64,000 nt of DNA, from positions 1 to 64,000 of the forward strand of contig NZ_LUTP01000005.1 in NCBI RefSeq assembly GCF_002111585.1, in the 5' to 3' direction. The notes beneath the pieces are model-generated. The model did no database searches and had not been told where the DNA came from. It was given only the letters and a program-made list of their open reading frames with translations. Positions 1 through 64,000 of the stretch are shown here, in pieces. The stretch's first letter is position 1. Each line of letters opens with the position of its first letter. The position numbers and the translations under genes were made by a program. This DNA is from Lonsdalea iberica. GTDB lineage: Bacteria > Pseudomonadota > Gammaproteobacteria > Enterobacterales > Enterobacteriaceae.

Positions 1-170
1 GGCGAGGCGCAGGAGACCCTGGGCTGGCGAAGGAGTCCTCGGCCAATGATGGCGGTTCGCTCAGACACTTCTTTGGAGGGGACGAATTGGCCGTCACCGG
101 TAGCCAGTGGCGCGGCGGGCGTCGGCGCCGTGTCTGTCACCTGATAAATCCGCATGGTTGTCTGTGTCAT
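1..170 (-). CDS. Partial CDS of unknown function, coupled to the PabB-GNAT gene
   Basis: Reading leftwards from an ATG at 170, the frame stays open for 56 codons to the window edge, so only the N-terminus is visible. The start overlaps the stop of the preceding gene in an ATGA arrangement, and an AGGAGA ribosome-binding site lies about 9 bases upstream, so this is very probably the third gene of the pabA-pabB operon and translationally coupled to it. The visible part is rich in Thr, Pro and Ala at first (MRIYQVTDTAPTPAAPLATG) and shows no signal peptide or motif that I recognise. Function cannot be assigned; a role with the aminodeoxychorismate product is inference from position only. Confidence 0.6.
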   Translation of the reverse strand, partial: MTQTTMRIYQVTDTAPTPAAPLATGDGQFVPSKEVSERTAIIGRGLLRQPRVSCAS

Positions 171-2167
171 CCCTGGCGTCTCCTGTAGCGTGTCCCGGCG
201 CTGGCGTAGCCGGCGGCCTGATAAAATCGAGTCAGTTTTTCCAGCGCCGGATAGCCGTCCATCGGCAACGTGGCTTCTATCATCGGCCACCCTCGTCGTT
301 GCGCTTCGCGATCCACCGCCGCCAACAACTGTTGCCCCAGACGCGCCGAGCGGTGATCGGGTGCGACCCATAGCTCCTGCAAAATGCCGTATTCGCTGCT
401 GGCGCGCAGCGCGTGCACCCGGGAGACGGTGGCCAACCCGATAATCGCGCGGCTGAAGGGATCTTCGACCAGATAGGCAAAGCCAAAATCCGGGGAGGCG
501 GTGATGCGGAGGGCGGCCCGGCGGGCGCCGTCGTGGGAAAACTGCGGCCCGGGTCCGCCCAGCTCTCGCAGTAGCTGATAGACCGCGTCCGTCATCGCCT
601 GTGCGTCTTCCGGTTTGGCTAAACGCAGCAGCGCCTCAGCGGCAGGTGACTTGGCCGCTTCGCTGAATTCACCTGCAATCGTGAAAGGCGCATCAGCCTG
701 ACCGGTGACAGACTCGGCGATAGCGGCGAGCGGCGCCTGCGCTTTTAACAGGATTTCGTCGAACTCTGCGACAGGGTCGGACAGCGCGACGATAGCGCCT
801 CCGCAGCCGACCGAGACACGGTCCGACGTACAGACGATGGTCCGTATGACAATGTTGAGATCCACGATGCCTGACAGCGACAGGTAGCCGATGGCGCCGG
901 AATAAATGCCACGCGGAGCTTCTTCCATCGCATCGATGATCTCCAGCGTGCGGATCTTCGGCGCGCCGGTCATGGAGCCGCCGGGGAAGCAGGAGGCGAT
1001 ACAACTAAGCGCGGTTTCATTGGCCCCAAGACGGCCTTGAATGACGCTGACTAACTGGTGGACGGTGCGGTAGCTTTCGATATGCATCAGGCTGGGGACG
1101 TTGACGCTGCCGGGCTCGCAAACGCGGCCGAGATCGTTACGCATCAGATCGACAATCATGAGATTTTCGGCCCGGCTCTTCTCGTCCAGACGTAGCGCCT
1201 CGGCAATAGAGGCATCACGAACGGGATCGTCGTCTCGCGGCGAAGTGCCCTTAATCGGTTTGGTCTCTACGATGCGGTCGCGGTCGATGCGCAGAAAACG
1301 CTCGGGAGAGGAGCAGGCCACCGCCAGTTCCCCGAAGCGAAGATACGCGGCGTACGGCGCCGGGTTGCGGCGACGCAGTCGGCGGTACAGATCGAGTGGG
1401 TCAACATGGACCTGGGCGGAAATGTCATTAGTCAGGCAGACTTCATACGTTTCCCCGGCAGTGATTTGGGCCAAACACGCCTCGATGTTGGCCAGATAGG
1501 TCTCTCTACTCTGGCGCAACGCAAAGTTCACTGGAGGAGAAGCGGTGCCTCCCGTAAGGGGAGGGGCAGACGGCAGGTGGCTTAACGTTGCTTTCATCGT
1601 CTCGGCCCAGCCACGCGCCGCGTCCTCCTCCTGAGGGTGATAGAGGGCCACGACATACAGCCGTTTTTCGACGTGATTAAACGCCAAAAAGCGTGAGCAG
1701 AACAGAAATGCGGCGTCCGGATAAGGCGACGGGACCGATGGCACGTTGCAGGTCAGGGTTTTCAATTCATAGCCGAAATAGCCGACGTGGCCGCCGAGAA
1801 AAGGGATGTCGGGCAGCGTTTGCCGCTCGTCCAGAGTGAGCGAGGCTTGGCCCTGTTCCAGATAGTCGAAAATCGACAGCGTCAGCGTCTCCTCGCTGTT
1901 GTCGACGGGCCGAATAACTTGCACGGTCTGCCGTTGGGCATCGTAAAACGTGACGCTGGCATCGTGGCTCGAGGCGTCCCCCATAAAAGACCAGCGCGAA
2001 AGAGGGGGAGCAAGCAGGCTGCTGTCTAGCCAGAACGCGTAGTCGCTGCGGCCGTAAACGTGCACGAAAACGTCTTCGGCGTCGACGGTCAGCGGCAGTG
2101 GCTCGCACAGCAATGCGTAACATTCAGAGGTGGCGGGCGCGGGGGCGCGGTCTTGGTCTTTAAACAT
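167..2167 (-). CDS. Aminodeoxychorismate synthase component I (PabB-like) fused to a GNAT acetyltransferase domain
   Basis: A 666-aa two-domain protein. Residues about 1-490 form a chorismate-binding enzyme of the TrpE/PabB family. The PIKGT motif (Lys306) carries the lysine typical of 4-amino-4-deoxychorismate synthases rather than the PIAGT alanine of anthranilate synthase, and GGSMTGAPK (396-404) is the usual catalytic segment. Residues about 515-666 form a GNAT N-acetyltransferase domain with a recognisable acetyl-CoA loop (ELWVAPDHRSARLGQQLL). The expected reaction is chorismate plus ammonia from the adjacent PabA subunit to aminodeoxychorismate; the acceptor of the acetyl or acyl group is unknown. 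The start overlaps the end of pabA by 8 bases. E. coli PabB has about 453 aa and no such C-terminal domain. Pairing with its own PabA and a downstream coupled gene suggests specialised metabolism rather than folate synthesis; this is inference. Confidence 0.85.
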   Translation of the reverse strand: MFKDQDRAPAPATSECYALLCEPLPLTVDAEDVFVHVYGRSDYAFWLDSSLLAPPLSRWSFMGDASSHDASVTFYDAQRQTVQVIRPVDNSEETLTLSIFDYLEQGQASLTLDERQTLPDIPFLGGHVGYFGYELKTLTCNVPSVPSPYPDAAFLFCSRFLAFNHVEKRLYVVALYHPQEEDAARGWAETMKATLSHLPSAPPLTGGTASPPVNFALRQSRETYLANIEACLAQITAGETYEVCLTNDISAQVHVDPLDLYRRLRRRNPAPYAAYLRFGELAVACSSPERFLRIDRDRIVETKPIKGTSPRDDDPVRDASIAEALRLDEKSRAENLMIVDLMRNDLGRVCEPGSVNVPSLMHIESYRTVHQLVSVIQGRLGANETALSCIASCFPGGSMTGAPKIRTLEIIDAMEEAPRGIYSGAIGYLSLSGIVDLNIVIRTIVCTSDRVSVGCGGAIVALSDPVAEFDEILLKAQAPLAAIAESVTGQADAPFTIAGEFSEAAKSPAAEALLRLAKPEDAQAMTDAVYQLLRELGGPGPQFSHDGARRAALRITASPDFGFAYLVEDPFSRAIIGLATVSRVHALRASSEYGILQELWVAPDHRSARLGQQLLAAVDREAQRRGWPMIEATLPMDGYPALEKLTRFYQAAGYASAGTRYRRRQG

Positions 2168-2792
2168 GTAAACCGTCCTTGTGTTGTGCAGTTTTTATCT
2201 GAAACGGGGTGATGTCGTCGGAGAGAAAGTTGTTGAAGAGTTCTCGGCCATACTCTGAGCAGATTGACTCTGGGTGAAATTGGACGCCCCAATGCGGCTG
2301 AGTACGGTGCCGCAGCGCCATGACGATGCCGTCCTCCGTCTCTGCGATCAGTTCCAGCTCATCGGGTAAGACGCTGTCGGCCACCAGAGAGTGGTATCGC
2401 GTGACTTCGAAGGTGTCGGGTATCCCGCTGAACAAGGGGGTGCCGTAATGTCGGATGCGCCGGAGGCGACCATGCATCGGTTCTGGGGCTGTAATGACGC
2501 GACCGCCGTGATGCAACGCCAGACATTGGTGGCCAAGACAGACGCCCAGCACCGGTACATCGGCATACGCCAAAATGTCCATTGAGCTGCCGACGTCTCG
2601 TCGCTGGTACGGCGTGCCGGGGCCGGGGGAAAGGATGATACGGTCATGGGGAATTTTATGAATTTCGCGCCAGGAGAGCGTATTCGGTAATACGAGAGCC
2701 TCCCGGCCATTCACCTCACCGACCATTTGCGCAATATTGAATGTAAAACTATCGAAATTATCGATGATAATAACACTTTTTTGATGACGCAT
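2160..2792 (-). CDS. pabA: Glutamine amidotransferase subunit of aminodeoxychorismate synthase (PabA-like)
   Basis: A class I glutamine amidotransferase of 210 aa that should release ammonia from glutamine for the neighbouring PabB-like subunit. The nucleophile Cys sits in GVCLGHQ and the His/Glu pair in the HPES motif; the oxyanion loop SPGPGTP is also present. Two ATGs lie in frame at 2807 and 2792. I choose 2792 because the GGAGGA ribosome-binding site overlaps the first ATG and is correctly spaced for the second. It is the first gene of the minus-strand operon and overlaps the pabB start by 8 bases. Sequence alone does not separate PabA from TrpG; the partner's lysine motif favours PabA. 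It may be a dedicated paralogue rather than the folate gene, since adjacency of pabA and pabB is not the E. coli arrangement. Confidence 0.85.
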   Translation of the reverse strand: MRHQKSVIIIDNFDSFTFNIAQMVGEVNGREALVLPNTLSWREIHKIPHDRIILSPGPGTPYQRRDVGSSMDILAYADVPVLGVCLGHQCLALHHGGRVITAPEPMHGRLRRIRHYGTPLFSGIPDTFEVTRYHSLVADSVLPDELELIAETEDGIVMALRHRTQPHWGVQFHPESICSEYGRELFNNFLSDDITPFQIKTAQHKDGLHV

Positions 2793-3972
2793 CGTATATT
2801 CCTCCATGAAATAGAGAGCGGCTCAATATCAGCATATAAAAGGTTTTATCAATCTGGTTTGGGAACATGTAGTGTCAATCTTCAATAATGAGTCTTTATC
2901 ACGACCAGACTATTTAATGCAAGATTTTCCTGGTGTGTTATTGATGTGTTCATCATTCGTTGTCTCAGTAGTGACAATATTCTCGCGATATTGGTTCGGG
3001 GTTAACGATGATATTTATTTCTAATTATTATGAGATATCGTGCATAATATGCGCGTTCGCGACCCAATAAGGAACGGTCTCGCTATTTATATTTTCCTGT
3101 TGATTTATAGTGTTTTTTTTATCGAAGCTAGGTGTAAGTAAAGATCACGTTTTAATGTATCAGTTGTGGGCGGTAAGAATGGATAGGCTATTGGGATTTC
3201 GGTATTCAAAGTCATCGCCCGTAAAATTCATAATGAGAATGACTTAGGGTAATCATGAATTAATTTTTAGGTAAAACTAAGGGTTATTTTTAGTCAGAAA
3301 AAGGTGCGTGATAATCACAAATTCATTTTCTGAGGAGGTGTCTGTTCTTGAATGGTTTTTTCGTTTTTTACAAAAAATGGCCATCGCGCTTTATTTGTTG
3401 GTTCAAGTTTTATCTAAAAGAGAGGCTTCATGTTTTACGTCACCGGTTCAATGGCTTTATTCGTACGTCACAATGAATAACGTAATTTCACTCATTGTAT
3501 TGCCGCGCGTCTCTCCGTTACTCGAATGATGTGGAGTCTCGATTCCGTTTTCCTGACGTAGAATGTTGAGTCTTTTTCGATACTCAACAACGGCCTGGCT
3601 ACATTTCTCTGTCTTATGAGGATGTCTATCAAATGACCGGGTTGTCCCTGAACGTGGGCTTCATCGGCGTGGTTGGCGCTCAGGTCGCATGTGAAGGCTC
3701 GCGACAACCCGGCAGGGGACGCTTTCGCTTAAGGCTTGGTCAAAAACGCTACTAGCTGAAAAGATGTTGAATGCAGGTTGTCGAGAGCACCTGCTGGCTG
3801 GTGGGTGGGTGGGGAATTCAGAGGGAGCGTCAGGTAAGAAAACGACGTTGACTCATGGGCGGCTTCGCCGACCTTGTCCTGCATCTTGGGTCCGCAGCTC
3901 TAGAGAGCGGTTCGTCAGATAACGCCCGATGGGGCTTGGGCGTGGTGTCATTAGCAACGTCTTGCTGTGCCG
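2793..3972. other. AT-rich intergenic region upstream of the pab operon
   Basis: About 1.2 kb without a convincing gene. The first 300 bases hold the presumed minus-strand promoter of pabA. Further on there are only short frames without good ribosome-binding sites, one Fur-box-like site, a small hairpin near 3564-3587 (GTTGAGT/ACTCAAC arms) and an inverted repeat CCGGGTTGT/ACAACCCGG around 3637-3712. Composition is clearly more AT-rich than the flanking genes up to about 3500. Nothing further can be named. Confidence 0.5.
3229..3247. promoter_or_regulatory. Putative Fur box
   Basis: The 19-base segment beginning CATAATGAGAATGACT resembles the Fur consensus GATAATGATAATCATTATC, with the core ATAATGA and AAT elements retained. 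No clear gene starts immediately downstream on either strand, so its target is unknown and it may be a chance match. Confidence 0.2.
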
Positions 3973-4509
3973 TTAGCGATTTTCCAGCCCGGCTTCTTGG
4001 CGTTTGGCGCGAATTTCGGCTTCGTTATCGCGTATATACTCACCCAGTTGCTCCAGCCCTGAGCGTACCTTCTGCCACTCGGCGGCATGCTGGGCTTTCG
4101 GCGTCACGGGGTTGGGGTGGGCGGCATCCCATGCCAGTGCTTGCTGGATTGAAGCAGACCAATTTTTGGGCGAACCGCCAGCCCATTCGTTGATGGTCTG
4201 TCCGAGCGTGGCGTTCAGAGAGGCCATCAGCGCGGGCTCGCCATCCGGCGGAAGATTGGGGTTAGCCAGCAGATAATAGCGAAAGCGCAGTTGGCCGATG
4301 TAAAACCAGGTGACGGCTTTATCACGTTCGCCAGCCTCATATAGCCGCTGGGCATACTGATAAAGTTCGCTGGGATGCGCCTGTGCGAGCTGTGCGTCGG
4401 TTTCCGATTGAACGGCAACGAGGACGGGGTTGATCTCAGCCGCGAAGGCGAGGGGGCAGACATTGGCGGATAGCGCCGTCAAAAACAGTAGGGTGCAACT
4501 CCGATTCAT
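3973..4509 (-). CDS. Exported protein of unknown function
   Basis: A 178-aa protein starting at the ATG at 4509, preceded by AGGAG with 7-base spacing. An in-frame upstream extension to 4680 exists, but it lacks a ribosome-binding site and places residues before an obvious signal peptide. The signal peptide covers about residues 1-24 (hydrophobic core LLFLTALSA, cleavage after AFA); there is no lipobox. The mature part is mostly helical, with a repeat-like segment around YQYAQRLYEAGERDKAVTWFY reminiscent of a TPR/Sel1 helix pair, and is rich in Trp, Ala and Glu. Predicted location is the periplasm. I do not recognise a named family. Neighbours give little help: a LysR gene lies upstream on the same strand, 363 bases away. 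Confidence 0.65.
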   Translation of the reverse strand: MNRSCTLLFLTALSANVCPLAFAAEINPVLVAVQSETDAQLAQAHPSELYQYAQRLYEAGERDKAVTWFYIGQLRFRYYLLANPNLPPDGEPALMASLNATLGQTINEWAGGSPKNWSASIQQALAWDAAHPNPVTPKAQHAAEWQKVRSGLEQLGEYIRDNEAEIRAKRQEAGLENR

Positions 4510-4871
4510 GGAAACTCCTGTCAGCGCCGAATCGGCGGGGTGGTCACGATGTGTGCGCGTCGAAACCTGGTGAGGTAGACATGCGATAAAACAGTAGCAG
4601 GATTTGTTATACGTCACACGAGCGCGTTTCAATGATGTTAACGTCGAATACCCTGTCAATGCTGTTGGGCTATGGTACAACGCGGCGTCCCGGTAAGCGT
4701 CCTATCGCGTTATTTGCCACGTCCGCGATGTCACTTTCCGCGGCCGTGAATCGCGGCATGAACGTTTACACCTATGCCTGCCGAATTAGGCCGCCGGCGG
4801 CCTATTTTATCTTTCCGTGCCTGCCTGGCAGGCGGAAGGCGCGACCGGCGGTACTGAGAAGTGCTGAAACC
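4510..4871. other. Intergenic region with an orphan plus-strand terminator
   Basis: About 360 bases between the LysR stop and the exported-protein start, both on the minus strand. It should carry the promoter of the exported protein. It also contains a GC-rich perfect palindrome followed on the plus strand by a T-rich tract, although no plus-strand gene precedes it. No protein gene is credible here. Confidence 0.45.
4787..4814 (+). terminator. Rho-independent-terminator-like hairpin without a cognate gene
   Basis: TAGGCCGCC directly followed by GGCGGCCTA (4787-4804) and then TTTTATCTTT. The T-tract lies on the plus-strand side only; on the minus strand the stem is not followed by T residues, so it does not look like the LysR terminator. 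It could end a short untranslated plus-strand transcript starting between about 4620 and 4740. Confidence 0.4.
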
Positions 4872-5756
4872 TCAGGGGACGTTATGGCACTCTTTGATCA
4901 GTTGAATGAAATGGCGCAGCTCATCCTCCTTTCGCTTGAGATAATAAATATACGACACCTCGGCGGGCTGATTGAGAAAGAGGGGACGAGTGGCCAAAGG
5001 AATATGACGGGATATTTCGAAGTTCATAAAAGAAGAGCAGGAGAATGAATAACCTTTACCCGCAGCGAGATATTCGATGACGTGCGAAAAGTCCGGGAAA
5101 ATGTGCACTCTGGCGCGAGTATTCGCCATTCGACGGTGCTGGATAGTTTTTTCCAGAATGGGATGAGACAGCATCGATGAGTGAGCGACTAAATCCTCCT
5201 CGACGATCAGCTCCATAATATCCTCATATTTATCATTCACATTATGCGCACTGATAAGCATGCAACTGTCATTCATGAGAGCGAAGCAGGCAATACGCTC
5301 GAAGCTATCGACATACTTAGGACAGGAGGAGATGAAGAAGTCGAGCTCTTCCGATAACAGCTTATTTTTGAACTCGGTGTAGGAGTGCTGCATGCACAAC
5401 AGGTTAATCCCTTTTTTTATCGAGTTCGAAAAGATGATTTTATAGAAACTGTCGTTGTAGGCGTCCGTCCCTATTTTCAGCTCACGAAAAAACTTTGTGT
5501 TTTTGGTGACCAGCTTGGTGATATTTTCCAAGCGCTCCCTGACGGGCAACAGCTGTCGATAAAATAAATCACCTTCTTTCGTCAGATTGATGCCTGAATT
5601 TGAACGATTAAACAGCCGATATCCGAGAGAGTCTTCGAGATCGCTAATACTTTTGCTCAGTGCAGGAGGGGTCACATGGATGCGTTCTGCGGCGGCTTTG
5701 AATGAGCCTAATTCCGATATCACGATAAAATGCTCAACTTTTTTTGAAAATATCAT
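4872..5756 (-). CDS. LysR-family transcriptional regulator
   Basis: A 294-aa LysR-type regulator. The N-terminal winged helix-turn-helix is clear (residues about 5-64; FKAAAERIHVTPPALSKSIS then LEDSLGYRLFNRS), followed by the linker helix and a substrate-binding-like effector domain. The ATG at 5756 has a GGTGG ribosome-binding site. It sits between the pab operon region and, divergently and about 1.5 kb away, an SDR dehydrogenase at 7250, so either could be a target. The AT-rich codon use and several Lys/Asn-rich stretches differ from the neighbouring core genes, consistent with horizontal acquisition. No close subfamily (CysB, OxyR, MetR) is recognisable; the effector is unknown. Confidence 0.85.
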   Translation of the reverse strand: MIFSKKVEHFIVISELGSFKAAAERIHVTPPALSKSISDLEDSLGYRLFNRSNSGINLTKEGDLFYRQLLPVRERLENITKLVTKNTKFFRELKIGTDAYNDSFYKIIFSNSIKKGINLLCMQHSYTEFKNKLLSEELDFFISSCPKYVDSFERIACFALMNDSCMLISAHNVNDKYEDIMELIVEEDLVAHSSMLSHPILEKTIQHRRMANTRARVHIFPDFSHVIEYLAAGKGYSFSCSSFMNFEISRHIPLATRPLFLNQPAEVSYIYYLKRKEDELRHFIQLIKECHNVP

Positions 5757-7249
5757 ATACCACCTCTATGGGTTCCATAAAATACAACTCATCTTCCTAA
5801 TTGATAAATGAAAAGTCTGTGGGTCTTATCAGACCAGGACCTCTCAGCGCCCAGAGCAAAAGAAATAGAAATACTGCGTCTTGGGGACGAATTTTTTAGT
5901 ATTCGTGTTTTTTATTTCAATAGATTATGTGCTTTTGAAGGGTTTTATGATCATGATAATAATGAGAACAATATTCGATTTTTTTGGGCTTCATAACAGC
6001 GAATAAGAAAATATGTGTCTTTTTATTTCGTAATTCTTCTCGGTGGGTGTATCTCGCAGCGGCATTGGGAAATATCCTGATGTTCTATTTTGGTTAAAAA
6101 TAAGTGAGCTTTATATTCTATACACTACTCTGAATCGATGGGCAAGCACTGTGCCGGATCAGAAATGGATGGCTTCCATGCTCAATATGTTAACCGGTAT
6201 TTGGACCTGTGGAGAAGGGGATAAGACCGGTTCGCGGCGGCGCTATCGCCTGCCCCATCAGAAAATATGAGCATTGCGGCTCCCCGTCAGCGAACTGTTG
6301 TTCCCTATTTGGAAATGACTAAACGCAAGCGCGCTGGGGACGCGCTCGCGCATTGCAGCCCATTGCATGATGTCTGCTCTCTGTCGTGAATTTTGCGCCA
6401 TCGCAATTTAATCCTGAACTTTTTTTCTTCATTTTGTGACGTGGCCCGGTGTTTGCTTATTTTTTAGAAAATCCAGTTCAATATCCAGGCTATTCGCCAT
6501 CATGTCTTTTCTGTGTTTATCCGTTAATTTCGATAATGTCAAAAGAATAGAGGTGATTACGTCTGGTTTTATTAATAAAGATGGATTTGCTAACAAAGTC
6601 CGGGTGCAGTGGCTGTCATTATAAGTATGAATGGATTCAAGGCCAGACGTTTATTTGAGCCGCGTTGAAACTTTTATTTTTTAGAAACTGATGTGAGTTA
6701 TTTTGTAATTAATGAAAAATAGCACATGCCCAATATAGACAAAGGGCAGATATCGAAATAGCCCGGGCCATAATGGGTTATCGATTGTTGGGGTTTGGAT
6801 ATTGCCAGCGTTTATTTTCGGTGAGACGGTGGTCCGAGGGGCGCTTCATTTAATCATCAAGGGGGCGATATTGAAAACGTCATAGTGTCGTCTTGATTTT
6901 TTCTCAGACAGAACAGGCGAATGGGCCGATGTCTACCGGCAGCCTCACGCTTCGCGGCCTCAGGATAGGCGGCGTTTGATGCGGTGCACGATCGCGATCC
7001 GCTACCTAGACTGTAATAAGAACGGAACGCATTACTGCCGTGAGCCACGCTGCCGAAGGGGCTTTCCGCATGCGAGGGCTTGCTGCCCATGGGGCTTCAA
7101 CGTCCCTTATCCGTTGCGGGCACGGCCTCGCCGTCGACCTGTCATGAACATTCACCGTCTCACATGGACGGCGTCAATACGGTTGATGGCGAAGGGCCGG
7201 CAGAATGCATTCATTATGTGACTCAAACACGCAAATTACAGGAGATATC
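5757..7249. other. Long AT-rich intergenic region between LysR and SDR genes
   Basis: Nearly 1.5 kb with no frame that combines a credible start, ribosome-binding site and protein-like sequence. It is AT-rich up to about 6800 and then becomes GC-rich until the SDR gene. It should include the divergent promoters of the LysR gene and the SDR gene. Candidate frames at 5808, 6043, 6436 and 6976 on the plus strand and at 7090 on the minus strand were inspected and not accepted. It may hold decayed genes. Confidence 0.45.
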
Positions 7250-8017
7250 ATGAGCGTAAATACTCACCACGATCGGCGTCTGGCAGGCAAAGTCGCCATC
7301 ATTACGGGTGCGGCGAAAGGTATCGGACGCGCGACGGCGGAACTCTTTGCCGCACAGGGCGCTCAGCTAATGCTCGCCGACGTAGATGCTGCTGGGGTCA
7401 AGGACCTGGCCGCCCGCCTGAGCGAGAGCGGCAATAAAGTCACCGCCCAGGCCTGTGATGTCCGGCATGAAGATGATATTCGCCGCACGATCGATGCCAC
7501 TCTCGCTGAGTTCGGGCATATAGATATTCTGGTGGCCAATGCCGGTATTATCCCGGAAGCCACGCTGGAAGAGGCGACCGCGGAACTGTGGGACGAGACG
7601 TTTGCCGTTGATGCGCGCGGCATGTTCCTTTCGGCAAAATACGCCGCCAGCGAGATGGTGAAGGCGGGCAAGGGCGCCATCGTCTTCCTCTCGTCTATTT
7701 CCGCCGCCGGGGGGCAGCCGGGGCAGGCCGTCTATGGCCCCGCGAAATTTGTGGCGTCGGGCTTGACCAAACATCTGGCGATTGAACTGGCGGGGAAAGG
7801 GGTTCGCGTTAACGCCGTGGCGCCGGGGACAATTGATACCCCGGCCGTGGCCGGTCTGACCAAGGAGGGTATTGAAAAAGTGGTGGCGATGCATCCGCTG
7901 GGACGCATGGGAAAACCTGAAGAGATCGCCTGGGGGATTTTATTTTTGGCGTCCGATGAGGCATCGTTCATCACCGGTGCCGTGCTGCCGATAGACGGCG
8001 GGTTCCTCGCGCAGTAG
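7250..8017 (+). CDS. SDR-family NAD(P)-dependent oxidoreductase
   Basis: A 255-aa classical short-chain dehydrogenase/reductase. The cofactor loop TGAAKGIG is at residues 19-26, NAG at 97-99, the catalytic Ser at 149 and the YGPAK motif gives Tyr162 and Lys166. The C-terminal DGGF motif is also typical. Asp39/Asp43-type acidic residues after the second beta strand (MLADVDAAG) favour NAD over NADP. The start at 7250 has AGGAG six bases upstream; the earlier in-frame start at 7205 has none. The substrate cannot be told from the sequence; relatives act on sugars, alcohols or 3-oxoacyl groups. It stands alone on the plus strand, followed by its own terminator, and may be controlled by the divergent LysR gene. 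Confidence 0.85.
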   Translation: MSVNTHHDRRLAGKVAIITGAAKGIGRATAELFAAQGAQLMLADVDAAGVKDLAARLSESGNKVTAQACDVRHEDDIRRTIDATLAEFGHIDILVANAGIIPEATLEEATAELWDETFAVDARGMFLSAKYAASEMVKAGKGAIVFLSSISAAGGQPGQAVYGPAKFVASGLTKHLAIELAGKGVRVNAVAPGTIDTPAVAGLTKEGIEKVVAMHPLGRMGKPEEIAWGILFLASDEASFITGAVLPIDGGFLAQ

Positions 8018-8063
8018 GGGGATATAAAACGGCTCGCTCGGGCGGGTGTGCCGCGTCTCAACC

Positions 8064-8099
8064 AAAGCCTCGTTTCCCTCGGGATGCGAGGCTTATTTT
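8064..8099 (+). terminator. Rho-independent terminator of the SDR gene
   Basis: Stem AAAGCCTCG (8064-8072) pairs with CGAGGCTT (8087-8094) around a 14-base loop and is followed by ATTTTG. It lies 47 bases after the SDR stop codon. Confidence 0.65.
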
Positions 8100-8183
8100 G
8101 CGCGCCACCCATGAACCGCCCTTGCAATTTACTGAGTAGCTAAGAGTGGCGACCGTTTCAACGCTCTGCGTTATTTTGAGTGT

Positions 8184-8222
8184 CAGGTAAGCGGTTATGC
8201 TGCCGCGATAACCGCTTACCTG
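8184..8222. repeat. Perfect 15-bp inverted repeat
   Basis: CAGGTAAGCGGTTAT (8184-8198) and its exact reverse complement (8208-8222) enclose a 9-base loop. It lies 43 bases beyond the stop of the minus-strand potF-like gene and can form a strong hairpin in its mRNA, but no T-tract follows on either strand. It could be a 3' stabilising or attenuating hairpin or a protein-binding palindrome. Confidence 0.6.
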
Positions 8223-8265
8223 CCCGCATTGCAGGGCGCAACGTCGCAGGGGGATCCTGGATGCG

Positions 8266-9378
8266 TTATTTTCCGCCGCTTTTCACGCGCGTCCAGGCGC
8301 GGGTACGGGCGCGGTCGAGTTTGGGTGACTTGTCCATGGTGATAAAGAGTTTGGCGCGGATAGCATCCGATGGATAAATGCCCGGATTATTACGGACCTC
8401 TTCGCTTAACAGCGGCAACGACGCTTTATTGGCGTTGGCATAGAACACGTGATCGCTGATTTTGGCCATGACGTCCGGACGCATGAGGTAGTTAAGGAAT
8501 TGATAGGCTTCGTCGACATTTTTGGCATCGGTCGGGATGGCGAAAGTATCGAACGTCACTTGAGCGCCTTCCTTCGGAATACTGTAGCGGATATTGACGC
8601 CGTTCTTGGCTTCCTCGGCCCGTTGCGCTGCCTGTAACACATCGCCAGACCAGCCGATAGCGACGCAGATATCGCCGTTAGCCAGATCGTTAATGTACTG
8701 CGACGAGTGGAAATAGCGGATAAAGGGACGTAGTTGCAGCAAGAGATCGGCTGCCGTTTGGCTGTAGTCCTTCACGTTTTCACTGTTAGGATTTTTGCCC
8801 TGATAATTAAGTACCGCGGCGAAAACGTCATCCGGCGCATCCAGGAACGAAACCCCGCAGCTTTTCAGTTTTTCCAGATTTTCCGGTTTGAACACCAAAT
8901 CCCAGCTGTCGACCGGCGCGTCTGCGCCCAGCACCGCTTTTACTTTATCGACGTTATAACCGATGCCCGTGGTATTCCACAGGTAGGGAACCGCATATCG
9001 ATTGCCCGGGTCGTGTTGTGCGACCAGTTTCATCAGGTCGGGGTCGAGATTTTTGGCATTTGGCAACTGGCTCCAGTCCAGTGGGCGAAAAACGCCTGCG
9101 GTGCGAAGACGCGCCATAAAACTGTCCGACGGCACCACCAGATCAAACCCGGTGCTGCCGGCCATCAGTTTACCCTCCAGCACTTCGTTGGAGTCGAAAA
9201 CGTCGTAGATGACCTCAATGCCACTTTCTTTCTGGAAATTTTCCAGCGTATCCGGGGCAATATAATCAGACCAGTTGTAAATGTGCAGTATCTTCTCTTG
9301 TGCGGACGCGGAGGCGGAAACAGCCACCAGCAAGCCCGCAACCGCGTGAAAAACCCTTTTGATATTGTGGGTGAACAT
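8266..9378 (-). CDS. PotF/SpuD-like periplasmic polyamine-binding protein
   Basis: A 370-aa extracytoplasmic solute-binding protein of the spermidine/putrescine family. A signal peptide covers about residues 1-26 (AVAGLLVAVSASASA) and the mature N-terminus KILHIYNWSDYI is the characteristic start of PotF/SpuD. The ATG at 9378 has AGGAAG upstream. It should capture putrescine or a related polyamine in the periplasm and deliver it to an ABC importer; no permease or ATPase gene is adjacent, so it must use components encoded elsewhere. It is the last gene of the minus-strand amine cluster (oxidase, AraC regulator, aldehyde dehydrogenase, this gene), with a 270-base gap after the aldehyde dehydrogenase gene, so it may have its own promoter. 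Family assignment is secure; the exact ligand is not. Confidence 0.9.
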   Translation of the reverse strand: MFTHNIKRVFHAVAGLLVAVSASASAQEKILHIYNWSDYIAPDTLENFQKESGIEVIYDVFDSNEVLEGKLMAGSTGFDLVVPSDSFMARLRTAGVFRPLDWSQLPNAKNLDPDLMKLVAQHDPGNRYAVPYLWNTTGIGYNVDKVKAVLGADAPVDSWDLVFKPENLEKLKSCGVSFLDAPDDVFAAVLNYQGKNPNSENVKDYSQTAADLLLQLRPFIRYFHSSQYINDLANGDICVAIGWSGDVLQAAQRAEEAKNGVNIRYSIPKEGAQVTFDTFAIPTDAKNVDEAYQFLNYLMRPDVMAKISDHVFYANANKASLPLLSEEVRNNPGIYPSDAIRAKLFITMDKSPKLDRARTRAWTRVKSGGK

Positions 9379-9648
9379 CCGTTGCTTCCTCCTATCGCGA
9401 GTGAATGAGCCATTAAAGATCGGGAACGAGAATGTTTAACGTTGTACGAAGACGGTTTTCAGGAAGTGGACTATCACACGCCCTATAGCAAACAGGGCGC
9501 TTTAGCGAAAAATAAAATATAAGACATTGTTTTAATTGATATTTATAAAACAAATTGCCGGTGATGAAAAATAGGAAAAACAGATGTCAGAGGTAGAATG
9601 AAGTCGGCTAATGCCGCCCGAATGACACGATGCCTTGAGCTCGGGCAA

Positions 9649-11130
9649 TCACCCCTGATCCTTGAGATACCACCCCCACGCCTCTTCGCTGACATATTCC
9701 GTAATCTGTTTCGTTTCCAGATAGTTGTCGAACCCCCAACGGCCCAGTTCGCGGCCTATGCCGCTTTGCTTGTAACCGCCCCAGGGGGCTTGCGTGAATG
9801 TGGGCTGCGAGCAGTTCACCCAAACAATGCCCGCGCGTAACGCCCGACTGACGCGTCGGCAGCGTTCTGCCTCTGTAGACATTACCGCCGCGGCAAGTCC
9901 GAAACGGCTGTCGTTTGCTTGTTTCACCGCGTCTTCTTCAGCGCGAAAGCGCCGAACGGCCAGGACGGGGCCAAAAACTTCTTCCGTCCACAGCGCGCTT
10001 TCCAGCGGAGTGTCTACAAAAATGGCCGGTTCGATAAACCAGCCCTGCGTGAGATGATCGGGGCGTTCACCACCGCAGACCAGACGCGCGCCTTCCCGTT
10101 TGCCGCGTTCAATCGCCTGAAGCACTTTCTGGTATTGTTCGCCGCTGACCAGCGGACCGAGCTGTACGCCTTCCTGCAGACCGTCACCGATACGAATGTT
10201 TCGGGTGGCCTCAATTAATCGCTCGATCAGACGTTCATAGAGGCCATCTTGCACCAACAGGCGCGATGTCGCGGAACAGACTTGTCCCTGATTCCAGAAA
10301 ATGCCAAACAAAATCCACTCGACGGCGGCGTCGATATTGGCATCATCGAAGACGATAAATGCCGATTTCCCGCCCAATTCGAGACTGACGTTTTTGATAT
10401 CCTGTGCGGCCGCCTGCATGATTGCGCTGCCCGTCGGCACACTGCCGGTGAAGGCCAGTTTGTCCACGCCCGGATGACGGGACAGGGGCGCGCCCGCTTC
10501 ACCGCCCAGACCAGTGACGACGTTGAGGACGCCAGCCGGCAACCCGGCCTCGTCAGCAATGGCGGCGAGTTCCAGCGCACCCAATGGCGTCAGCTCAGAA
10601 GGTTTGAGCACGGCAGTACAGCCTGCGGCCAGCGCCGGAGCGACTTTCCAGGCCGCCATCAGCAGGGGGTAATTCCAGGGGATGATCAGACCGGCGACGC
10701 CCAGCGGCTCGCGCACGACACGGCAGGTAAAACGGGGGTCTGGCAGAGAAATGCTCTGTTGTTCTTCGTCCAGTTCCTCGGCCAGTGATGCGTAGTACTC
10801 AAAGCACCCGACGGCATCCTCGATATCCCACACGGCTTCCGCCAGTGGTTTGCCGTTGTCTTTGACTTCGAGCTCGGCCAGTGCGCGTTGACGTTGACGC
10901 AAGAGGTCCGCCATCGCGCGGAGGTAAACCGCGCGTTCTTTTCCGCTCATTCGCGGCCAGGGACCGTCATCGAAGGCGCGTCTGGCGGCCGTTACCGCCT
11001 TTTCGATATCGTCGGGCCCGGCTGCGGCGACCGTGCTGATGAGCGCCTCGGTCGACGGATTGACGACCGCCAGACGCTTGTTTTGCGTGGCCGCCTGCCA
11101 TTGTCCATCAATATAAAGCTGATCATGCAT
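9649..11130 (-). CDS. Aminoaldehyde/betaine-aldehyde dehydrogenase, ALDH10 (KauB)-like
   Basis: A 493-aa NAD-dependent aldehyde dehydrogenase. General-base Glu251 lies in ELGGKS and the nucleophile Cys285 in QGQVCSATSR; the PWNYPL and FTGSVPTG cofactor elements are present. The C-terminal sequence ending YVSEEAWGWYL resembles plant-type betaine/aminoaldehyde dehydrogenases (ALDH10) and Pseudomonas KauB. The likely reaction oxidises an omega-aminoaldehyde such as 4-aminobutanal or 3-aminopropanal to the amino acid. The neighbouring FAD amine oxidase would supply the aldehyde and the PotF-like protein the polyamine. The ATG at 11130 has GGGAG upstream. Betaine aldehyde remains an alternative substrate. 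Confidence 0.88.
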   Translation of the reverse strand: MHDQLYIDGQWQAATQNKRLAVVNPSTEALISTVAAAGPDDIEKAVTAARRAFDDGPWPRMSGKERAVYLRAMADLLRQRQRALAELEVKDNGKPLAEAVWDIEDAVGCFEYYASLAEELDEEQQSISLPDPRFTCRVVREPLGVAGLIIPWNYPLLMAAWKVAPALAAGCTAVLKPSELTPLGALELAAIADEAGLPAGVLNVVTGLGGEAGAPLSRHPGVDKLAFTGSVPTGSAIMQAAAQDIKNVSLELGGKSAFIVFDDANIDAAVEWILFGIFWNQGQVCSATSRLLVQDGLYERLIERLIEATRNIRIGDGLQEGVQLGPLVSGEQYQKVLQAIERGKREGARLVCGGERPDHLTQGWFIEPAIFVDTPLESALWTEEVFGPVLAVRRFRAEEDAVKQANDSRFGLAAAVMSTEAERCRRVSRALRAGIVWVNCSQPTFTQAPWGGYKQSGIGRELGRWGFDNYLETKQITEYVSEEAWGWYLKDQG

Positions 11131-11275
11131 GGTGTTTTTCTCCCGGGTGACGATGAAATTCCGTTAAGCGGTTACAGCGACCGCTTGCCAAAAGAGGGCG
11201 GTCTCGCTGGTCGGCCGTGCGCGTTGTAAGTGGATGACGCCAGCACACGTGTGAAGGTCCGTCGCAGGGATCGGG

Positions 11276-12121
11276 TCAATCCGCTTTTTCGACGATTCTC
11301 TGCTGCAAGTAAGATTTGGGCGAAAGTCCGGTCTCCTCTCTAAAGCAGCGGTAAAAGGTCGAAAGGGAGTGAAAGCCTGCCGCTTTGGCATCATCGTCAA
11401 TGCGTTTGGACGAATATCTGCCGTCATTCCACTGCGTTAACACATGGCGAAGCCGGAGCCGGTTGAGATATTGATAAAAACTACAGCCCATGACGTGATT
11501 GAGAAGAAACGAAATCTGATTGCGGGTGTAGCCCGTGGCGGTCGCGACCTGAACCAGATTCAGATCCGCATTTAAATGGGGGCGCTGTTGGGTGAAATAC
11601 TGCTGAATGTCGTCAGCCATGATACTTAGCTGGCGGGCCGAGAGCCCCAGTCGTTGGGAAGCGGCACGGTGGTCCAGCTCGCTCGGGGAGCCTTTCCCCT
11701 GCGGTTGAGAGAGTAGGGACGCGTATTCATTGACGCGGGTAATCACGCCATCGCAGACCGTCACCACCTCGCAACAGCAGATAATGACCCGGCTGTCGCT
11801 GCCGCTGAGCGGGGTTTGATATTGCAGGGTTGCCGTATCGCCATCGACGCGCAGGCGATCGGTATAGTGAAGCGTGTCTTCCGCCGTCGTTGAAAGACAA
11901 GCACTCAGATAATCGCGTAGCGCTTCGGGAGTGATGCGGCATCCCTGAAAAAAGTCGTTGTACTCGACCGTCGGAGAGTACAAGGCGAGAAGCCCATCCA
12001 GGTCGCGCTGCCACCAGGCTTCGTAATAACGCATCATGACTTGCTGCGTGTGATGATTCGCCGTTTCGGGTGAATAGAGGGCTGTCGTTAATCGTTCAGG
12101 GGTGCGTAAGTCATCATCCAT
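11276..12121 (-). CDS. AraC-family regulator with an N-terminal NTF2/SnoaL-like domain
   Basis: A 281-aa protein. Residues about 22-140 look like an NTF2/SnoaL-type alpha+beta barrel (MRYYEAWWQRDLDGLLALYS, then YNDFFQG), a fold that usually binds small hydrophobic ligands; residues about 178-275 form the double helix-turn-helix AraC DNA-binding domain (VATATGYTRNQISFLLNHV and the LSTFYRCFREETGLSP signature). The sensor is not the cupin common in AraC proteins. It lies between the amine oxidase and aldehyde dehydrogenase genes on the same strand and most probably senses a substrate or aldehyde of that pathway and activates the cluster. The ribosome-binding site is weak (GGGATAG). Confidence 0.8.
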   Translation of the reverse strand: MDDDLRTPERLTTALYSPETANHHTQQVMMRYYEAWWQRDLDGLLALYSPTVEYNDFFQGCRITPEALRDYLSACLSTTAEDTLHYTDRLRVDGDTATLQYQTPLSGSDSRVIICCCEVVTVCDGVITRVNEYASLLSQPQGKGSPSELDHRAASQRLGLSARQLSIMADDIQQYFTQQRPHLNADLNLVQVATATGYTRNQISFLLNHVMGCSFYQYLNRLRLRHVLTQWNDGRYSSKRIDDDAKAAGFHSLSTFYRCFREETGLSPKSYLQQRIVEKAD

Positions 12122-12208
12122 AATCTATCCCATTGCAGATTCTTTCACAGAGAACCTAACCGATATCAGAAAAAAACGCCGCCGTTTTTTGACATCTGTC
12201 AGGTACCG

Positions 12209-13606
12209 TCAGGAGTCGAAGCCGATACCCAGAGCATCGAAGGTTTTCAGCAGCATATTGCGATGCCCATCCCGGTCTTCCCGGGCCAAAGATCGGATCG
12301 CGGCCTGTACGCCGGCAAAACGCAGCGGTTCAGGGGGAAAGTGGATCGGCGCGCGGGACAGCATACGTAACTCAGTGCGGGGTGTTTTTTCGCCAGCGAG
12401 CTGGTCCAGCATATTCAGCGCGGCAAAACGACAAGCGGAGACGCCGAGTCCGGTATAACCCAACGCGTAGGCGATCTTGCCGTCGGCTTCACAGCCGGTA
12501 AACATCGTCGTGCGAGCGGATGTGTCGATGATCCCCCCCCAGGCGTGGCTGAAGCCGATGTCCTGAATGGCCGGGAAAACGTCGCGGAACTGTTCGGCCA
12601 GACGGTTGAACGTTTCGGGACGTTGTGTCAGCGATTCGTCCCGGCGGCTGCCGTAATGGTAGACCGCATCATATCCGCCCCACAGGATGCGGTTGTCTGC
12701 CGTTTTGCGGAAATAGTGAAACTTATTGCCGCTGTCGGAGATGCCGTAACGTCCCGTCCAGCCGATATCGGCTAATTGTGCGTCGCTCAATGGATGTGTA
12801 ACCAGTACGTAGTCGTAGACAGGGATGACCGTCGACGCCAGATGACGCAGCAGCGGCACGGCAATGTTCGTCGCGAGGACAACCTGTTTGGCCAGCACTT
12901 CTCCTGAAGCCGTCCGCAACCGGACGTCGCCGCCGTGTTGCGTCAACGCTTTCACCTCACTGTTTTCATACAGTTCGATGCCCTGCGACAGACAAACCCG
13001 ATGTAATTCGCTCACCATTTTGGCGGGGTTCACCATGGCGTAGTTCGATTCGAACAGGCCCGCGCTATAGCGGGGAGAGTTCAGCTTCTCGGCCAGGCTG
13101 TCGCCTTCCAGCCATTCGCTTTCCAGGCCGAAGCGTTGGTAATCCTGCTGCATGGAACGCAGCCCTTCAATTTGCCAGGGCTGGCTCGCCAGATTCAACT
13201 GACCGGTGAGCTCGAACTCGATCTCCATGCCAAATTCATGAAGGTCCGCTTCCAAATCTTTCAGATTGGTCTTGCCTAATTCGATGATTTTTCTGGCTTC
13301 TTTAGGCCAGCGATTCAGTGCGATGGAGACCCCATGGGAGATGCTGGGAGAGCAGAAGCCGCCGTTGCGGCTGCTTGCCTCGGAGCCGCAGCGCCTGGCT
13401 TCAATAATGACGATCCTTTTTTCAGGCCACCTGCGGCGGGCCAATAACGCCGTCCACAGACCGGTATAGCCGCCGCCGACGATGGCAAGATCGCAGCTGA
13501 TGCTGTCTTGCAGCGAAGGGGCGGGCGCCCCGGCGGTAATGGTATCCAGCCAGAACGGATAAGGTTTTACGTTAACAAATGCTTCTGGATTTGAATAAGT
13601 GGTCAT
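12209..13606 (-). CDS. FAD-dependent amine oxidoreductase, PuuB-like
   Basis: A 465-aa DAO-type flavoprotein. The dinucleotide-binding loop AIVGGGYTGLWTAL lies at about residues 41-54, followed by the E-x-R element (VIIEARRCGSEASSRNGGF) common to gamma-glutamylputrescine oxidase and its relatives; a second FAD-contact region near the C-terminus reads ALGYTGLGVS. It should oxidise an amine or gamma-glutamylated amine to an aldehyde, releasing peroxide and ammonia. The start at 13606 (ATG with AGGAG) is preferred to the upstream in-frame start at 13666. It is the first gene of the minus-strand amine cluster. Without a PuuA-type glutamylating enzyme nearby, a free polyamine or another amine is an equally possible substrate. 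Confidence 0.82.
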   Translation of the reverse strand: MTTYSNPEAFVNVKPYPFWLDTITAGAPAPSLQDSISCDLAIVGGGYTGLWTALLARRRWPEKRIVIIEARRCGSEASSRNGGFCSPSISHGVSIALNRWPKEARKIIELGKTNLKDLEADLHEFGMEIEFELTGQLNLASQPWQIEGLRSMQQDYQRFGLESEWLEGDSLAEKLNSPRYSAGLFESNYAMVNPAKMVSELHRVCLSQGIELYENSEVKALTQHGGDVRLRTASGEVLAKQVVLATNIAVPLLRHLASTVIPVYDYVLVTHPLSDAQLADIGWTGRYGISDSGNKFHYFRKTADNRILWGGYDAVYHYGSRRDESLTQRPETFNRLAEQFRDVFPAIQDIGFSHAWGGIIDTSARTTMFTGCEADGKIAYALGYTGLGVSACRFAALNMLDQLAGEKTPRTELRMLSRAPIHFPPEPLRFAGVQAAIRSLAREDRDGHRNMLLKTFDALGIGFDS

Positions 13607-13942
13607 GGGCGGCTCCTGAAACACAACGAATCTTGGTCTCTTTGCGCTGAGTCTAAACACGGCCAAAAATGAAACATAGACCGCGGCTTTCCGTGCGGGT
13701 CCGCGAGAAAAAATAGCCTGATAGGCGATCGGGTGAATGTTGAGAAAGGGAGGTGAAAATAGCGATTAAAAACAGAGAATTAATTTGGGTATGCCCAGCA
13801 AAGGTGTTGTGGCGCTCATAGGACCGTAATCCGGAACCTGTTGAAGGTCGGTCGTTTTTCGATAGGACGTATCAAGTCTTGAGAAGAGTTCGGAGAGTCA
13901 CAAAAACAAAGGTTGAAACGTATCGGGAAGGAGAAGCAGGAA
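13607..13942. other. Intergenic region between the amine cluster and the Val tRNA
   Basis: About 340 bases. It should hold the promoter of the PuuB-like gene on the minus strand and the 3' trailer of the tRNA. No second tRNA, protein gene or clear terminator was found. This marks the junction between accessory DNA (left) and conserved core order (right). Confidence 0.45.
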
Positions 13943-14019
13943 TGGTGCGTTCTAATGGACTCGAACCATCGACCCCCACCATGTCAAGGTGGTGCTCTAA
14001 CCAACTGAGCTAAGAACGC
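13943..14019 (-). tRNA. valV: tRNA-Val (anticodon GAC)
   Basis: A 77-base cloverleaf on the minus strand with the CCA end encoded (13943-13945). The acceptor stem GCGTTCT pairs with AGAACGC, the anticodon stem CCACC pairs with GGTGG around loop TTGACAT, giving anticodon GAC, and the T-loop is TTCGAGT. It lies beside mdtK exactly as E. coli valV/valW do, but only one copy is seen here. Confidence 0.97.
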
Positions 14020-14058
14020 ATGCCTGAAACACTGCTGTCAGTGCGACAACGGGGACGG

Positions 14059-14087
14059 ATATTAACGACCTGAATGGCGGCTGGCAA
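14059..14087 (-). promoter_or_regulatory. Sigma-70 promoter of the Val tRNA
   Basis: On the minus strand, TTGCCA (14087-14082) and TAATAT (14064-14059) are separated by exactly 17 bases and followed by a GC-rich discriminator (CCGTCCCC), the hallmark of a stringently controlled stable-RNA promoter. The predicted start is about 30 bases before the mature tRNA. Confidence 0.6.
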
Positions 14088-14172
14088 GGGGCAATTATAC
14101 TAAATTGCCGCCTTGCCGGTTCGATTGACGAGCTTATATCCAGTTCGGCGTTTTTTTCATCATTTCAGTGAG

Positions 14173-15546
14173 TTAATGCTCAGAACGCGCCAGCGTGACC
14201 GCGGCTGGTTGGTTTTGCACCCAGCGAATACGCAAGCCCATCATGATGGCGGAGGCGGTCAGGCCAATGATGAATCCGCACCAGAATCCTGCCGGCCCCA
14301 TCGGCGCAACCAATCTATCCGTCAGCGCCAGTAGGTATCCTGAAGGCAGGCCGAGCACCCAATAAGCCGTGAAGGTGATGAAGAAGATAGCGCGGGTATC
14401 TTTGTAGCCACGCAATACGCCGCTGCCAATGACCTGAATGGCATCGGACACCTGATAGATGGCGGCGAGCAGCATGAGATGCGCCGCCATCGCCACGACC
14501 AGTGGATTGTCGTTGTAAAGCAAAGCGATGGGCTCACGCAGTATCACGGTGAAAATCGCTGTGCAGCATGCCAGCGCGACGCCGCAAAAAAGACTGGTGC
14601 GTGCGGCGATGCGGGCATCGGCCACCGAACCTTCCCCAAGTCGGTGTCCTACTCGGATGGTGGCGGCGACGCCCAGCGACATCGGCAGTACAAACATCAG
14701 CGAGCTGAAGCTAAGCGCGATCTGGTGACCGGCAACATCAACAACGCCGAGAGGCAGGACCAGCAAGGCGACGACCGCAAACAGGCTGACTTCAAACAGC
14801 ATCGCAAGCGCGAGAGGCAGTCCGAGGTTGAATAGCCGTTTGATGACGGGCCAGTCGGGACGCAGGGGCGTGGCATGGCTGCTAATGCTTTGTATCCAGC
14901 GCGCTCGGTGCAGATAGCCCGCCAGTAACAACAGCATTATCCAGTACACCGAGGCGGTGGCGACGCCACAGCCAACACCGCCCAATTCGGGCATGCCCAG
15001 CGTTCCGTGAATAAACACGTAGTTGATAGGAATATTGACCAGCAGGCCAATGAAACCGACGATCATCCCCGGTTTGGTTTTGGATAACCCTTCGCACTGG
15101 CTGCGCAGTACCTGGAAAAACAGATAGCCGGGAACGCCCCAAAGCAGCGCGCGCAGATAGCCGACGGCTTTTTCTGCCAGCTCCGGCGAGTCGTTATGCA
15201 TTAGCTGAATCACCTTGTCGCCTTGATAGAGCACAAGCATGGTGACGACCGAGATCATGGCGGCCAGCAGAAAAGCCTGCTGCCGCTGATGCGCAATGCG
15301 TTCACGTCGGCCTGAACCATTGAGCTGGGCCACGACCGGCGTTAACGCCATCAGCAGGCCGTGGCCAAACAGAATGACTGGCAACCAAATCGACGTTCCA
15401 ACTGCGACCGCCGCCATATCGGTAGCGCTGTAGGAACCGGCCATGATGGTGTCAACGACACCCATGGACGTTTGTGAGACCTGGGCAATGATGACGGGGA
15501 TCGCTAGCGCCAACAGCTGACGCGCTTCCGTGAGATACTTTTGCAC
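14173..15546 (-). CDS. mdtK: MATE multidrug efflux protein MdtK (NorM)
   Basis: A 457-aa inner-membrane MATE transporter with about 12 hydrophobic segments, expelling cationic drugs in exchange for Na+ or H+. The N-terminus ([10 protein letters not shown], then [19 protein letters not shown]) and the [13 protein letters not shown] loop match E. coli MdtK closely. I start at the GTG at 15546, preceded by AAGGTG, because this gives exactly the E. coli length; an in-frame extension to 15582 is possible but would add residues before the conserved QKY start. It is divergent from ribC and next to tRNA-Val, as in E. coli. Confidence 0.95.
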
Positions 15547-15811
15547 GCTAACACCTTTATGAAGATCGACAGTTCGCCACACTAGATGACGCCATCATCC
15601 TATTTTTTGGGAAAAAGTGGCACATTGTAATGTGTTAAGGCTCTATTACCAATAACTTGTCTATTTACACGCGGTGATTTCAGTAGTTAAATCTTTCAGG
15701 CTAACTACCCACATCACACGATATCGTGCGAACTGACGGTAGCGTTTTTGTTGGTGATTTCAAGCCAGCAACATTCAACAGACGAGTTTGATTTGTAAAG
15801 AGGCAGAATCC

Positions 15812-16459
15812 ATGTTTACTGGTATCGTTCAGGGCACCGCGCCGGTGGTATCTATTGATGAAAAAAACAACTTCCGCACTCATGTTCTGCAACTGCCCCA
15901 AGCGCTGCTGCCGGGGTTGCAGATTGGTGCGTCTATCGCCAATAACGGGTGCTGTTTAACCGTGACGAAAATCGATGGCGACTATGTTAGTTTCGATATC
16001 ATGAAAGAGACGTTGCGTTTAACCAATCTGGCGGATCTGCAGGTCGGTTCTTGGGTCAACGTAGAGCGCGCCGCCAAATTTGGTGATGACGTCGGGGGGC
16101 ATGTGATGTCCGGCCATATTATGTGCACGGCGGAGATCGTGAAGATTCTCACCTCGGAAAACAACCAGCAGATTTGGTTCCGCCCGGCGGACGAAACGCA
16201 GATGAAGTATATCCTGCACAAAGGATTTGTCGGTATCGATGGGATCAGCCTGACGGTGGGTGAAGTGACGAAAAGCCGCTTCTGCGTGCATCTGATCCCC
16301 GAGACGTTGCAGCGTACGACGCTGGGTAAAAAACGACTGGGCGAGCACATCAACATCGAAATCGATCCGCAGACTCAGGCGATTGTCGACACCGTCGAAC
16401 GCGTTCTGGCGAATCAGAACCTTTCCCTGTCCGTGGTTCCTACGCCTTCCCAAGCCTGA
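15812..16459 (+). CDS. ribC: Riboflavin synthase alpha subunit
   Basis: A 215-aa riboflavin synthase (called ribC in E. coli, ribE in other nomenclatures) that dismutates two 6,7-dimethyl-8-ribityllumazine molecules to riboflavin and the pyrimidine dione. The signature start [10 protein letters not shown] and two tandem lumazine-binding barrels (residues about 1-95 and 97-195; NNGCCLTV in the first, GIDGISLTV in the second) are visible. The ATG at 15812 follows AGAGG; the earlier start at 15788 would add non-conserved residues. It is convergent with cfa and divergent from mdtK, as in E. coli. Confidence 0.96.
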
Positions 16460-16469
16460 TCGCGGTTGC

Positions 16470-16502
16470 AGGTTGGCGAAACCCGATGGATTCCGCCAAC
16501 CT
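16470..16502. terminator. Hairpin between convergent ribC and cfa
   Basis: AGGTTGGCG (16470-16478) pairs with CGCCAACCT (16494-16502) around a 15-base loop, in the 49-base gap between the two stop codons. T-tracts are poor on both sides, so termination is plausible but not certain. Confidence 0.4.
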
Positions 16503-16508
16503 TGACTG

Positions 16509-17660
16509 TCAACGTGGCGCGCGAATTCCGCCTTCCACGCCATTGGTGCTGAACAACACCTGCCATAACTGGATATTCCGCGCCCGGAAGGCGCCCGCGC
16601 AGGCGTTCAGGTAATAGCTGAACATCCGCTGGAAACGTCCGGAATAGGCGCTGGCCAACTCCGGCCAGTGCTTCTGAAATCGCTCATGCCAGGCCATTAG
16701 CGTGCGGTCATAGTCGGCCCCGAAATTGTGCCAATCTTCCATAATCATGTGACGCTCGCTGGCGTGCGCAATGTGTTGCACGGACGGCAGACAGCCGTTG
16801 GGGAAAATATAGCGGTCAATCCACGGGTCAACGGACAGGTCGGTTTTATTCGCGCCGATGGTGTGCAATAGAAACAACCCCTTGGGCTTCAGATTTTTGC
16901 GAACGACGCGGAAGTAGGTGTCGTAATTTTTTGGCCCGACGTGTTCGAACATGCCGACGGAGACAATGCGGTCAAACTGGCGGTCTAAATCGCGATAATC
17001 TTCCAGCAGGATGGTGACGTCCAGATCCCGACATCGCTCCTGCGCCAGTCTTCGCTGTTCCCGCGAGATTGTCACCCCGGTGACGGAGACCCCATAGTGC
17101 CTTGCCGCGTATTCAGATAATCCCCCCCAGCCACAGCCAATATCGAGTAGGGTCATACCGCGTTTCAACTGCAGTTTTTCGCAGATCATGCGCAGTTTGT
17201 TTTCTTGGGCCTGCTCCAGCGTTTCGGCTTCTTTCCAGTAGCCGCATGAGTACTGCATGTAAGGGTCAAGCATGAGTGAGAAAAGGTCATTGCCGAGATC
17301 GTAATGCTCTTTTCCGACGATCCAGGCTCGTTTTTTGGACTGTAGGTTGGTGAGGCGGGCGATGAGAACGCGGGCGATATCACTAACATGCTTGGGGAGC
17401 TTGTTATCAAGTCCCGCTCGGAGTACGCGGTGGAAGAAGATATCGAGTCTTTCACATTCCCACCAACCGTCCATGTAACTCTCTCCCAGACCGAGAGAAC
17501 CTTCCCGCAACACGCGTTTATAGAGATCAGGATTCTTGACCTGAATATCGAACGGACGCCCGCCATTGATAGCGATATCCGCCGAGGACAACATTTCTTT
17601 CACAATTTGGAACCAGGACGTGTTATGGATGTCCAGTTCCTCCATACAAGATGAACTCAT
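16509..17660 (-). CDS. cfa: Cyclopropane-fatty-acyl-phospholipid synthase
   Basis: A 383-aa SAM-dependent methyltransferase that adds a methylene bridge to unsaturated acyl chains of membrane phospholipids, mainly on entry to stationary phase and under acid stress. The SAM-binding motif LDIGCGWGG is at about residues 171-179 and the conserved blocks SLGLGESYMDGWWEC, KEHYDLGND and FEHVGPKNY are intact. Length matches E. coli (382 aa). The start MSSSC is identical to the E. coli one. The ydhBC genes that separate cfa from purR in E. coli are absent; purR lies upstream on the same strand after 347 bases. Confidence 0.97.
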   Translation of the reverse strand: MSSSCMEELDIHNTSWFQIVKEMLSSADIAINGGRPFDIQVKNPDLYKRVLREGSLGLGESYMDGWWECERLDIFFHRVLRAGLDNKLPKHVSDIARVLIARLTNLQSKKRAWIVGKEHYDLGNDLFSLMLDPYMQYSCGYWKEAETLEQAQENKLRMICEKLQLKRGMTLLDIGCGWGGLSEYAARHYGVSVTGVTISREQRRLAQERCRDLDVTILLEDYRDLDRQFDRIVSVGMFEHVGPKNYDTYFRVVRKNLKPKGLFLLHTIGANKTDLSVDPWIDRYIFPNGCLPSVQHIAHASERHMIMEDWHNFGADYDRTLMAWHERFQKHWPELASAYSGRFQRMFSYYLNACAGAFRARNIQLWQVLFSTNGVEGGIRAPR

Positions 17661-18007
17661 AACCTCTCCCTATCTTGCTGTTAGCGAACATCGCAAGAAA
17701 CAGCCTAGACAAAATAACCTGCAGAAGGTGTCGGTGGACGTGATCCATCGTCTATCCCCCGAAAAAGGGACTGGGGGAAATTAAGAGAAAAGCCGGTACG
17801 AAAGGCATCTATCCGTGCCACAAAAGCCAGAGTAGGCAACATGTTATATCGACAGGATAGCAAACTGCTCAGTATGTCTTGTTCGTAGGTTATTGTCTTA
17901 TAAGACAGGGACAAGTTTATGACTGCTTCAACCAGGGTACAAGCTTTAAATGGCTGAAGCAGGGGAAAAGGTGGGGGTAATTATTTCAATCGAAATAGAT
18001 GTAATCA
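17661..18007. other. cfa upstream region with a 14-bp palindrome
   Basis: This gap should contain the cfa promoter(s) and the end of the purR transcript. A perfect palindrome TGTCTTATAAGACA lies at 17894-17907, and CTGCTTCA (17923-17930) can pair with TGAAGCAG (17955-17962). The latter is a possible purR terminator stem although its loop is 24 bases. No gene is seen. Confidence 0.45.
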
Positions 18008-19033
18008 CTAACGGCGATAATCTCGGAATGGGCCGTCAGCCACGGATCGACGCTCGATTAATCGAGGATGTACCTCAATCACCTGAGACGTTTCCCGTTT
18101 ACTGGTAATTCGGTCCAACAGCATGGCAAAGGCGGATTGCCCCAACCGTTCTTTCGGCTGATGAATGGTGGTCAGCGCCGGGGTGAAATAGCGTGAATGA
18201 CGTACGTTATCATAGCCGATGATAGAGATATCCTGCGGCACGCGCAGACCAAGCTCGTCTGCCGCGCAGAGCGCGCCCATTGCCATGATATCGCCGCCGC
18301 AGAATACCGCGGTTGGCCGATTTTTCTGCGCCAATATCTGATGCATGGCTTTGTAGCCGGACTCAGGTTCAAAGTCACCCTGCACGACCCACTCTTCACG
18401 GAGTTCGATGCCGGCTTTGTCGAGCGCTTGTTTGAAGCCCAGATAACGTCCGCTACCGGTATTACGCTCCTGTAACCCGGGGATCGCCCCGATATCGCGA
18501 TGGCCGCGTTCAATGAGGTATTGTGCAGCGAGGTATCCACCTTCGAAAGCATTATCAATGACGGTGTCGGTGAAGTCGCTGTGCGCCTGTCCCCAGTCCA
18601 TGACGACCATGGGAATATGGCGATAACCCTCCAGCATCGTCAGGAGCTCGGGTGGGTATTCCGCACACATGACCAGCAGCCCGTCCACGCGTTTTTGCGC
18701 CAGCATGGCGAGATAGGCCCGCTGTTTGTCTAGATCGTTATGGGAGTTGCAAAGAATCAGCGTATAGCCTTTGGCGTAGCAGCTGTTTTCGACGGATTCG
18801 ATAATCTCGGCGAAATAGGGCGCCTCGCTGGATGTCGCCAGCAGTCCGATAGACTTGGTGTTATTGACTTTCAGGCTGCGCGCGACAGCGCTCGGAGAAT
18901 AATGCAGTTCGTCAATGGCAGCGCGAACGGCGGCTTTGGTTTCTTCGGCGACGAATCTGGTCTTATTAATGACGTGGGATACGGTCGTGGTCGAAACGCC
19001 AGCACGTTTTGCCACATCTTTAATCGTTGCCAT
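18008..19033 (-). CDS. purR: Purine repressor PurR
   Basis: A 341-aa LacI-family repressor that binds purine operators when loaded with hypoxanthine or guanine. The N-terminal helix-turn-helix and hinge ([25 protein letters not shown], residues about 3-27 here described as two blocks: [11 protein letters not shown] and [11 protein letters not shown]) are essentially those of E. coli PurR, and the length is identical. The hinge helix [11 protein letters not shown] follows. The rest is a periplasmic-binding-protein-like effector domain. A PurR-operator-like sequence lies about 43 bases upstream of the ATG, consistent with autoregulation. Confidence 0.96.
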
Positions 19034-19409
19034 CTAAATGACTCCTAAACCTACTTCCTGCAGCAGTAAGTAACTTGTTAATCGTTTGCCTGCGCGAATT
19101 CGTCTCTTTCTGAAGATGAGTGTATTTCAGAAGGAGGGGTGTCGACGGATATACCTGAAGATAGGAAATGATGCTCGACCAACGGAGTTCGTACAGCAGT
19201 AAACCGGCAATTCTGTCCGATCCCGCCGAAAAGTGAAAGCGTTAATTCTACTCCTTTAACGATAAATGGACGTTATTGGTGAAATGGAACAGAAAGGTCA
19301 CTTTCTCATAACATAATGTTCATCATTTGGGTGCTGGCAGCTATCAGTTCCTCTATACTGAAACGGTATAACGGCCTTGAGGGTTGTTCTGAAAATAAAG
19401 GGGAGAGTT
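19034..19409. other. Divergent control region of purR and ynhF
   Basis: About 375 bases between divergent starts, holding the purR promoter with its operator (19076-19091) and the ynhF promoter. No other gene is visible; sodB and ydhP are not here. Confidence 0.5.
19076..19091 (-). promoter_or_regulatory. Putative PurR operator (autoregulatory)
   Basis: On the minus strand AGGCAAACGATTAACA matches the PurR consensus ANGCAANCGNTTNCNT at 9 of 11 fixed positions. Its location just upstream of purR supports autoregulation as known in E. coli. Confidence 0.5.
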
Positions 19410-19502
19410 ATGGATACTAATTTGAAAATGTCGTTGTTGACGACTGTCGCGGCATTGGCGGTAATTATCGCCTTCAGTTTTACCGCGGTATTTGGCGCGT
19501 AA
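19410..19502 (+). CDS. ynhF: Small inner-membrane protein YnhF
   Basis: A 30-aa single-span membrane peptide: a short polar N-terminus (MDTNLKMS) followed by a hydrophobic segment from about residue 8 to 28. It resembles E. coli YnhF (29 aa) in length, in the MxTxLKxSLxTT start and in its place next to purR. The start codon follows a GGGAGAG ribosome-binding site and the gene ends before a strong terminator, so it forms its own transcription unit. The role of YnhF is not established. Confidence 0.85.
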   Translation: MDTNLKMSLLTTVAALAVIIAFSFTAVFGA

Positions 19503-19555
19503 GCCATTCCGCCAAGGTTTGCGCCCGCTAAAAATCCTTCTCATGAGCACATCGC

Positions 19556-19584
19556 AAAAAAAAGGGACTTCTGTCCCTTTTTCT
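19556..19584. terminator. Bidirectional terminator between ynhF and mepH
   Basis: AAAAGGGAC and GTCCCTTTT form a short-loop (TTCT) hairpin with a T-tract on the plus side and a run of eight T residues on the minus side, serving both convergent genes. Confidence 0.85.
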
Positions 19585-19621
19585 ATCTCGTCATTGCGTA
19601 GATTAGAAACATGGCTGCAAT

Positions 19622-20539
19622 TTATCTGACTGTCTGTGGCATGACCACCCGACGCGCCCCAATGTAATGTTCTTGCCAATAATCTTCGCTGAGTTTGCTT
19701 ATTTTGATATCTGAACCGGCGCGTGGAGACTGAATGAATCGTCCGTTTCCAACATAAACGCCTACATGGTCGGCCGTACCGCGGTGGTTGATGCGGAAGA
19801 AGACCAGATCGCCGCTTTCCAACTCGTTTTTCTTGATAGGCGCGGCATCACGCAAATGAAACATCTCATTGGCGGTACGGGGAATCGGAATCTTCACAAT
19901 ATCTTTGTAGGCGTAATAGACCAACCCGCTGCAATCGAAACCGGTGTACGGTGATGAGCCGCCCCAGTGGTAAGGTTTGCCAATTTGACTCATCAGCTTG
20001 TTGAGCGCGGTGACTTTTGCGCGTTGAGAGCGGAGCTTATGGGCTGCGCTTAATGTCAGGCCACGTGGTTCGTTGACGTCATCATTTCTAGTACGAGTAA
20101 CACGCGCGGCAGTCGATTTCTCTTCATTCATTCGAACTGTGCGGCCCCGTTTTGGCGTTCTATTAGTCAGCGTGGGTTGACCGCGGGATAGCCGTTTGAC
20201 GGTCTTGGGCGTGGATTGACGGAAAGTGGCGTCTCTATGTGAAAAAGAGTGGGCTACGGTCGGTATGCGTTTTACGCTGCGTTTGATCTTTTTGTCGTTG
20301 TCGGCGTCAGCGGCAGTTTTAGTGTTGAGTGGTTTACTGCGGATTTTTTTCTTGTCTTGTGAGGTCATTCCTGACTTTTTAGCGTTTTTGGTTTCTTTGT
20401 TTTTCTTCGTATTAACTGCGTCTGAGGGATCGACTGTGGATTTACGGGATGTTATCGCCGGATCATGGGGGGCAGATATCGCCTGGCTGAAGACCAAGCT
20501 ACTAAAAACCAATACGAAAAAAGTAGTAAGTAAACGCAT
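19622..20539 (-). CDS. mepH: NlpC/P60 murein DD-endopeptidase MepH-like, with a Lys-rich linker
   Basis: A 305-aa exported peptidoglycan hydrolase that should cleave peptide cross-links and so allow cell-wall growth. A signal peptide covers about residues 1-22 (LLTTFFVLVFSSLVFS). The C-terminal NlpC/P60 domain (about 180-300) has the catalytic Cys in GFDCSGLVYYAY and His in ADHVGVYVG. Between them lies about 150 residues of low-complexity sequence rich in Lys, Arg, Thr and Ser. E. coli MepH (YdhO, 271 aa) is shorter. The start at 20539 is chosen because it begins the signal peptide; its ribosome-binding site is weak and the frame extends to 20728. It lies divergently beside grxD, as in E. coli. 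Confidence 0.88.
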   Translation of the reverse strand: MRLLTTFFVLVFSSLVFSQAISAPHDPAITSRKSTVDPSDAVNTKKNKETKNAKKSGMTSQDKKKIRSKPLNTKTAADADNDKKIKRSVKRIPTVAHSFSHRDATFRQSTPKTVKRLSRGQPTLTNRTPKRGRTVRMNEEKSTAARVTRTRNDDVNEPRGLTLSAAHKLRSQRAKVTALNKLMSQIGKPYHWGGSSPYTGFDCSGLVYYAYKDIVKIPIPRTANEMFHLRDAAPIKKNELESGDLVFFRINHRGTADHVGVYVGNGRFIQSPRAGSDIKISKLSEDYWQEHYIGARRVVMPQTVR

Positions 20540-20876
20540 AATAGTCTGACCGATGGGTGTTCTTAATCGTCCGGTATCCACAGTATTCCTCAGATCAGCA
20601 TGATGACAAAGCGCGAAAAAGCAGTTAATGGGTACAGAATAGTGAAAAATCGTTAATGCGTGTTTTTTTCTCCGGATTAAAGCTGATTTTTGTAGTTGAT
20701 TTAACCGGTTATCGTTTCTAAAAACCATCCGGCGATAACCTTACAAAAGATGGCGTTTTTTGTGGTTATCGCTATCGTTAAAATGTGTCAGAGTAGCTGG
20801 GTGAGCGTATGCCCTGTACTGATGCTATGGCTAGTGGCTTATCACCAGCCATCACGTGCTTTAAGGAAGCAATAGA
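20540..20876. other. Divergent region between mepH and grxD
   Basis: About 340 bases containing both promoters. GGTTATCG and CGATAACC arms near 20707-20740 can pair, and GGTTATCG recurs near 20763. A small hairpin (ATGGCT/AGCCAT) lies in the grxD leader around 20826-20851. No gene is seen. Confidence 0.4.
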
Positions 20877-21227
20877 ATGACGACAACGACAATTGAAAAA
20901 ATCCAGCGTCAAATCGCTGAAAACCCGATTCTGCTGTACATGAAAGGTTCCCCGAAACTGCCGAGCTGTGGTTTTTCTGCTCAGGCGGTTCAAGCGTTGT
21001 CGGCATGTGGCGAGCGTTTTGCTTATGTCGATATCCTGCAGAACCCGGACATCCGTGCGGAACTGCCGAAATATGCCAACTGGCCGACATTTCCTCAGCT
21101 GTGGGTTGACGGCGAGCTGGTGGGCGGTTGCGATATCGTGATCGAAATGTATCAGAGCGGCGAGTTGCCAAAACTCATCAAAGAAACGGCTGAAAAATAT
21201 AACGCTCAGCAGCCGGGTCAAGAGTAA
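20877..21227 (+). CDS. grxD: Monothiol glutaredoxin Grx4
   Basis: A 116-aa monothiol glutaredoxin with the CGFS active site (residues about 31-34) preceded by MKGSPKLPS, plus the glutathione-contact elements WPTFPQLWV and GGCDI. This family binds a [2Fe-2S] cluster with glutathione and works with BolA-type proteins in iron-sulfur cluster delivery. Length and sequence are close to E. coli GrxD (115 aa). It is convergent with rnt; the E. coli gene lhr is not between them. Confidence 0.96.
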   Translation: MTTTTIEKIQRQIAENPILLYMKGSPKLPSCGFSAQAVQALSACGERFAYVDILQNPDIRAELPKYANWPTFPQLWVDGELVGGCDIVIEMYQSGELPKLIKETAEKYNAQQPGQE

Positions 21228-21276
21228 GCAAAGGGCTTGGACTGACGCGGGAGCTGACCGCGTGTCCGGCGCTGTT

Positions 21277-21300
21277 CAGGGCGGCTTAGGCCGCCCTGAT
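21277..21300. terminator. GC-rich hairpin between convergent grxD and rnt
   Basis: CAGGGCGGC (21277-21285), loop TTAG, GCCGCCCTG (21290-21298), followed by ATTATG. A stable stem in the short convergent gap; the T-tract is weak. Confidence 0.6.
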
Positions 21301-21305
21301 TATGT

Positions 21306-21980
21306 CTAGCGATGAACCACCGCGGTATTGTCTTCTTCGGACTCGTTCAGCGCCAATGGCCATCCGCCCAATTTTTTCCAGCGATTAACCAGTTCGCAAA
21401 ACAGCAGCGTGGTGCGTTGAGTATCGTATAGCGCCGAATGCGCCTGCGAGGAATCAAAGGGAATTCCGGCGGTGATACAGGCTTTGGCCAGCACCGTTTG
21501 GCCGACAACCAGCCCACTCAACGCGGCGGTATCGAAGGTAGCGAAAGGGTGGAAAGGGTTGCGCTTGAGGCTGCAACGCTCGGCCGCGGCCATGAGAAAG
21601 CTGTGATCGAAAGTGGCATTATGCGCCACGACGATAGCGCGATTACAACCTTGATCTTTAATGCCTTTACGCACCATTTTGAAAATTTCGTGCAGCGCGT
21701 CGTACTCTTTGACGGCGCCGCGCAGCGGATTACTGGGATCGATGCCGTTGAAGGCCAGCGCTTCGGGCTGCAGGTTCGCGCCTTCGAAAGGTTCCACATG
21801 GAAATGTAGCGTCTGGTCCTGCTGTAACCAGCCGTTGTCGTCCATTTTCAGTGTGATGGCTGCAATCTCAAGCAGCGCATCCGTTTTAGCATTGAATCCT
21901 GCGGTTTCCACGTCGATCACGACAGGATAAAACCCGCGAAAACGGGCGCTCAGTGCGTTCAGATTAATTTTCTCGGCCAT
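21306..21980 (-). CDS. rnt: Ribonuclease T
   Basis: A 224-aa DEDDh 3'-5' exonuclease that trims tRNA 3' ends and 5S and 23S rRNA. All five catalytic residues are at the E. coli positions: Asp23 and Glu25 (VIDVET), Asp125 (NATFD), His181 and Asp186 (HSALYD). It is followed by gloA further up on the same strand, as in E. coli, with a 108-base gap. Nothing unusual. Confidence 0.97.
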
Positions 21981-22088
21981 CAGTCTCTTTTCTTTAGCAA
22001 AAATGCAGTGCGTATTATGGCAAATTTTTGAAGGGGATGCAGTAATGCAGAGGTGACGGACGCAGCACGCGCCCGACAGTGGGGTAGG

Positions 22089-22496
22089 TTAGTTGCCCAG
22101 GCCCTGGCCGGCATGGTTGTTTTCAATCAGCTCGATTTTATAGCCATCAGGATCTTCAACGAAGGCGATGATGGTGGTTCCGCCTTTTACTGGACCTGCC
22201 TCGCGAGTCACCTTTCCGCCGTCCCGGCGAATGCGCTCGCAGGTCGCAGCCACGTCGTCCACGCCCAGCGCGATGTGACCATAGGCCGAACCCAAATCAT
22301 AGCTCTCAACGCCCCAGTTATACGTCAACTCAATCACGGCTCCTTCGCTTTCTTCCGTATAACCCACAAAAGCCAATGAATAGCGGTATTCCGTATTTTC
22401 GCTGGTGCGTAACAGGCGCATGCCCAATACCTGGGTATAAAAGTTAATGGAACGTTGTAAATCGCCAACGCGCAGCATGGTATGAAGTAAACGCAT
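22089..22496 (-). CDS. gloA: Lactoylglutathione lyase (glyoxalase I)
   Basis: A 135-aa glyoxalase I that converts the hemithioacetal of methylglyoxal and glutathione to S-lactoylglutathione. The four metal ligands His5, Glu56, His74 and Glu122 are all at the E. coli positions, so a Ni-dependent bacterial-type enzyme is expected. Same length as E. coli. The nemR-nemA genes that lie beside gloA in E. coli are missing; the gene appears to have its own promoter in the 315-base upstream gap. Confidence 0.97.
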
Positions 22497-22811
22497 AATG
22501 TCCTCTCATTCGGCTTTTGTCAGTCACCATCCTCGTGTACCACGGGAAATAGCCTGCAAAGTATAGCGGTCATAAAACTTTGAGTCCAAATCATTATTTT
22601 TCAATGTGTTAAAACTTTGTTTAATGAACGAAAATTCGCTTTTGTGATTTTAGGGTTTTCATCGACAGAAGACTATCAGACCTGTTATGGTCTGCTAAGA
22701 ATTGGGTTGCGGTTAGTCAATTATCTGAACTATTATTCCGGATATCCGCAATGAACGCTTGCCTGCCATTGCGAACAACGGTTCAATAAAGGGATCCGAC
22801 GAGGAGGTCCC
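22497..22811. other. Divergent region between gloA and ydhL
   Basis: About 315 bases carrying the gloA promoter (minus) and ydhL promoter (plus). In E. coli nemA and nemR occupy this place. No remnant of them was recognised. Confidence 0.4.
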
Positions 22812-23051
22812 GTGGCTGAGCAGCTTGAACTTTTCCCTGTACCCAATCCCTGTCGTGGTATCTGCCAAGCTAATGAACGTGGGTTTTGCCGCGGTTGTTT
22901 CCGTAGTCGGGCCGAACGTTTTAACTGGGCACGGATGAGCGATGCTGAAAAACAGAATATTTTGAGGCTGTGTCGGCAAAGAATGAAGCGTTACGAGAGA
23001 GTAGAACAACAATTAACAACGACTGCGCCAGATCAACCGCCCTTGTTTTAA
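22812..23051 (+). CDS. ydhL: DUF1289 protein YdhL
   Basis: A 79-aa protein with a Cys-rich N-terminal motif (NPCRGICQANERGFCRGCFR, four Cys at residues about 14-28) that may bind a metal, followed by a helical, Arg-rich segment. Length, sequence and neighbours match E. coli YdhL. The start is GTG at 22812 with a strong GAGGAGG ribosome-binding site. Function is unknown. Confidence 0.92.
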   Translation: MAEQLELFPVPNPCRGICQANERGFCRGCFRSRAERFNWARMSDAEKQNILRLCRQRMKRYERVEQQLTTTAPDQPPLF

Positions 23052-23231
23052 TGTTTGTTGTGATGTTTAATGCCAAAAATTAAGTGTGAGATCATTTTTA
23101 ATTAATTATTATTTGATAAGATCTTCATACGTTTTTAGAACAAATTTTAACTTCTTATTTTCTTTTCTATTAAATCAGAAATGGTTGCAATCCAGGGATA
23201 TAACTTAGTCTGCTAATTATAAGGAGAGGTG

Positions 23232-23669
23232 ATGGAATTGCCATTAGGATCTGATTTAGCTCGGTTGGTACGTGTTTGGCGCGCTTTGATTGATCAACGT
23301 TTAAAGCCTTTGGACTTGACCCAGACACATTGGGTGACTTTGCATAATATACATGAACTCCCGCCCGGACAGTCTCAAATACAGCTGGCGAAAGCGATTG
23401 GTATTGAGCAGCCTTCATTAGTTCGCACGTTGGACCAACTGGAAGATAAAGGGCTGATCACGAGACATATTTGTACTCATGATCGACGTGCAAAGCGTAT
23501 TCTTTTGACTGAAATGGCTGACCCAATCATTGTGGCGGTGAATGACGTTATACAACAAACGCGCAGTGAAATACTGGATGGTATTACGCCAGAGGAAGTA
23601 AATAAATTAACTGTTATTATATCTCGATTGGAAAAAAATATACTTTCATTACATGAGAGCCAGTCTTAA
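23232..23669 (+). CDS. slyA: MarR-family transcriptional regulator SlyA
   Basis: A 145-aa winged-helix dimer regulator that counteracts H-NS silencing and controls virulence and stress genes in enterics. The N-terminus ([19 protein letters not shown]) and the wing region ([19 protein letters not shown] then DRRAKRI) are almost those of E. coli SlyA; the C-terminal half is more divergent. I start at the ATG at 23232, after AGGAG; an in-frame GTG lies one codon earlier. It is convergent with slyB through a strong shared terminator. ydhIJK are missing upstream. Confidence 0.95.
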
Positions 23670-23769
23670 TTAAATGCATTTCTAAAATGTATAAGTAATA
23701 GCGATTTATTTGTGCCATCGTTTATTGACGAGAGTTGGCTGAACGGTTTATCAACGATTAATTGAAGCA

Positions 23770-23808
23770 CACAATCACCACCCCTTTGGGTGGTGATTGT
23801 GTTTGTTT
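23770..23808. terminator. Terminator between convergent slyA and slyB
   Basis: A 14-bp perfect stem, CACAATCACCACCC (23770-23783) with GGGTGGTGATTGTG (23788-23801), loop CTTT, followed by TTTGTTTG on the plus side. Strong terminator for slyA; for slyB the T-tract is weaker. Confidence 0.8.
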
Positions 23809-23812
23809 GAGT

Positions 23813-24280
23813 TTAACGGGGGGAAACCGTCAGGGTTCGGCCGTTGTTTGCCATTGCTACGCGTTGACCAGAGTAAAACCGGGTATTGCCTTGTTTCTGA
23901 ACCACCATGATGGTGCTGCCATCATCCCGGCGAATTTCCAGTTCGACGCCTTGCGTCCGGTTAGCTGCGCCTTCAATGCTCGACCCAGCCACTCCACCTG
24001 CGACTGCGCCGGCGGCGGTTGCCAGGCTACGTCCTGCGCCACCGCCGATAGTATTCCCCAGGAATCCGCCCAGCACAGCGCCGCCTACAGCGCCGATGAC
24101 GTTGTTATCCTCGCCGGCCTGAATTTGCACCGGACGGGTGGATACGACCGTACCGTAAGTCACGGTCTGGATCTGCTTAGCTTCCGATGCGCTGTAGACA
24201 TCGCCTGATAACGTGCTGGTGTTTGCGCAGCCAGCCAATGTGACGCTTGCGATGGCAATGACAATGAAACGCTTCATCAT
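23813..24280 (-). CDS. slyB: Outer-membrane lipoprotein SlyB
   Basis: A 155-aa lipoprotein, the same length as E. coli SlyB. The lipobox LAGC gives Cys18 as the acylated residue. The middle is a Gly-rich glycine-zipper segment (GAVGGAVLGGFLGN and further repeats, residues about 63-100) and the C-terminus reads GVELEIRRDDGSTIMVVQK, as in E. coli. In enterics SlyB is a PhoPQ-regulated protein that stabilises outer-membrane proteins under envelope stress. The start has two tandem ATGs; the first is taken to keep the family length. Confidence 0.96.
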   Translation of the reverse strand: MMKRFIVIAIASVTLAGCANTSTLSGDVYSASEAKQIQTVTYGTVVSTRPVQIQAGEDNNVIGAVGGAVLGGFLGNTIGGGAGRSLATAAGAVAGGVAGSSIEGAANRTQGVELEIRRDDGSTIMVVQKQGNTRFYSGQRVAMANNGRTLTVSPR

Positions 24281-24619
24281 AAAAAACTCCTAATGACTAT
24301 GTCGGGCTGGCACAGCCGGGTGCCGGCGAAAGGTATGTGTTTAGATTATGGTCTGTTCTTGGTGTCATTCCACTTTTGAACACTAAGTTAGAACACTGCG
24401 CTTAAATTGATGATAAACACGCGAGCAAGTTCCTGAATCAACTCCATTAGGTCGTCATTTTTGTCAAATTCAGGCGTGTTGATAAAAATGACGATATCGG
24501 AATACTGTATTTCATGTCATCAAAAAAGGTAACCTGCTTTTTTGGTTGATTATTTTTCTAAGACCCTCCATTAGCAATAAGACTAACTTACTGTTAACTA
24601 TAGGCGCAGGTAAGCAGAC
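24281..24619. other. Divergent region between slyB and anmK
   Basis: About 340 bases with both promoters. A segment near 24337-24353 has one TGTTTA half-site but no good second PhoP half-site. No gene is seen. Confidence 0.4.
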
Positions 24620-25735
24620 ATGCAGTCAGGAAGATATATAGGAGTAATGTCAGGCACTAGCCTTGATGGCGTCGATGTCGTGCTGGCTGAGATAAGCGAA
24701 GGGCGCGTGGTTCAACTGGCCAGTTATTGCCATCCCATGCCGGAAACGATGAAAAAAGCAATTCTTGGCATGTGTCAGGGACAGGCGGTGACGTTGTCAG
24801 CGGTGGGGCACTTAGACACCCAGTTGGGCCGGCTTTTCGCCGAGGCGGTCCAGACGCTGCTGACGCGGGTTTCACTGCGTGCGCGAGACATTACGGCTGT
24901 CGGTTGTCATGGGCAAACGGTGTGGCACGAACCTCTAGGCTTGGATCCATGCACGATCCAACTAGGCGATAATAACCGGATTGCGGCCGTCACCGGCATC
25001 ACGACGGTGGGGGACTTCAGGCGGCGCGATATGGCGTTGGGGGGGCAGGGCGCGCCGTTAGTACCGGCTTTCCATCATGCGTTGCTGAGCAGCGACGCAG
25101 AACGGCGGGTTGTCCTCAATATCGGCGGTATCGCCAATCTTTCCCTCCTGCTGCCAGGCCGACCGGTCACCGGCTTCGATACCGGCCCAGGCAACATGCT
25201 GCTTGACGCATGGATTCTCAAGCATAAGTCACTGCCTTACGACAAAGACGCCGCATGGGCACTTGGCGGAAGCGTGAATAATGGGCTGTTGAAGAGAATG
25301 CTGAGCGACCCTTACTTCTTATTGCCTGCCCCCAAGAGTACGGGACGAGAATATTTCAATCTGCAGTGGCTTGAACACCAGTTGGCGACATTCCCTGAAA
25401 TTGAACCCGCCGATGTACAGGCAACACTTGCAGAGCTGACCGCCATCAGCATTGCACAGCAGATAACCCAGTCCGGTGGGGCCGAAAGACTACTGGTATG
25501 CGGCGGCGGGGCGCGGAATCCCCTCTTAATGCAGCGTCTAACGGCCCTGTTGCCGACCACTGCCGTTAGCACGACCGATGCATTCGGCATTAGCGGCGAT
25601 GACATGGAAGCCTTGGCTTTTGCCTGGCTGGCCTACCGGACGCTCTCGGGATTGCCCGGAAATTTACCGTCCGTGACCGGCGCGTGCCGGGAAACGGTGC
25701 TGGGCGCGATCTTTCCTGCCAGCTCTCACGAATAG
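24620..25735 (+). CDS. anmK: Anhydro-N-acetylmuramic acid kinase
   Basis: A 371-aa kinase of the ASKHA fold that hydrolyses and phosphorylates 1,6-anhydro-MurNAc to MurNAc-6-phosphate during cell-wall recycling. The N-terminal signature [12 protein letters not shown] and later [13 protein letters not shown] and VCGGGARNP are present. E. coli AnmK has 369 aa. It is followed on the same strand by mliC after 75 bases, matching the E. coli order anmK-mliC-pdxH-tyrS-pdxY. Confidence 0.96.
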
Positions 25736-25810
25736 GACTTTGCTGAGCTCATCCCATCTGACCGGTTGGTAGACTGCTTTCCAGGTGAACGATCACGATG
25801 GGAGAGAAAG

Positions 25811-26119
25811 ATGAACAGACTGTTAATGATGGGGATGGCGCTGACGCTGTTAAGCGGATGCAGTCACTTTAGGCAGGCTCAGGATAGTGTCACGCACTAT
25901 CAATGCGGGACGATGCCGTTGACTGTGACCCAAACGCAGGGTCAGGGTCGTGAACAGATCGCGTTCTTCCTCGATGGCGAACGGCACCGCTTAACACAGG
26001 TAGCCAATGAGTCCGGAACACAGTACGGCGATGATAAGTATACCTTTGTTCGAAATGGCAATCAGGCGGCAATCCAGAGGGACGGCAAGCTTATCGTGGA
26101 TGATTGCGTGCTGAAGTAG
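25811..26119 (+). CDS. mliC: Membrane-bound lysozyme inhibitor MliC
   Basis: A 102-aa lipoprotein inhibitor of C-type lysozyme, acting in the periplasm or outer membrane. The lipobox LLSGC places the acylated Cys at about residue 17, and the mature part has the paired Cys residues and beta-rich sequence (YQCGTMPLTV near the start; a second Cys near the C-terminus). The start at 25811 follows GGAGAGAAAG; the earlier in-frame start would destroy the signal peptide. Order and spacing fit the E. coli anmK-mliC-pdxH block. Confidence 0.92.
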   Translation: MNRLLMMGMALTLLSGCSHFRQAQDSVTHYQCGTMPLTVTQTQGQGREQIAFFLDGERHRLTQVANESGTQYGDDKYTFVRNGNQAAIQRDGKLIVDDCVLK

Positions 26120-26213
26120 CGGACGATATAGGGGGGCATCAACGTTGAGATTTTCACCCGCCGGGCGCAGAATGATTTTACTTTGATACCCGTTTGTGTG
26201 ATGGAAGGATGCA

Positions 26214-26915
26214 ATGACAACGGAAAATGAACCCTCACGTAATACGATAGCGATAGCGCCCGATGCCGCCGCCGCGCATATCGATATCGCGGATTTACGT
26301 CGCGAATATACCCAGGGCGGGCTGCATCGCCACGATCTGACAGAAGATCCGTTGGATATGTTCGAGCGTTGGTTAAAACAGGCCTGCGACGCTCAATTAA
26401 GCGATCCCACCGCGATGTGTGTCGCGACGGTCGATGAAACGGGCCAACCCTATCAACGCATTGTGCTGCTGAAACATTTCGACCGTCAGGGGATGGTGTT
26501 TTATACCAATCTCGGTAGCCGCAAAGCGCAGCAGCTGGCTAACAACGCTCGTATCAGTCTGCTTTTCCCATGGCAGATGCTGGATCGCCAGGTGGCGGTG
26601 CTCGGCCGAGCGGAAAAACTCCCGACGCTGGACGTATTGAAGTACTTCAATAGCCGCCCCAAAGATAGCCAAATTGGCGCCTGGGTATCGAGGCAGTCCA
26701 GTCGTATCTCCGCACGCGGCATTCTTGAAAGCAAATTTTTGGAATTGAAACAGAAATTTCAACACGGCGAAGTGCCTCTGCCCAGTTTTTGGGGCGGTTA
26801 CCGCGTGCATATCGACAGCATGGAATTTTGGCAGGGCGGAACGCACCGTCTGCACGACCGTTTTCTGTATCAACGCCAGGAAAATGGCTGGCAAATAGAC
26901 CGTCTCGCGCCGTAA
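26214..26915 (+). CDS. pdxH: Pyridoxine/pyridoxamine 5'-phosphate oxidase
   Basis: A 233-aa FMN enzyme that makes pyridoxal 5'-phosphate, the last step of vitamin B6 synthesis and salvage. The core from [10 protein letters not shown] to the C-terminal WQIDRLAP is very close to E. coli PdxH (218 aa), including [20 protein letters not shown] and SFWGGYRV. The N-terminus carries about 15 additional residues (Ala- and Asp-rich); the start at 26214 has GGAAGGA correctly placed, so the extension appears genuine. Confidence 0.96.
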
Positions 26916-27129
26916 GGGACGAAAACCTGCACATGCCTCTGGCGCTCCCGCTAACCGCGCTTTATTCTATGGCGTTTTCTGCCGCGCTCGGCGACCGGCG
27001 GCTTATCGTATAGCATCAGATTCGACGGTTATCCTTTGTTCCAACGTTGTTGGAATTACGGCACCAGTACGTTGCCCGGCAGCTCAACGTCGGGGAAACG
27101 ACACGATTTTTTATAAAATGGAGTTCTCA

Positions 27130-28407
27130 ATGGCGAGTAGTAACCTGGTAAAACAATTGCAAGAGCGGGGCCTCGTGGCTCAGGTGACGGATGAGGAAGC
27201 GTTAGCAGAGCGACTGGCGCAAGGGCCGATTGCACTGTATTGCGGTTTCGATCCTACCGCCGACAGCTTGCATTTGGGGCATCTGGTTCCGCTGCTTTGC
27301 CTGAAACGTTTCCAGATGGCGGGCCACAAGCCGGTGGCGCTGGTGGGCGGGGCGACCGGCCTGATCGGCGACCCGAGCTTTAAAGCGACTGAACGCAAGC
27401 TGAACACCGAAGACACGGTGAATGAGTGGGTGGAAAAAATTCGACGTCAGGTTGCGCCGTTCCTGGACTTCGACTGTGGCGAGAACAGCGCGATTGCCGC
27501 CAACAACTATGACTGGTTCGGCTCCATGAACGTGCTGACGTTCCTGCGTGACATTGGTAAACATTTCTCTGTGAACCAGATGATTAACAAGGAAGCGGTC
27601 AAACAGCGTCTTAACCGCGATGACGTCGGTATTTCTTTCACCGAATTCTCTTACAACCTGCTGCAGGGTTACGACTTCACCTCGCTGAACAGCGCGCACG
27701 GGGTTGAGCTGCAGATCGGAGGTTCCGATCAGTGGGGCAACATCACGTCCGGTATTGACCTGACGCGTCGTATGAATCAAAAACAGGTCTTCGGCCTGAC
27801 GGTTCCGCTGATCACCAAAGCAGACGGCACGAAATTCGGGAAAACCGAAGGCGGCGCGGTGTGGCTGGATGCCAGCAAAACCAGCCCGTACAAATTCTAC
27901 CAGTTCTGGATCAACACCGCCGATGCGGATGTCTATCGCTTCCTGAAATTCTTCACCTTCCTCAGCATTGAAGAGATCAATGCGCTGGAAGAAGAGGACC
28001 GCAACAGCGGCAAAGCGCCGCGTGCACAGTACGTACTGGCCGAGCTGGTGACGCAGATGGTGCATGGCGATGAAGGTCTGGCCGCGGCGCGTCGTATTAC
28101 GAACAGCCTGTTCTCCGGCGCGTTGCAGGACATGACGGCGGAAGACTTCTCCCAGCTGGCGCAGGACGGTATGCCAACGATCGAACTGGAAAAAGGCGCC
28201 GATCTTCAGCAGGCCTTGGTCAGTGCTGAGCTGGTTCCATCCCGTGGGCAGGCGCGGACGATGATTTCATCCAACGCCGTTTCCGTAAACGGTGAAAAGC
28301 AAAGCAATGCGGAATACACCTTCAGTGATGAAGACCGCTTATACGGGCGTTACACGCTGTTGCGCCGAGGCAAGAAACATTACTGTCTGGTTTGCTGGAA
28401 AGCCTGA
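27130..28407 (+). CDS. tyrS: Tyrosyl-tRNA synthetase
   Basis: A 425-aa class I aminoacyl-tRNA synthetase charging tRNA-Tyr. The HIGH-type motif is HLGH (residues 48-51), the KMSKS-type motif KFGKT, and the C-terminus is an S4 RNA-binding domain ([11 protein letters not shown]). The start at 27130 gives the conserved MASSNL N-terminus, and GGAG lies six bases before it. It precedes pdxY, as in E. coli. Confidence 0.98.
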
Positions 28408-28416
28408 TCGTTTTTG

Positions 28417-28444
28417 AAGGGAGCGTGATGCTCCCTTTATTCAT
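28417..28444 (+). terminator. Terminator after tyrS
   Basis: AAGGGAGC (28417-28424), loop GTGAT, GCTCCCTT (28430-28437) followed by TATTCATT. It lies 9 bases after the tyrS stop; pdxY may be reached by read-through or its own promoter. Confidence 0.75.
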
Positions 28445-28492
28445 TGAATAACGAGAAAAATCGCAACACAGGGGCAAGGGTAGCTATCGTTG

Positions 28493-29356
28493 ATGAAAAA
28501 TATACTGTCGATCCAGTCTCACGTCGTCTTTGGCCACGCCGGTAATAGCGCCGCCGAGTTTCCGATGCGACGCATGGGCGTCAATGTCTGGCCGTTGAAT
28601 ACGGTGCAGTTTTCCAATCATACCCAGTACGGACAGTGGACCGGCTGTGTCATGCCTGCCGAGCACCTGACAGAGATAGTTCAGGGCATTGGCAACATCG
28701 ACCGACTGAAGGACTGTGACGCGGTATTGAGCGGCTATATCGGCTCCCCCGAGCAGGGCGCGCATATCCTGGATATCGTCCGCCAGGTCAAGGCGGCGAA
28801 CCCCAATGCGATCTATTTCTGTGATCCGGTGATGGGCACGCCCGAGAAAGGCTGCATCGTTGCCCCCGGCGTGACGGACTTCCACTGTCACCAGTCGCTG
28901 CTGGTCAGCGACGCTATAGCGCCCAACTTACCTGAACTGGAGCTCCTGAGCGGACGCACGGTACACAACGTGGATGCAGCGGTATCGGCGTGTCGTGAGC
29001 TGTGTCGGCGCGGGCCCAAGCTGGTGTTAGTGAAACACCTGAGCCGCGCGGCCTATCGTCAGGACAGCTTCGAAATGCTGCTGGTGACGGCGACGGAGGC
29101 TTGGCACATCAGCCGCCCGCTAGTGGATTTTGGCGAAAAACAGCCCGTGGGCGTGGGCGATCTGACCAGTGGTTTACTGTTAGTGAACTTGCTTAAAGGC
29201 ATTGCGCTGGAGAAAGCGCTGGAGCATACCACCGCAGCCGTATACGAGGTCATGCTCATGACGAGCGAGATGCAACAGTACGAGCTGCAGCTGGTGGCGG
29301 CACAGGATGGGATCGCTCGTCCGCGCCATCATTTCCAAGCCGTCCGTCTCGGTTAA
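28493..29356 (+). CDS. pdxY: Pyridoxal kinase PdxY
   Basis: A 287-aa ribokinase-fold kinase that phosphorylates pyridoxal in B6 salvage. The N-terminus ([20 protein letters not shown]) and the anion-hole/catalytic segment [19 protein letters not shown] match E. coli PdxY. The ATG at 28493 is used; a TTG one codon upstream would give the MMKN start known from E. coli. The ribosome-binding site is weak (GGGGCAAGGG further upstream). Confidence 0.96.
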
Positions 29357-29376
29357 GACGTTATCGGACAACTGAA

Positions 29377-29411
29377 AAAAGGGGAGAACGCGATGTTCTC
29401 CCCTTTTGTGA
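29377..29411. terminator. Bidirectional terminator between pdxY and gstA
   Basis: A 13-bp stem, AAAAGGGGAGAAC (29377-29389) with GTTCTCCCCTTTT (29395-29407), loop GCGAT. T-rich on both outgoing strands; it serves the convergent pdxY and gstA genes. Confidence 0.85.
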
Positions 29412-29428
29412 CTTGAACAATGGGTCAC

Positions 29429-30043
29429 TCAGGTAATCAGCTCAAGTCCTTCCGCCGTCATGGCTTTTTCAACGGACGGCCGACAGCCTACACGCTCAAT
29501 GTAGTTGTTCAGCGCCGGGAAAGTACTCAAATCGAACTTCAACTTATGCGTCCAGCGGGCGATGGTGAACAGATAGGCATCGGCGACGCCAAACCGGTTG
29601 CCGATAAGATAGTCGTGCTCGCTCAACACCCTATTCAAATAGTTGAATCGTTGTTTCAGGTAGCTTCTCATCAGGTCTTTGTAAGACTCGGGGGTGCCTG
29701 AGCGGAACAGTGGCGATACCGCTTTGTGCACTTCCATCGCGATGTAGTTCAACCACTCGATGGCATGGTAATGATGGATGGTGTCAGGGGGCGCAATGAG
29801 ATTGTATTGCGGCGATTTATCCGCCAGATAGAGCCCGATAGCGACGGCTTCGGTGAGGACGCTGCCGTCGTCCAGCTCCAGCGCCGGGACTAAACCTTTA
29901 GGTGCGATGTGCAGATAATCCCGGCCTTGTTCGGTCCTTTTGGTGTGCAGGTCCACCCGTTCCAGCGTGAAGTGCGCGCGCGTTTCGCACAAGATGATAT
30001 GAGGAAACAGCGCGGAACTGCCAGGGGTGTAATAGAGTTTCAT
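29429..30043 (-). CDS. gstA: Glutathione S-transferase GstA-like, with Ser in place of the beta-class Cys10
   Basis: A 204-aa GST with a thioredoxin-like N-terminal domain (1-80) and an all-helical C-terminal domain (about 88-204; EWLNYIAMEVHK, ADAYLFTIARW). It is the positional and sequence relative of E. coli GstA (201 aa), next to pdxY. Beta-class GSTs carry Cys10, which forms a mixed disulfide with glutathione in P. mirabilis GST; here the aligned residues read PGSSAL and position 10 is Ser. The start at 30043 follows GGAAGGA; the upstream in-frame start at 30145 would add residues before the conserved MKLYY. Confidence 0.9.
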   Translation of the reverse strand: MKLYYTPGSSALFPHIILCETRAHFTLERVDLHTKRTEQGRDYLHIAPKGLVPALELDDGSVLTEAVAIGLYLADKSPQYNLIAPPDTIHHYHAIEWLNYIAMEVHKAVSPLFRSGTPESYKDLMRSYLKQRFNYLNRVLSEHDYLIGNRFGVADAYLFTIARWTHKLKFDLSTFPALNNYIERVGCRPSVEKAMTAEGLELIT

Positions 30044-30474
30044 ACGTCGTTCCTTCCGTAAAAACTGCCATTTAATTTGATGTATTGTTCTTGTTGTTAG
30101 CTGCTTAAGTAAGGTGGCGAGTTGTCCTTGAGGCGTAATAGGCATTGCCTCGCTTATTATTTACAGTAAAAATTAATTTTTGTCTGCTCTTCCAGGCGCC
30201 AATCTGCGCGCTATATAACCGAATTTCTCTCGACTTTCTCGCCACATGCCGAAGGTATCGCCGTATTTTCAGCCCATGCCTGTCGTTATGATAACGGCCA
30301 TTGTTATAAAAACGTTATTTTTTGTTTGTGTTATTTTTAAATAAGACCACAAGCAGATGCCGGTTATTGTCTACCGGCGGCCATCAGTCATGGCTCTCAT
30401 ACCCGCTGGCGCGAACGTCCTGCTCTGCCCCACGGCACCCCGCAGGACAGTCACGGCATTAGCCCGGAGGAAGC
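30044..30474. other. Divergent region between gstA and acnA; synteny junction
   Basis: About 430 bases with the promoters of gstA (minus) and acnA (plus). This is where the E. coli-like block ending at gst joins the block starting at acnA; the two are far apart in E. coli. I see no gene, repeat or mobile element at the join. Confidence 0.45.
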
Positions 30475-33159
30475 ATGTCAATACAACGTTGTAATGCCTG
30501 CATGGAAACGCTGACCGCGGGTCAGCACACCTATCATTTCTTTAGTCTGGCGCTGGCCGCGGAGCGGTGGGGTAATATCGACGGCTTACCCAAATCCCTC
30601 AAAGTGTTATTTGAAAATGTGCTGCGATTCTTCGACGGCGGTAGCGTAGGTGATGACGATATGCGTGCGCTGGTCGCGTGGCAAGCCAGTACCCACGGAG
30701 ATCGAGAGATCGCCTATCGACCGGCTCGCGTGCTGATGCAGGACTTCACCGGCGTCCCCGCAGTGGTTGACTTGGCGGCGATGCGGGATGCCGTTCGGCG
30801 CCTCGGTGGCGATGTCGACAAGGTTAATCCTCAGGCCCCGGTTGACCTGGTGATTGACCATTCGGTGACTGTGGACCATTTTGGCGAAGAGGGCGCGCTA
30901 GCGGAAAATACACGGCTGGAAATGACGCGTAATCATGAGCGGTATGCATTTCTGCGTTGGGGGCAGAAAGCCTTCCGTCACTTCAGCGTGGTGCCGCCCG
31001 GCACGGGAATTTGCCATCAGGTGAATCTAGAGTATCTGGCTAAAACCGTCTGGTTCGAGCAGGACGGAGAGCGGCGAATCGCCTATCCGGATACGCTGGT
31101 CGGTACAGACTCCCATACAACGATGGTGAATGGTTTGGGGGTCTTGGGCTGGGGCGTCGGGGGTATCGAAGCTGAAGCGGCGATGTTAGGGCAGCCCATA
31201 TCCATGCTGATCCCAGACGTCGTGGGATTTAAATTGACGGGACGGCTGCGTGAAGGCATCACCGCAACCGATCTGGTGCTGACGGTCACTCAGATGCTGC
31301 GTAAGCATGGCGTAGTAGGAAAATTCGTGGAGTTCTACGGCGACGGCCTGGCCTATTTACCGCTGGCCGATCGGGCGACATTAGGCAACATGGCCCCGGA
31401 GTACGGCGCAACCTGCGGCTTTTTCCCCGTGGATGAGGTGACGTTGAATTACCTGCGTCTGACCAATCGCAGCGAAGAGCAGATTGCGCTGGTGGAAAAT
31501 TACTGCAAGCGGCAGGGACTGTGGCGCAATCCAGGCGACGAACCTCGCTTTTCCAGCCAGCTTGAACTGGATATGTCCGAGGTCGAAACCAGCCTGGCGG
31601 GTCCCAAACGCCCGCAGGATCGCGTCGCCTTGGCCGATGTCCCCGCGGCCTTTCAGGCTAGCTGTGAACTGGATCTAAATCGGAAGCCACCGCAGCAGGC
31701 CCCAGCGCCGAACAACTCGCCGGTGGGTGAAACGCAGGTATTGCGGGACGGCGCTGTGGTTATCGCGGCAATCACGTCCTGCACCAACACCTCCAACCCG
31801 AATGTCTTGATGACGGCGGGCCTGCTGGCGCGCAACGCGGTGGCGCGCGGACTGCGTACCCGCCCGTGGGTGAAAACCTCTCTCGCGCCAGGCTCGCGAG
31901 TCGTCACGGAATATCTGGCGCGTGCCGGGCTTACCGCTGCGCTGGATCGGCTGGGCTTTAATCTGGTGGGGTATGGCTGCACCACCTGTATTGGCAACTC
32001 CGGGCCGTTGCCTGCGCCGATTGAAGCCGCGATCCGACAAAGCGACTTGACCGTCGGCGCAGTGCTGTCCGGCAACCGCAACTTTGAAGGCCGCATTCAT
32101 CCTCTGGTGAAAACGAATTGGCTGGCGTCTCCACCGCTGGTGGTAGCCTATGCGCTGGCGGGGAATATGACGGTGGATCTCAGCCGGGAGCCGCTGGGTA
32201 AGGATGACAAAGGCCAGCCGGTTTATCTGCGTGATATCTGGCCATCCGCGAAAGAAGTCGCGGAGGCGGTTCAACTCGTCAGCACCGATATGTTTCGCCG
32301 TGAGTACGCCGAAGTCTTTTCCGGAACGGAAGAGTGGAGGGCGATAGCGGTTGGCGACGAACCGACTTATCGCTGGCCGGCTGATTCCACTTACATCCGC
32401 CAAACGCCGTTTTTCAATACGATGCAGATCGCCCCGGAGCCGGTAAAAGACATTCATGGCGCCAAAATCCTCGCTATTCTGGGCGACTCCGTCACCACCG
32501 ACCATATTTCACCTGCCGGGAATATTAAGGCTGACAGTCCGGCGGGGCGCTATTTGGAGGCGCATGGCGTGGCGCCAGACGCGTTCAACTCCTACGGTTC
32601 TCGTCGGGGAAATCATGAAGTCATGATGCGCGGGACGTTCGCCAATATTCGAATTCGCAATGAGATGGTGCCGGGTACGGAAGGGGGGTATACCCGACAT
32701 ATTCCCTCGCAGGAAATTCTGGCGATTTACGACGCCGCGATGCGCTATCAGCAGAAGCAGATCCCGTTGGCGGTCATTGCAGGCAAGGAGTACGGCTCCG
32801 GGTCAAGCCGAGACTGGGCCGCTAAAGGCCCCAGCCTGCTGGGCGTTCGCGTGGTAATCGCAGAAACATTTGAGCGTATTCACCGTTCCAACCTGATTGG
32901 CATGGGGATCCTTCCCTTGGAGTTTCCCGCTGGTGTGACTCGTAAGACGCTAGGGCTGCGCGGTGGGGAGCGTATCGATATTGCAGGGCTGATGGAGTTG
33001 CAACCCGGCAGTACGGTGGCAGTGACTATCACCTCAGAGGAGGGGAAAGCCCAAACGGTGAGCACCCACTGCCGTATTGATACCGGTAACGAACTGACTT
33101 ACTACCGTCACGGCGGCATTTTGCACTACGTCATCCGCAATATGCTGAACCAAAAGTGA
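30475..33159 (+). CDS. acnA: Aconitate hydratase A
   Basis: An 894-aa [4Fe-4S] aconitase that interconverts citrate and isocitrate; in E. coli AcnA is the stress and stationary-phase form and an RNA-binding regulator. The three cluster Cys residues are in ITSCTNTS and GYGCTTCIGNSG; substrate-binding segments GTDSHTTM, GKEYGSGSSRDWAAKGP and IHRSNLIGMGILP are intact. E. coli AcnA has 891 aa. The linker around residues 400-420 (Pro/Ala/Gln-rich) is divergent, as is common. In E. coli ribA follows directly; here a peptide-binding-protein gene is between. Confidence 0.97.
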   Translation: MSIQRCNACMETLTAGQHTYHFFSLALAAERWGNIDGLPKSLKVLFENVLRFFDGGSVGDDDMRALVAWQASTHGDREIAYRPARVLMQDFTGVPAVVDLAAMRDAVRRLGGDVDKVNPQAPVDLVIDHSVTVDHFGEEGALAENTRLEMTRNHERYAFLRWGQKAFRHFSVVPPGTGICHQVNLEYLAKTVWFEQDGERRIAYPDTLVGTDSHTTMVNGLGVLGWGVGGIEAEAAMLGQPISMLIPDVVGFKLTGRLREGITATDLVLTVTQMLRKHGVVGKFVEFYGDGLAYLPLADRATLGNMAPEYGATCGFFPVDEVTLNYLRLTNRSEEQIALVENYCKRQGLWRNPGDEPRFSSQLELDMSEVETSLAGPKRPQDRVALADVPAAFQASCELDLNRKPPQQAPAPNNSPVGETQVLRDGAVVIAAITSCTNTSNPNVLMTAGLLARNAVARGLRTRPWVKTSLAPGSRVVTEYLARAGLTAALDRLGFNLVGYGCTTCIGNSGPLPAPIEAAIRQSDLTVGAVLSGNRNFEGRIHPLVKTNWLASPPLVVAYALAGNMTVDLSREPLGKDDKGQPVYLRDIWPSAKEVAEAVQLVSTDMFRREYAEVFSGTEEWRAIAVGDEPTYRWPADSTYIRQTPFFNTMQIAPEPVKDIHGAKILAILGDSVTTDHISPAGNIKADSPAGRYLEAHGVAPDAFNSYGSRRGNHEVMMRGTFANIRIRNEMVPGTEGGYTRHIPSQEILAIYDAAMRYQQKQIPLAVIAGKEYGSGSSRDWAAKGPSLLGVRVVIAETFERIHRSNLIGMGILPLEFPAGVTRKTLGLRGGERIDIAGLMELQPGSTVAVTITSEEGKAQTVSTHCRIDTGNELTYYRHGGILHYVIRNMLNQK

Positions 33160-33275
33160 CGTTGTCACCTGGGATAAATAAGGTCATAGGAACGTCCTCT
33201 TGTTGAAGGTCAAATAATCGCGTATCACTGAGGCCGCAGTTTTTAACCATCACATCGTGTAAGAGGGAAAACACA

Positions 33276-34892
33276 ATGGCAAAGGAACATCTGAGGCTGG
33301 TGGTGATGCTGGGCGCGTTGAGCATGGGGGCCGCAGCGGAGGCGGCGGTAGTCCCCGCTGGCACCGTGCTGTCGGACAAGCAGGAACTGGTGCGCGGCAA
33401 CGGTTCGGAACCTGCGACGCTGGACCCGAATCGGGCGGAGAGTGACGTAGAATCCAATATTATCCATGACTTCTTCGACAATCTGATTTGGGCGAAAGAT
33501 GACGGCACCTTTAGCGGCGGCATAGCAGAACGCTGGGAGAACAAGGATTATCGGGTCTGGACTTTCCATCTGCGGCCGGGGTTAACCTGGTCCGACGGAA
33601 GTCCGATCACCGCTGACGACGTCGTGTTCAGCTGGCGTCGTCTCAGCGATCCGAGAACGGTGTCTCCGTACCAGTCGTTTATTCAAAGCATGCATGTGCT
33701 GAATGGAGAGGCGATTACTCGTGGCGAAAAGGGACCCGAGACGCTAGGTGTTAAGGCGCTGGATCCGCAAACGGTGCAAATTACGCTTGATCAACCCCTG
33801 TCTTACTTCTTGTCGATGGCCGCGCATTATGTATTATCCCCGCTGCCAAAAGCGGTAGTCGAAAAGTATGGCGAGAGGTGGACGCAGCCAGGCAACTTCG
33901 TCAGCAGCGGTCCTTATACGCTCAGTGAGTGGGTGGTTAACGAAAGGCTGGTCGGAAAGCGCAATCCGCGCTACTGGGATAACGCGCATACGGTGATTGA
34001 TAAGGTAACCTATCTGCCTATCCCGTCGCCGACCGCAGAGACAAACCGTTTTAAGTCCGGCGAAATCGATATCACCAATACCTTGCCGCCGCAGTTGTTT
34101 AAGTCTCTGCAGCAGTCGCTACCGGGTCAGGTCAAAATTTCGCCTTTCCTCTCCACCTATTTCTATAAATTTAACACGCAAGTACCGCCGTTTAACGACG
34201 CGCGCGTGCGGCGTGCGCTCGATTTGGCATTGGACAAAACAGTGATGGCCGAGAAGGTGATGGGCATGGGGGAGAGACCGGCTTACAACCTGGTTCCGCC
34301 GGGGATGGCGGGCTATACCAGCAACCAGCCGGCCTGGGCTGACTGGACCCAGCAGCAGCGCATTGCTGAGGCAAAAAAACTGCTGCAGGAAGCCGGCTTC
34401 GGCGCGGGTCATCCTTTGCGCTTCGAACTGTTGTACAACACGTCTGAGGCTCATCAGAAGCTGGCGATAGCGGCCAGCGCCATGTGGAAACAGTCACTGG
34501 GCGTAGAGGCTAAACTGGTCAGTCAGGAGTGGAAGACCCTGCTGGATACGATGCGCAACGGACGCTTCCAAGTAGTGAGGTCATCATGGGTTGCGGACTA
34601 CAACGAGCCGTCGACCTATTTTAATACCCTGCGCAGCAATGACAGTAACAACCAGGGCAAGTTCAGCAATCCCGCCTTCGATGCGTTGCAGGACGAAGCG
34701 ATCAATGCCGGAAGTCTGGAAACGCGCAATGCGAACTACCATCAGGCGGAAGCGATCCTCCAGCAACAAATGCCGCTGATCCCGATTTACTATTACGTGC
34801 GTAGTCAACTGGTCAAACCCTACGTAGGAGGATTCAAAACCGACCTGCAGGGGAATTTCTACACGCGGGATTTTTATATCATCAAACACTAA
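33276..34892 (+). CDS. OppA/MppA-family peptide-binding protein
   Basis: A 538-aa periplasmic family-5 solute-binding protein. A signal peptide covers about residues 1-23 (LVVMLGALSMGAAAEA). The mature start (VPAGTVLSDKQELVRGNGSEP), WTFHLRPGLTWSDGSPIT, WTQPGNFVSSGPYTL and QEWKTLLDT match OppA and its paralogue MppA, the binding protein for murein tripeptide. Some stretches (EKVMGMGERPAY, SSWVADYNEPSTY) are closer to MppA, others to OppA, so I do not choose. No oppBCDF permease genes are adjacent, as is also the case for E. coli mppA, so it probably borrows the Opp permease. It stands alone between acnA and ribA and ends at a hairpin. Confidence 0.88.
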   Translation: MAKEHLRLVVMLGALSMGAAAEAAVVPAGTVLSDKQELVRGNGSEPATLDPNRAESDVESNIIHDFFDNLIWAKDDGTFSGGIAERWENKDYRVWTFHLRPGLTWSDGSPITADDVVFSWRRLSDPRTVSPYQSFIQSMHVLNGEAITRGEKGPETLGVKALDPQTVQITLDQPLSYFLSMAAHYVLSPLPKAVVEKYGERWTQPGNFVSSGPYTLSEWVVNERLVGKRNPRYWDNAHTVIDKVTYLPIPSPTAETNRFKSGEIDITNTLPPQLFKSLQQSLPGQVKISPFLSTYFYKFNTQVPPFNDARVRRALDLALDKTVMAEKVMGMGERPAYNLVPPGMAGYTSNQPAWADWTQQQRIAEAKKLLQEAGFGAGHPLRFELLYNTSEAHQKLAIAASAMWKQSLGVEAKLVSQEWKTLLDTMRNGRFQVVRSSWVADYNEPSTYFNTLRSNDSNNQGKFSNPAFDALQDEAINAGSLETRNANYHQAEAILQQQMPLIPIYYYVRSQLVKPYVGGFKTDLQGNFYTRDFYIIKH

Positions 34893-34900
34893 GCTACTAA

Positions 34901-34936
34901 GCCCGGTACAGCCTAACTGTTTAGGTTGTACCCGGT
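34901..34936. terminator. Hairpin between convergent OppA/MppA-like gene and ribA
   Basis: GCCCGGTACAGCCTAA (34901-34916) pairs, with one G-T pair and one bulge, with TTAGGTTGTACCCGGT (34921-34936). Located within the 54-base convergent gap. Weak T-tracts. Confidence 0.55.
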
Positions 34937-34946
34937 GTTGTGATGA

Positions 34947-35539
34947 CTATTTGTTTTCCAGCAGATGACCCATCTTGGCGGCTTTGGTCGCCATATAGCG
35001 TTCGTTTTTCGGATTTTGACCTACGATCAGCGGCACACGTTCGACGATGTTGATGCCTGCTTCGGTCAGTATTTTCACCTTTTGCGGATTATTCGTCAGC
35101 AACCGTACCTGCGCTACGCCCAACAGCTTGAACATATCCGCACATGGCGTGAAGTCTCGCTCATCCGCGGCGAAGCCAGTTGGTGATTCGCCTCAACGGT
35201 GTCAGCGCCTTTATCCTGCAATGCATAAGCGCGAATCTTGTTCAGCAAACCGATGTTACGGCCTTCCTGACGATGATAAAGCAGTACCCCGCGACCCGCC
35301 TCGGCGATTTGATTTAATGCGGCTTCCAGCTGAAAACCACAGTCGCAGCGCAGACTAAACAGGGCGTCGCCCGTCAGACATTCGGAATGGACGCGGGCCA
35401 GAACGGGCTCGGAGCCGGAGATATCGCCATACACCAACGCAAGATGGTCATGCCCGGTCGCTGTTTCTTCAAAGCCTACCATCAGGAAATCGCCCCACGG
35501 AGTGGGTAATTTGGCCTCGGCGACCCGTTTTAGCTGCAT
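34947..35539 (-). pseudogene. ribA: GTP cyclohydrolase II RibA, with a single-base frameshift
   Basis: GTP cyclohydrolase II starts riboflavin synthesis. The N-terminal part from 35539 ([18 protein letters not shown]) is nearly identical to E. coli RibA, including the zinc-binding Cys residues in [16 protein letters not shown], up to DTVEANHQL. The frame then changes: the expected GFAAD continuation and the final FKLLGV...GHLLENK part are found intact in the other frame down to 34947. One base (a C in the plus-strand run at 35176-35177, CCC expected) is missing. Restored, the protein would be 197 aa (E. coli 196). Because RibA is normally essential and both halves are otherwise perfect, a base-calling error is more likely than a real loss. 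The start has a GGAG site. Confidence 0.9.
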
Positions 35540-35806
35540 GTTAATCTCCAACAAAAAAAAGACAGAGTGCATCCTACTACTTTTGCTTGAAACCTCTATA
35601 GCAGGCTAACAAAAGACCGGATGAATGACGGTTTTTTAAACGGGTGGGGCTTATGAGAGGCGAAACAAAGCCTACACTTTAACTCACTAAGCCGTTGACG
35701 TAACCGAAAGGTATTTTACGTCATACTAAACGCCTATGTCCTCTTTTCTGATAATATCGGAAAAATTTTATTGGCCTGATATCCCTCTGAATTATAGGGA
35801 GAATTG

Positions 35807-36586
35807 ATGTACGGAATCACTAAAAGAGTTACCATCGGCGCGCTGTTGCTGCTGATTATGCCCCTCGGGGTCTGGCTGAGCGGCTGGCAGTGGCATCCGC
35901 ACCTGACTGGCGGGTGGCTGCGGGTGCTGTTTTGGATCACGGAAACAGTGACGTCACCCTGGGGTGTCGTTACGAGTATCGTGCTGTCGCTTTGGTTCTT
36001 GTGGTGCCTACGTTTTAGCCTGAAACCGACGCTGGGCGTGTTCGCTATTCTTATCGTGACCATTGGTATCGGGCAGGGAGTTAAATCGGCGATCAAAAGC
36101 TGGGTACAAGAACCCAGACCTTTTGTCGAGTGGCTGGAAAAAAGCCATCAGATCGATGAGTCTCATTTCTACTCGTTGCCGCGATCCGAGCGGTCGGCAT
36201 TGGTTAAAAGCCAATTGCATGATGATCCACAGTTGCCCAAATGGTTACGTCGTCATTGGCAGGCGGAAACCGGCTTTGCATTCCCGTCGGGGCATACCAT
36301 GTTCGCCGCCTCTTGGGCGCTATTGGCGGTCGGCCTGCTGTGGGCGCGTCGCCACTACATTACTGTAGCGATAGTGATGGCGTGGGCGATGGCCGTCATG
36401 GGGAGCCGTTTAGTGCTGGGGATGCATTGGCCTCAGGATCTGATGATGGCGACAACCATCAGCTGGTTGCTGGTCTTGGTCGCGACCGGGCTGGCATCTC
36501 GATGGTGTGGGCCACTGACAGCGGCAGAGACCGAGGCTGAGCATGAAAAACGAGCGGTGACGTTGTCACAGAAGGGTGATGCTTAA
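35807..36586 (+). CDS. pgpB: Phosphatidylglycerophosphatase B (PAP2 family)
   Basis: A 259-aa inner-membrane lipid phosphatase acting on phosphatidylglycerophosphate and undecaprenyl pyrophosphate at the periplasmic face. The three PAP2 motifs are clear: KSWVQEPRP (about residues 93-101), FPSGH (about 162-166) and SRLVLGMHWPQD. About six membrane spans flank a periplasmic loop. The ATG at 35807 follows AGGGAG; a TTG one codon earlier is not needed. It is divergent from ribA and followed by lapA, the E. coli order. Confidence 0.95.
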   Translation: MYGITKRVTIGALLLLIMPLGVWLSGWQWHPHLTGGWLRVLFWITETVTSPWGVVTSIVLSLWFLWCLRFSLKPTLGVFAILIVTIGIGQGVKSAIKSWVQEPRPFVEWLEKSHQIDESHFYSLPRSERSALVKSQLHDDPQLPKWLRRHWQAETGFAFPSGHTMFAASWALLAVGLLWARRHYITVAIVMAWAMAVMGSRLVLGMHWPQDLMMATTISWLLVLVATGLASRWCGPLTAAETEAEHEKRAVTLSQKGDA

Positions 36587-36763
36587 GCCTGCCGCGTGTA
36601 CGATGATGCGCTACGCACGCGGAAACTCGTATTCCAGCGACTCGCGCGGCGCTCTTTTCCTCTCGAGTTTCCCACGTCGGGGTGGAAGTGCTAACTTAAA
36701 TGGGGTCCGTTGCCGATTTCGGCATAATTCATTTTATTTCAAGCGATATCACAGGAAAAAGAC

Positions 36764-37069
36764 GTGAAATATTTGCTGATTTTTTTAATGGTGTTGGCGA
36801 TCTTCATTGTGGCTATCACGCTGGGCGCCCATAACGATAAAGTTGTGACCTTTAGTTACCTCATCGCGCAGGGGCAATACCGTCTGTCTACGCTGTTAGC
36901 GACGTTATTTGCCGCCGGTTTTGTCCTGGGATGGGTCATTTGCGGACTGTTTTATCTGCGTTTACGCATTGCGCTAGGCCGTGAACAACGTAAAATCAAA
37001 CGTCTTGAGCAGCAACTGCCCGACTCGGATGAGAGCAAAACGGTCTCTCCCGAGCCTGTGACTCACTAA
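36764..37069 (+). CDS. lapA: Lipopolysaccharide assembly protein LapA
   Basis: A 101-aa inner-membrane protein with two transmembrane segments (about residues 3-21 and 44-66) and a basic cytoplasmic helix (RIALGREQRKIKRLEQQL). LapA cooperates with LapB and the FtsH protease in regulating LpxC and LPS synthesis. The start is GTG at 36764, preceded by CAGGA. It lies 13 bases before lapB, so the two form an operon. Confidence 0.94.
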   Translation: MKYLLIFLMVLAIFIVAITLGAHNDKVVTFSYLIAQGQYRLSTLLATLFAAGFVLGWVICGLFYLRLRIALGREQRKIKRLEQQLPDSDESKTVSPEPVTH

Positions 37070-37082
37070 GGAATGATTTTTT

Positions 37083-38252
37083 ATGCTTGAACTGCTGTTT
37101 CTGTTGTTGCCCGTTGCTGCCGCATACGGTTGGTACATGGGCCGCAGGAGTGTACAGCAGGACAAACAGGATGAGGCCAACCGTCTGTCGCGTGAATATG
37201 TGACGGGCGTAAACTTCCTGCTGTCCAACCAGCAGGACAAGGCCGTCGAATTGTTTCTTGATATGCTCAAGGACGACAGCAACACCTTCGAAGCTCATCT
37301 GACGCTGGGTAACCTATTTCGCTCCCGAGGCGAGGTAGACCGGGCCATCCGCATCCATCAGGCGTTGACTGAAAGCGCCTCCCTCAGTTTTGAACAACGC
37401 CTGTTGGCCGTGCAACAGTTGGGTCGCGACTACATGACGGCCGGGTTGTATGACCGAGCGGAAGAGATCTTCACTCAACTGGTGGACGAGGACGATTTTC
37501 GTCTGACCGCACTCCAGCAACTGTTGCAAATTCATCAGGCGACCAGCGACTGGCAGAACGCAATTGAGACGGCCGAAAAGTTGGTCAAACTTGGCCAAGA
37601 GCGTCTGCGCAGCGAAATTGCGCATTTCTACTGTGAGTTAGCGTTGCAGGCGATGGGCAGCGATGATCTTGATAAGGCGTTATCTCTGCTGAAGAAAGCA
37701 GCGGCGTCCGATAAGCTTTGCGCTCGAGCGTCCATCATGATGGGGCGTATTTACATGGCGCAGCAGCAGTATGCCAAGGCGGTAACGGCTTTGCGCCAGG
37801 TACTGGATCAGGATAAAGATTTCGTCACGGAAACGTTGCCGATGCTCCAGGAGTGTTATCAACGCTTGAACCAACCGCTGGAGTGGGCGACGTTTTTAAA
37901 ACGCTGCGTTGAGGAAAATACTGGCGCCACCGCCGACTTGATGCTGGCGGATATTCTGGAGAACGAAGAAGGCGCCGAAGTGGCGCAAATCTACATCAAC
38001 CGCCAGCTGCAACGACATCCAACGATGCGCGTTTTCCACCGGCTAATGGATTTCCACCTTAGCGAAGCCGAAGAAGGGCGCGCCAAAGACAGCCTGATGG
38101 TCTTGCGAGACATGGTGGGGGAGCAAATTCAGACCAAGCCGCGTTACAGCTGCCATAAGTGCGGCTTTGCCTCGCAATCCCTTTACTGGCACTGTCCGTC
38201 CTGTCGCTCATGGGCCACGATCAAGCCGATACGCGGGTTGGACGGCCAATAA
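37083..38252 (+). CDS. lapB: Lipopolysaccharide assembly protein LapB (YciM)
   Basis: A 389-aa protein: an N-terminal membrane anchor (residues about 2-19), a series of TPR repeats (about 35-330) and a C-terminal rubredoxin-like metal site with two Cys pairs (CHKCGF and CPSCRSW). LapB is the adaptor that presents LpxC to FtsH and so limits LPS synthesis. Same length as E. coli LapB (389 aa). It follows lapA in an operon; pyrF is 269 bases downstream. Confidence 0.97.
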   Translation: MLELLFLLLPVAAAYGWYMGRRSVQQDKQDEANRLSREYVTGVNFLLSNQQDKAVELFLDMLKDDSNTFEAHLTLGNLFRSRGEVDRAIRIHQALTESASLSFEQRLLAVQQLGRDYMTAGLYDRAEEIFTQLVDEDDFRLTALQQLLQIHQATSDWQNAIETAEKLVKLGQERLRSEIAHFYCELALQAMGSDDLDKALSLLKKAAASDKLCARASIMMGRIYMAQQQYAKAVTALRQVLDQDKDFVTETLPMLQECYQRLNQPLEWATFLKRCVEENTGATADLMLADILENEEGAEVAQIYINRQLQRHPTMRVFHRLMDFHLSEAEEGRAKDSLMVLRDMVGEQIQTKPRYSCHKCGFASQSLYWHCPSCRSWATIKPIRGLDGQ

Positions 38253-38521
38253 TTTCCTGACCGTGCCGTCTTGGCCGCCTTTTTCCGTACATAGTTACAA
38301 CATCCTTTTCCCTCCTCGAAAATAAGCGTCATACGCTGGCACTGAATACATCTCGGCTCAGCAGCCACTGGGATTTGGTGGGCGGGGCATGTAGAATGCG
38401 GCGGAAATTAACGCTTAGTCTCTAGTCGGTGGGAGACTGCTTGCGCCGTTCATTAAGTTGTCGTGCGGCGCTTTTCTCCCCGCGACGTTGAATCCACATC
38501 GATACCTCGGGGATAACGCCA

Positions 38522-39253
38522 GTGAAAGGCCAAAACGTAACGCAGAAAAAGACTTCCCACTCCTCGCCGATCATCGTTGCCCTTGATTACGCCAGCCAGC
38601 GCGATGCTTATGAATTCGTAGATCGCATCGACCCACAGCGCTGCCGGTTAAAAGTCGGCAAAGAGATGTTTACGTTGTTCGGGCCACAGCTGGTCAATGA
38701 TTTACAACAACGCGGCTTCAAGGTGTTTCTCGATTTGAAATTCCACGATATTCCCAATACAACGGCGCGCGCTGTTGCCGCGGCGGCGGAATTAGGCGTA
38801 TGGATGGTCAATGTGCATGCCAGCGGCGGCGCGCGCATGATGCAGGCGGCGAAAGAGGCATTGCTGCCGTACGGTGCTGATGCGCCCTTGCTGATTGCGG
38901 TCACGGTGCTGACCAGCATGGACGAGGACGATCTGCGCGGGTTGGGGATCACGTTGTCTCCGGCAGAGCAGGCAGAACGGCTGGCGGTGCTCACGCAGCA
39001 ATGCGGGCTGGACGGCGTGGTCTGTTCTGCGCACGAAGCGGCGCGTCTCAGACAGCGCTGCGGCGCGGCCTTTCAGCTGGTCACGCCGGGGATTCGCCCG
39101 GCAGGCAGTGCGGCTGGCGACCAGCGCAGAATTATGACCCCAGAGCAGGCTAAGCTGGCCGGCGTCGACTACATGGTGATTGGCCGCCCAATTACCCAGT
39201 CTTCCGATCCGGCGCAAACATTGAACGCGATTCTGGCGACGTTAGGAGAATAA
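38522..39253 (+). CDS. pyrF: Orotidine 5'-phosphate decarboxylase
   Basis: A 243-aa TIM-barrel enzyme that decarboxylates OMP to UMP, the last step of pyrimidine synthesis. The substrate Asp/Lys network is in [16 protein letters not shown] and [10 protein letters not shown], and the phosphate loop in VTPGIRP and IGRPIT. The start is GTG at 38522, which keeps the length close to E. coli (245 aa); the ribosome-binding site is weak. yciH begins two bases after the stop, so translation is probably coupled. Confidence 0.96.
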
Positions 39254-39255
39254 AT

Positions 39256-39585
39256 ATGAGTTATCGTGATGACAACCCGCTGGTGTATTCGACGGATAGC
39301 GGACGCATTGCGGAAAAAACCGCCCCGGTCGAGCGTCCAAAGGGCGATGGCATCGTGCGAATTCAGCGCCAGACAAGTGGTCGTAAAGGCAAAGGGGTGT
39401 GTGTGATCACCGGCATTGACCTTGATGATGACGCATTGCAAAAACTGGCGGCCGAGTTGAAGAAAAAGTGCGGCTGCGGAGGGGCACTCAAAGACGGCGT
39501 AATCGAAATCCAGGGCGATAAACGAGACGTGCTGAAACAGCTGCTGGAAGCGAAAGGGATGAAGGTGAAGCTGGCGGGGGGGTAA
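39256..39585 (+). CDS. yciH: SUI1/eIF1-like protein YciH
   Basis: A 109-aa SUI1-fold protein, the bacterial relative of eukaryotic initiation factor eIF1. The core RKGKGVCVITGIDLDDDALQ and KKKCGCGGALKDGVIEIQGD are typical. In E. coli YciH is reported to bind the ribosome and influence start-site discrimination under stress. It is two bases downstream of pyrF and convergent with osmB, as in E. coli. Confidence 0.95.
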   Translation: MSYRDDNPLVYSTDSGRIAEKTAPVERPKGDGIVRIQRQTSGRKGKGVCVITGIDLDDDALQKLAAELKKKCGCGGALKDGVIEIQGDKRDVLKQLLEAKGMKVKLAGG

Positions 39586-39602
39586 CCGCGGGCGAGACAG
39601 AC

Positions 39603-39634
39603 ATGGGCAGGTCCGGTAACGGAAACCTGCCCAT
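39603..39634. terminator. Hairpin between convergent yciH and osmB
   Basis: ATGGGCAGGT (39603-39612) pairs with ACCTGCCCAT (39625-39634) around a 12-base loop. Located between the two stop codons; T-tracts are weak. Confidence 0.5.
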
Positions 39635-39639
39635 AAGAA

Positions 39640-39855
39640 TTATCTTTTGACTTCGTGGCCGATAACGCCGCCGAGCGCTGCGCCACCTAACGTGCCGAGC
39701 GTACTACCGCCGGTCAGAACGGCGCCGCCCACAGCACCTACCCCTGCGCCGATGGCCGTATTGCGATCGCGTTTAGACATATTGGAACAACCGGTCAGGC
39801 TTCCTGCCATGACTACCGCAAGTACCGTCACTGCCAATGCCTTATTTACTCTCAT
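39640..39855 (-). CDS. osmB: Osmotically inducible lipoprotein OsmB
   Basis: A 71-aa lipoprotein with lipobox LTGC (acylated Cys at residue 23) and a Gly/Ala-rich glycine-zipper (GAGVGAVGGAVLTGG and LGGAALGGVIG). It matches E. coli OsmB (72 aa), which is induced by hyperosmolarity, RpoS and the Rcs system. The start at 39855 follows AGGAGA; the longer in-frame version would remove the signal peptide. Position after yciH is conserved. Confidence 0.94.
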   Translation of the reverse strand: MRVNKALAVTVLAVVMAGSLTGCSNMSKRDRNTAIGAGVGAVGGAVLTGGSTLGTLGGAALGGVIGHEVKR

Positions 39856-40366
39856 GGTCTTCTCCTGTTGATGCCGTCTTATGGTGGAATAAGCGGCATA
39901 TGACCGCTTTTTCATAAGAAAATAGGGTGGTGGCATCATGCTGTAAAATTAACTACGAATTACTCACTTTTTGTTACCTGAAGCGCAGTATAAGTGTCGG
40001 CAAAATTTACGATAGGTAAAAACTCTTAATTCTAGCCATCCCATAGATCACTTTGTGTGACTGGCTGTCCGCCGACTTATCTCACGGCATTTTCGCGATG
40101 TCTCCTTGCTGGGTTACACCTTCACTCCCCATGAGCTGACAACGAGGGCGGTGCTGACAAATCATCGTGGCCATTACGAAGAATCACCTTTGCACTTTTG
40201 AGTCGTATCGGCAGGATTACCCCGTTATCCATTCGTTCAGAGGGCGGGTATGCTTTACCTCATTCGGGAGATGAATAATAAAAATGGCTAATGATTTAGA
40301 GGGAGTAAGTAAGGAGAGTTGGCGACCGCTCGGAAAATAAACCCGCTGTAACAGCGGGTTTGATGT
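39856..40366. other. osmB upstream region
   Basis: About 510 bases between osmB and a tiny exported-protein gene, both on the minus strand. It should contain the osmB promoters and, at its right end, the terminator of the small gene. No other gene is recognised; in E. coli yciT and others follow here. Confidence 0.45.
40332..40361 (-). terminator. Terminator of the small Cys/His-rich gene
   Basis: On the minus strand AAACCCGCT (40361-40353) pairs with AGCGGGTTT (40347-40339) around GTTAC, followed by ATTTTCC. It starts six bases after the stop codon, supporting the small gene as a real transcription unit. Confidence 0.75.
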
Positions 40367-40501
40367 TCAGAAAGAACAATGTCCCCCTTTATGATGGGAG
40401 CCGGTTCCTCCATGAGGATGTTGTCCTTTTGGGCAGGCAAATGCTGATGTAGACAGAGTGCCAATAAGGGTGATTAACAATAATGCGGCGATCTTTTTCA
40501 T
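40367..40501 (-). CDS. Small exported Cys/His-rich protein
   Basis: A 44-aa peptide with a clear signal peptide (MKKIAALLLITLIGTLSTSA, cleavage after AFA at about residue 22) and a mature part of only about 22 residues with two Cys and five His among many Gly and Lys: CPKGQHPHGGTGS then HHKGGHCSF. The ribosome-binding site AAGGA is well placed before the ATG at 40501, and a Rho-independent terminator follows the stop. The mature peptide could chelate metal (for example Cu, Zn or Ni) or form one disulfide. I know no characterised function. Exporting such a short product to the periplasm is unusual. Confidence 0.75.
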   Translation of the reverse strand: MKKIAALLLITLIGTLSTSAFACPKGQHPHGGTGSHHKGGHCSF

Positions 40502-40850
40502 GATTTTTCCTTTCTATGATTGCTGTGAAAATGTGCAACATTAGTCTACGTCGCATAAGCAAAGCAGGTAAGCCTGATATTTGATCAGTAAATTATATTT
40601 ATCATTTTAATGGCGACATGGCGTTTTGACAATGCAAGGTGCGGGTCAATGGGTCAGTAGTACGTTGGTGGCTAACCTAATGACCGCGCAGGGGAACGCG
40701 TTCAGCCATCAGGCAAATGCGCTTTTTACTATCTCGTGGATGGTGTAGAGGCAGGGCGATAACGAGTGGCTCGGAAGCAGAAGAACGAAGGGAACAGGAT
40801 CAGCTGACGGGAGCTGACGCCATCAGGAGATTCTGATGGCGTCGTAAGCT
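40502..40850. other. Intergenic region between rnb and the small exported-protein gene
   Basis: About 350 bases. It should hold the promoter of the small gene near its left end and the rnb 3' end at the right. A 38-codon open stretch at 40632-40748 (plus) looks protein-like but has no ribosome-binding site. E. coli has pdeR (gmr) beside rnb; no remnant was recognised. Confidence 0.4.
40816..40843 (-). terminator. Inverted repeat after rnb
   Basis: GACGCCATCAG (40816-40826) and CTGATGGCGTC (40833-40843) form an 11-bp stem with a 6-base loop, 7 bases after the rnb stop. There is no T-tract, so it may be an mRNA 3' stem rather than a terminator. Confidence 0.45.
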
Positions 40851-42782
40851 TTATGCTGCTGGTTTGGCGATGATGCTGCGCGTCTCCAGACGCACCTCTT
40901 TCAACATCACGTCCAGCTTGTCGCTCTGGCGGTAGACTACCTCACCTTTAATGGTGACGGTGCCCGTATCCTGACTGCAAACCAACTCATCGCGGACGGC
41001 ATGAAGGAATGAGGCTGGGATAAATGCCGTTGCGCCGTTGTCCAGCAGGCGAACCCGCAGACCACCGCGCGTGACGTCCATGATCTCGGCGGAGAAGCGC
41101 GTATCGGTGCCCGCATGCGCCTTCAGATAGCGCGCGTACAGCCAATCGCTGACGTCGCGTTCGGCCATACGATTAAGCCGACGACGTTCCGCCAACTGAA
41201 CGGTGACGTCTTCCTGTGGTTTTTGCGCGGCCTGACCGGTGATGATCGCTTTCAGCAGGCGATGGTTCACCATATCGCCATATTTACGAATGGGCGAGGT
41301 CCAGGTGGCATAAGCTTCCAACCCCAGACCGAAATGAGGACCCGGTTCGGTGCTGATTTCCGCAAACGACTGGAAGCGGCGCATACGGCTGTCCAGGAAC
41401 TGCGTTGGCAGGGCGTCCAACTGGCGACGCAACACGCAGAAGCCTTCCAGCGTCAGTATCTGCTGCGCCTCGGCCTGAATTCCGTTGCTTTCCAGAATGG
41501 CGATCGCCTGTTCAACCGTTACCGGATCAAACCCGTTGTGGATGTTGTAGATGCCGAAGCCCAGTTTTTCGCGCAACACGATGGCTGCGCAGACGTTGGC
41601 GGCGATCATGGCTTCTTCGACGATGCGATTGGCGATACGGCGTGGTTCGACCACGATATTCAGCACTTCGCCTTTTTCTCCCAGCAGGAAGCGGTAGTCC
41701 GGACGGTCTTTGAACACTAGCGCGTTCGCCGTGCGCCAGGCGCTGCGCCGCTGAGACATCTCGTGCAACAGACGGACCTGAGTAGCGATGGCCTCGCTCT
41801 CTGGTTGCCATTCGCCTTTCTCTTCCAGCCAGTCGGACACGTCGTCGTAGACCAGCTTGGCGCGGGACTCAATCCAGGCGGCGAAAAAGTGGATGTCGCT
41901 CATCGCGCCATCCTCGGCCAATGTGACGCGGCAAGCCATCACCGGACGGCGTTCCTGCGGGCGCAGGGAGCAGATATCGTCAGAGAGATGACGCGGCAAC
42001 ATCGGGATGTTAAAACCGGGCAGGTAGTTGGTAAAAGCGCGTTTGCGGGCAACGGCGTCCAGCTCGCTATCAGCAGGAACATACGCGGTCGGATCGGCGA
42101 TCGCTATCATCATTTCGAGCGTCCCGTCACCGTTGTCGCGCACATACAACGCGTCATCCATATCTTCGGTGCTTGCGCTATCGATGGTGACGAACGCCAA
42201 AGCGGTTAAGTCTTCCCGCGTTAGTACGCCATCATTTATCTCAGCGGCGTCGTTTTCCGGCGCGCTGCGCTCCAGATTATGACGTGACAGTGTCACCCAC
42301 CATGGCACCAGCGGATCGTCGCCGGTAGTAATGTATTCGGTGATTTCCGCGTGGAAATTACGGTCGCCTTTGAGCGGGTGGCGACGCATCTCCGCTACCG
42401 CCCAGTCGCCATCCTGAATCTCGTGGTCCAGTTGACGCGCGACACGGCAGCTGATCGCATCTTTCAGCAACGGATGGTCGGGGATGATCGACAGGCGGTC
42501 CTCTTTTTTCTGGACTCGACCTACGAAACGAGTCAGGAACGGTTCAATCAGGGATTCCGGCTCGGCGATTTCACGATCTTTTTCCGTGTGCAGCGACGCA
42601 ACGATGCGGTCGCCGTGCATCACTTTTTTCATGTGCGGCGGCGGGATGAAGTAGCTCTTCTGTGCGTCGGCTTCAAGAAAACCAAATCCCTTATCGGTGC
42701 CTTTTACGACGCCTTCTACACGTGGCGTCTTAGAGTGGAGTTGCTGTTTAAGCTGTGCAAGCAGCGGATTGTCTTGAAACAT
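40851..42782 (-). CDS. rnb: Exoribonuclease II
   Basis: A 643-aa RNB-family 3'-5' exoribonuclease, the main hydrolytic mRNA-degrading activity in E. coli (644 aa). Cold-shock domains occupy about residues 1-160, the RNB catalytic domain about 190-530 with the Asp cluster in [14 protein letters not shown], and an S1 domain lies at the C-terminus. Sequence is intact throughout. It is followed upstream by the accessory island that separates it from fabI; in E. coli only yciW lies between. Confidence 0.97.
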
Positions 42783-42970
42783 AGCGTCCAGAAATGCGGT
42801 TATAGGTGGCTTTAGCGGCCCACAGTTTTACGCGAATCGTGCCCCGGCGGCAAGCGTTGATCCGAGGCTCCCGCAAGATTTGCCGAGCATGACGAAAGAG
42901 GAAAAAGAGGGCGTAACCAGCGGCATAGGGCACCTGAGCGCTTCTGCCGCCGGTTACACCTTTAATCAGG

Positions 42971-45277
42971 CTATCCTTTGCAGTGGCGCTGCCGGACTTC
43001 GAGAGACGCGTACGGGAATCGATTTGGAGGTGGGGGTAAACGTCTGATCGCCATAGCTGGAGAGCGGCACCAGCGGATTGGTTTCCGGATAGTAGGCGGC
43101 CAGATTCCGCGCGGGATAGCATATTCCACGAGTCGGAATCCGCTGACTTTACGGGTAATGCCGTCATGCCACAACGTTTCAATGTCTACCCGATCGCCGT
43201 CTTGAAGCCCCAGCGCACCGATATCGTCCGGATGCATGAATAACACTTCACGTTGGCCATAAACACCCCGATAGCGGTCATCGAGTCCGTAAATGGTGGT
43301 GTTGTACTGGTCATGGGAGCGCAGGGTCTGCAAGGTAAACGGCGCCCGTACGCCGTTCTGTTCGGGAACGACGTTGGCAGGCAACGGCGTATTGCTGAAC
43401 TGGGCTTTTTTAGTCGGGGTGTGAAATCGTAACTCGGCGGCCGCGTTGCCCAAATAGAAGCCGCCCGGTTCGGCGCAGCGCTGGTTGAAGTTGTCAAAGC
43501 CCGGCAGCGTCGCGGCGATGTGGTCGCGTATCAAATCATAATTTCCCGCCAACCCCAGCCAGTCGAGCGGGTCATCACCCATTACGGTGTGGGCGATACC
43601 GGCGACGATGGCCGTCTCGGAACGTTGCTGAGGCGAGAGCGGTTGGCCGACGCCTTCGGAAGCGTGAACCATGCTGAAAGAGTCTTCGACGGTGATGTAT
43701 TGAGGACCGGTCGCCTGCACATCCTGATCTGTGCGTCCCAGCGTCGGCAGAATCAAAGATTCCTGTTGGCCGGTGGTCAGATGGCTGCGATTCAGTTTAG
43801 TGCTGATGTAAGCGGTCAGATCGCAGCGGCTGATGGCGTCCGCCGTCCGCTCGCTGTCCGGCGCGGCGGCGGCCAGATTGCCGCCCAGTGCGATCAGCAC
43901 CTTGATTTCATCGCGCAGCATCGCTTCGATCGCTTGCACGGTGTTGTGGCCGTGCTCACGCGGCGGAGTGAAGTTGAAGTGGGCGGCGAGGCTGTCCAAC
44001 ATCGCCGCCGAGGGATTTTCATCAATCCCCATCGTCCGATTGCCCTGTACGTTGCTGTGACCGCGAACAGGGCACAGGCCAGCACCTGGTTTGCCCAATT
44101 GACCGAACAGCAGTTGCAGATTGACGATCTCTCGTACGGTCGCCACCGAGTGTTTGTGCTGGGTGATGCCCATCGCCCAGGTGCAAATGACTCGCGGGGA
44201 GTTTAGGTAAAGCTCGGCGACGTGGCGAAGCTGCGCTTCGCTCAGGCCCGATTGTTCGACGATATGGGCCCAACTTGTCGCATCAACCTGCTCAAGATAG
44301 GCTTCAGCCCCATCAGTGTGGTGGTCGATAAACGCCTGATCGAAGATGCCGGTCTCGCCGGCGGCCAGACGCTGGCGATGCGTTTCCAACAGGATTTTGA
44401 CGAGCCCGCGGACGGCGGCCAGATCCCCGCCTAAATTCGGCTGTAGGTAGGTATCGCTGATCGTGCCCGATAACGGCGTCAGCATCTCTACCGGTTTTTG
44501 CGGGTCAGTAAAACGCTCCAGCCCGCGTTCGCGCAGCGTATTAAAGGTGATCACGTGCGCGCCGCGTGCCGCCGCGGCACGCAGGCTGTGCAGCATGCGC
44601 GGGTGATTGGTGCCGGGATTCTGGCCGAACACCAAAATGGCGTCGGCATGGTTGAAATCATCCAGCCGCACGGTGCCCTTACCGATCCCGATACTCTGTT
44701 TCAGCCCGGTGCCGCTCGCTTCGTGGCACATATTGGAACAGTCCGGGAAGTTATTGGTCCCCATCATGCGGCCGAACAGCTGATAAAGATAAGAGACTTC
44801 GTTGCTGGCGCGTCCGGACGTATACAGCTCCATCTGATTGGGGTTATCCAGGCCGTGAATGTGATGCGCGATCAGCGCAAATGCCTGCTCCCAAGTGATG
44901 GGAACGTAGTGGTCCGTATGGCGATCGTAGCGCATTGGGTGCGTCAGGCGCCCTTGATACTCCAGAAAGTAATCGCTCTGGCGCCGCAGCGAACTCACGC
45001 TGTGCGCGGCGAAAAATTCGGGTCCGGCCGCTTTGCGCGTGGCTTCCCAGCTCACCGCCTTGGCGCCGTTCTCGCAGAAGCTGAAAGTGCTGTGGTTATC
45101 GTCGCCCCAGGCGCAGCCCGGGCAGTCGAATCCGCGCGGTTTGTTGACCCGCATCAAGTTGCGAATATTTTTGAAGGCCTCTTTGCTGTCCAGAACATAA
45201 CGCGTCGTGGCTTCCAGCGAGCCCCAGCCGCCCGCAGCGCGGCGGTAGGGTTTGATTTCTGATTTAAATTTCATCAT
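42971..45277 (-). CDS. YdeP-like molybdopterin oxidoreductase, C-terminus frameshifted
   Basis: A 768-aa (as read) FdhF-type molybdopterin-dependent oxidoreductase. Near the N-terminus GFDCPGCAW is the Cys pair of the YdeP family, followed by LYTSGRASNE, NMCHEASG and GHSNVQGNRTMG of the molybdopterin-binding domains, and KLNRSHL and LRSHDQYNTTIYG near the end. E. coli YdeP (759 aa) is linked to acid resistance; its substrate is unknown. The last 39 residues read as Pro/Arg-rich nonsense. One base missing from the T pair at 43105-43106 (three expected) explains this: in the other frame the expected NLAAYYPETNPLV...SIPVRV end is intact, with a stop at 42966-42968, giving 770 aa. No FdhD or accessory subunit is adjacent. 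Confidence 0.88.
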   Translation of the reverse strand: MMKFKSEIKPYRRAAGGWGSLEATTRYVLDSKEAFKNIRNLMRVNKPRGFDCPGCAWGDDNHSTFSFCENGAKAVSWEATRKAAGPEFFAAHSVSSLRRQSDYFLEYQGRLTHPMRYDRHTDHYVPITWEQAFALIAHHIHGLDNPNQMELYTSGRASNEVSYLYQLFGRMMGTNNFPDCSNMCHEASGTGLKQSIGIGKGTVRLDDFNHADAILVFGQNPGTNHPRMLHSLRAAAARGAHVITFNTLRERGLERFTDPQKPVEMLTPLSGTISDTYLQPNLGGDLAAVRGLVKILLETHRQRLAAGETGIFDQAFIDHHTDGAEAYLEQVDATSWAHIVEQSGLSEAQLRHVAELYLNSPRVICTWAMGITQHKHSVATVREIVNLQLLFGQLGKPGAGLCPVRGHSNVQGNRTMGIDENPSAAMLDSLAAHFNFTPPREHGHNTVQAIEAMLRDEIKVLIALGGNLAAAAPDSERTADAISRCDLTAYISTKLNRSHLTTGQQESLILPTLGRTDQDVQATGPQYITVEDSFSMVHASEGVGQPLSPQQRSETAIVAGIAHTVMGDDPLDWLGLAGNYDLIRDHIAATLPGFDNFNQRCAEPGGFYLGNAAAELRFHTPTKKAQFSNTPLPANVVPEQNGVRAPFTLQTLRSHDQYNTTIYGLDDRYRGVYGQREVLFMHPDDIGALGLQDGDRVDIETLWHDGITRKVSGFRLVEYAIPRGIWPPTIRKPIRWCRSPAMAIRRLPPPPNRFPYASLEVRQRHCKG

Positions 45278-45455
45278 AGGATGCGCAGGCCATATTGTTT
45301 TTAATATGTGAATGGTTGTTTAAATAATTGCTGTCGGACGTTAAGTCTAGGATCGCCAAGCCGGGACGTCTAATCAAATACAGCTATCGCGAGATAGAGG
45401 GGGTTTATCGCAAATAAAGTGTGACCGGGGGCAGAGTCTTGCTCTTTTTGTCTAG

Positions 45456-45467
45456 TTGTATATACAA
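45456..45467. promoter_or_regulatory. Palindromic operator upstream of the PTS gene
   Basis: TTGTATATACAA is a perfect 12-bp palindrome 55 bases upstream of the EIICB start. GntR/HutC-type regulators bind AT-rich palindromes of this kind, and a related sequence lies before the adjacent GntR gene, so it is the probable repressor site. Confidence 0.55.
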
Positions 45468-45522
45468 ATTTTGTTATTTTCCGGTTATTCCTTAATCAGA
45501 ACGAGAACAGGAAGGGTAAATA

Positions 45523-47115
45523 ATGAAAGATCTTGGCAATAAGGTTCACGCCTTTGGTAAGGCTCTCATGATGCCGATTTCGGTCATCGCCGCCGCCGGG
45601 ATTTTCCTGGGGTTAGCGGCAGCGATGCAAAACCCGGCCGTCACCGGCGATGCGTTTGCCAATATGCAAATTCCGCAGCTCATTATTGGTTTCATTCGTC
45701 AGGTCGCCGGCGCGCTTTTCGCCAACCTCCCGCTGTTTTTCGCTGTTGCCAGCGCGATAGGTCTGGCGAACGCCGAAAAACCGACGGCGGCCTTTGCCGC
45801 CGTCATCGGTTTTCTTTCTATGCACGTCGGCGTGCAGGCGACGCTCACCGCGCAGAATCTGACGCCGGTTACCACCACGGTAGAAGCGTTGATGGCAGGA
45901 GGCATGGACCGCACGGCGGCGCTGATGTATGCCGCCGAGTTCACTAAAACGTTGGGTATTTTCACCTACAACATGAGCGTGCTGGGCGGGGTAATCGCCG
46001 GGGTAGTGACGGTCATGCTGCATAACCGCTTCTACACGATTGAATTGCCGACGGCGATCAGCTTTTTTGGCGGTCGCCGTTTCGTGCCGATCGTGACGGT
46101 GGTGTGCCTGCCGCTGGTGGGTATCGTTCTGGCGTTGATTTGGCCGACTATCGGCACCGGCATCGCCTGGGTCGGGTCGCTAATCGGCCACAGCGGCCAG
46201 TACGGCGCGTTTCTTTATGGTTTTTCCGAGCGCATTCTCATCCCCACGGGTCTGCACCATATCCTGAACGAAACCGTGCGCTTCACGCCTATCGGCGGCG
46301 TGGCGACGGTGGACAGTCAAACGGTGGTGGGGGCGTTGAATATCTTCAACACCTCGCTGACTCACCCCGGCGCGGTCAGCGACGACGTGATCCGCAACGC
46401 CACCCAATTTCTGGCTCAGGGCAAGATCCCCGTCATGATGTTCGGGCTTCCCGGCGCCGCCCTGGCGATGTATCAGAGCGCCCGGCCCGAGCATAAAGAG
46501 CGCGTGAAAGCGCTGATGCTGGCCGGGGGACTGGCGTCTTTCACGACAGGGATCACCGAACCGCTCGAATTCTGCTTTATCTTCGCCTCGCCCGTCCTGT
46601 ATCTGCTGCATGCCGTGCTCAGCGGCCTGTCTTTCATGCTGATGTCTCTGGCTCACCTAATGATCGGCAATATTCAGGGCGGCGCTATCGACCTGATCGT
46701 GTTCGGCGTGCTGGGCGGGCTAAAAACCCACTGGTGGTATGCGGTATTGCTGGGGGTGTTTTACTTCCTGATTTACTACTCCGTGTTCAAGTTCGTGATC
46801 ACGCGTTTGAACGTCGAGACGCCGGGGCGGGAGTCTGAGACAGCGCCAGCGCCGGCGGCCGTGAACGCCAGCGAACTGACGAAAATCATCATCGACGGAC
46901 TGGGCGGGCAGAGCAATATCGCGGAAGTGGATTGCTGCTTTACCCGGCTGCGCGTGCAGGTGAAAGAGATCCATCGGGTCGAAGATAAAACCCTGATGAC
47001 GACGGGCGCGAATGGCGTCAAACGCGTGAATGAACATAACGTTCAGGTTATCTACGGGCCCAAGGTGGAAAAAATTGCCGCCGACGTCAAAGCGGCGCTG
47101 GGCATCACGACGTAA
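45523..47115 (+). CDS. PTS alpha-glucoside-type EIICB component (GlvC/AglA-like)
   Basis: A 530-aa phosphotransferase permease. The EIIC domain (residues about 1-420, roughly ten hydrophobic segments) has the family motif GITEPLEFCFIFASP and ILIPTGLHHILNE; the EIIB domain (about 455-530) has the phosphorylated Cys in DCCFTRLRVQV. There is no EIIA domain, so the glucose EIIA (Crr) is presumably used. It resembles GlvC/AglA/MalX-type permeases for maltose, alpha-glucosides or sucrose isomers, importing the sugar as its 6-phosphate. The GH4 gene follows after 31 bases in the same operon, and supplies the matching hydrolase. Confidence 0.9.
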   Translation: MKDLGNKVHAFGKALMMPISVIAAAGIFLGLAAAMQNPAVTGDAFANMQIPQLIIGFIRQVAGALFANLPLFFAVASAIGLANAEKPTAAFAAVIGFLSMHVGVQATLTAQNLTPVTTTVEALMAGGMDRTAALMYAAEFTKTLGIFTYNMSVLGGVIAGVVTVMLHNRFYTIELPTAISFFGGRRFVPIVTVVCLPLVGIVLALIWPTIGTGIAWVGSLIGHSGQYGAFLYGFSERILIPTGLHHILNETVRFTPIGGVATVDSQTVVGALNIFNTSLTHPGAVSDDVIRNATQFLAQGKIPVMMFGLPGAALAMYQSARPEHKERVKALMLAGGLASFTTGITEPLEFCFIFASPVLYLLHAVLSGLSFMLMSLAHLMIGNIQGGAIDLIVFGVLGGLKTHWWYAVLLGVFYFLIYYSVFKFVITRLNVETPGRESETAPAPAAVNASELTKIIIDGLGGQSNIAEVDCCFTRLRVQVKEIHRVEDKTLMTTGANGVKRVNEHNVQVIYGPKVEKIAADVKAALGITT

Positions 47116-47146
47116 TGAAAACTCAACCGGAAAATGGGGAACAGCG

Positions 47147-48472
47147 ATGACAAAGACATACAGTATTGTGATTGTAGGCGGCGGTTCAACCTGGACACCG
47201 GGTTTACTGAAGGCACTGTGCAAGCGACAGAACTCGTTTCCCCTCAGACGGGTGGTGATGTACGACATCAACGCCGAACGTCAGGCGGTCATTGGTGACT
47301 TTGCGCGGCTGCTATTCAGCGAAGAGTACCCGGCGCTGGATTTCTCCTACACAACGGACGTCGAAGAGGCGTTTCAGGATGTCGATTTCGTCTTCTGCCA
47401 GATGCGTACCGGCGGTTATGCCATGCGTGAGAAAGACGAAAAGATCCCGCTGTCCTTAGGCGTGATCGGTCAGGAAACCTGTGGGCCGGGAGGATTCGCC
47501 TACGGCATGCGTTCCATCGGCGACATGATTGCGCTGGTGGAACAGGTGCGGGTGCGTTCACCGCAGGCCTGGATTCTGAACTATACCAATCCGGCGGCTA
47601 TTGTCGCCGACGCGCTGCGCGTCAAATTCCCGGATGACAAACGCATTCTCAATATCTGCGACCAGCCGGTCAATCTGCTGCGTTCTTATGCCCGCATTCT
47701 CAGCCGCGACGTCAATGAGTTCGAACCGGTCTACTTCGGCTTGAACCACTTTGGCTGGTTTACGCATTTGTACGATCGCGAAGGAGAGGACCTGCTGCCG
47801 CAGTTAAAAGAGATCATCCTTAATCAGGGCTTCAAACCGGCGGATGCGGAGCAGCGCGACGCTTCGTGGCTGGAAACCTACGCGGCGGTGGCCGATATGC
47901 TGCGGGACTTTCCTGACTATCTGCCCAACACCTACCTGCAATATTACCTCTACCCGGATTACAAGCTTGGCAAGCTGGACCCGAACTTCACCCGCGCCAA
48001 CGAGGTGATGGCGGGAAGGGAAAAGCGCGTGTTCGAAACGTGTCGCCATGCGGTCGCGGCGGGAACGACTAAAGATGCTAGCGTGGTACACAACGACGCG
48101 CACGGAGACATGATTGTCGAGGTCGCCGAATCCATCGCCTACAACCAGCATCGTATCTTTGTGGTTATCGTGGAAAACAACGGTCTGGTGAACAATCTGG
48201 ACGACAGCGCGATGGTGGAAGTGGCGGCAACGCTCGGCATCAATGGCCCGCGGCCTTATGGCGTCGGCACTATTCCCACCTTCTATAAAGGGATGATCGA
48301 GCAGCAGTTCGCCTATGAACGCCTGACGATTGAGGCGTGGTTTGAGGGGTCTTACACCAAGGCTTTGCAGGCGTTGACGCTGAATCGGCTGGTCGTGGAT
48401 GCGAAAAAGGCACGCAAGGTACTGGATGCGCTGATCGAGGCAAACCAAGGGTATTGGCCGGCGTTAAGCTGA
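47147..48472 (+). CDS. GH4 6-phospho-alpha-glucosidase (GlvA/AglB-like)
   Basis: A 441-aa family 4 glycosidase that uses NAD and a divalent metal to hydrolyse 6-phospho-glucosides by a redox-elimination mechanism. The NAD-binding loop VGGGSTWTPG is at about residues 9-18; NICDQPVNL provides the metal-binding Cys and FGLNHFGW the metal-binding His. QMRTGGYAMREKDEKIPL and GQETCGPGG match the 6-phospho-alpha-glucosidase branch. The start at 47147 (after GGGGA) is preferred because upstream codons overlap the permease gene. It should cleave the sugar phosphate imported by the adjacent EIICB. Alpha specificity is inferred from the motif and the permease type. Confidence 0.92.
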   Translation: MTKTYSIVIVGGGSTWTPGLLKALCKRQNSFPLRRVVMYDINAERQAVIGDFARLLFSEEYPALDFSYTTDVEEAFQDVDFVFCQMRTGGYAMREKDEKIPLSLGVIGQETCGPGGFAYGMRSIGDMIALVEQVRVRSPQAWILNYTNPAAIVADALRVKFPDDKRILNICDQPVNLLRSYARILSRDVNEFEPVYFGLNHFGWFTHLYDREGEDLLPQLKEIILNQGFKPADAEQRDASWLETYAAVADMLRDFPDYLPNTYLQYYLYPDYKLGKLDPNFTRANEVMAGREKRVFETCRHAVAAGTTKDASVVHNDAHGDMIVEVAESIAYNQHRIFVVIVENNGLVNNLDDSAMVEVAATLGINGPRPYGVGTIPTFYKGMIEQQFAYERLTIEAWFEGSYTKALQALTLNRLVVDAKKARKVLDALIEANQGYWPALS

Positions 48473-48484
48473 TTGTGCAAGCGA

Positions 48485-49243
48485 CTAAGAGGGTGACGGC
48501 GTGAATAAAGGACGCAGCGGCGCGTCGAGGGTAAAGGCATAGCGCCGCTGATTGTAATAAACGTTGGAGAGCTCAAAGGGCCGCTCGTCAGCGAAAAAAG
48601 CGACGACGCTTGCGCGCAGCACGGGTTCGTCACGAGCCAACCCGAGCGCTTCCAGCACATCGACGGAGGGGAGCTCGGCGAAAATCTGCTTATGGCTGCC
48701 GACGGCATCGTAGCCTTTGGATTTAAGGTAGGCGTACTTAGACTGATTCAGATCATGCTCGCTTAGGTCGGGGAACAGTGACTGAATCATCCAGGATTGT
48801 TCATACACAAACGGCGTGCCGTCAATCAACCGCAGGCGCACCATGTAATGCACCCGCGTCTCCGGCTCTATGCGCAGGGCATGAGCCACCTCGGCGGTGG
48901 CGGTTTGTTGAGAAAAATGGAGCAATCGGTTGACGATCTTGCGCTGCGTGCTGTTGGCGACTTCGCTGGAGGTCAGATGCTGGTCCAGCGGCAACTGCAC
49001 TTTTACCTGGGTATCCGGCTGGGCGACGAAGGTGCCTCGTCCGCGAAAACGTTCGACCAACCCCTGTCGCACCAGGTAGTCGACGGCTTTGCGCGCCGTC
49101 ATGCGTGAAACCTGATACTGCTGACACATTTCCGCTTCGGTGGGGAGCGGGTCGCCGGGTTTCAGCGTGTTGTCATGGATCTGACGGGTCAGGATCTGCT
49201 CGATTTGCAGATAAAAAGGAACAAAGGAATGTTTATCAATCAT
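48485..49243 (-). CDS. GntR-family (HutC/UTRA) transcriptional regulator
   Basis: A 252-aa regulator: N-terminal winged helix (residues about 8-75; PLPTEAEMCQQYQVSRMTAR and LVRQGLVERFRGRGTFVA) and C-terminal UTRA effector domain (about 95-240; VHYMVRLRLIDGTPFVYEQSW). Members of this group repress PTS and glycosidase operons and are released by sugar 6-phosphates. It lies convergent to the GH4 gene with 12 bases between stops. A TATACAA half-site similar to the operator before the PTS gene is found upstream of its own start. The ribosome-binding site is GAGGGAAG. Confidence 0.92.
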   Translation of the reverse strand: MIDKHSFVPFYLQIEQILTRQIHDNTLKPGDPLPTEAEMCQQYQVSRMTARKAVDYLVRQGLVERFRGRGTFVAQPDTQVKVQLPLDQHLTSSEVANSTQRKIVNRLLHFSQQTATAEVAHALRIEPETRVHYMVRLRLIDGTPFVYEQSWMIQSLFPDLSEHDLNQSKYAYLKSKGYDAVGSHKQIFAELPSVDVLEALGLARDEPVLRASVVAFFADERPFELSNVYYNQRRYAFTLDAPLRPLFTPSPS

Positions 49244-49296
49244 CTTTATTCTTCCCTCCCGTTCGTTTCAGCAGCGTTGATAGTATAGGGGGATAG

Positions 49297-49308
49297 TTAT
49301 CTATACAA
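49297..49308. promoter_or_regulatory. Operator-like site upstream of the GntR gene
   Basis: TTATCTATACAA differs at two positions from the palindrome TTGTATATACAA before the PTS gene. It lies about 55 bases upstream of the GntR start, fitting autoregulation; a further GTACAAG half-site follows at about 49321. Confidence 0.4.
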
Positions 49309-49486
49309 GTTTTGGCTTTTTTCGTACAAGTCCACGATATACAGCAGGAAACCGTGATTGGTATTCGGGCATGATGCTTCTAAAATGGGCGTGTAAAGAG
49401 GCCAATTTCTCCGATGTGGTTGTCAGCGTTGCTTTCCTGAATGGTGTCATTCCTTAGACAGCCTCATGCGGCGGCGATATTCCACG

Positions 49487-49546
49487 GCCGAGAGATGCCT
49501 TCGCTCGGTGTGAATACCTTGCTGCGTGATTTCCGCATCTCTCGGC
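49487..49546. repeat. Perfect 12-bp inverted repeat before the LysR gene
   Basis: GCCGAGAGATGC (49487-49498) and GCATCTCTCGGC (49535-49546) are exact reverse complements, 36 bases apart, ending 29 bases before the LysR start in the otherwise gene-free 332-base gap between the two regulators. It could be a paired binding site for an autoregulator or a leader stem. Confidence 0.6.
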
Positions 49547-49575
49547 GCTTAGGCTAACCCATCAATCGAAAAACA

Positions 49576-50574
49576 GTGTCTGACGCGAGTCAAACGGCCG
49601 CGGTTTTCACCCGATCTCAACTTTTAGGAACTACGAAAATCGATATCAAACAACTCATCTACCTGTGCAATCTGGAAAAGGCACGCCACTTTGGCCATGC
49701 GGCCGAAGCCAGTTTTGTAAGCCAGCCTACGCTCTCCATGCGACTTAAAAATTTGGAGCGAGAACTGGGTTTGTCGCTCATCAACCGCGGTAATAACTTC
49801 AATGGTTTCACCGCGGAAGGCGAACGCGTGCTGACCTGGGCGCGCGAAATGGTGACGGTCTACCAAGGGCTGAAACTGGAAGTCGATGCTCTGAAACGCG
49901 GCACGAGCGGGCTGGTGCGCCTCGGCGCTGTCCCGCAGTGCGGTATCGCGGTGTCGCAACTGCTGGCCGATGTGCGTCAGGTCTATCCAGAATTGGCATT
50001 TCAGGTGTCGCTGTTCAGCGCGGACCGACTATTGGAGGCGCTGCAAGCGCATAACGTGGACGTCGGGATCGGCTTTTTCGAACCCGCGATGCTCGAGGCG
50101 CCGCGTTTCCAGGTGAGTCCGCTGGGCGCGCCGCAGATGGCCTTGCTGTTCAATCCGCGGCATTTCCCTTCGCTACAGGGCGATACGCCGCTTTCGCTGG
50201 CCGACGTCGCCGAACTGCCGCTGTGCCTGACGGACACCGAACGCTATTTGCGGGGATACTTGGATTCGCTCTGGCAGGATGCAGAGTTGACGCCGAATGT
50301 GGTGGTGGAAAGCGACTCGGTGTTGCAACTCATTCAAAGCGTATTCGTCGGTCTGGGGTGCGGCATTGTGCCTCAGGGCAGCTTGCTGCCGGAAATGACG
50401 CCGCAGCTGGCGTGGCGCGACCTGACGTTGCCATTGATGCCGCGTACGACGGCCATAGTGATTTCCGAACAGGGGCGTGCAACGGCGTTGGCTCAACATT
50501 TTTTCAACGTGGCGACAGCGTGGTTAGTACGGCAAAAAAACGGTTGCGAAGACAAAGCGAGAGTCGACGTGTAA
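49576..50574 (+). CDS. LysR-family transcriptional regulator
   Basis: A 332-aa LysR-type regulator. The winged helix (residues about 22-82; FGHAAEASFVSQPTLSMRLKN then LERELGLSLINRG) is followed by an effector domain with VRLGAVPQCGIAVSQLL and VGLGCGIVPQGSL. The start is uncertain: the GTG at 49576 adds about 20 residues before the conserved KIDIKQLIYL and has no clear ribosome-binding site. It is convergent with fabI and could regulate the YdeP-like oxidoreductase or genes elsewhere; the effector is unknown. It is at the right border of the accessory insertion between rnb and fabI. Confidence 0.85.
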   Translation: MSDASQTAAVFTRSQLLGTTKIDIKQLIYLCNLEKARHFGHAAEASFVSQPTLSMRLKNLERELGLSLINRGNNFNGFTAEGERVLTWAREMVTVYQGLKLEVDALKRGTSGLVRLGAVPQCGIAVSQLLADVRQVYPELAFQVSLFSADRLLEALQAHNVDVGIGFFEPAMLEAPRFQVSPLGAPQMALLFNPRHFPSLQGDTPLSLADVAELPLCLTDTERYLRGYLDSLWQDAELTPNVVVESDSVLQLIQSVFVGLGCGIVPQGSLLPEMTPQLAWRDLTLPLMPRTTAIVISEQGRATALAQHFFNVATAWLVRQKNGCEDKARVDV

Positions 50575-50590
50575 GGCTTGGGAGGGGGGA

Positions 50591-50619
50591 GAAAACAAGC
50601 GAGCCCGAAGGCTCGCTTG
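50591..50619 (-). terminator. Terminator of fabI
   Basis: On the minus strand CAAGCGAGCC (50619-50610), loop TTCG, GGCTCGCTTG (50605-50596) followed by TTTTC. It starts 10 bases after the fabI stop; a strong Rho-independent terminator. Confidence 0.85.
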
Positions 50620-50628
50620 CCGGAGGGA

Positions 50629-51417
50629 TTAATCCAGCTCCAGCTCGTTCATCGCAGCGATGTTGAAACCGCCATCGACGTGCAGGACTTCACCGGAGAT
50701 CCCGGCAGCCAGGTCGGAGCACAAGAAAGCGGCTGAATTGCCGACATCTTCAATGGTCACAACGCGGCGGATCGGCGTGACGGCTTCGCAGTGAGACAGC
50801 ATCTTCTTGAAGTTTTTGATGCCGGATGCCGCCAGAGTACGGATCGGACCTGCGGAGATCGCGTTCACGCGCACGCCCTGAGCGCCCATGGCGTTCGCCA
50901 TGTAACGCACGTTGGCTTCCAGAGACGCCTTCGCCAGACCCATCACGTTGTAGTTCGGGATGGCGCGCTCCGCGCCCAGGTAGGACAGGGTCACCAGCGC
51001 GGAATTCGGGTTCAGCATCTTGCGGCAGGCTTTCGCCATCGCCACAAAGCTGTAAGAGCTGATGTCGTGGGAGATAGAGAATCCTTCGCGCGTAACGGCA
51101 TCGACATAGTCGCCGTCCAGCTGGTCGCCCGGTGCGAAGGCGATGGAGTGCACGAAACCATCGAAGTTCGGCCACACTTTCGCCAATTCGGTGAACAGCG
51201 CTTCGATGCTGGCATCTTCCGCAACGTCACATGGCAGAACGATGTTGGAACCGAGCTCGCTGGCAAAACCTTCTACGCGAGACTTCAGTTTGTCGTTCTG
51301 ATAAGTGAACGCCAGTTCGGCGCCTTCGCGTTGCATCGCCTGAGCGATACCGAATGCGATGGAGCGGTTACTGGCAACGCCCGTTACCAGAATGCGCTTA
51401 CCATTAAGAAAACCCAT
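50629..51417 (-). CDS. fabI: Enoyl-ACP reductase FabI, with Ala at position 93
   Basis: A 262-aa NADH-dependent enoyl-acyl-carrier-protein reductase, the last step of each fatty-acid elongation cycle and the target of triclosan and diazaborines. Catalytic Tyr146, Tyr156 and Lys163 are at the E. coli positions, as are Met159 and Phe203. The segment at 91-97 reads SIAFAPG, so residue 93 is Ala where E. coli has Gly; Gly93 substitutions in E. coli give diazaborine or triclosan resistance. The rest is highly conserved. It is separated from rnb by the accessory island and followed by the sap operon on the same strand after about 150 bases. Confidence 0.97.
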
Positions 51418-51570
51418 AGCAGTATCCTTGTAATCATTATTGCTGCGATCGCCGTTAAAGAATTATTGGTTAATGGCGACCGGTGTGAATAAACCGGGCG
51501 ATTCTAGCATGAGTGATGCCATATGTAATACTTTGGTCATCACCGCGGTTTCCTGCCCGGACTGGGTAAA

Positions 51571-52386
51571 TCAAAGAACGCCGCCGTCGCTTCGCCAAGC
51601 GTCGGCGCTCAATGCTTCGCCGAAATGGCTGGCGATCAGGCGCTTGGTTAAATCGTGCAACGGCGCCGCCAAAACGTCCGCTGTACTGCCGCGTTCCACG
51701 ACTTCGCCGTTATGCATCACCAAAATCTTATCGCTGATATGCTTCATCATGCCCAGATGCTGAGTGACATAGATGTAGGAAATACCGTGTTTTTCCTGCA
51801 ACTCCAGCATCAGATTGATGATTTGCGAACGCATAGACATATCCAGCGATGCCAACGCTTCGTCAGCCACAATCACTTTCGGCTGCAAGATGAGCGCTCG
51901 CGCCAGCCCGACGCGCTGTTTCTGGCCCGGTGCCAGCGCGTGCGGATAATACGAGGCGTGGTCGGCGCGCAGGCCGACCTGACGCAGCGCCAGATAGACG
52001 GCTTTTTCACGCTCTTCCGGACTAAGCTTCGTATTCAGGCGCAGCGGTAGTTCCAGCAGCTGACCTATACGCTGACGTGGATTCAGCGCGTTGCCGGCGT
52101 CCTGAAAAATCATGCGAATACGCTGGCTGCGGTAGCCGTAATCGCCATATTCCAGCGGATGGTCGTCAATCACCAACTGACCTGAGGTCGGCGGAAGCAC
52201 GCCCGCCAGCATTTTCGCCAGGGTCGACTTCCCGGAACCGTTCTCGCCGATAATCGCCAGCGTTTGCCGCTCGCGCAGGGTAAAACTCACCGATTTGACC
52301 GCTTCGATGTGCTGCCGCCGAAACAGGCCGGTGCGATAGCGGAACGTTTTGGTGAGATTGCGGGCTTCGAGCAAAGTCTCCACCAT
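51571..52386 (-). CDS. sapF: Peptide/putrescine ABC transporter ATP-binding protein SapF
   Basis: A 271-aa ABC ATPase, last gene of sapABCDF. Walker A is GENGSGKST, Walker B VIVADEAL, and the signature loop LAPGQKQR in place of LSGGQ is the same as in E. coli SapF. The start at 52386 shares one base with the sapD stop (TGATG), so translation is coupled; the longer frame to 52506 would overlap sapD. Sap systems confer resistance to antimicrobial peptides in pathogens, and E. coli SapBCDF has been reported to export putrescine. Confidence 0.96.
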   Translation of the reverse strand: MVETLLEARNLTKTFRYRTGLFRRQHIEAVKSVSFTLRERQTLAIIGENGSGKSTLAKMLAGVLPPTSGQLVIDDHPLEYGDYGYRSQRIRMIFQDAGNALNPRQRIGQLLELPLRLNTKLSPEEREKAVYLALRQVGLRADHASYYPHALAPGQKQRVGLARALILQPKVIVADEALASLDMSMRSQIINLMLELQEKHGISYIYVTQHLGMMKHISDKILVMHNGEVVERGSTADVLAAPLHDLTKRLIASHFGEALSADAWRSDGGVL

Positions 52387-53378
52387 CAGGATTCCTCCAT
52401 ATTGAGCGGGAAGTGGCAGGCATACCAATGGTTTTTCGATACGATCAGTGGCGGCGTGATCATGCATTCGCGCTGCGAATAAGGACAACGCGGACCGAGA
52501 CGACACCCGACCGGAAGATGCTCCAGAGATGGGATCGCGCCGGGCAGCGTATTCAGGCGGCTCTTGTGGGGAAGCGCGCGGCCGAAGTCCGGCATCGCGC
52601 GGATCAACGCCTGAGTGTAGGGATGGTACGGGGTGCTGATGAGTTCGCTACTCTGCGCGCTTTCGACGGTCTGCCCGCAGTACAGCACGTTGATGCGATT
52701 AGCCCATTTACTCATCGTCTGCAGGTCATGGCTGATCAGCAGGATCGTCGTGTTGTTGTTTTGGTTAAGCCGCGACAGTAGGCGGAATATCTGCGCTTGC
52801 GTGGTGGCTTCCATCGCGTTGGTTGGCTCATCGGCGATCAGTAGCCGGGGCTGATTGGCCAGCGCGATGGCGATCATGACTTTCTGGCACTCCCCCTCGG
52901 TCAGCTCATAAGGGTAGCTGCTCATGATGTCCTTGTGGTCCTTAATCCCCACGCGGTGCAGCAGCGCGACGGCGCGACGTTTACGCCAGTTGAAGCGCTG
53001 CCACCAGCGTCCCTTGTAGGTCCAGCCGGGAATAGACTGAACCAGCTGACGCCCGATTTTAGCCGACGGGTCAAGACATGACTGCGGCTCCTGGAAGATC
53101 ATCGACAGATTATGTCCCACCAGTTTGCGGCGTTGCCTGGGCGTGAGCTTGAGCATGTCGATATTGTCAAAGCGGAAACGGTCGGCGGTCACGCGCCAGT
53201 TGTCTTTGGTGATGCCGCAGATCGCTTTGGCGATCAGGCTTTTCCCCGACCCGGATTCCCCTACCAGACCGCGGATTTCGCCTTCGCTGAGGCTGATGCT
53301 GACGCGGTCGACGGCTTTGACCGGCCCTTCGGCGGTCATGAATTCGATGGTCAGATTACGAATGTCCAGTAATGGCAT
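52386..53378 (-). CDS. sapD: Peptide/putrescine ABC transporter ATP-binding protein SapD
   Basis: A 330-aa ABC ATPase of the Opp/Dpp type, the same length as E. coli SapD. Walker A is GESGSGKSL, Walker B LLIADEPT; the signature region reads LTEGECQK, a known deviation of this protein. The C-terminal oligopeptide-transporter extension ([15 protein letters not shown]) is present. In E. coli SapD also stimulates Trk potassium uptake. It follows sapC by 15 bases and overlaps sapF by one base. Confidence 0.96.
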
Positions 53379-53393
53379 ACCTTTTTTCCACCA

Positions 53394-54284
53394 CTATTCG
53401 GTTTGTGCCAGCAGAGAACGGCGCAGGCCATCCCCCAGCAGGTTGACGATCAGCACGCTCAGGGTAATTGCGCCCCCGGGCAACATGACGGTCCAGGGCG
53501 CGGCGTAGACGAGCTCCAGCGAACTTCCCAACAGCGTTCCCCACTCGGTCGTCGGCAACTGCGCGCCCAGATTGAGAAAGCCCAGCGCGGCGATATCCAA
53601 GATGGCGACCGACAAGGCGCGGGTGAATTCGCTGACCAGCAACGGCAAGATATTGGGCAGCACGGCATACCAGATGATATAGCGCGTGGATGCGCCATCC
53701 AGACGCGAGGCGATGACGTACTCTTTTTCCAGCTCGTCATGCACGGCGGTGTATATGGTGCGCACCATCCTCGGCAACAGCGCCAGCCACACGGCGAGCA
53801 TGGCGTGTTCAAGCTTCGGGCCGATAAAGGCGATGACCACAATCGCCAGCAGCAGAGAGGGGATGGACAACAAAGTATCCAGAATATGGTTCAGGACGGC
53901 GGAGCGCAGCCCATGGGTCACCCCCGCCATCAGACCGACCAGAATGCCGAACAACGCCGCACCCAGCGTGACCAGCAGCGCGGAGCCAATGGTCGGGGCC
54001 GTGCCGCTCAGCAGTCGGCTGAGCAGATCGCGGCCTAAATCGTCCGTTCCCAAAAAGAAGGAGACTTCACCATAATGCGACCATGACGGCGGTAACAGCT
54101 GATAGCCGAGGAACTGCTGGTCTACGGCATAAGGGGCGAGGGTGTTGCCGAACAGACACAGCGCGATCAGCATCAGAAAGCCGTAAAACCCAATCATGGC
54201 CAGGTGATCCTGTTTAAACATGGTCCAAGTATCACGCCAGCGGCTGGGCTGATGCTTTTCGCGGTAAATGTTATCGGAGAGCAT
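53394..54284 (-). CDS. sapC: Peptide/putrescine ABC transporter permease SapC
   Basis: A 296-aa inner-membrane permease with about six membrane spans and the cytoplasmic EAA-type loop ([20 protein letters not shown]) that contacts the ATPases. Same length as E. coli SapC. Its start overlaps the end of sapB by 14 bases, typical of a translationally coupled operon. Confidence 0.95.
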
Positions 54285-55236
54285 ACCATTCCTTGTGTTT
54301 CAATGGGTTGGCCATCGCCCCCCAGATATCCGACAGCACGCCGATAGAGGAAACCATCATCCCGATCACCACGACGCCCCCCGAGATCGCCGCATAGTCC
54401 TGCTGGCGAATCGCGTTCACCAGCCAGCGTCCCGCGCCCGGCCAGCTAAACACCACTTCGGTAATCATCGCCAGCGTCAGCATGGCGGAGAACTGCAAAC
54501 CCAGCTTGGGAATGATGGGCGGCAATGCGTTATGCAACAAATGACGGCGAATGATGGTGGTGCGCGACAGACCCCGCGTGTAGGCCGCCTTGATGTAGCT
54601 TTTGCCGATGATTTCGGTAGTGCTGATCCGCATCAATCGGAACACTTCCGTCGTCGGGGCGACGGACAGCACCGTCACGGGCAGAATCAGGTGGCGGACG
54701 GCGCTCATCATCATCTCGTCCCGGTAGGGAGACTTCGCCAGCCAGGCGTCTATCAACGAAAATCCGGTGACGCGCGGCACCTGATAGAGCAAGTCAAAGC
54801 GACCGGAGACCGGCAGCCAGCCCAGATGCAGCGAAAAGAACAGCGTCATCAATAGCGCCAGCCAGTAAACCGGCAGCGAGAACCCCAGCAGCGCCAGCCC
54901 GCTCAAAATCTTGTCCTGCGTTTTGTTTTGCAGGATACCTGCGGTAATCCCCAGCACGATACCGATGACCAGCGCGAGCGAAAAGGCCAGCACGCACAGC
55001 TCTATCGTGGCGGGCAGCACCTCTTTCAGCTGTTCGCTGACCGGTTGTCCGTTGATACTGGATAGCCCGAGGTTCCACTGGAACAGCCCGACGATGTAAA
55101 AGCGGTAGGCGTCAAACAGCGCCACGCCGCGCAGCGGGGCGTGGGGGGTGAAATAGAGCAGGCTGAAGCCGACCAGCGTCAGCAGAAATAGCGTCACCAC
55201 CAGCAATAACAGGCGGCGCAAGGCATAGATAATCAC
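54271..55236 (-). CDS. sapB: Peptide/putrescine ABC transporter permease SapB
   Basis: A 321-aa inner-membrane permease, same length as E. coli SapB, with the conserved [20 protein letters not shown] start and an EAA loop near [16 protein letters not shown]. The start is GTG at 55236 and overlaps the sapA stop by four bases (GTGA). It pairs with SapC to form the membrane channel. Confidence 0.95.
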
Positions 55237-56921
55237 GGCGCGACTCCTTCCATCGGCGGCGGTTCCGGCGGTGCAGACTGCGGCGCTTCGCTTTCGCGGT
55301 AGACCCCGGCGAAAGAGGTATTGCCGAAGGGGCTGAGCACCAATCCTTTCATATCATAACGATAGGCCTGCATGCGTAGCGAGGAGGCCAGCGGAAGCAC
55401 GGGCAGCTGATCCGCCAGAATCTGGTGCGCCTGCTGGTAGTAATCGATGCGTCTGGAGAGCTGTTGCGATGAAAGCGCGTCCTGCAACACCTGATCGAAT
55501 CCGCTATCGCACCAGTGGGCATAGTTGGTTTGTGACCGGATGGCGGCGCAGCTGAGCAGGGGGCGGAACACGCTGTCCGGATCGTTGCTGTCCGTGGCCC
55601 AGCCAGCGAGGGTTAGATCGTGATTCATTTCCATCAGGCGCGCTTCCTGAAAGCGGCCTTCGACTGGTATCAGCGTCACTTCGACGCCCACCTGGGCCAG
55701 GTCGGCCTGAATCAGTTCCGCTGTTTTCACCGGACTGGGGTTGTAGGACTGTGATGTGCTAGGTACCCACAGTTGGAGGTGCAAATGATTCACCCCCAGT
55801 TCCTGAAGCATCCGACGGGATTTCTCCGGATTGTACGCGGTGATCTGCGCTTCGCTGTTATAAGCCCATGACGCGCGCGGCAAAATGGACGCGGCGGTTT
55901 CCGCCGTGCCGTAATAAATCGACTGCATCAGCCGGTCGTTGTTGATTGCCAGCGCCAGAGCATGGCGGACGCGCGGGTCGTCCAGCGGGGGCTTACGCAC
56001 GTTGAACGCCAGATAAGCGACGTTCATGCCCGGACGTAACGACAGACGCAGACGAGGGTCGTTACGCAGGATGCTGAGCTGACTGGCGGCCGGATAGGCC
56101 AGGACGTCACACTCGCCGGTCAGCAGCTTGGACAGCCGCCCGGTGCCGCCCGCGCCAAGGTCGAACACGACCTGTTCCATGCGCGGCTGGCCGCGCCAGT
56201 AGTCGCTATTGCGCCGCAGACGCACAAACTGTCCGTAGCGATACTCGTTTAGCATGTAAGGGCCGGTGCCGACCGGCTGGCGGTCGATCTGCTCCTTTTT
56301 ATCCTGCTTTTGCAACTGCTTGGCATATTCGGCCGACAGGATCGGCGCGTAGTGTGTCGCCAGGTGCCACAGGAACGAAGCGTCCGGTTTGTTAAGACGG
56401 ATCTCGATGGTGTAGTCGCCGATTTTGCGAATACTCTGCACCGTATCGGCAAACTGCAGGCTGTCGAAATAGGGGTATTCGCCGCCGTTGATGTCATGGA
56501 ACGGGTGATGGATATCCAGCATCCGCTGGAAGCTGAAGAGCACGTCGTCCGCGTTCATGGCGCGGGTGGGCGTGAACCACGCGGTGTGTTGAAACGGTAC
56601 ATCGTGGCGCAATGTGAAGCGGTACGTCGCGCCGCTGTCCAACACTTCCCAACGCTGGGCCAGCTCAGGCACTAGTCGATAGGTGTAAGGGTCCACGCCG
56701 AGCAGGCGGTCGTACAGCTGTGCGGCGAGCGTATCCACCATCACGCCGCTGCGCGCCATCTGGGGGTTGAATGTCGTCAGTTCGTCGTTGACGCAATACA
56801 CGAAGCCGCTGCTGCGGATATCTTCCGGCGGCGTCGGGCTTGGCGTGGGCGGCAACGGTGCTGCCAGCGCGGAACCTGTTAACCAGGCCAACGCTAGCGC
56901 AAGAGTATATTTTCCAGACAT
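55233..56921 (-). CDS. sapA: Periplasmic peptide-binding protein SapA
   Basis: A 562-aa family-5 solute-binding protein that captures antimicrobial peptides or heme in Sap systems. A signal peptide covers about residues 1-21 ([16 protein letters not shown]); then a short Pro-rich spacer ([14 protein letters not shown]) absent from E. coli SapA (547 aa). The body ([49 protein letters not shown]) is highly similar. I start at the ATG at 56921, which opens the signal peptide, although the ribosome-binding site is poor; the longer frame begins at a TTG at 56996. First gene of the sap operon. Confidence 0.94.
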
Positions 56922-57049
56922 ACGGGAGTTTTCAGGCAATATGCGATAGACAGAGTGTAACGCACTCTGCGTCTCGTCCCAATTTCTTGTCGCCAACCGT
57001 CGCCTTTTTCACCATCGCGCGCTCGCCTTTTCCATCGGCAGGTCGGGAT

Positions 57050-58039
57050 TTAAAGCTCATTAACCGTGATGGCGTGTTTTTTCAGCAGTCCGCGTAGCTG
57101 GTGGTAGCTCAGTCCCAACAGCTCGGCGGCCTTGCGCTGGTTGAAGCGAGACTGGACCAACGCTTGCTGCAACAGCTTCTGCTCTTGCTGACTCAGCCAG
57201 CCGCGCATATCCAGTGGTAGCGTGGGGAGGGGGTCTGCCGACGCGTCCGGCAGCGGGAGGAGCGCGGTCGGTTTAAACGGGTTAATGATGATATGGTCCA
57301 GCGGCTCGCTGCTGGTGCCGTGGCGATAAACGGAGCGTTCCACCACGTTTTTGAGTTCGCGTACGTTGCCGGGCCAGTGATAGTCGAGCAGGGTGCGTTG
57401 CGCGCGGTCGGTCATTCCGGGGAAAAGTGGAAGTCCCAGCTCCCGGCACATCTGAACGGCGAAATGTTCCGCCAGCAGCATGATGTCCTGCTGACGCTGG
57501 CGCAGCGGCGGAAGCTGCACCACGTCGAATGCCAGACGGTCCAGCAGGTCGGCGCGGAATTTGCCCTGCGCCGCCAGCGCGGGGAGATCGTCGTTGGTGG
57601 CGCACACCAAACGCACGTCGACCTGCAAAGATTGTCCGCCGCCGACGCGTTCGAGCGCGCCGTATTCAATGACGCGCAGGAGTTTCTCCTGCACCAGCAT
57701 CGGCGCGGTCGCCAGTTCATCCAAAAACAGCGTGCCGCCGTCGGCGCGTTCGAAACGGCCAAGATGACGCTTTTGCGCGCCGGTGAATGCCCCGGCTTCA
57801 TGGCCGAACAGCTCCGAGTCCAACAGGTTTTCATTCAAGGCGGCGCAGTTGAGTGAAATGAATGGCCCTTGCCAGCGGGGGGACAAGTAGTGAAGGCGGC
57901 TGGCGATCAGCTCTTTGCCAGTACCGCGTTCGCCGATCACCAACACCGGTTTGCTGAGCTGCGCGAGCTGGGAAACCTGTTCCAGCATTTCGAGGAAACT
58001 GTTGGCTTCCCCCAGCAGCGAATCTTGTTCGTAGGCCAC
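57050..58039 (-). CDS. pspF: Phage-shock-protein transcriptional activator PspF
   Basis: A 329-aa sigma-54 enhancer-binding protein that drives pspA transcription and is inhibited by PspA. AAA+ motifs are complete: Walker A GERGTGKE, the GAFTGA loop that contacts sigma-54, and Walker B GGTLFLDE. There is no regulatory receiver domain, as expected, and the C-terminal helix-turn-helix is NQRKAAELLGLSYHQLR. The start is GTG at 58039 after AAGGTGA. It is divergent from pspABC, the E. coli arrangement; ymjA and the puu genes between sap and psp in E. coli are absent. Confidence 0.97.
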   Translation of the reverse strand: MAYEQDSLLGEANSFLEMLEQVSQLAQLSKPVLVIGERGTGKELIASRLHYLSPRWQGPFISLNCAALNENLLDSELFGHEAGAFTGAQKRHLGRFERADGGTLFLDELATAPMLVQEKLLRVIEYGALERVGGGQSLQVDVRLVCATNDDLPALAAQGKFRADLLDRLAFDVVQLPPLRQRQQDIMLLAEHFAVQMCRELGLPLFPGMTDRAQRTLLDYHWPGNVRELKNVVERSVYRHGTSSEPLDHIIINPFKPTALLPLPDASADPLPTLPLDMRGWLSQQEQKLLQQALVQSRFNQRKAAELLGLSYHQLRGLLKKHAITVNEL

Positions 58040-58158
58040 AAAATCACCTTGCCATATTGACTAACTGTTAGCGAATTTAACCAGCATAGCAGTCGTGCGT
58101 CGTTCCGTAAAAAACAATAATGCTTTTAAATTCAGTTAAATATTCATGTTTACGACAT

Positions 58159-58174
58159 TGGCACGGATATTGAA
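58159..58174 (+). promoter_or_regulatory. Sigma-54 promoter of pspABC
   Basis: TGGCACGGATATTGAA matches the -24/-12 consensus TGGCAC-N5-TTGCW except for the final C, and closely resembles the E. coli pspA promoter. It lies about 90 bases upstream of pspA. A CTAACTGTTAG palindrome at 58061-58071 could be part of the PspF enhancer site. Confidence 0.75.
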
Positions 58175-58262
58175 ACAGCTTAAGGAGAGAACGTGACCCG
58201 ATACGCCGGGGCGGATCTAATGGGCGTGCTAAAACGCCGGAAATTATTAAGAGGATAACACT

Positions 58263-58928
58263 ATGGGTATTTTTTCTCGTTTCGCCGACATCGTTAACGC
58301 CAACATCACCTCCTTGCTGGACAAGGCAGAAGATCCCCAGAAGCTGGTTCGGCTCATGATTCAGGAAATGGAAGACACGCTGGTCGAAGTGCGCTCCACC
58401 TCAGCGCGAGCGCTGGCGGAGAAAAAACAGCTGGCGCGCCGTATCACTCAGGCTCATGCCCAACAGACGGAATGGCAGGAAAAAGCAGAGCTGGCGCTGC
58501 GTAAAGATAAAGAAGATCTGGCCCGCGCCGCCCTGATTGAGAAGCAAAAGCTGACCGATCTGATCGCGCTGCTGGAGCAGGAAGCAGAGAACGTCGATGA
58601 AACGCTGGAACGCATGAAGCGTGAAATCGGCGAGCTGGAAAATAAACTGACCGAAACCCGCGCGCGCCAGAAGGCACTGACGCTGCGTCATCAGGCTGCC
58701 AGCTCCTCGCGCGATATCCGCCGTCAGTTGGATAGCGGAAAACTGGATGAGGCGCTAGCGCGTTTCGAGCAGTTTGAACGCCGGATCGACTCTATCGAAG
58801 CCGAAGGTGAAAGCGTCGGTTTGGGCAAGCAGAAAACGCTGGATCAGCAGTTCACCGAGTTGAAAGCGAACGATGAAATCGACGCGCAGTTGGCGGCGTT
58901 AAAAGCTAAAGTAAAACCTGCGGAGTAA
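58263..58928 (+). CDS. pspA: Phage shock protein A
   Basis: A 221-aa peripheral inner-membrane protein of the PspA/IM30 (ESCRT-III-related) family. It is almost entirely coiled coil (residues about 25-185), with the amphipathic N-terminal helix [18 protein letters not shown] that binds stressed membranes. It both represses PspF and, as an oligomer, maintains membrane integrity and proton motive force. E. coli PspA has 222 aa. First gene of the sigma-54-driven operon. Confidence 0.97.
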
Positions 58929-58993
58929 CCGCTACGGGCTGTCGCCGTCGGCGGCAGCCTGAGATACGCATCATGATTATTTAAGGAGAGAAA

Positions 58994-59221
58994 ATGGGCA
59001 CCCTGGTTCTGACGATGATACCGCTGACCATTTTTCTGCTATTCGTCGCTCCGCTTTGGCTTTGGCTGCATTATAGTCAGCGAAAAAACCGTGCTCAGTT
59101 GGGGACGGCGGATATGCAGCGACTGCACACATTGACGCAAGACGCGCAGCGTATGCGCGAACGTATTGAAACGCTGGAAGAGATTCTGGATGCGAAACAT
59201 CCGAACTGGAGGCAATCCTGA
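58994..59221 (+). CDS. pspB: Phage shock protein B
   Basis: A 75-aa inner-membrane protein with one N-terminal transmembrane segment (TMIPLTIFLLFVAPLWLWLH, residues about 6-25) and a cytoplasmic helix/leucine-zipper-like part (LHTLTQDAQRMRERIETLEE). With PspC it senses membrane stress and releases PspA from PspF. The stop overlaps the pspC start by one base (TGATG). Confidence 0.95.
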   Translation: MGTLVLTMIPLTIFLLFVAPLWLWLHYSQRKNRAQLGTADMQRLHTLTQDAQRMRERIETLEEILDAKHPNWRQS

Positions 59222-59577
59222 TGAGACTGAACCGGAGTTTTAACAAGCTGTATCTCATGCCGGAAGAGGGCATGTTCAAAGGCGTTTGCGCCGGACTGGC
59301 CCACTATTTCGACGTACCGGTGAAGCTGATCCGCCTGATTGCCGTACTGTCGATCTTCTTCGGCCTGTTCTTCTTTACCGTGGTGGCGTACATCGCGCTG
59401 TGCTTTATTCTGGAGCCGGCGCCGGACGGCGCCTACGGTACGCCGGACGCGTCTCCCAACCAACTGTTGGATCAGGCGGACGCGCAGCTGGTGGAAAGCG
59501 AGCGCCGTCTGCGTGATATCGAACGATACATCACGTCAGAAACTTACGGCGTGCGTAGTCAGTTCCGCCAGATGTAA
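59221..59577 (+). CDS. pspC: Phage shock protein C
   Basis: A 118-aa inner-membrane protein with the PspC domain (LYLMPEEGMFKGVCAGLAHY, then a transmembrane helix AVLSIFFGLFFFTVVAYIAL at about residues 41-60) and a periplasmic or cytoplasmic C-terminal helix. It acts with PspB as the sensor of the psp response. E. coli PspC has 119 aa. pspD and pspE do not follow; ycjX starts 143 bases downstream. A GCCACGG/CCGTGGC stem at 59586-59616 may end the operon. Confidence 0.95.
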   Translation: MRLNRSFNKLYLMPEEGMFKGVCAGLAHYFDVPVKLIRLIAVLSIFFGLFFFTVVAYIALCFILEPAPDGAYGTPDASPNQLLDQADAQLVESERRLRDIERYITSETYGVRSQFRQM

Positions 59578-59720
59578 TCCTATCCGCCACGGTCAAGCCT
59601 ACGCTGACGCCGTGGCTGTCAATGCTCCCGATACGTGCGCTTTCGCATTTCGCCATCGGGCACCATAATAGCGTTTATCTACCATCACCCTCAGAAACGA
59701 CACACAGGGAAAGGAGCGTC

Positions 59721-61129
59721 ATGGCAAATCCCCTGAATCGACTACAGCAAGACATCGGCGCGCTGGTGAATCGCGGCGTCGATCGTCATCTGCGTCTGGC
59801 CGTCACCGGTCTGAGCCGCAGCGGAAAAACCGCGTTCATCACGGCGCTGGTCAATCAACTGTTGTCGGTGCATAACGGCGCGCGTCTGCCGCTGTTCTCG
59901 CCCGTGCGCGAAAATCGTTTGCTGGGTGCGCGACGCATCCCGCAGCGTGATTTAGGCGTACCGCGCTTCGCCTACGACGAAGGCCTGGCCGCGCTGTACG
60001 GCGAGCCGCCCGACTGGCCGACGCCGACGCGCGGCGTCAGCGAGATAAGACTGGCGCTGCGCTACCGCTCCAACGACTCGCTGCTGCGGCATTTCAAAGA
60101 TAACTCCACGCTGTATTTGGAAATCGTCGACTATCCGGGGGAGTGGCTGTTGGACCTGCCGATGTTGGAGCAGCGTTATTTGGACTGGTCCCATCAGATG
60201 AGCGGACTGCTTCAGGGCGAACGGCGCACGTGGGCGCAGCCCTGGCTGTCGCTGTGCGAACAGCTGGATCCGTTAGCGCCTGCGGATGAAAACCAACTGG
60301 CGGCGGTGGCGCAGGCCTACACGGATTATCTGCTGCGTTGCAAACGGGAAGGCTTGCACTTTATTCAGCCGGGCCGATTGGTATTGCCCGGCGATCTGGC
60401 CGCGCGCCGGTATTGCAATTTTTCCCTTGGCCGCGGAGCCGCGACGGGCAGGAGTCTGCGCTGGCGCAGGCTGACGCATCAACCAATATCGGCATGTTGC
60501 GTCAGCGTTTTGAGTACTACTGCCAGCACGTGGTGAAAGGGTTTTATAAGCAGCACTTCGTGCGTTTTGACCGTCAGATTGTGCTGGTGGACTGCCTGCA
60601 GCCGTTGAACAGCGGCGTTCAGGCTTTCAACGATATGCGTCTGGCGCTGACGCAGCTGATGCAGAGCTTTCATTACGGCAAACGGACGCTGTTTCGCCGT
60701 CTGTTCTCTCCCTGTATCGACAAGCTGATGTTTGCCGCGACCAAGGCGGACCACATTACCACCGACCAGCATGCCAATCTGGTGTCGCTGTTGCAGCAGT
60801 TGGTGCAGGACGCCTGGCAAAACGCGGCCTTCGAAGGCATCAGCATGGAGTGTGCCGGTATCGCCTCGGTACAGGCGACGCAGAGCGGTCTGATCGACCA
60901 CCAAGGTCAGAAAATCCCCGCGTTGAAAGGCCATCGGCTCAGCGATGGGGAGCCGCTGACGGTTTATCCCGGCGAAGTGCCGTCACGTCTTCCTGGACCG
61001 GCGTTTTGGCGCGAGCAAGGGTTCCATTTCGATGCCTTTCGGCCGCCGGAAATGAGCATTGATACACCGCTGCCGCATATACGTCTGGATACGGTGATGG
61101 ACTATTTACTGGGGGACAAACTGCGATGA
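59721..61129 (+). pseudogene. ycjX: YcjX (DUF463, P-loop protein), with a single-base frameshift
   Basis: YcjX is a conserved P-loop NTPase-like protein co-regulated with the psp genes; its biochemical role is unknown. The first part starts at 59721 (AAGGAG ribosome-binding site) and has the Walker A motif GLSRSGKTAF. After GRLVLPGDLA the frame is lost; the rest (APVLQFFPWP to [17 protein letters not shown]) continues intact in another frame to 61129. One G appears missing at 60401-60402 (GCCGGCGCG expected). Restored, it has 469 aa (E. coli 465). No other defect is seen, so a base-calling error is likely, although real inactivation is possible because the gene is not essential. Confidence 0.88.
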
Positions 61130-62166
61130 CGGAACCGCTGAAACCGCGAATGAAGTTCGAAGAGGCACCGCCGATGGACATGCCGCCCACGCTGCGCCCC
61201 AACGTGACTTTCGACGGTGAGAACGCTCATCAATTCACCCCTACGGTGACGGAAAACGAGCGGGAAGAAGGCGTGGCGGAGGCGGCCGTGAGCGGCGCGT
61301 TGCGTCCACGCCGCAGCCTGTGGCGACGTATGGCGATGGCCGGCGTCGCACTGTTTGGCGCCAGCGCCGTCGCTCAGGGCATACAGTCGCTTCACCATGC
61401 GTGGCTGAATCAGGACTGGATTTCTCTCGGCGGTATCGCCGCCGGAACGCTGATTGTCGGCGCGGGTGTCGGCTCGTTGGCGATGGAGTGGCGTCGGCTA
61501 TATCGCCTGCGCCAGCGAGCGGAGGCGCGCGATCGCGCCGCCGAGTTGTTGCACAGCCACGGGATGGGCGCGGGGCGTGAATTTTGCGAACAACTGGCGC
61601 GGCAGGCCGGACTGGACCACGGACACCCGGCGATGCAGCGCTGGCTTGCTTCGCTACATGAAACCCACAACGACCGGGAAGTGGTGGCGCTGTACGCGGA
61701 ACTGGTGCAGCCGGTGCTAGACGTTCAGGCGCGGCGCGAAATTAGCCGATATGCAGCTGAATCCGCCCTGATGGTCGCCGTGAGTCCGCTGGCGTTGGTG
61801 GATATGGCTTTCATTGCCTGGCGTAATCTGAGGCTGGTCAATCGGATCGCCGCGCTGTACGGCATTGAACTGGGCTATTTCAGCCGTATTCGCCTGTTTC
61901 GTCTGGTGCTGCTCAATGTCGCTTTCGCCGGCGCATCCGAGCTGGTGCGTGAAATCGGAATGGATTGGATGTCGCAGGATCTCGCAGCCCGTCTGTCCGC
62001 GCGCGTCGCCCAAGGGCTGGGGGCCGGGCTTCTGACCGCGCGTCTCGGCATCAAGGCGATGGAGTTGTGTCGTCCGCTGCCGTGGTTGGACGATAAGCCG
62101 CGCCTGGGCGATTTCCGACGCGAGCTGATCGGCCAGCTGAAATCCACGCTCGCCGACAAAAAATAA
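61126..62166 (+). CDS. ycjF: Inner-membrane protein YcjF (DUF697)
   Basis: A 346-aa inner-membrane protein with a polar N-terminus of about 65 residues, two transmembrane helices (about 68-90 and 103-122) and a C-terminal domain with further hydrophobic segments ([19 protein letters not shown]). It overlaps ycjX by four bases (ATGA), and ycjX-ycjF precede tyrR as in E. coli. It belongs to the psp-linked membrane-stress group; its mechanism is unknown. Confidence 0.94.
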
Positions 62167-62222
62167 TTCGTCAAAGCCCGGTCCGCGTAAGGTGATCGCA
62201 GAAAGGGAAAAGCGTATATTGC

Positions 62223-63509
62223 ATGCACGATGACACCAGACCGTTCGCCATTTCATGTGATGCCACTATGCGTAATAACCGACTGCGGTTGCCGCTTCTA
62301 ATCCTATTCGCTTTGCTTGCCCTCGCGCTCAATCTGCGCAGCCCCCTGACCGCGATTGCGCCGGTTATCGACCAAATTCGCGCGGATCTCCACATCAACG
62401 TGACCCTCGCTGGGCTGCTAACCACAATCCCCGTGCTGTGCTTCGGCTTGCTTACGCCGCTGGCTTCGCTACTAATCTCCCGCATCGGCATCGAGAGGGC
62501 GATTATGGCGTCCTTGATAGGCGCGACGTTGGGGACGCTGCTGCGACCCATGGGCGGCGTCACGATGGCGCTGGTGGGGACGTTGACGATCGGCGCGTCC
62601 CTGACCGTCGGCAATATCGTCTGCCTGATGGTCATCGCCCGGGACTTTCATCAGCGGCGCAACATGGCCACTGGACTTTACACGGCGGCCATTAATGTCG
62701 GCACCATGTTGACCTCCGCGCTGACCGCGCCGCTGGCGCTGCTGTTTGGCTGGCGGGTTGCGCTGGGGATCTGGTGCCTGCTGGCGATAGTAGCGATGGC
62801 GGTCTGGGGACGCGTGATTCAGCGCAAACGCGGCGCGCGCCAGCCGGAGAGCGGCGGCCCTGTCCCGCTCAAGGTTCAGATGAGCCTGTCGCCGTTGCCG
62901 CCGCTCACGTTCTGGCGCCAGCCAATTTTGTGGTATCTGGTGACGGCCTTTACCGTTCACCTTTTCATTTACTACGGCATGACCGCCTGGTTGCCTGCCT
63001 ACTTGACGCAGGAAGCGGGAATGAGCCTTGCGGAGGCCGGTCTTATCGCCTCGGTCTTCCAAATCACGGCGCTAATCGGTTCGTTCGGCGTACCGATGGT
63101 GGCCTCATTGTGGCGCGTACCGCGGGCATTATTGCTGGCGATCGTCGGTGTCTTCTGGTTGCTGACGCCAGCGGGGATGTATTACTGGCCGCATCAATGG
63201 CCTTTTTGGTCGTTGGCCAGCGGCATCGCGCAGGGCGGCGGCTTCACCGCTATTTTCATGCTGATTATGGAAAACGCCCGCGATCTGGATGAGAACCGAC
63301 GTTTCTCTTCTGCTGTGCAGGGCGTGGGGTATTCTCTGGCGTCGGTCGGACCGCTGGTGACCGGCGGGCTTCATACGCTGTTCGGCAACTGGGCCGTCAG
63401 CTTCCTGCTGCTTTCCGCACTCTCTATCCTGATGCTGGCGATGGGGGTGGCTATCGGTCTGATGAAGCAGCGCGATGCGCCGCCGCCAGAAAACGCCAGG
63501 CCAGAGTAG
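62223..63509 (+). CDS. MFS transporter of the CynX/NimT type
   Basis: A 428-aa major facilitator with 12 predicted membrane spans. The N-terminal half contains LNLRSPLTAIAPVIDQI, characteristic of the CynX/NimT (YeaN) cyanate and 2-nitroimidazole transporter family, and the central loop is basic (RVIQRKRGARQPE). The start at 62223 gives a 15-residue polar N-terminus; the ATG at 62268 is equally possible, since neither has a good ribosome-binding site. It is inserted between ycjF and tyrR, which are neighbours in E. coli, and its substrate is unknown. A hairpin overlaps its stop codon. Confidence 0.85.
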   Translation: MHDDTRPFAISCDATMRNNRLRLPLLILFALLALALNLRSPLTAIAPVIDQIRADLHINVTLAGLLTTIPVLCFGLLTPLASLLISRIGIERAIMASLIGATLGTLLRPMGGVTMALVGTLTIGASLTVGNIVCLMVIARDFHQRRNMATGLYTAAINVGTMLTSALTAPLALLFGWRVALGIWCLLAIVAMAVWGRVIQRKRGARQPESGGPVPLKVQMSLSPLPPLTFWRQPILWYLVTAFTVHLFIYYGMTAWLPAYLTQEAGMSLAEAGLIASVFQITALIGSFGVPMVASLWRVPRALLLAIVGVFWLLTPAGMYYWPHQWPFWSLASGIAQGGGFTAIFMLIMENARDLDENRRFSSAVQGVGYSLASVGPLVTGGLHTLFGNWAVSFLLLSALSILMLAMGVAIGLMKQRDAPPPENARPE

Positions 63510-63536
63510 AGTGTCAACTTTTGCTGACACTCTACT
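63505..63536. terminator. Hairpin at the MFS gene end, overlapping a TyrR-box-like palindrome
   Basis: AGTAGAGTGTCA (63505-63516) and TGACACTCTACT (63525-63536) are perfect reverse complements around an 8-base loop that contains ACTTTT. It may end the MFS transcript, though no long T-tract follows. The inner part TGTCA-N8-TGACA also resembles a TyrR box (TGTAAA-N6-TTTACA), 74 bases before tyrR. Confidence 0.5.
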
Positions 63537-63609
63537 TCATCCGATGATGGCGAATAGGGTATCATTCGATTTTCGTCCCCCCCGCACGCCTGATGAAGAA
63601 GGTACGTTG

Positions 63610-64000
63610 ATGCGTCTGGAAGTTTTTTGTAAAGACCGTATGGGCCTGACCCGTGAACTGTTGGATCTGCTGGTGCTGCGCAACATCGATCTGCGCGGTA
63701 TCGAAATTGCCGCCGCCGGACGAATTTATCTCCATGTTGATTCGCTTCGCGTCGAGGATTTTCAGGCGTTGATGGCGGACATCAGGCGGACGAAAGGCGT
63801 CAGCGATGTTCGTACGGTGGCGTTCTTGCCGTCCGAACGTGAGCATCGAGCATTGAAAGCGCTGCTGGAATCTATGCCCGAGGCCGTGTTTTCGGTTGAT
63901 CTGAAAGGCCACGTCGAAATGATGAACGCGGCGGCGCTGACGCTGTTTGGGCAGACGGCGGAAAAAGTGCCTCAGTTAAACATTAGCCAGCTAATCGGTC
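63610..64000 (+). CDS. tyrR: Transcriptional regulator TyrR, 5' part (cut by the window edge)
   Basis: The first 130 codons of TyrR, the regulator of aromatic amino-acid synthesis and transport. The N-terminal ACT domain begins MRLEVFCKDRMGLTRELLDL, as in E. coli, and is followed by the start of the PAS domain (ALLESMPEAVFSVDLKGHV). The ATG at 63610 has AAGG at the right distance. The sigma-54-like AAA+ and DNA-binding domains lie beyond the window. Position after ycjX-ycjF agrees with E. coli. Confidence 0.95.
   Translation, partial: MRLEVFCKDRMGLTRELLDLLVLRNIDLRGIEIAAAGRIYLHVDSLRVEDFQALMADIRRTKGVSDVRTVAFLPSEREHRALKALLESMPEAVFSVDLKGHVEMMNAAALTLFGQTAEKVPQLNISQLIG

What the first reader, a model, noticed from the sequence alone, without database searches (positions are those of the whole stretch)
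167..2792. PabA-like/PabB-like pair with the PabB subunit fused to a GNAT acetyltransferase
The sequence shows a complete PabB-type domain (Lys in PIKGT, so aminodeoxychorismate rather than anthranilate chemistry) followed in the same frame by a GNAT domain of about 150 residues. Housekeeping PabB lacks this. Dedicated pabAB pairs are established entry points to specialised metabolites such as p-aminophenylalanine-derived antibiotics; the fused acetyltransferase could modify the product or an amine intermediate. The role is inference.
Basis: partly seen in the sequence, partly recalled or inferred. Interest (0 to 1): 0.75.

Follow-up and report, generated by a model that had tools for sequence, protein, structure and literature searches.

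The report
Aminochorismate operon with acetylation and deacetylation domains
A tree-pathogen bacterium carries a small, dedicated gene set that appears to make an unusual amino compound from the aromatic-amino-acid pathway, with one domain that probably adds an acetyl group and another that probably removes it, hinting at protecting-group chemistry not found described in the papers searched.

Summary
Confirmed: window 167-2167 (-) encodes one 666-aa protein, an aminodeoxychorismate (ADC) synthase subunit (PIKGT lysine; passes TIGR00553) with a C-terminal GNAT acetyltransferase domain; pabA (2160-2792/2807) precedes it. The fusion recurs in other Lonsdalea and in Bradyrhizobium sp. 187 (55% identity), so it is not an assembly error. 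The genome (Lonsdalea) has separate housekeeping pabA and pabB, so this pair is dedicated. The window edge is a contig edge inside an operon that continues: histone-deacetylase/acetylpolyamine-amidohydrolase-like domain fused to a PapB-like chorismate-mutase domain; a 196-aa protein without Pfam or NCBIfam family, distantly like the prephenate decarboxylase BacA; an MFS exporter. Bradyrhizobium has the same order on a nif-bearing plasmid. No prephenate dehydrogenase (PapC) is in the operon, so ordinary p-aminophenylalanine is less likely. Best reading: chorismate to ADC, N-acetylation, mutase step, non-aromatising decarboxylation, deacetylation, export: an amiclenomycin-like amino-cyclohexadiene or relative. 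The gene set and its selection are shown; the chemistry is inferred. In 3 of 5 Lonsdalea assemblies one operon gene has a changed reading frame. New variant of a known kind.

The parts
2160..2807 (-). pabA-like glutamine amidotransferase subunit; likely start at 2792 (GGAGG upstream)
   Evidence: GATase 166 bits; TIGR00566 160.7 over 121
167..2167 (-). pabB-GNAT fusion, 666 aa
743..1507 (-). chorismate-binding (ADC synthase) catalytic domain of the fusion, PIKGT lysine
   Evidence: PF00425; motif
170..667 (-). C-terminal GNAT acetyltransferase domain of the fusion
   Evidence: PF00583/PF13508; profile match to 2r1i E 9.6e-8; purifying selection
3..170 (-). first 56 codons of the HDAC-like/chorismate-mutase gene, cut by the contig end; the rest is on contig C9 (L058:13267-14421), followed by the BacA-like gene (L058:12660-13247) and the MFS gene (L058:11483-12667)
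   Evidence: the two contig ends abut without a gap when compared with L007
4872..5756 (-). LysR-type regulator, possible regulator of the operon; kept next to it in 5 of 5 Lonsdalea genomes
   Evidence: PF00126; tblastn

Best explanation
The pair is the head of a dedicated operon pabA / pabB-GNAT / HDAC-CM / BacA-like / MFS that makes and exports a small aminated chorismate-derived metabolite. PabA and the PabB part turn chorismate into 4-amino-4-deoxychorismate (ADC). The fused GNAT acetylates the 4-amino group; the PapB-like mutase domain rearranges the compound to (acetamido/amino)-deoxyprephenate; the BacA-like protein decarboxylates it without aromatisation, which leaves a cyclohexadiene; the HDAC-like amidohydrolase removes the acetyl group; the MFS protein exports the product. 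The acetyl group would act as a temporary protecting group that stops loss of ammonia, keeps ADC out of folate synthesis, or keeps a PLP-reactive amino-cyclohexadiene harmless inside the cell. Shown by sequence: gene set, fusions, conservation, selection. Inferred: every substrate and the order of the acetylation and deacetylation steps.
For: Same gene order in Lonsdalea and Bradyrhizobium sp. 187 at 44-66% identity per part. Housekeeping pabA/pabB elsewhere. PIKGT lysine. The L. quercina CM domain passes TIGR01803 (83.6 over 73.35) and, like the Bradyrhizobium one, shares MQPxR[VI] and II[DG]E[AT]C..E with the CM domain of a PapC-PapB-like protein (L055) and with a CM beside pabAB (L010), not with the CM of the genome's own PheA. 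The HDAC domain keeps PPGHHAG, DxH and GFD in both lineages; its best PDB match is an acetylpolyamine amidohydrolase for L. quercina (E 1.9e-38). For the GNAT model 10 of the 15 PDB matches at E up to 0.001 are aminoglycoside, tabtoxin-resistance, spermidine or amino-acid-type acetyltransferases (low-confidence model). BacA-like: hhalign score 35.1 over 161 columns, against at most 17.9 for 36 control frames and 17.8 for 40 shuffles; own PheA 30.8 over 52 columns; both the family and BacA lack the TRF of PheA. Purifying selection in the six parts measured.
Against: No chemistry tested. The BacA link rests on a shallow profile and a BacA sequence recalled from memory; hhalign probability is only 59%, and there is no Pfam or NCBIfam family and no convincing PDB match. 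Several 29-38% relatives lie beside amino-acid ABC or TRAP transporter genes, which suggests another substrate there. No aminotransferase is in the operon. The Bradyrhizobium CM scores 64.7, under the TIGR01803 cut-off, and the Bradyrhizobium HDAC protein matches HDAC6 better than the polyamine enzymes. All NCBIfam matches of the GNAT part are far below cut-off, and for Bradyrhizobium the best is a RiPP acetyltransferase. The GNAT's R-x-x-G-x-G motif (recalled) is kept in L. quercina (RAAGLG) but reads RSARLG here and RSAQNG in Bradyrhizobium. One operon gene has a changed reading frame in 3 of 5 Lonsdalea assemblies, this one included, so the path may be decaying or the drafts faulty.
Confidence: 0.45

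Rival explanations
1. A p-aminophenylalanine (PAPA) route: ADC synthase plus mutase lead to 4-aminophenylpyruvate and an aromatic product, with the last step done by the BacA-like protein or by an enzyme elsewhere; GNAT and HDAC decorate the product.
For: ADC synthase plus PapB-like mutase is the known PAPA entry (PMC4863162, passages). The MFS protein's best NCBIfam model is a chloramphenicol-efflux family, 158 bits against a cut-off of 400.
Against: No prephenate-dehydrogenase gene in either lineage's operon, whereas a PAPA-type control locus, L055, has a dehydrogenase part fused to its mutase. The 196-aa protein matches no dehydrogenase family.
Confidence: 0.2
2. Self-protection: the GNAT inactivates the finished toxic amine as resistance acetyltransferases do, and the HDAC-like domain reactivates it before or during export; neither is a biosynthetic step.
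For: The GNAT's fold neighbours include aminoglycoside acetyltransferases and the tabtoxin resistance protein (low-confidence model). An exporter is in the operon.
Against: The GNAT is fused to the first committed enzyme and, in Lonsdalea, the deacetylase-like domain to the second, which fits early intermediates better than the finished product.
Confidence: 0.2
3. Dedicated operon, but GNAT and HDAC-like domains act on other groups (for example on an alpha-amino group or a carrier), and the 196-aa protein is not a decarboxylase.
For: GNAT substrate cannot be read from sequence; its NCBIfam matches, all far below cut-off, include peptide and ribosomal-protein acetyltransferases. The 196-aa family has no described member in the libraries searched.
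Against: Most of the nearest structures of the GNAT model, and the L. quercina HDAC domain's best match, are enzymes of free small amines.
Confidence: 0.12
4. An ordinary folate pabAB pair with an accidental fusion.
For: NCBIfam would name it pabB.
Against: Separate housekeeping pabA and pabB; fusion shared with Bradyrhizobium and under selection; separate clade.
Confidence: 0.03

Closest known systems
PAPA pathway (PapA/PapB/PapC; chloramphenicol, pristinamycin, Pseudomonas papABC)
   Same: Dedicated ADC synthase plus PapB-like mutase in one locus
   Different: No PapC-type dehydrogenase; a GNAT fused to ADC synthase, an HDAC-like domain fused to the mutase, a BacA-like protein
Stravidin/amiclenomycin clusters (Streptomyces)
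   Same: Proposed amino-cyclohexadiene from chorismate; an N-acetyl-amiclenomycin residue occurs in a stravidin (PMC13336041, passages)
   Different: The stravidin gene list could not be compared: the primary paper is not held and no cluster was reached. The sta cluster is said to include branched-chain-type enzymes; none is in this operon
Bacilysin BacA (prephenate decarboxylase)
   Same: About 200 aa, TLGPxGT start, no TRF motif, profile similarity over 161 columns
   Different: 19% identity; expected substrate carries an amino or acetamido group instead of hydroxyl
Acetylpolyamine amidohydrolases (HDAC family)
   Same: Zinc-hydrolase motifs; best PDB match of the L. quercina domain
   Different: First 110 residues or so not matched in the best alignments; in Lonsdalea fused to a chorismate-mutase domain; the Bradyrhizobium protein matches HDAC6 best

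Membership tests
ADC synthase component I (PabB) | Model score over curated cut-off; lysine in PIKGT | tested here: met
   TIGR00553 359.6 over 328.4; TKPIKGT
Folate housekeeping PabAB | Only pabA/pabB of the genome | tested here: not met
   Others at C21 and C11
GNAT acetyltransferase | Pfam cut-off and sequence match to a solved GNAT | tested here: met
   PF00583 24.9 over 20.7, PF13508 26.6 just under 27; 2r1i E 9.6e-8; activity not tested
PAPA (papABC) cluster | PapC-type prephenate dehydrogenase | tested here: not met
   None among the operon proteins
PAPA (papABC) cluster | PapB-like mutase | tested here: met
   TIGR01803 83.6 over 73.35 for the L. quercina domain; the Bradyrhizobium one scores 64.7, under it
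Prephenate decarboxylase (BacA) family | Recognisable homology to BacA | tested here: inconclusive
   hhalign 35.1, probability 59%, controls at most 17.9; BacA sequence recalled
Prephenate decarboxylase (BacA) family | Non-aromatising decarboxylation | not testable with these tools
   Needs an assay
Stravidin/amiclenomycin cluster | Gene set of the published cluster | not tested
   Reference cluster not available
HDAC/acetylpolyamine amidohydrolase | PF00850 and zinc-site motifs | tested here: met
   158 bits over 27.9; motifs (their roles recalled)

The most novel reading that the evidence does not exclude
A protecting-group pathway built into two fusion enzymes: ADC synthase hands its amine to its own acetyltransferase, the mutase carries its own deacetylase, and an undescribed BacA-like family keeps the ring non-aromatic, yielding a short-chain amiclenomycin-type suicide inhibitor of PLP enzymes in tree pathogens and a nodule bacterium.
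Probability: 0.3. Interest if true: 0.8.

Novelty: new variant of a known kind. Interest (0 to 1): 0.6.

Why it matters
If true, it links chorismate metabolism, reversible N-acetylation and non-aromatising decarboxylation in one compact five-gene operon, suggests a function for a protein family without Pfam or NCBIfam model, and points to a likely antimetabolite shared by a tree pathogen and a nodule bacterium. The PabB-GNAT/HDAC-CM architecture is also a precise handle for genome mining.

Tried and rejected
Rejected: artefactual fusion (same fusion in independent assemblies); folate role. The structure model of the BacA-like protein was useless (mean pLDDT 38) and was not searched; the GNAT model is mediocre (59.6), so its fold matches are weak support. 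The stravidin comparison failed: the paper is not held, streptavidin as a marker found two plasmid hits at 44%, and the avidin family rang in 0 of 246 actinobacterial genomes and in no control genome, which the tool says does not show absence. The NRPS near the operon (L058:1618-5484) was considered as a partner and left open; genes that look like cytochrome oxidase by eye lie between. The epimerase, cupin and SDR genes downstream were dropped from the operon because they are not found in the held stretches of 2 of 5 Lonsdalea genomes (L008, L063). Broken pabB/pabA pieces at L006:22599-24730 belong to another gene pair (44-50% identity in PabB, pabB before pabA). No Rfam family in window 1-8000. 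Promoter-like sites are near chance (7 found, 4.6 expected). G394, G523, G457 and G429 loci with 44-51% PabB show no GNAT, HDAC or 196-aa relative nearby.
Full report
What is there. The window is the left end of contig C5 of a 3.78-Mb genome. On the minus strand, pabA (2160-2807; start probably 2792) overlaps pabB-GNAT (167-2167) by 8 bases, and that gene overlaps the next by 4. The 666-aa protein has the Anth_synt_I_N, Chorismate_bind and GNAT domains in one open frame; it passes the pabB model, and no trpE model in the 25 of 27 rows shown reaches its cut-off. Its motif is PIKGT, against PIAGT in the genome's TrpE-like protein.

Is it a dedicated set? Yes. Five Chorismate_bind genes lie in the genome. 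The one on C11 is a housekeeping PabB (741 bits over a cut-off of 622). Three TrpG/PabA proteins pass their cut-off: one on C21 flanked by genes that I recognise by eye as ppiA and argD, one beside the TrpE-like gene, and this one. In a tree of 26 PabB/TrpE rows the 4 fused PabBs form one clade (99/98), and housekeeping PabB falls outside the 20-row group that holds them (100/99).

The operon goes on beyond the window. In L. quercina (L007) the next genes are a 442-aa protein with a histone-deacetylase domain and a chorismate-mutase domain, a 196-aa protein, and an MFS protein. In the window's own genome these are at the end of contig C9; the ends of C9 and C5 abut base to base when compared with L007. 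The same genes are found in L008, L009 and the G002 stretch. Bradyrhizobium sp. 187 carries pabA, pabB-GNAT, HDAC, CM (separate here), the 196-aa relative and MFS in the same order on plasmid p187_1, about 55 kb from nif genes. Identities to L. quercina are 66% (PabA), 61% (PabB), 50% (GNAT), 45% (HDAC), 49% (CM), 60% (196-aa), 49% (MFS). The LysR gene is present in 5 of 5 Lonsdalea genomes.

How rare is it? The 196-aa protein is in 5 of 5 Lonsdalea genomes, 2 of 149 family genomes, both Lonsdalea, and 3 of 398 of the phylum sample: this genome and two at 33% and 29%. In one further order (centre G523, same phylum but not same class, so by inference Alphaproteobacteria) it is in 3 of 219, at 34-35%. 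PabB-GNAT over at least 80% of its length: 1 of 619 matching plasmid records. Over its full length: this genome only of 398 (four others matched at E 1e-90 but ended at residue 495 or before); none of 346 actinobacterial genomes (9 matched at 1e-100, ending at residue 512 or before). In some searches at most three candidates a genome were scored, so a weaker fusion could have been missed. The GNAT part alone matched 2 plasmid records: Bradyrhizobium sp. 187 and a stand-alone GNAT at 29% in Mesorhizobium. A pattern scan of genome contigs, which finds close relatives only, gave 4 loci: 3 Lonsdalea fusions and one Solirubrobacterales pabAB without GNAT. Seven other Bradyrhizobium plasmids hold partial 196-aa matches (40% of the query); in the one I examined of the seven (L015) it is a broken gene beside an MFS relative.

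What the parts suggest. The L. quercina CM domain matches the CM-like subfamily model (83.6 over 73.35; the Bradyrhizobium copy scores 64.7). Both share MQPxR[VI] and a Glu in the last helix with the CM domain of a PapC-PapB-like protein (L055) and with a CM beside pabAB (L010), where the genome's PheA has RDKERE and Gln. From recall, PheA residues at these places contact the 4-hydroxyl of chorismate, so their change fits a 4-amino substrate. The HDAC domain keeps the zinc and catalytic motifs (motif roles recalled); the L. quercina domain matches an acetylpolyamine amidohydrolase best, the Bradyrhizobium protein HDAC6 first and the polyamine enzymes next. The GNAT part's NCBIfam matches are all far below cut-off: an aminoalkylphosphonate acetyltransferase first for the window, a RiPP acetyltransferase first for Bradyrhizobium. 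Its best PDB profile match, 2r1i, is uncharacterised; of the 15 Foldseek matches at E up to 0.001, 10 are acetyltransferases of small amines, with a caveat for the mediocre model. The 196-aa protein has no Pfam or NCBIfam family (in one search one of 8 members touches PDT at E 0.22 and three touch PRTase-CE at best 0.046). It has no PDB match at E 0.1, and its profile found only two unrelated chains at E 0.25 and 0.72. Its profile aligns with BacA over 161 columns at score 35.1; the 36 control frames that gave a result reached 17.9, 40 shuffles 17.8, PotF 15.0, LysR 15.3; the genome's own PheA gave 30.8 over 52 columns. BacA decarboxylates prephenate without aromatisation (PMC9147277, passages). 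Relatives at 29-38% lie beside an amino-acid ABC transporter in Variovorax (L013, annotation) and TRAP transporter genes in L056 (Pfam); by eye the same holds for L069 and L057. In L068 no transporter was seen, and L012 and L067 were not resolved.

Inference. ADC synthase plus a PapB-like mutase is the known entry to p-aminophenylalanine (PMC4863162, passages), but PapC is missing and a BacA-like protein stands in its place. An acetyltransferase fused to the first enzyme and a deacetylase-like domain fused to the second suggest acetylation and deacetylation of pathway intermediates. An amino-cyclohexadiene is a plausible product class: stravidins contain amiclenomycin, one isolated stravidin has an N-acetyl-amiclenomycin residue, and they inhibit BioA through its PLP cofactor (PMC13336041, passages and two sections; PMC13111796, passages). 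That the acetyl group protects is my proposal and is untested.

Condition of the genes. dN/dS among G000, G003 and G004 is 0.08-0.12 (pabA), 0.15-0.17 (pabB), 0.13-0.30 (GNAT), 0.13-0.14 (HDAC, without its first 57 codons), 0.04-0.10 (196-aa), 0.25-0.33 (MFS). G001 and G002 were left out because their pabB frames change, and the CM domain because its tail changes frame in G000. So 3 of 5 assemblies show one affected operon gene each; these may be draft errors or early decay.

In print. In the held library, searches for ADC synthase + GNAT + fusion + biosynthetic gene cluster and chorismate mutase + histone deacetylase-like + biosynthetic gene cluster returned 0 papers. 4-amino-4-deoxychorismate + acetyltransferase + deacetylase and 4-amino-4-deoxychorismate + N-acetyl + cyclohexadien returned 3 and 2, unrelated by their listings; 4-amino-4-deoxyprephenate + decarboxyl returned 5, on PAPA by their listings. 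Lonsdalea + biosynthetic gene cluster gave 10 and Lonsdalea + secondary metabolite + genome 29, of which 12 were listed; of these I read passages of one only. It is an antiSMASH survey of L. populi and relatives (PMC7914447), which names NRPS, siderophore, aryl polyene and PKS clusters and does not contain the word chorismate. Most subscription papers are not held, so this is not proof of novelty.

Noticed in passing
L058:1618-5484 (G000 contig C9): Single-module NRPS (C-A-T-TE, 1288 aa) about 6 kb beyond the operon's MFS gene, with genes that look like cytochrome oxidase between; substrate not determined.
   Followed up: partly
L017 (G000 contig C9), chorismate-mutase tail: In this genome the last part of the mutase domain reads in another frame than in L007/L008/L009 and runs on into the 196-aa gene (587-aa open frame).
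   Followed up: partly
L013, L069 and L056/L057: Relatives (29-38%) of the 196-aa protein lie beside amino-acid ABC or TRAP transporter genes (L069 and L057 judged by eye) in other Pseudomonadota, so the undescribed family is wider than this operon.
   Followed up: partly
L006:22599-24730 and NZ_CP064694.1:199671-200075: Broken pabB/pabA pieces with an annotated IS5 transposase gene between two pabB pieces, and a broken GNAT remnant of the fused kind (44%), on the Bradyrhizobium plasmid.
   Followed up: partly
window 3973-4680 (-): Protein of about 235 aa (TTG start) between the LysR gene and pabA with no Pfam or NCBIfam match; found in L007, L008, L009, not in the G002 stretch at E 1e-10.
   Followed up: no
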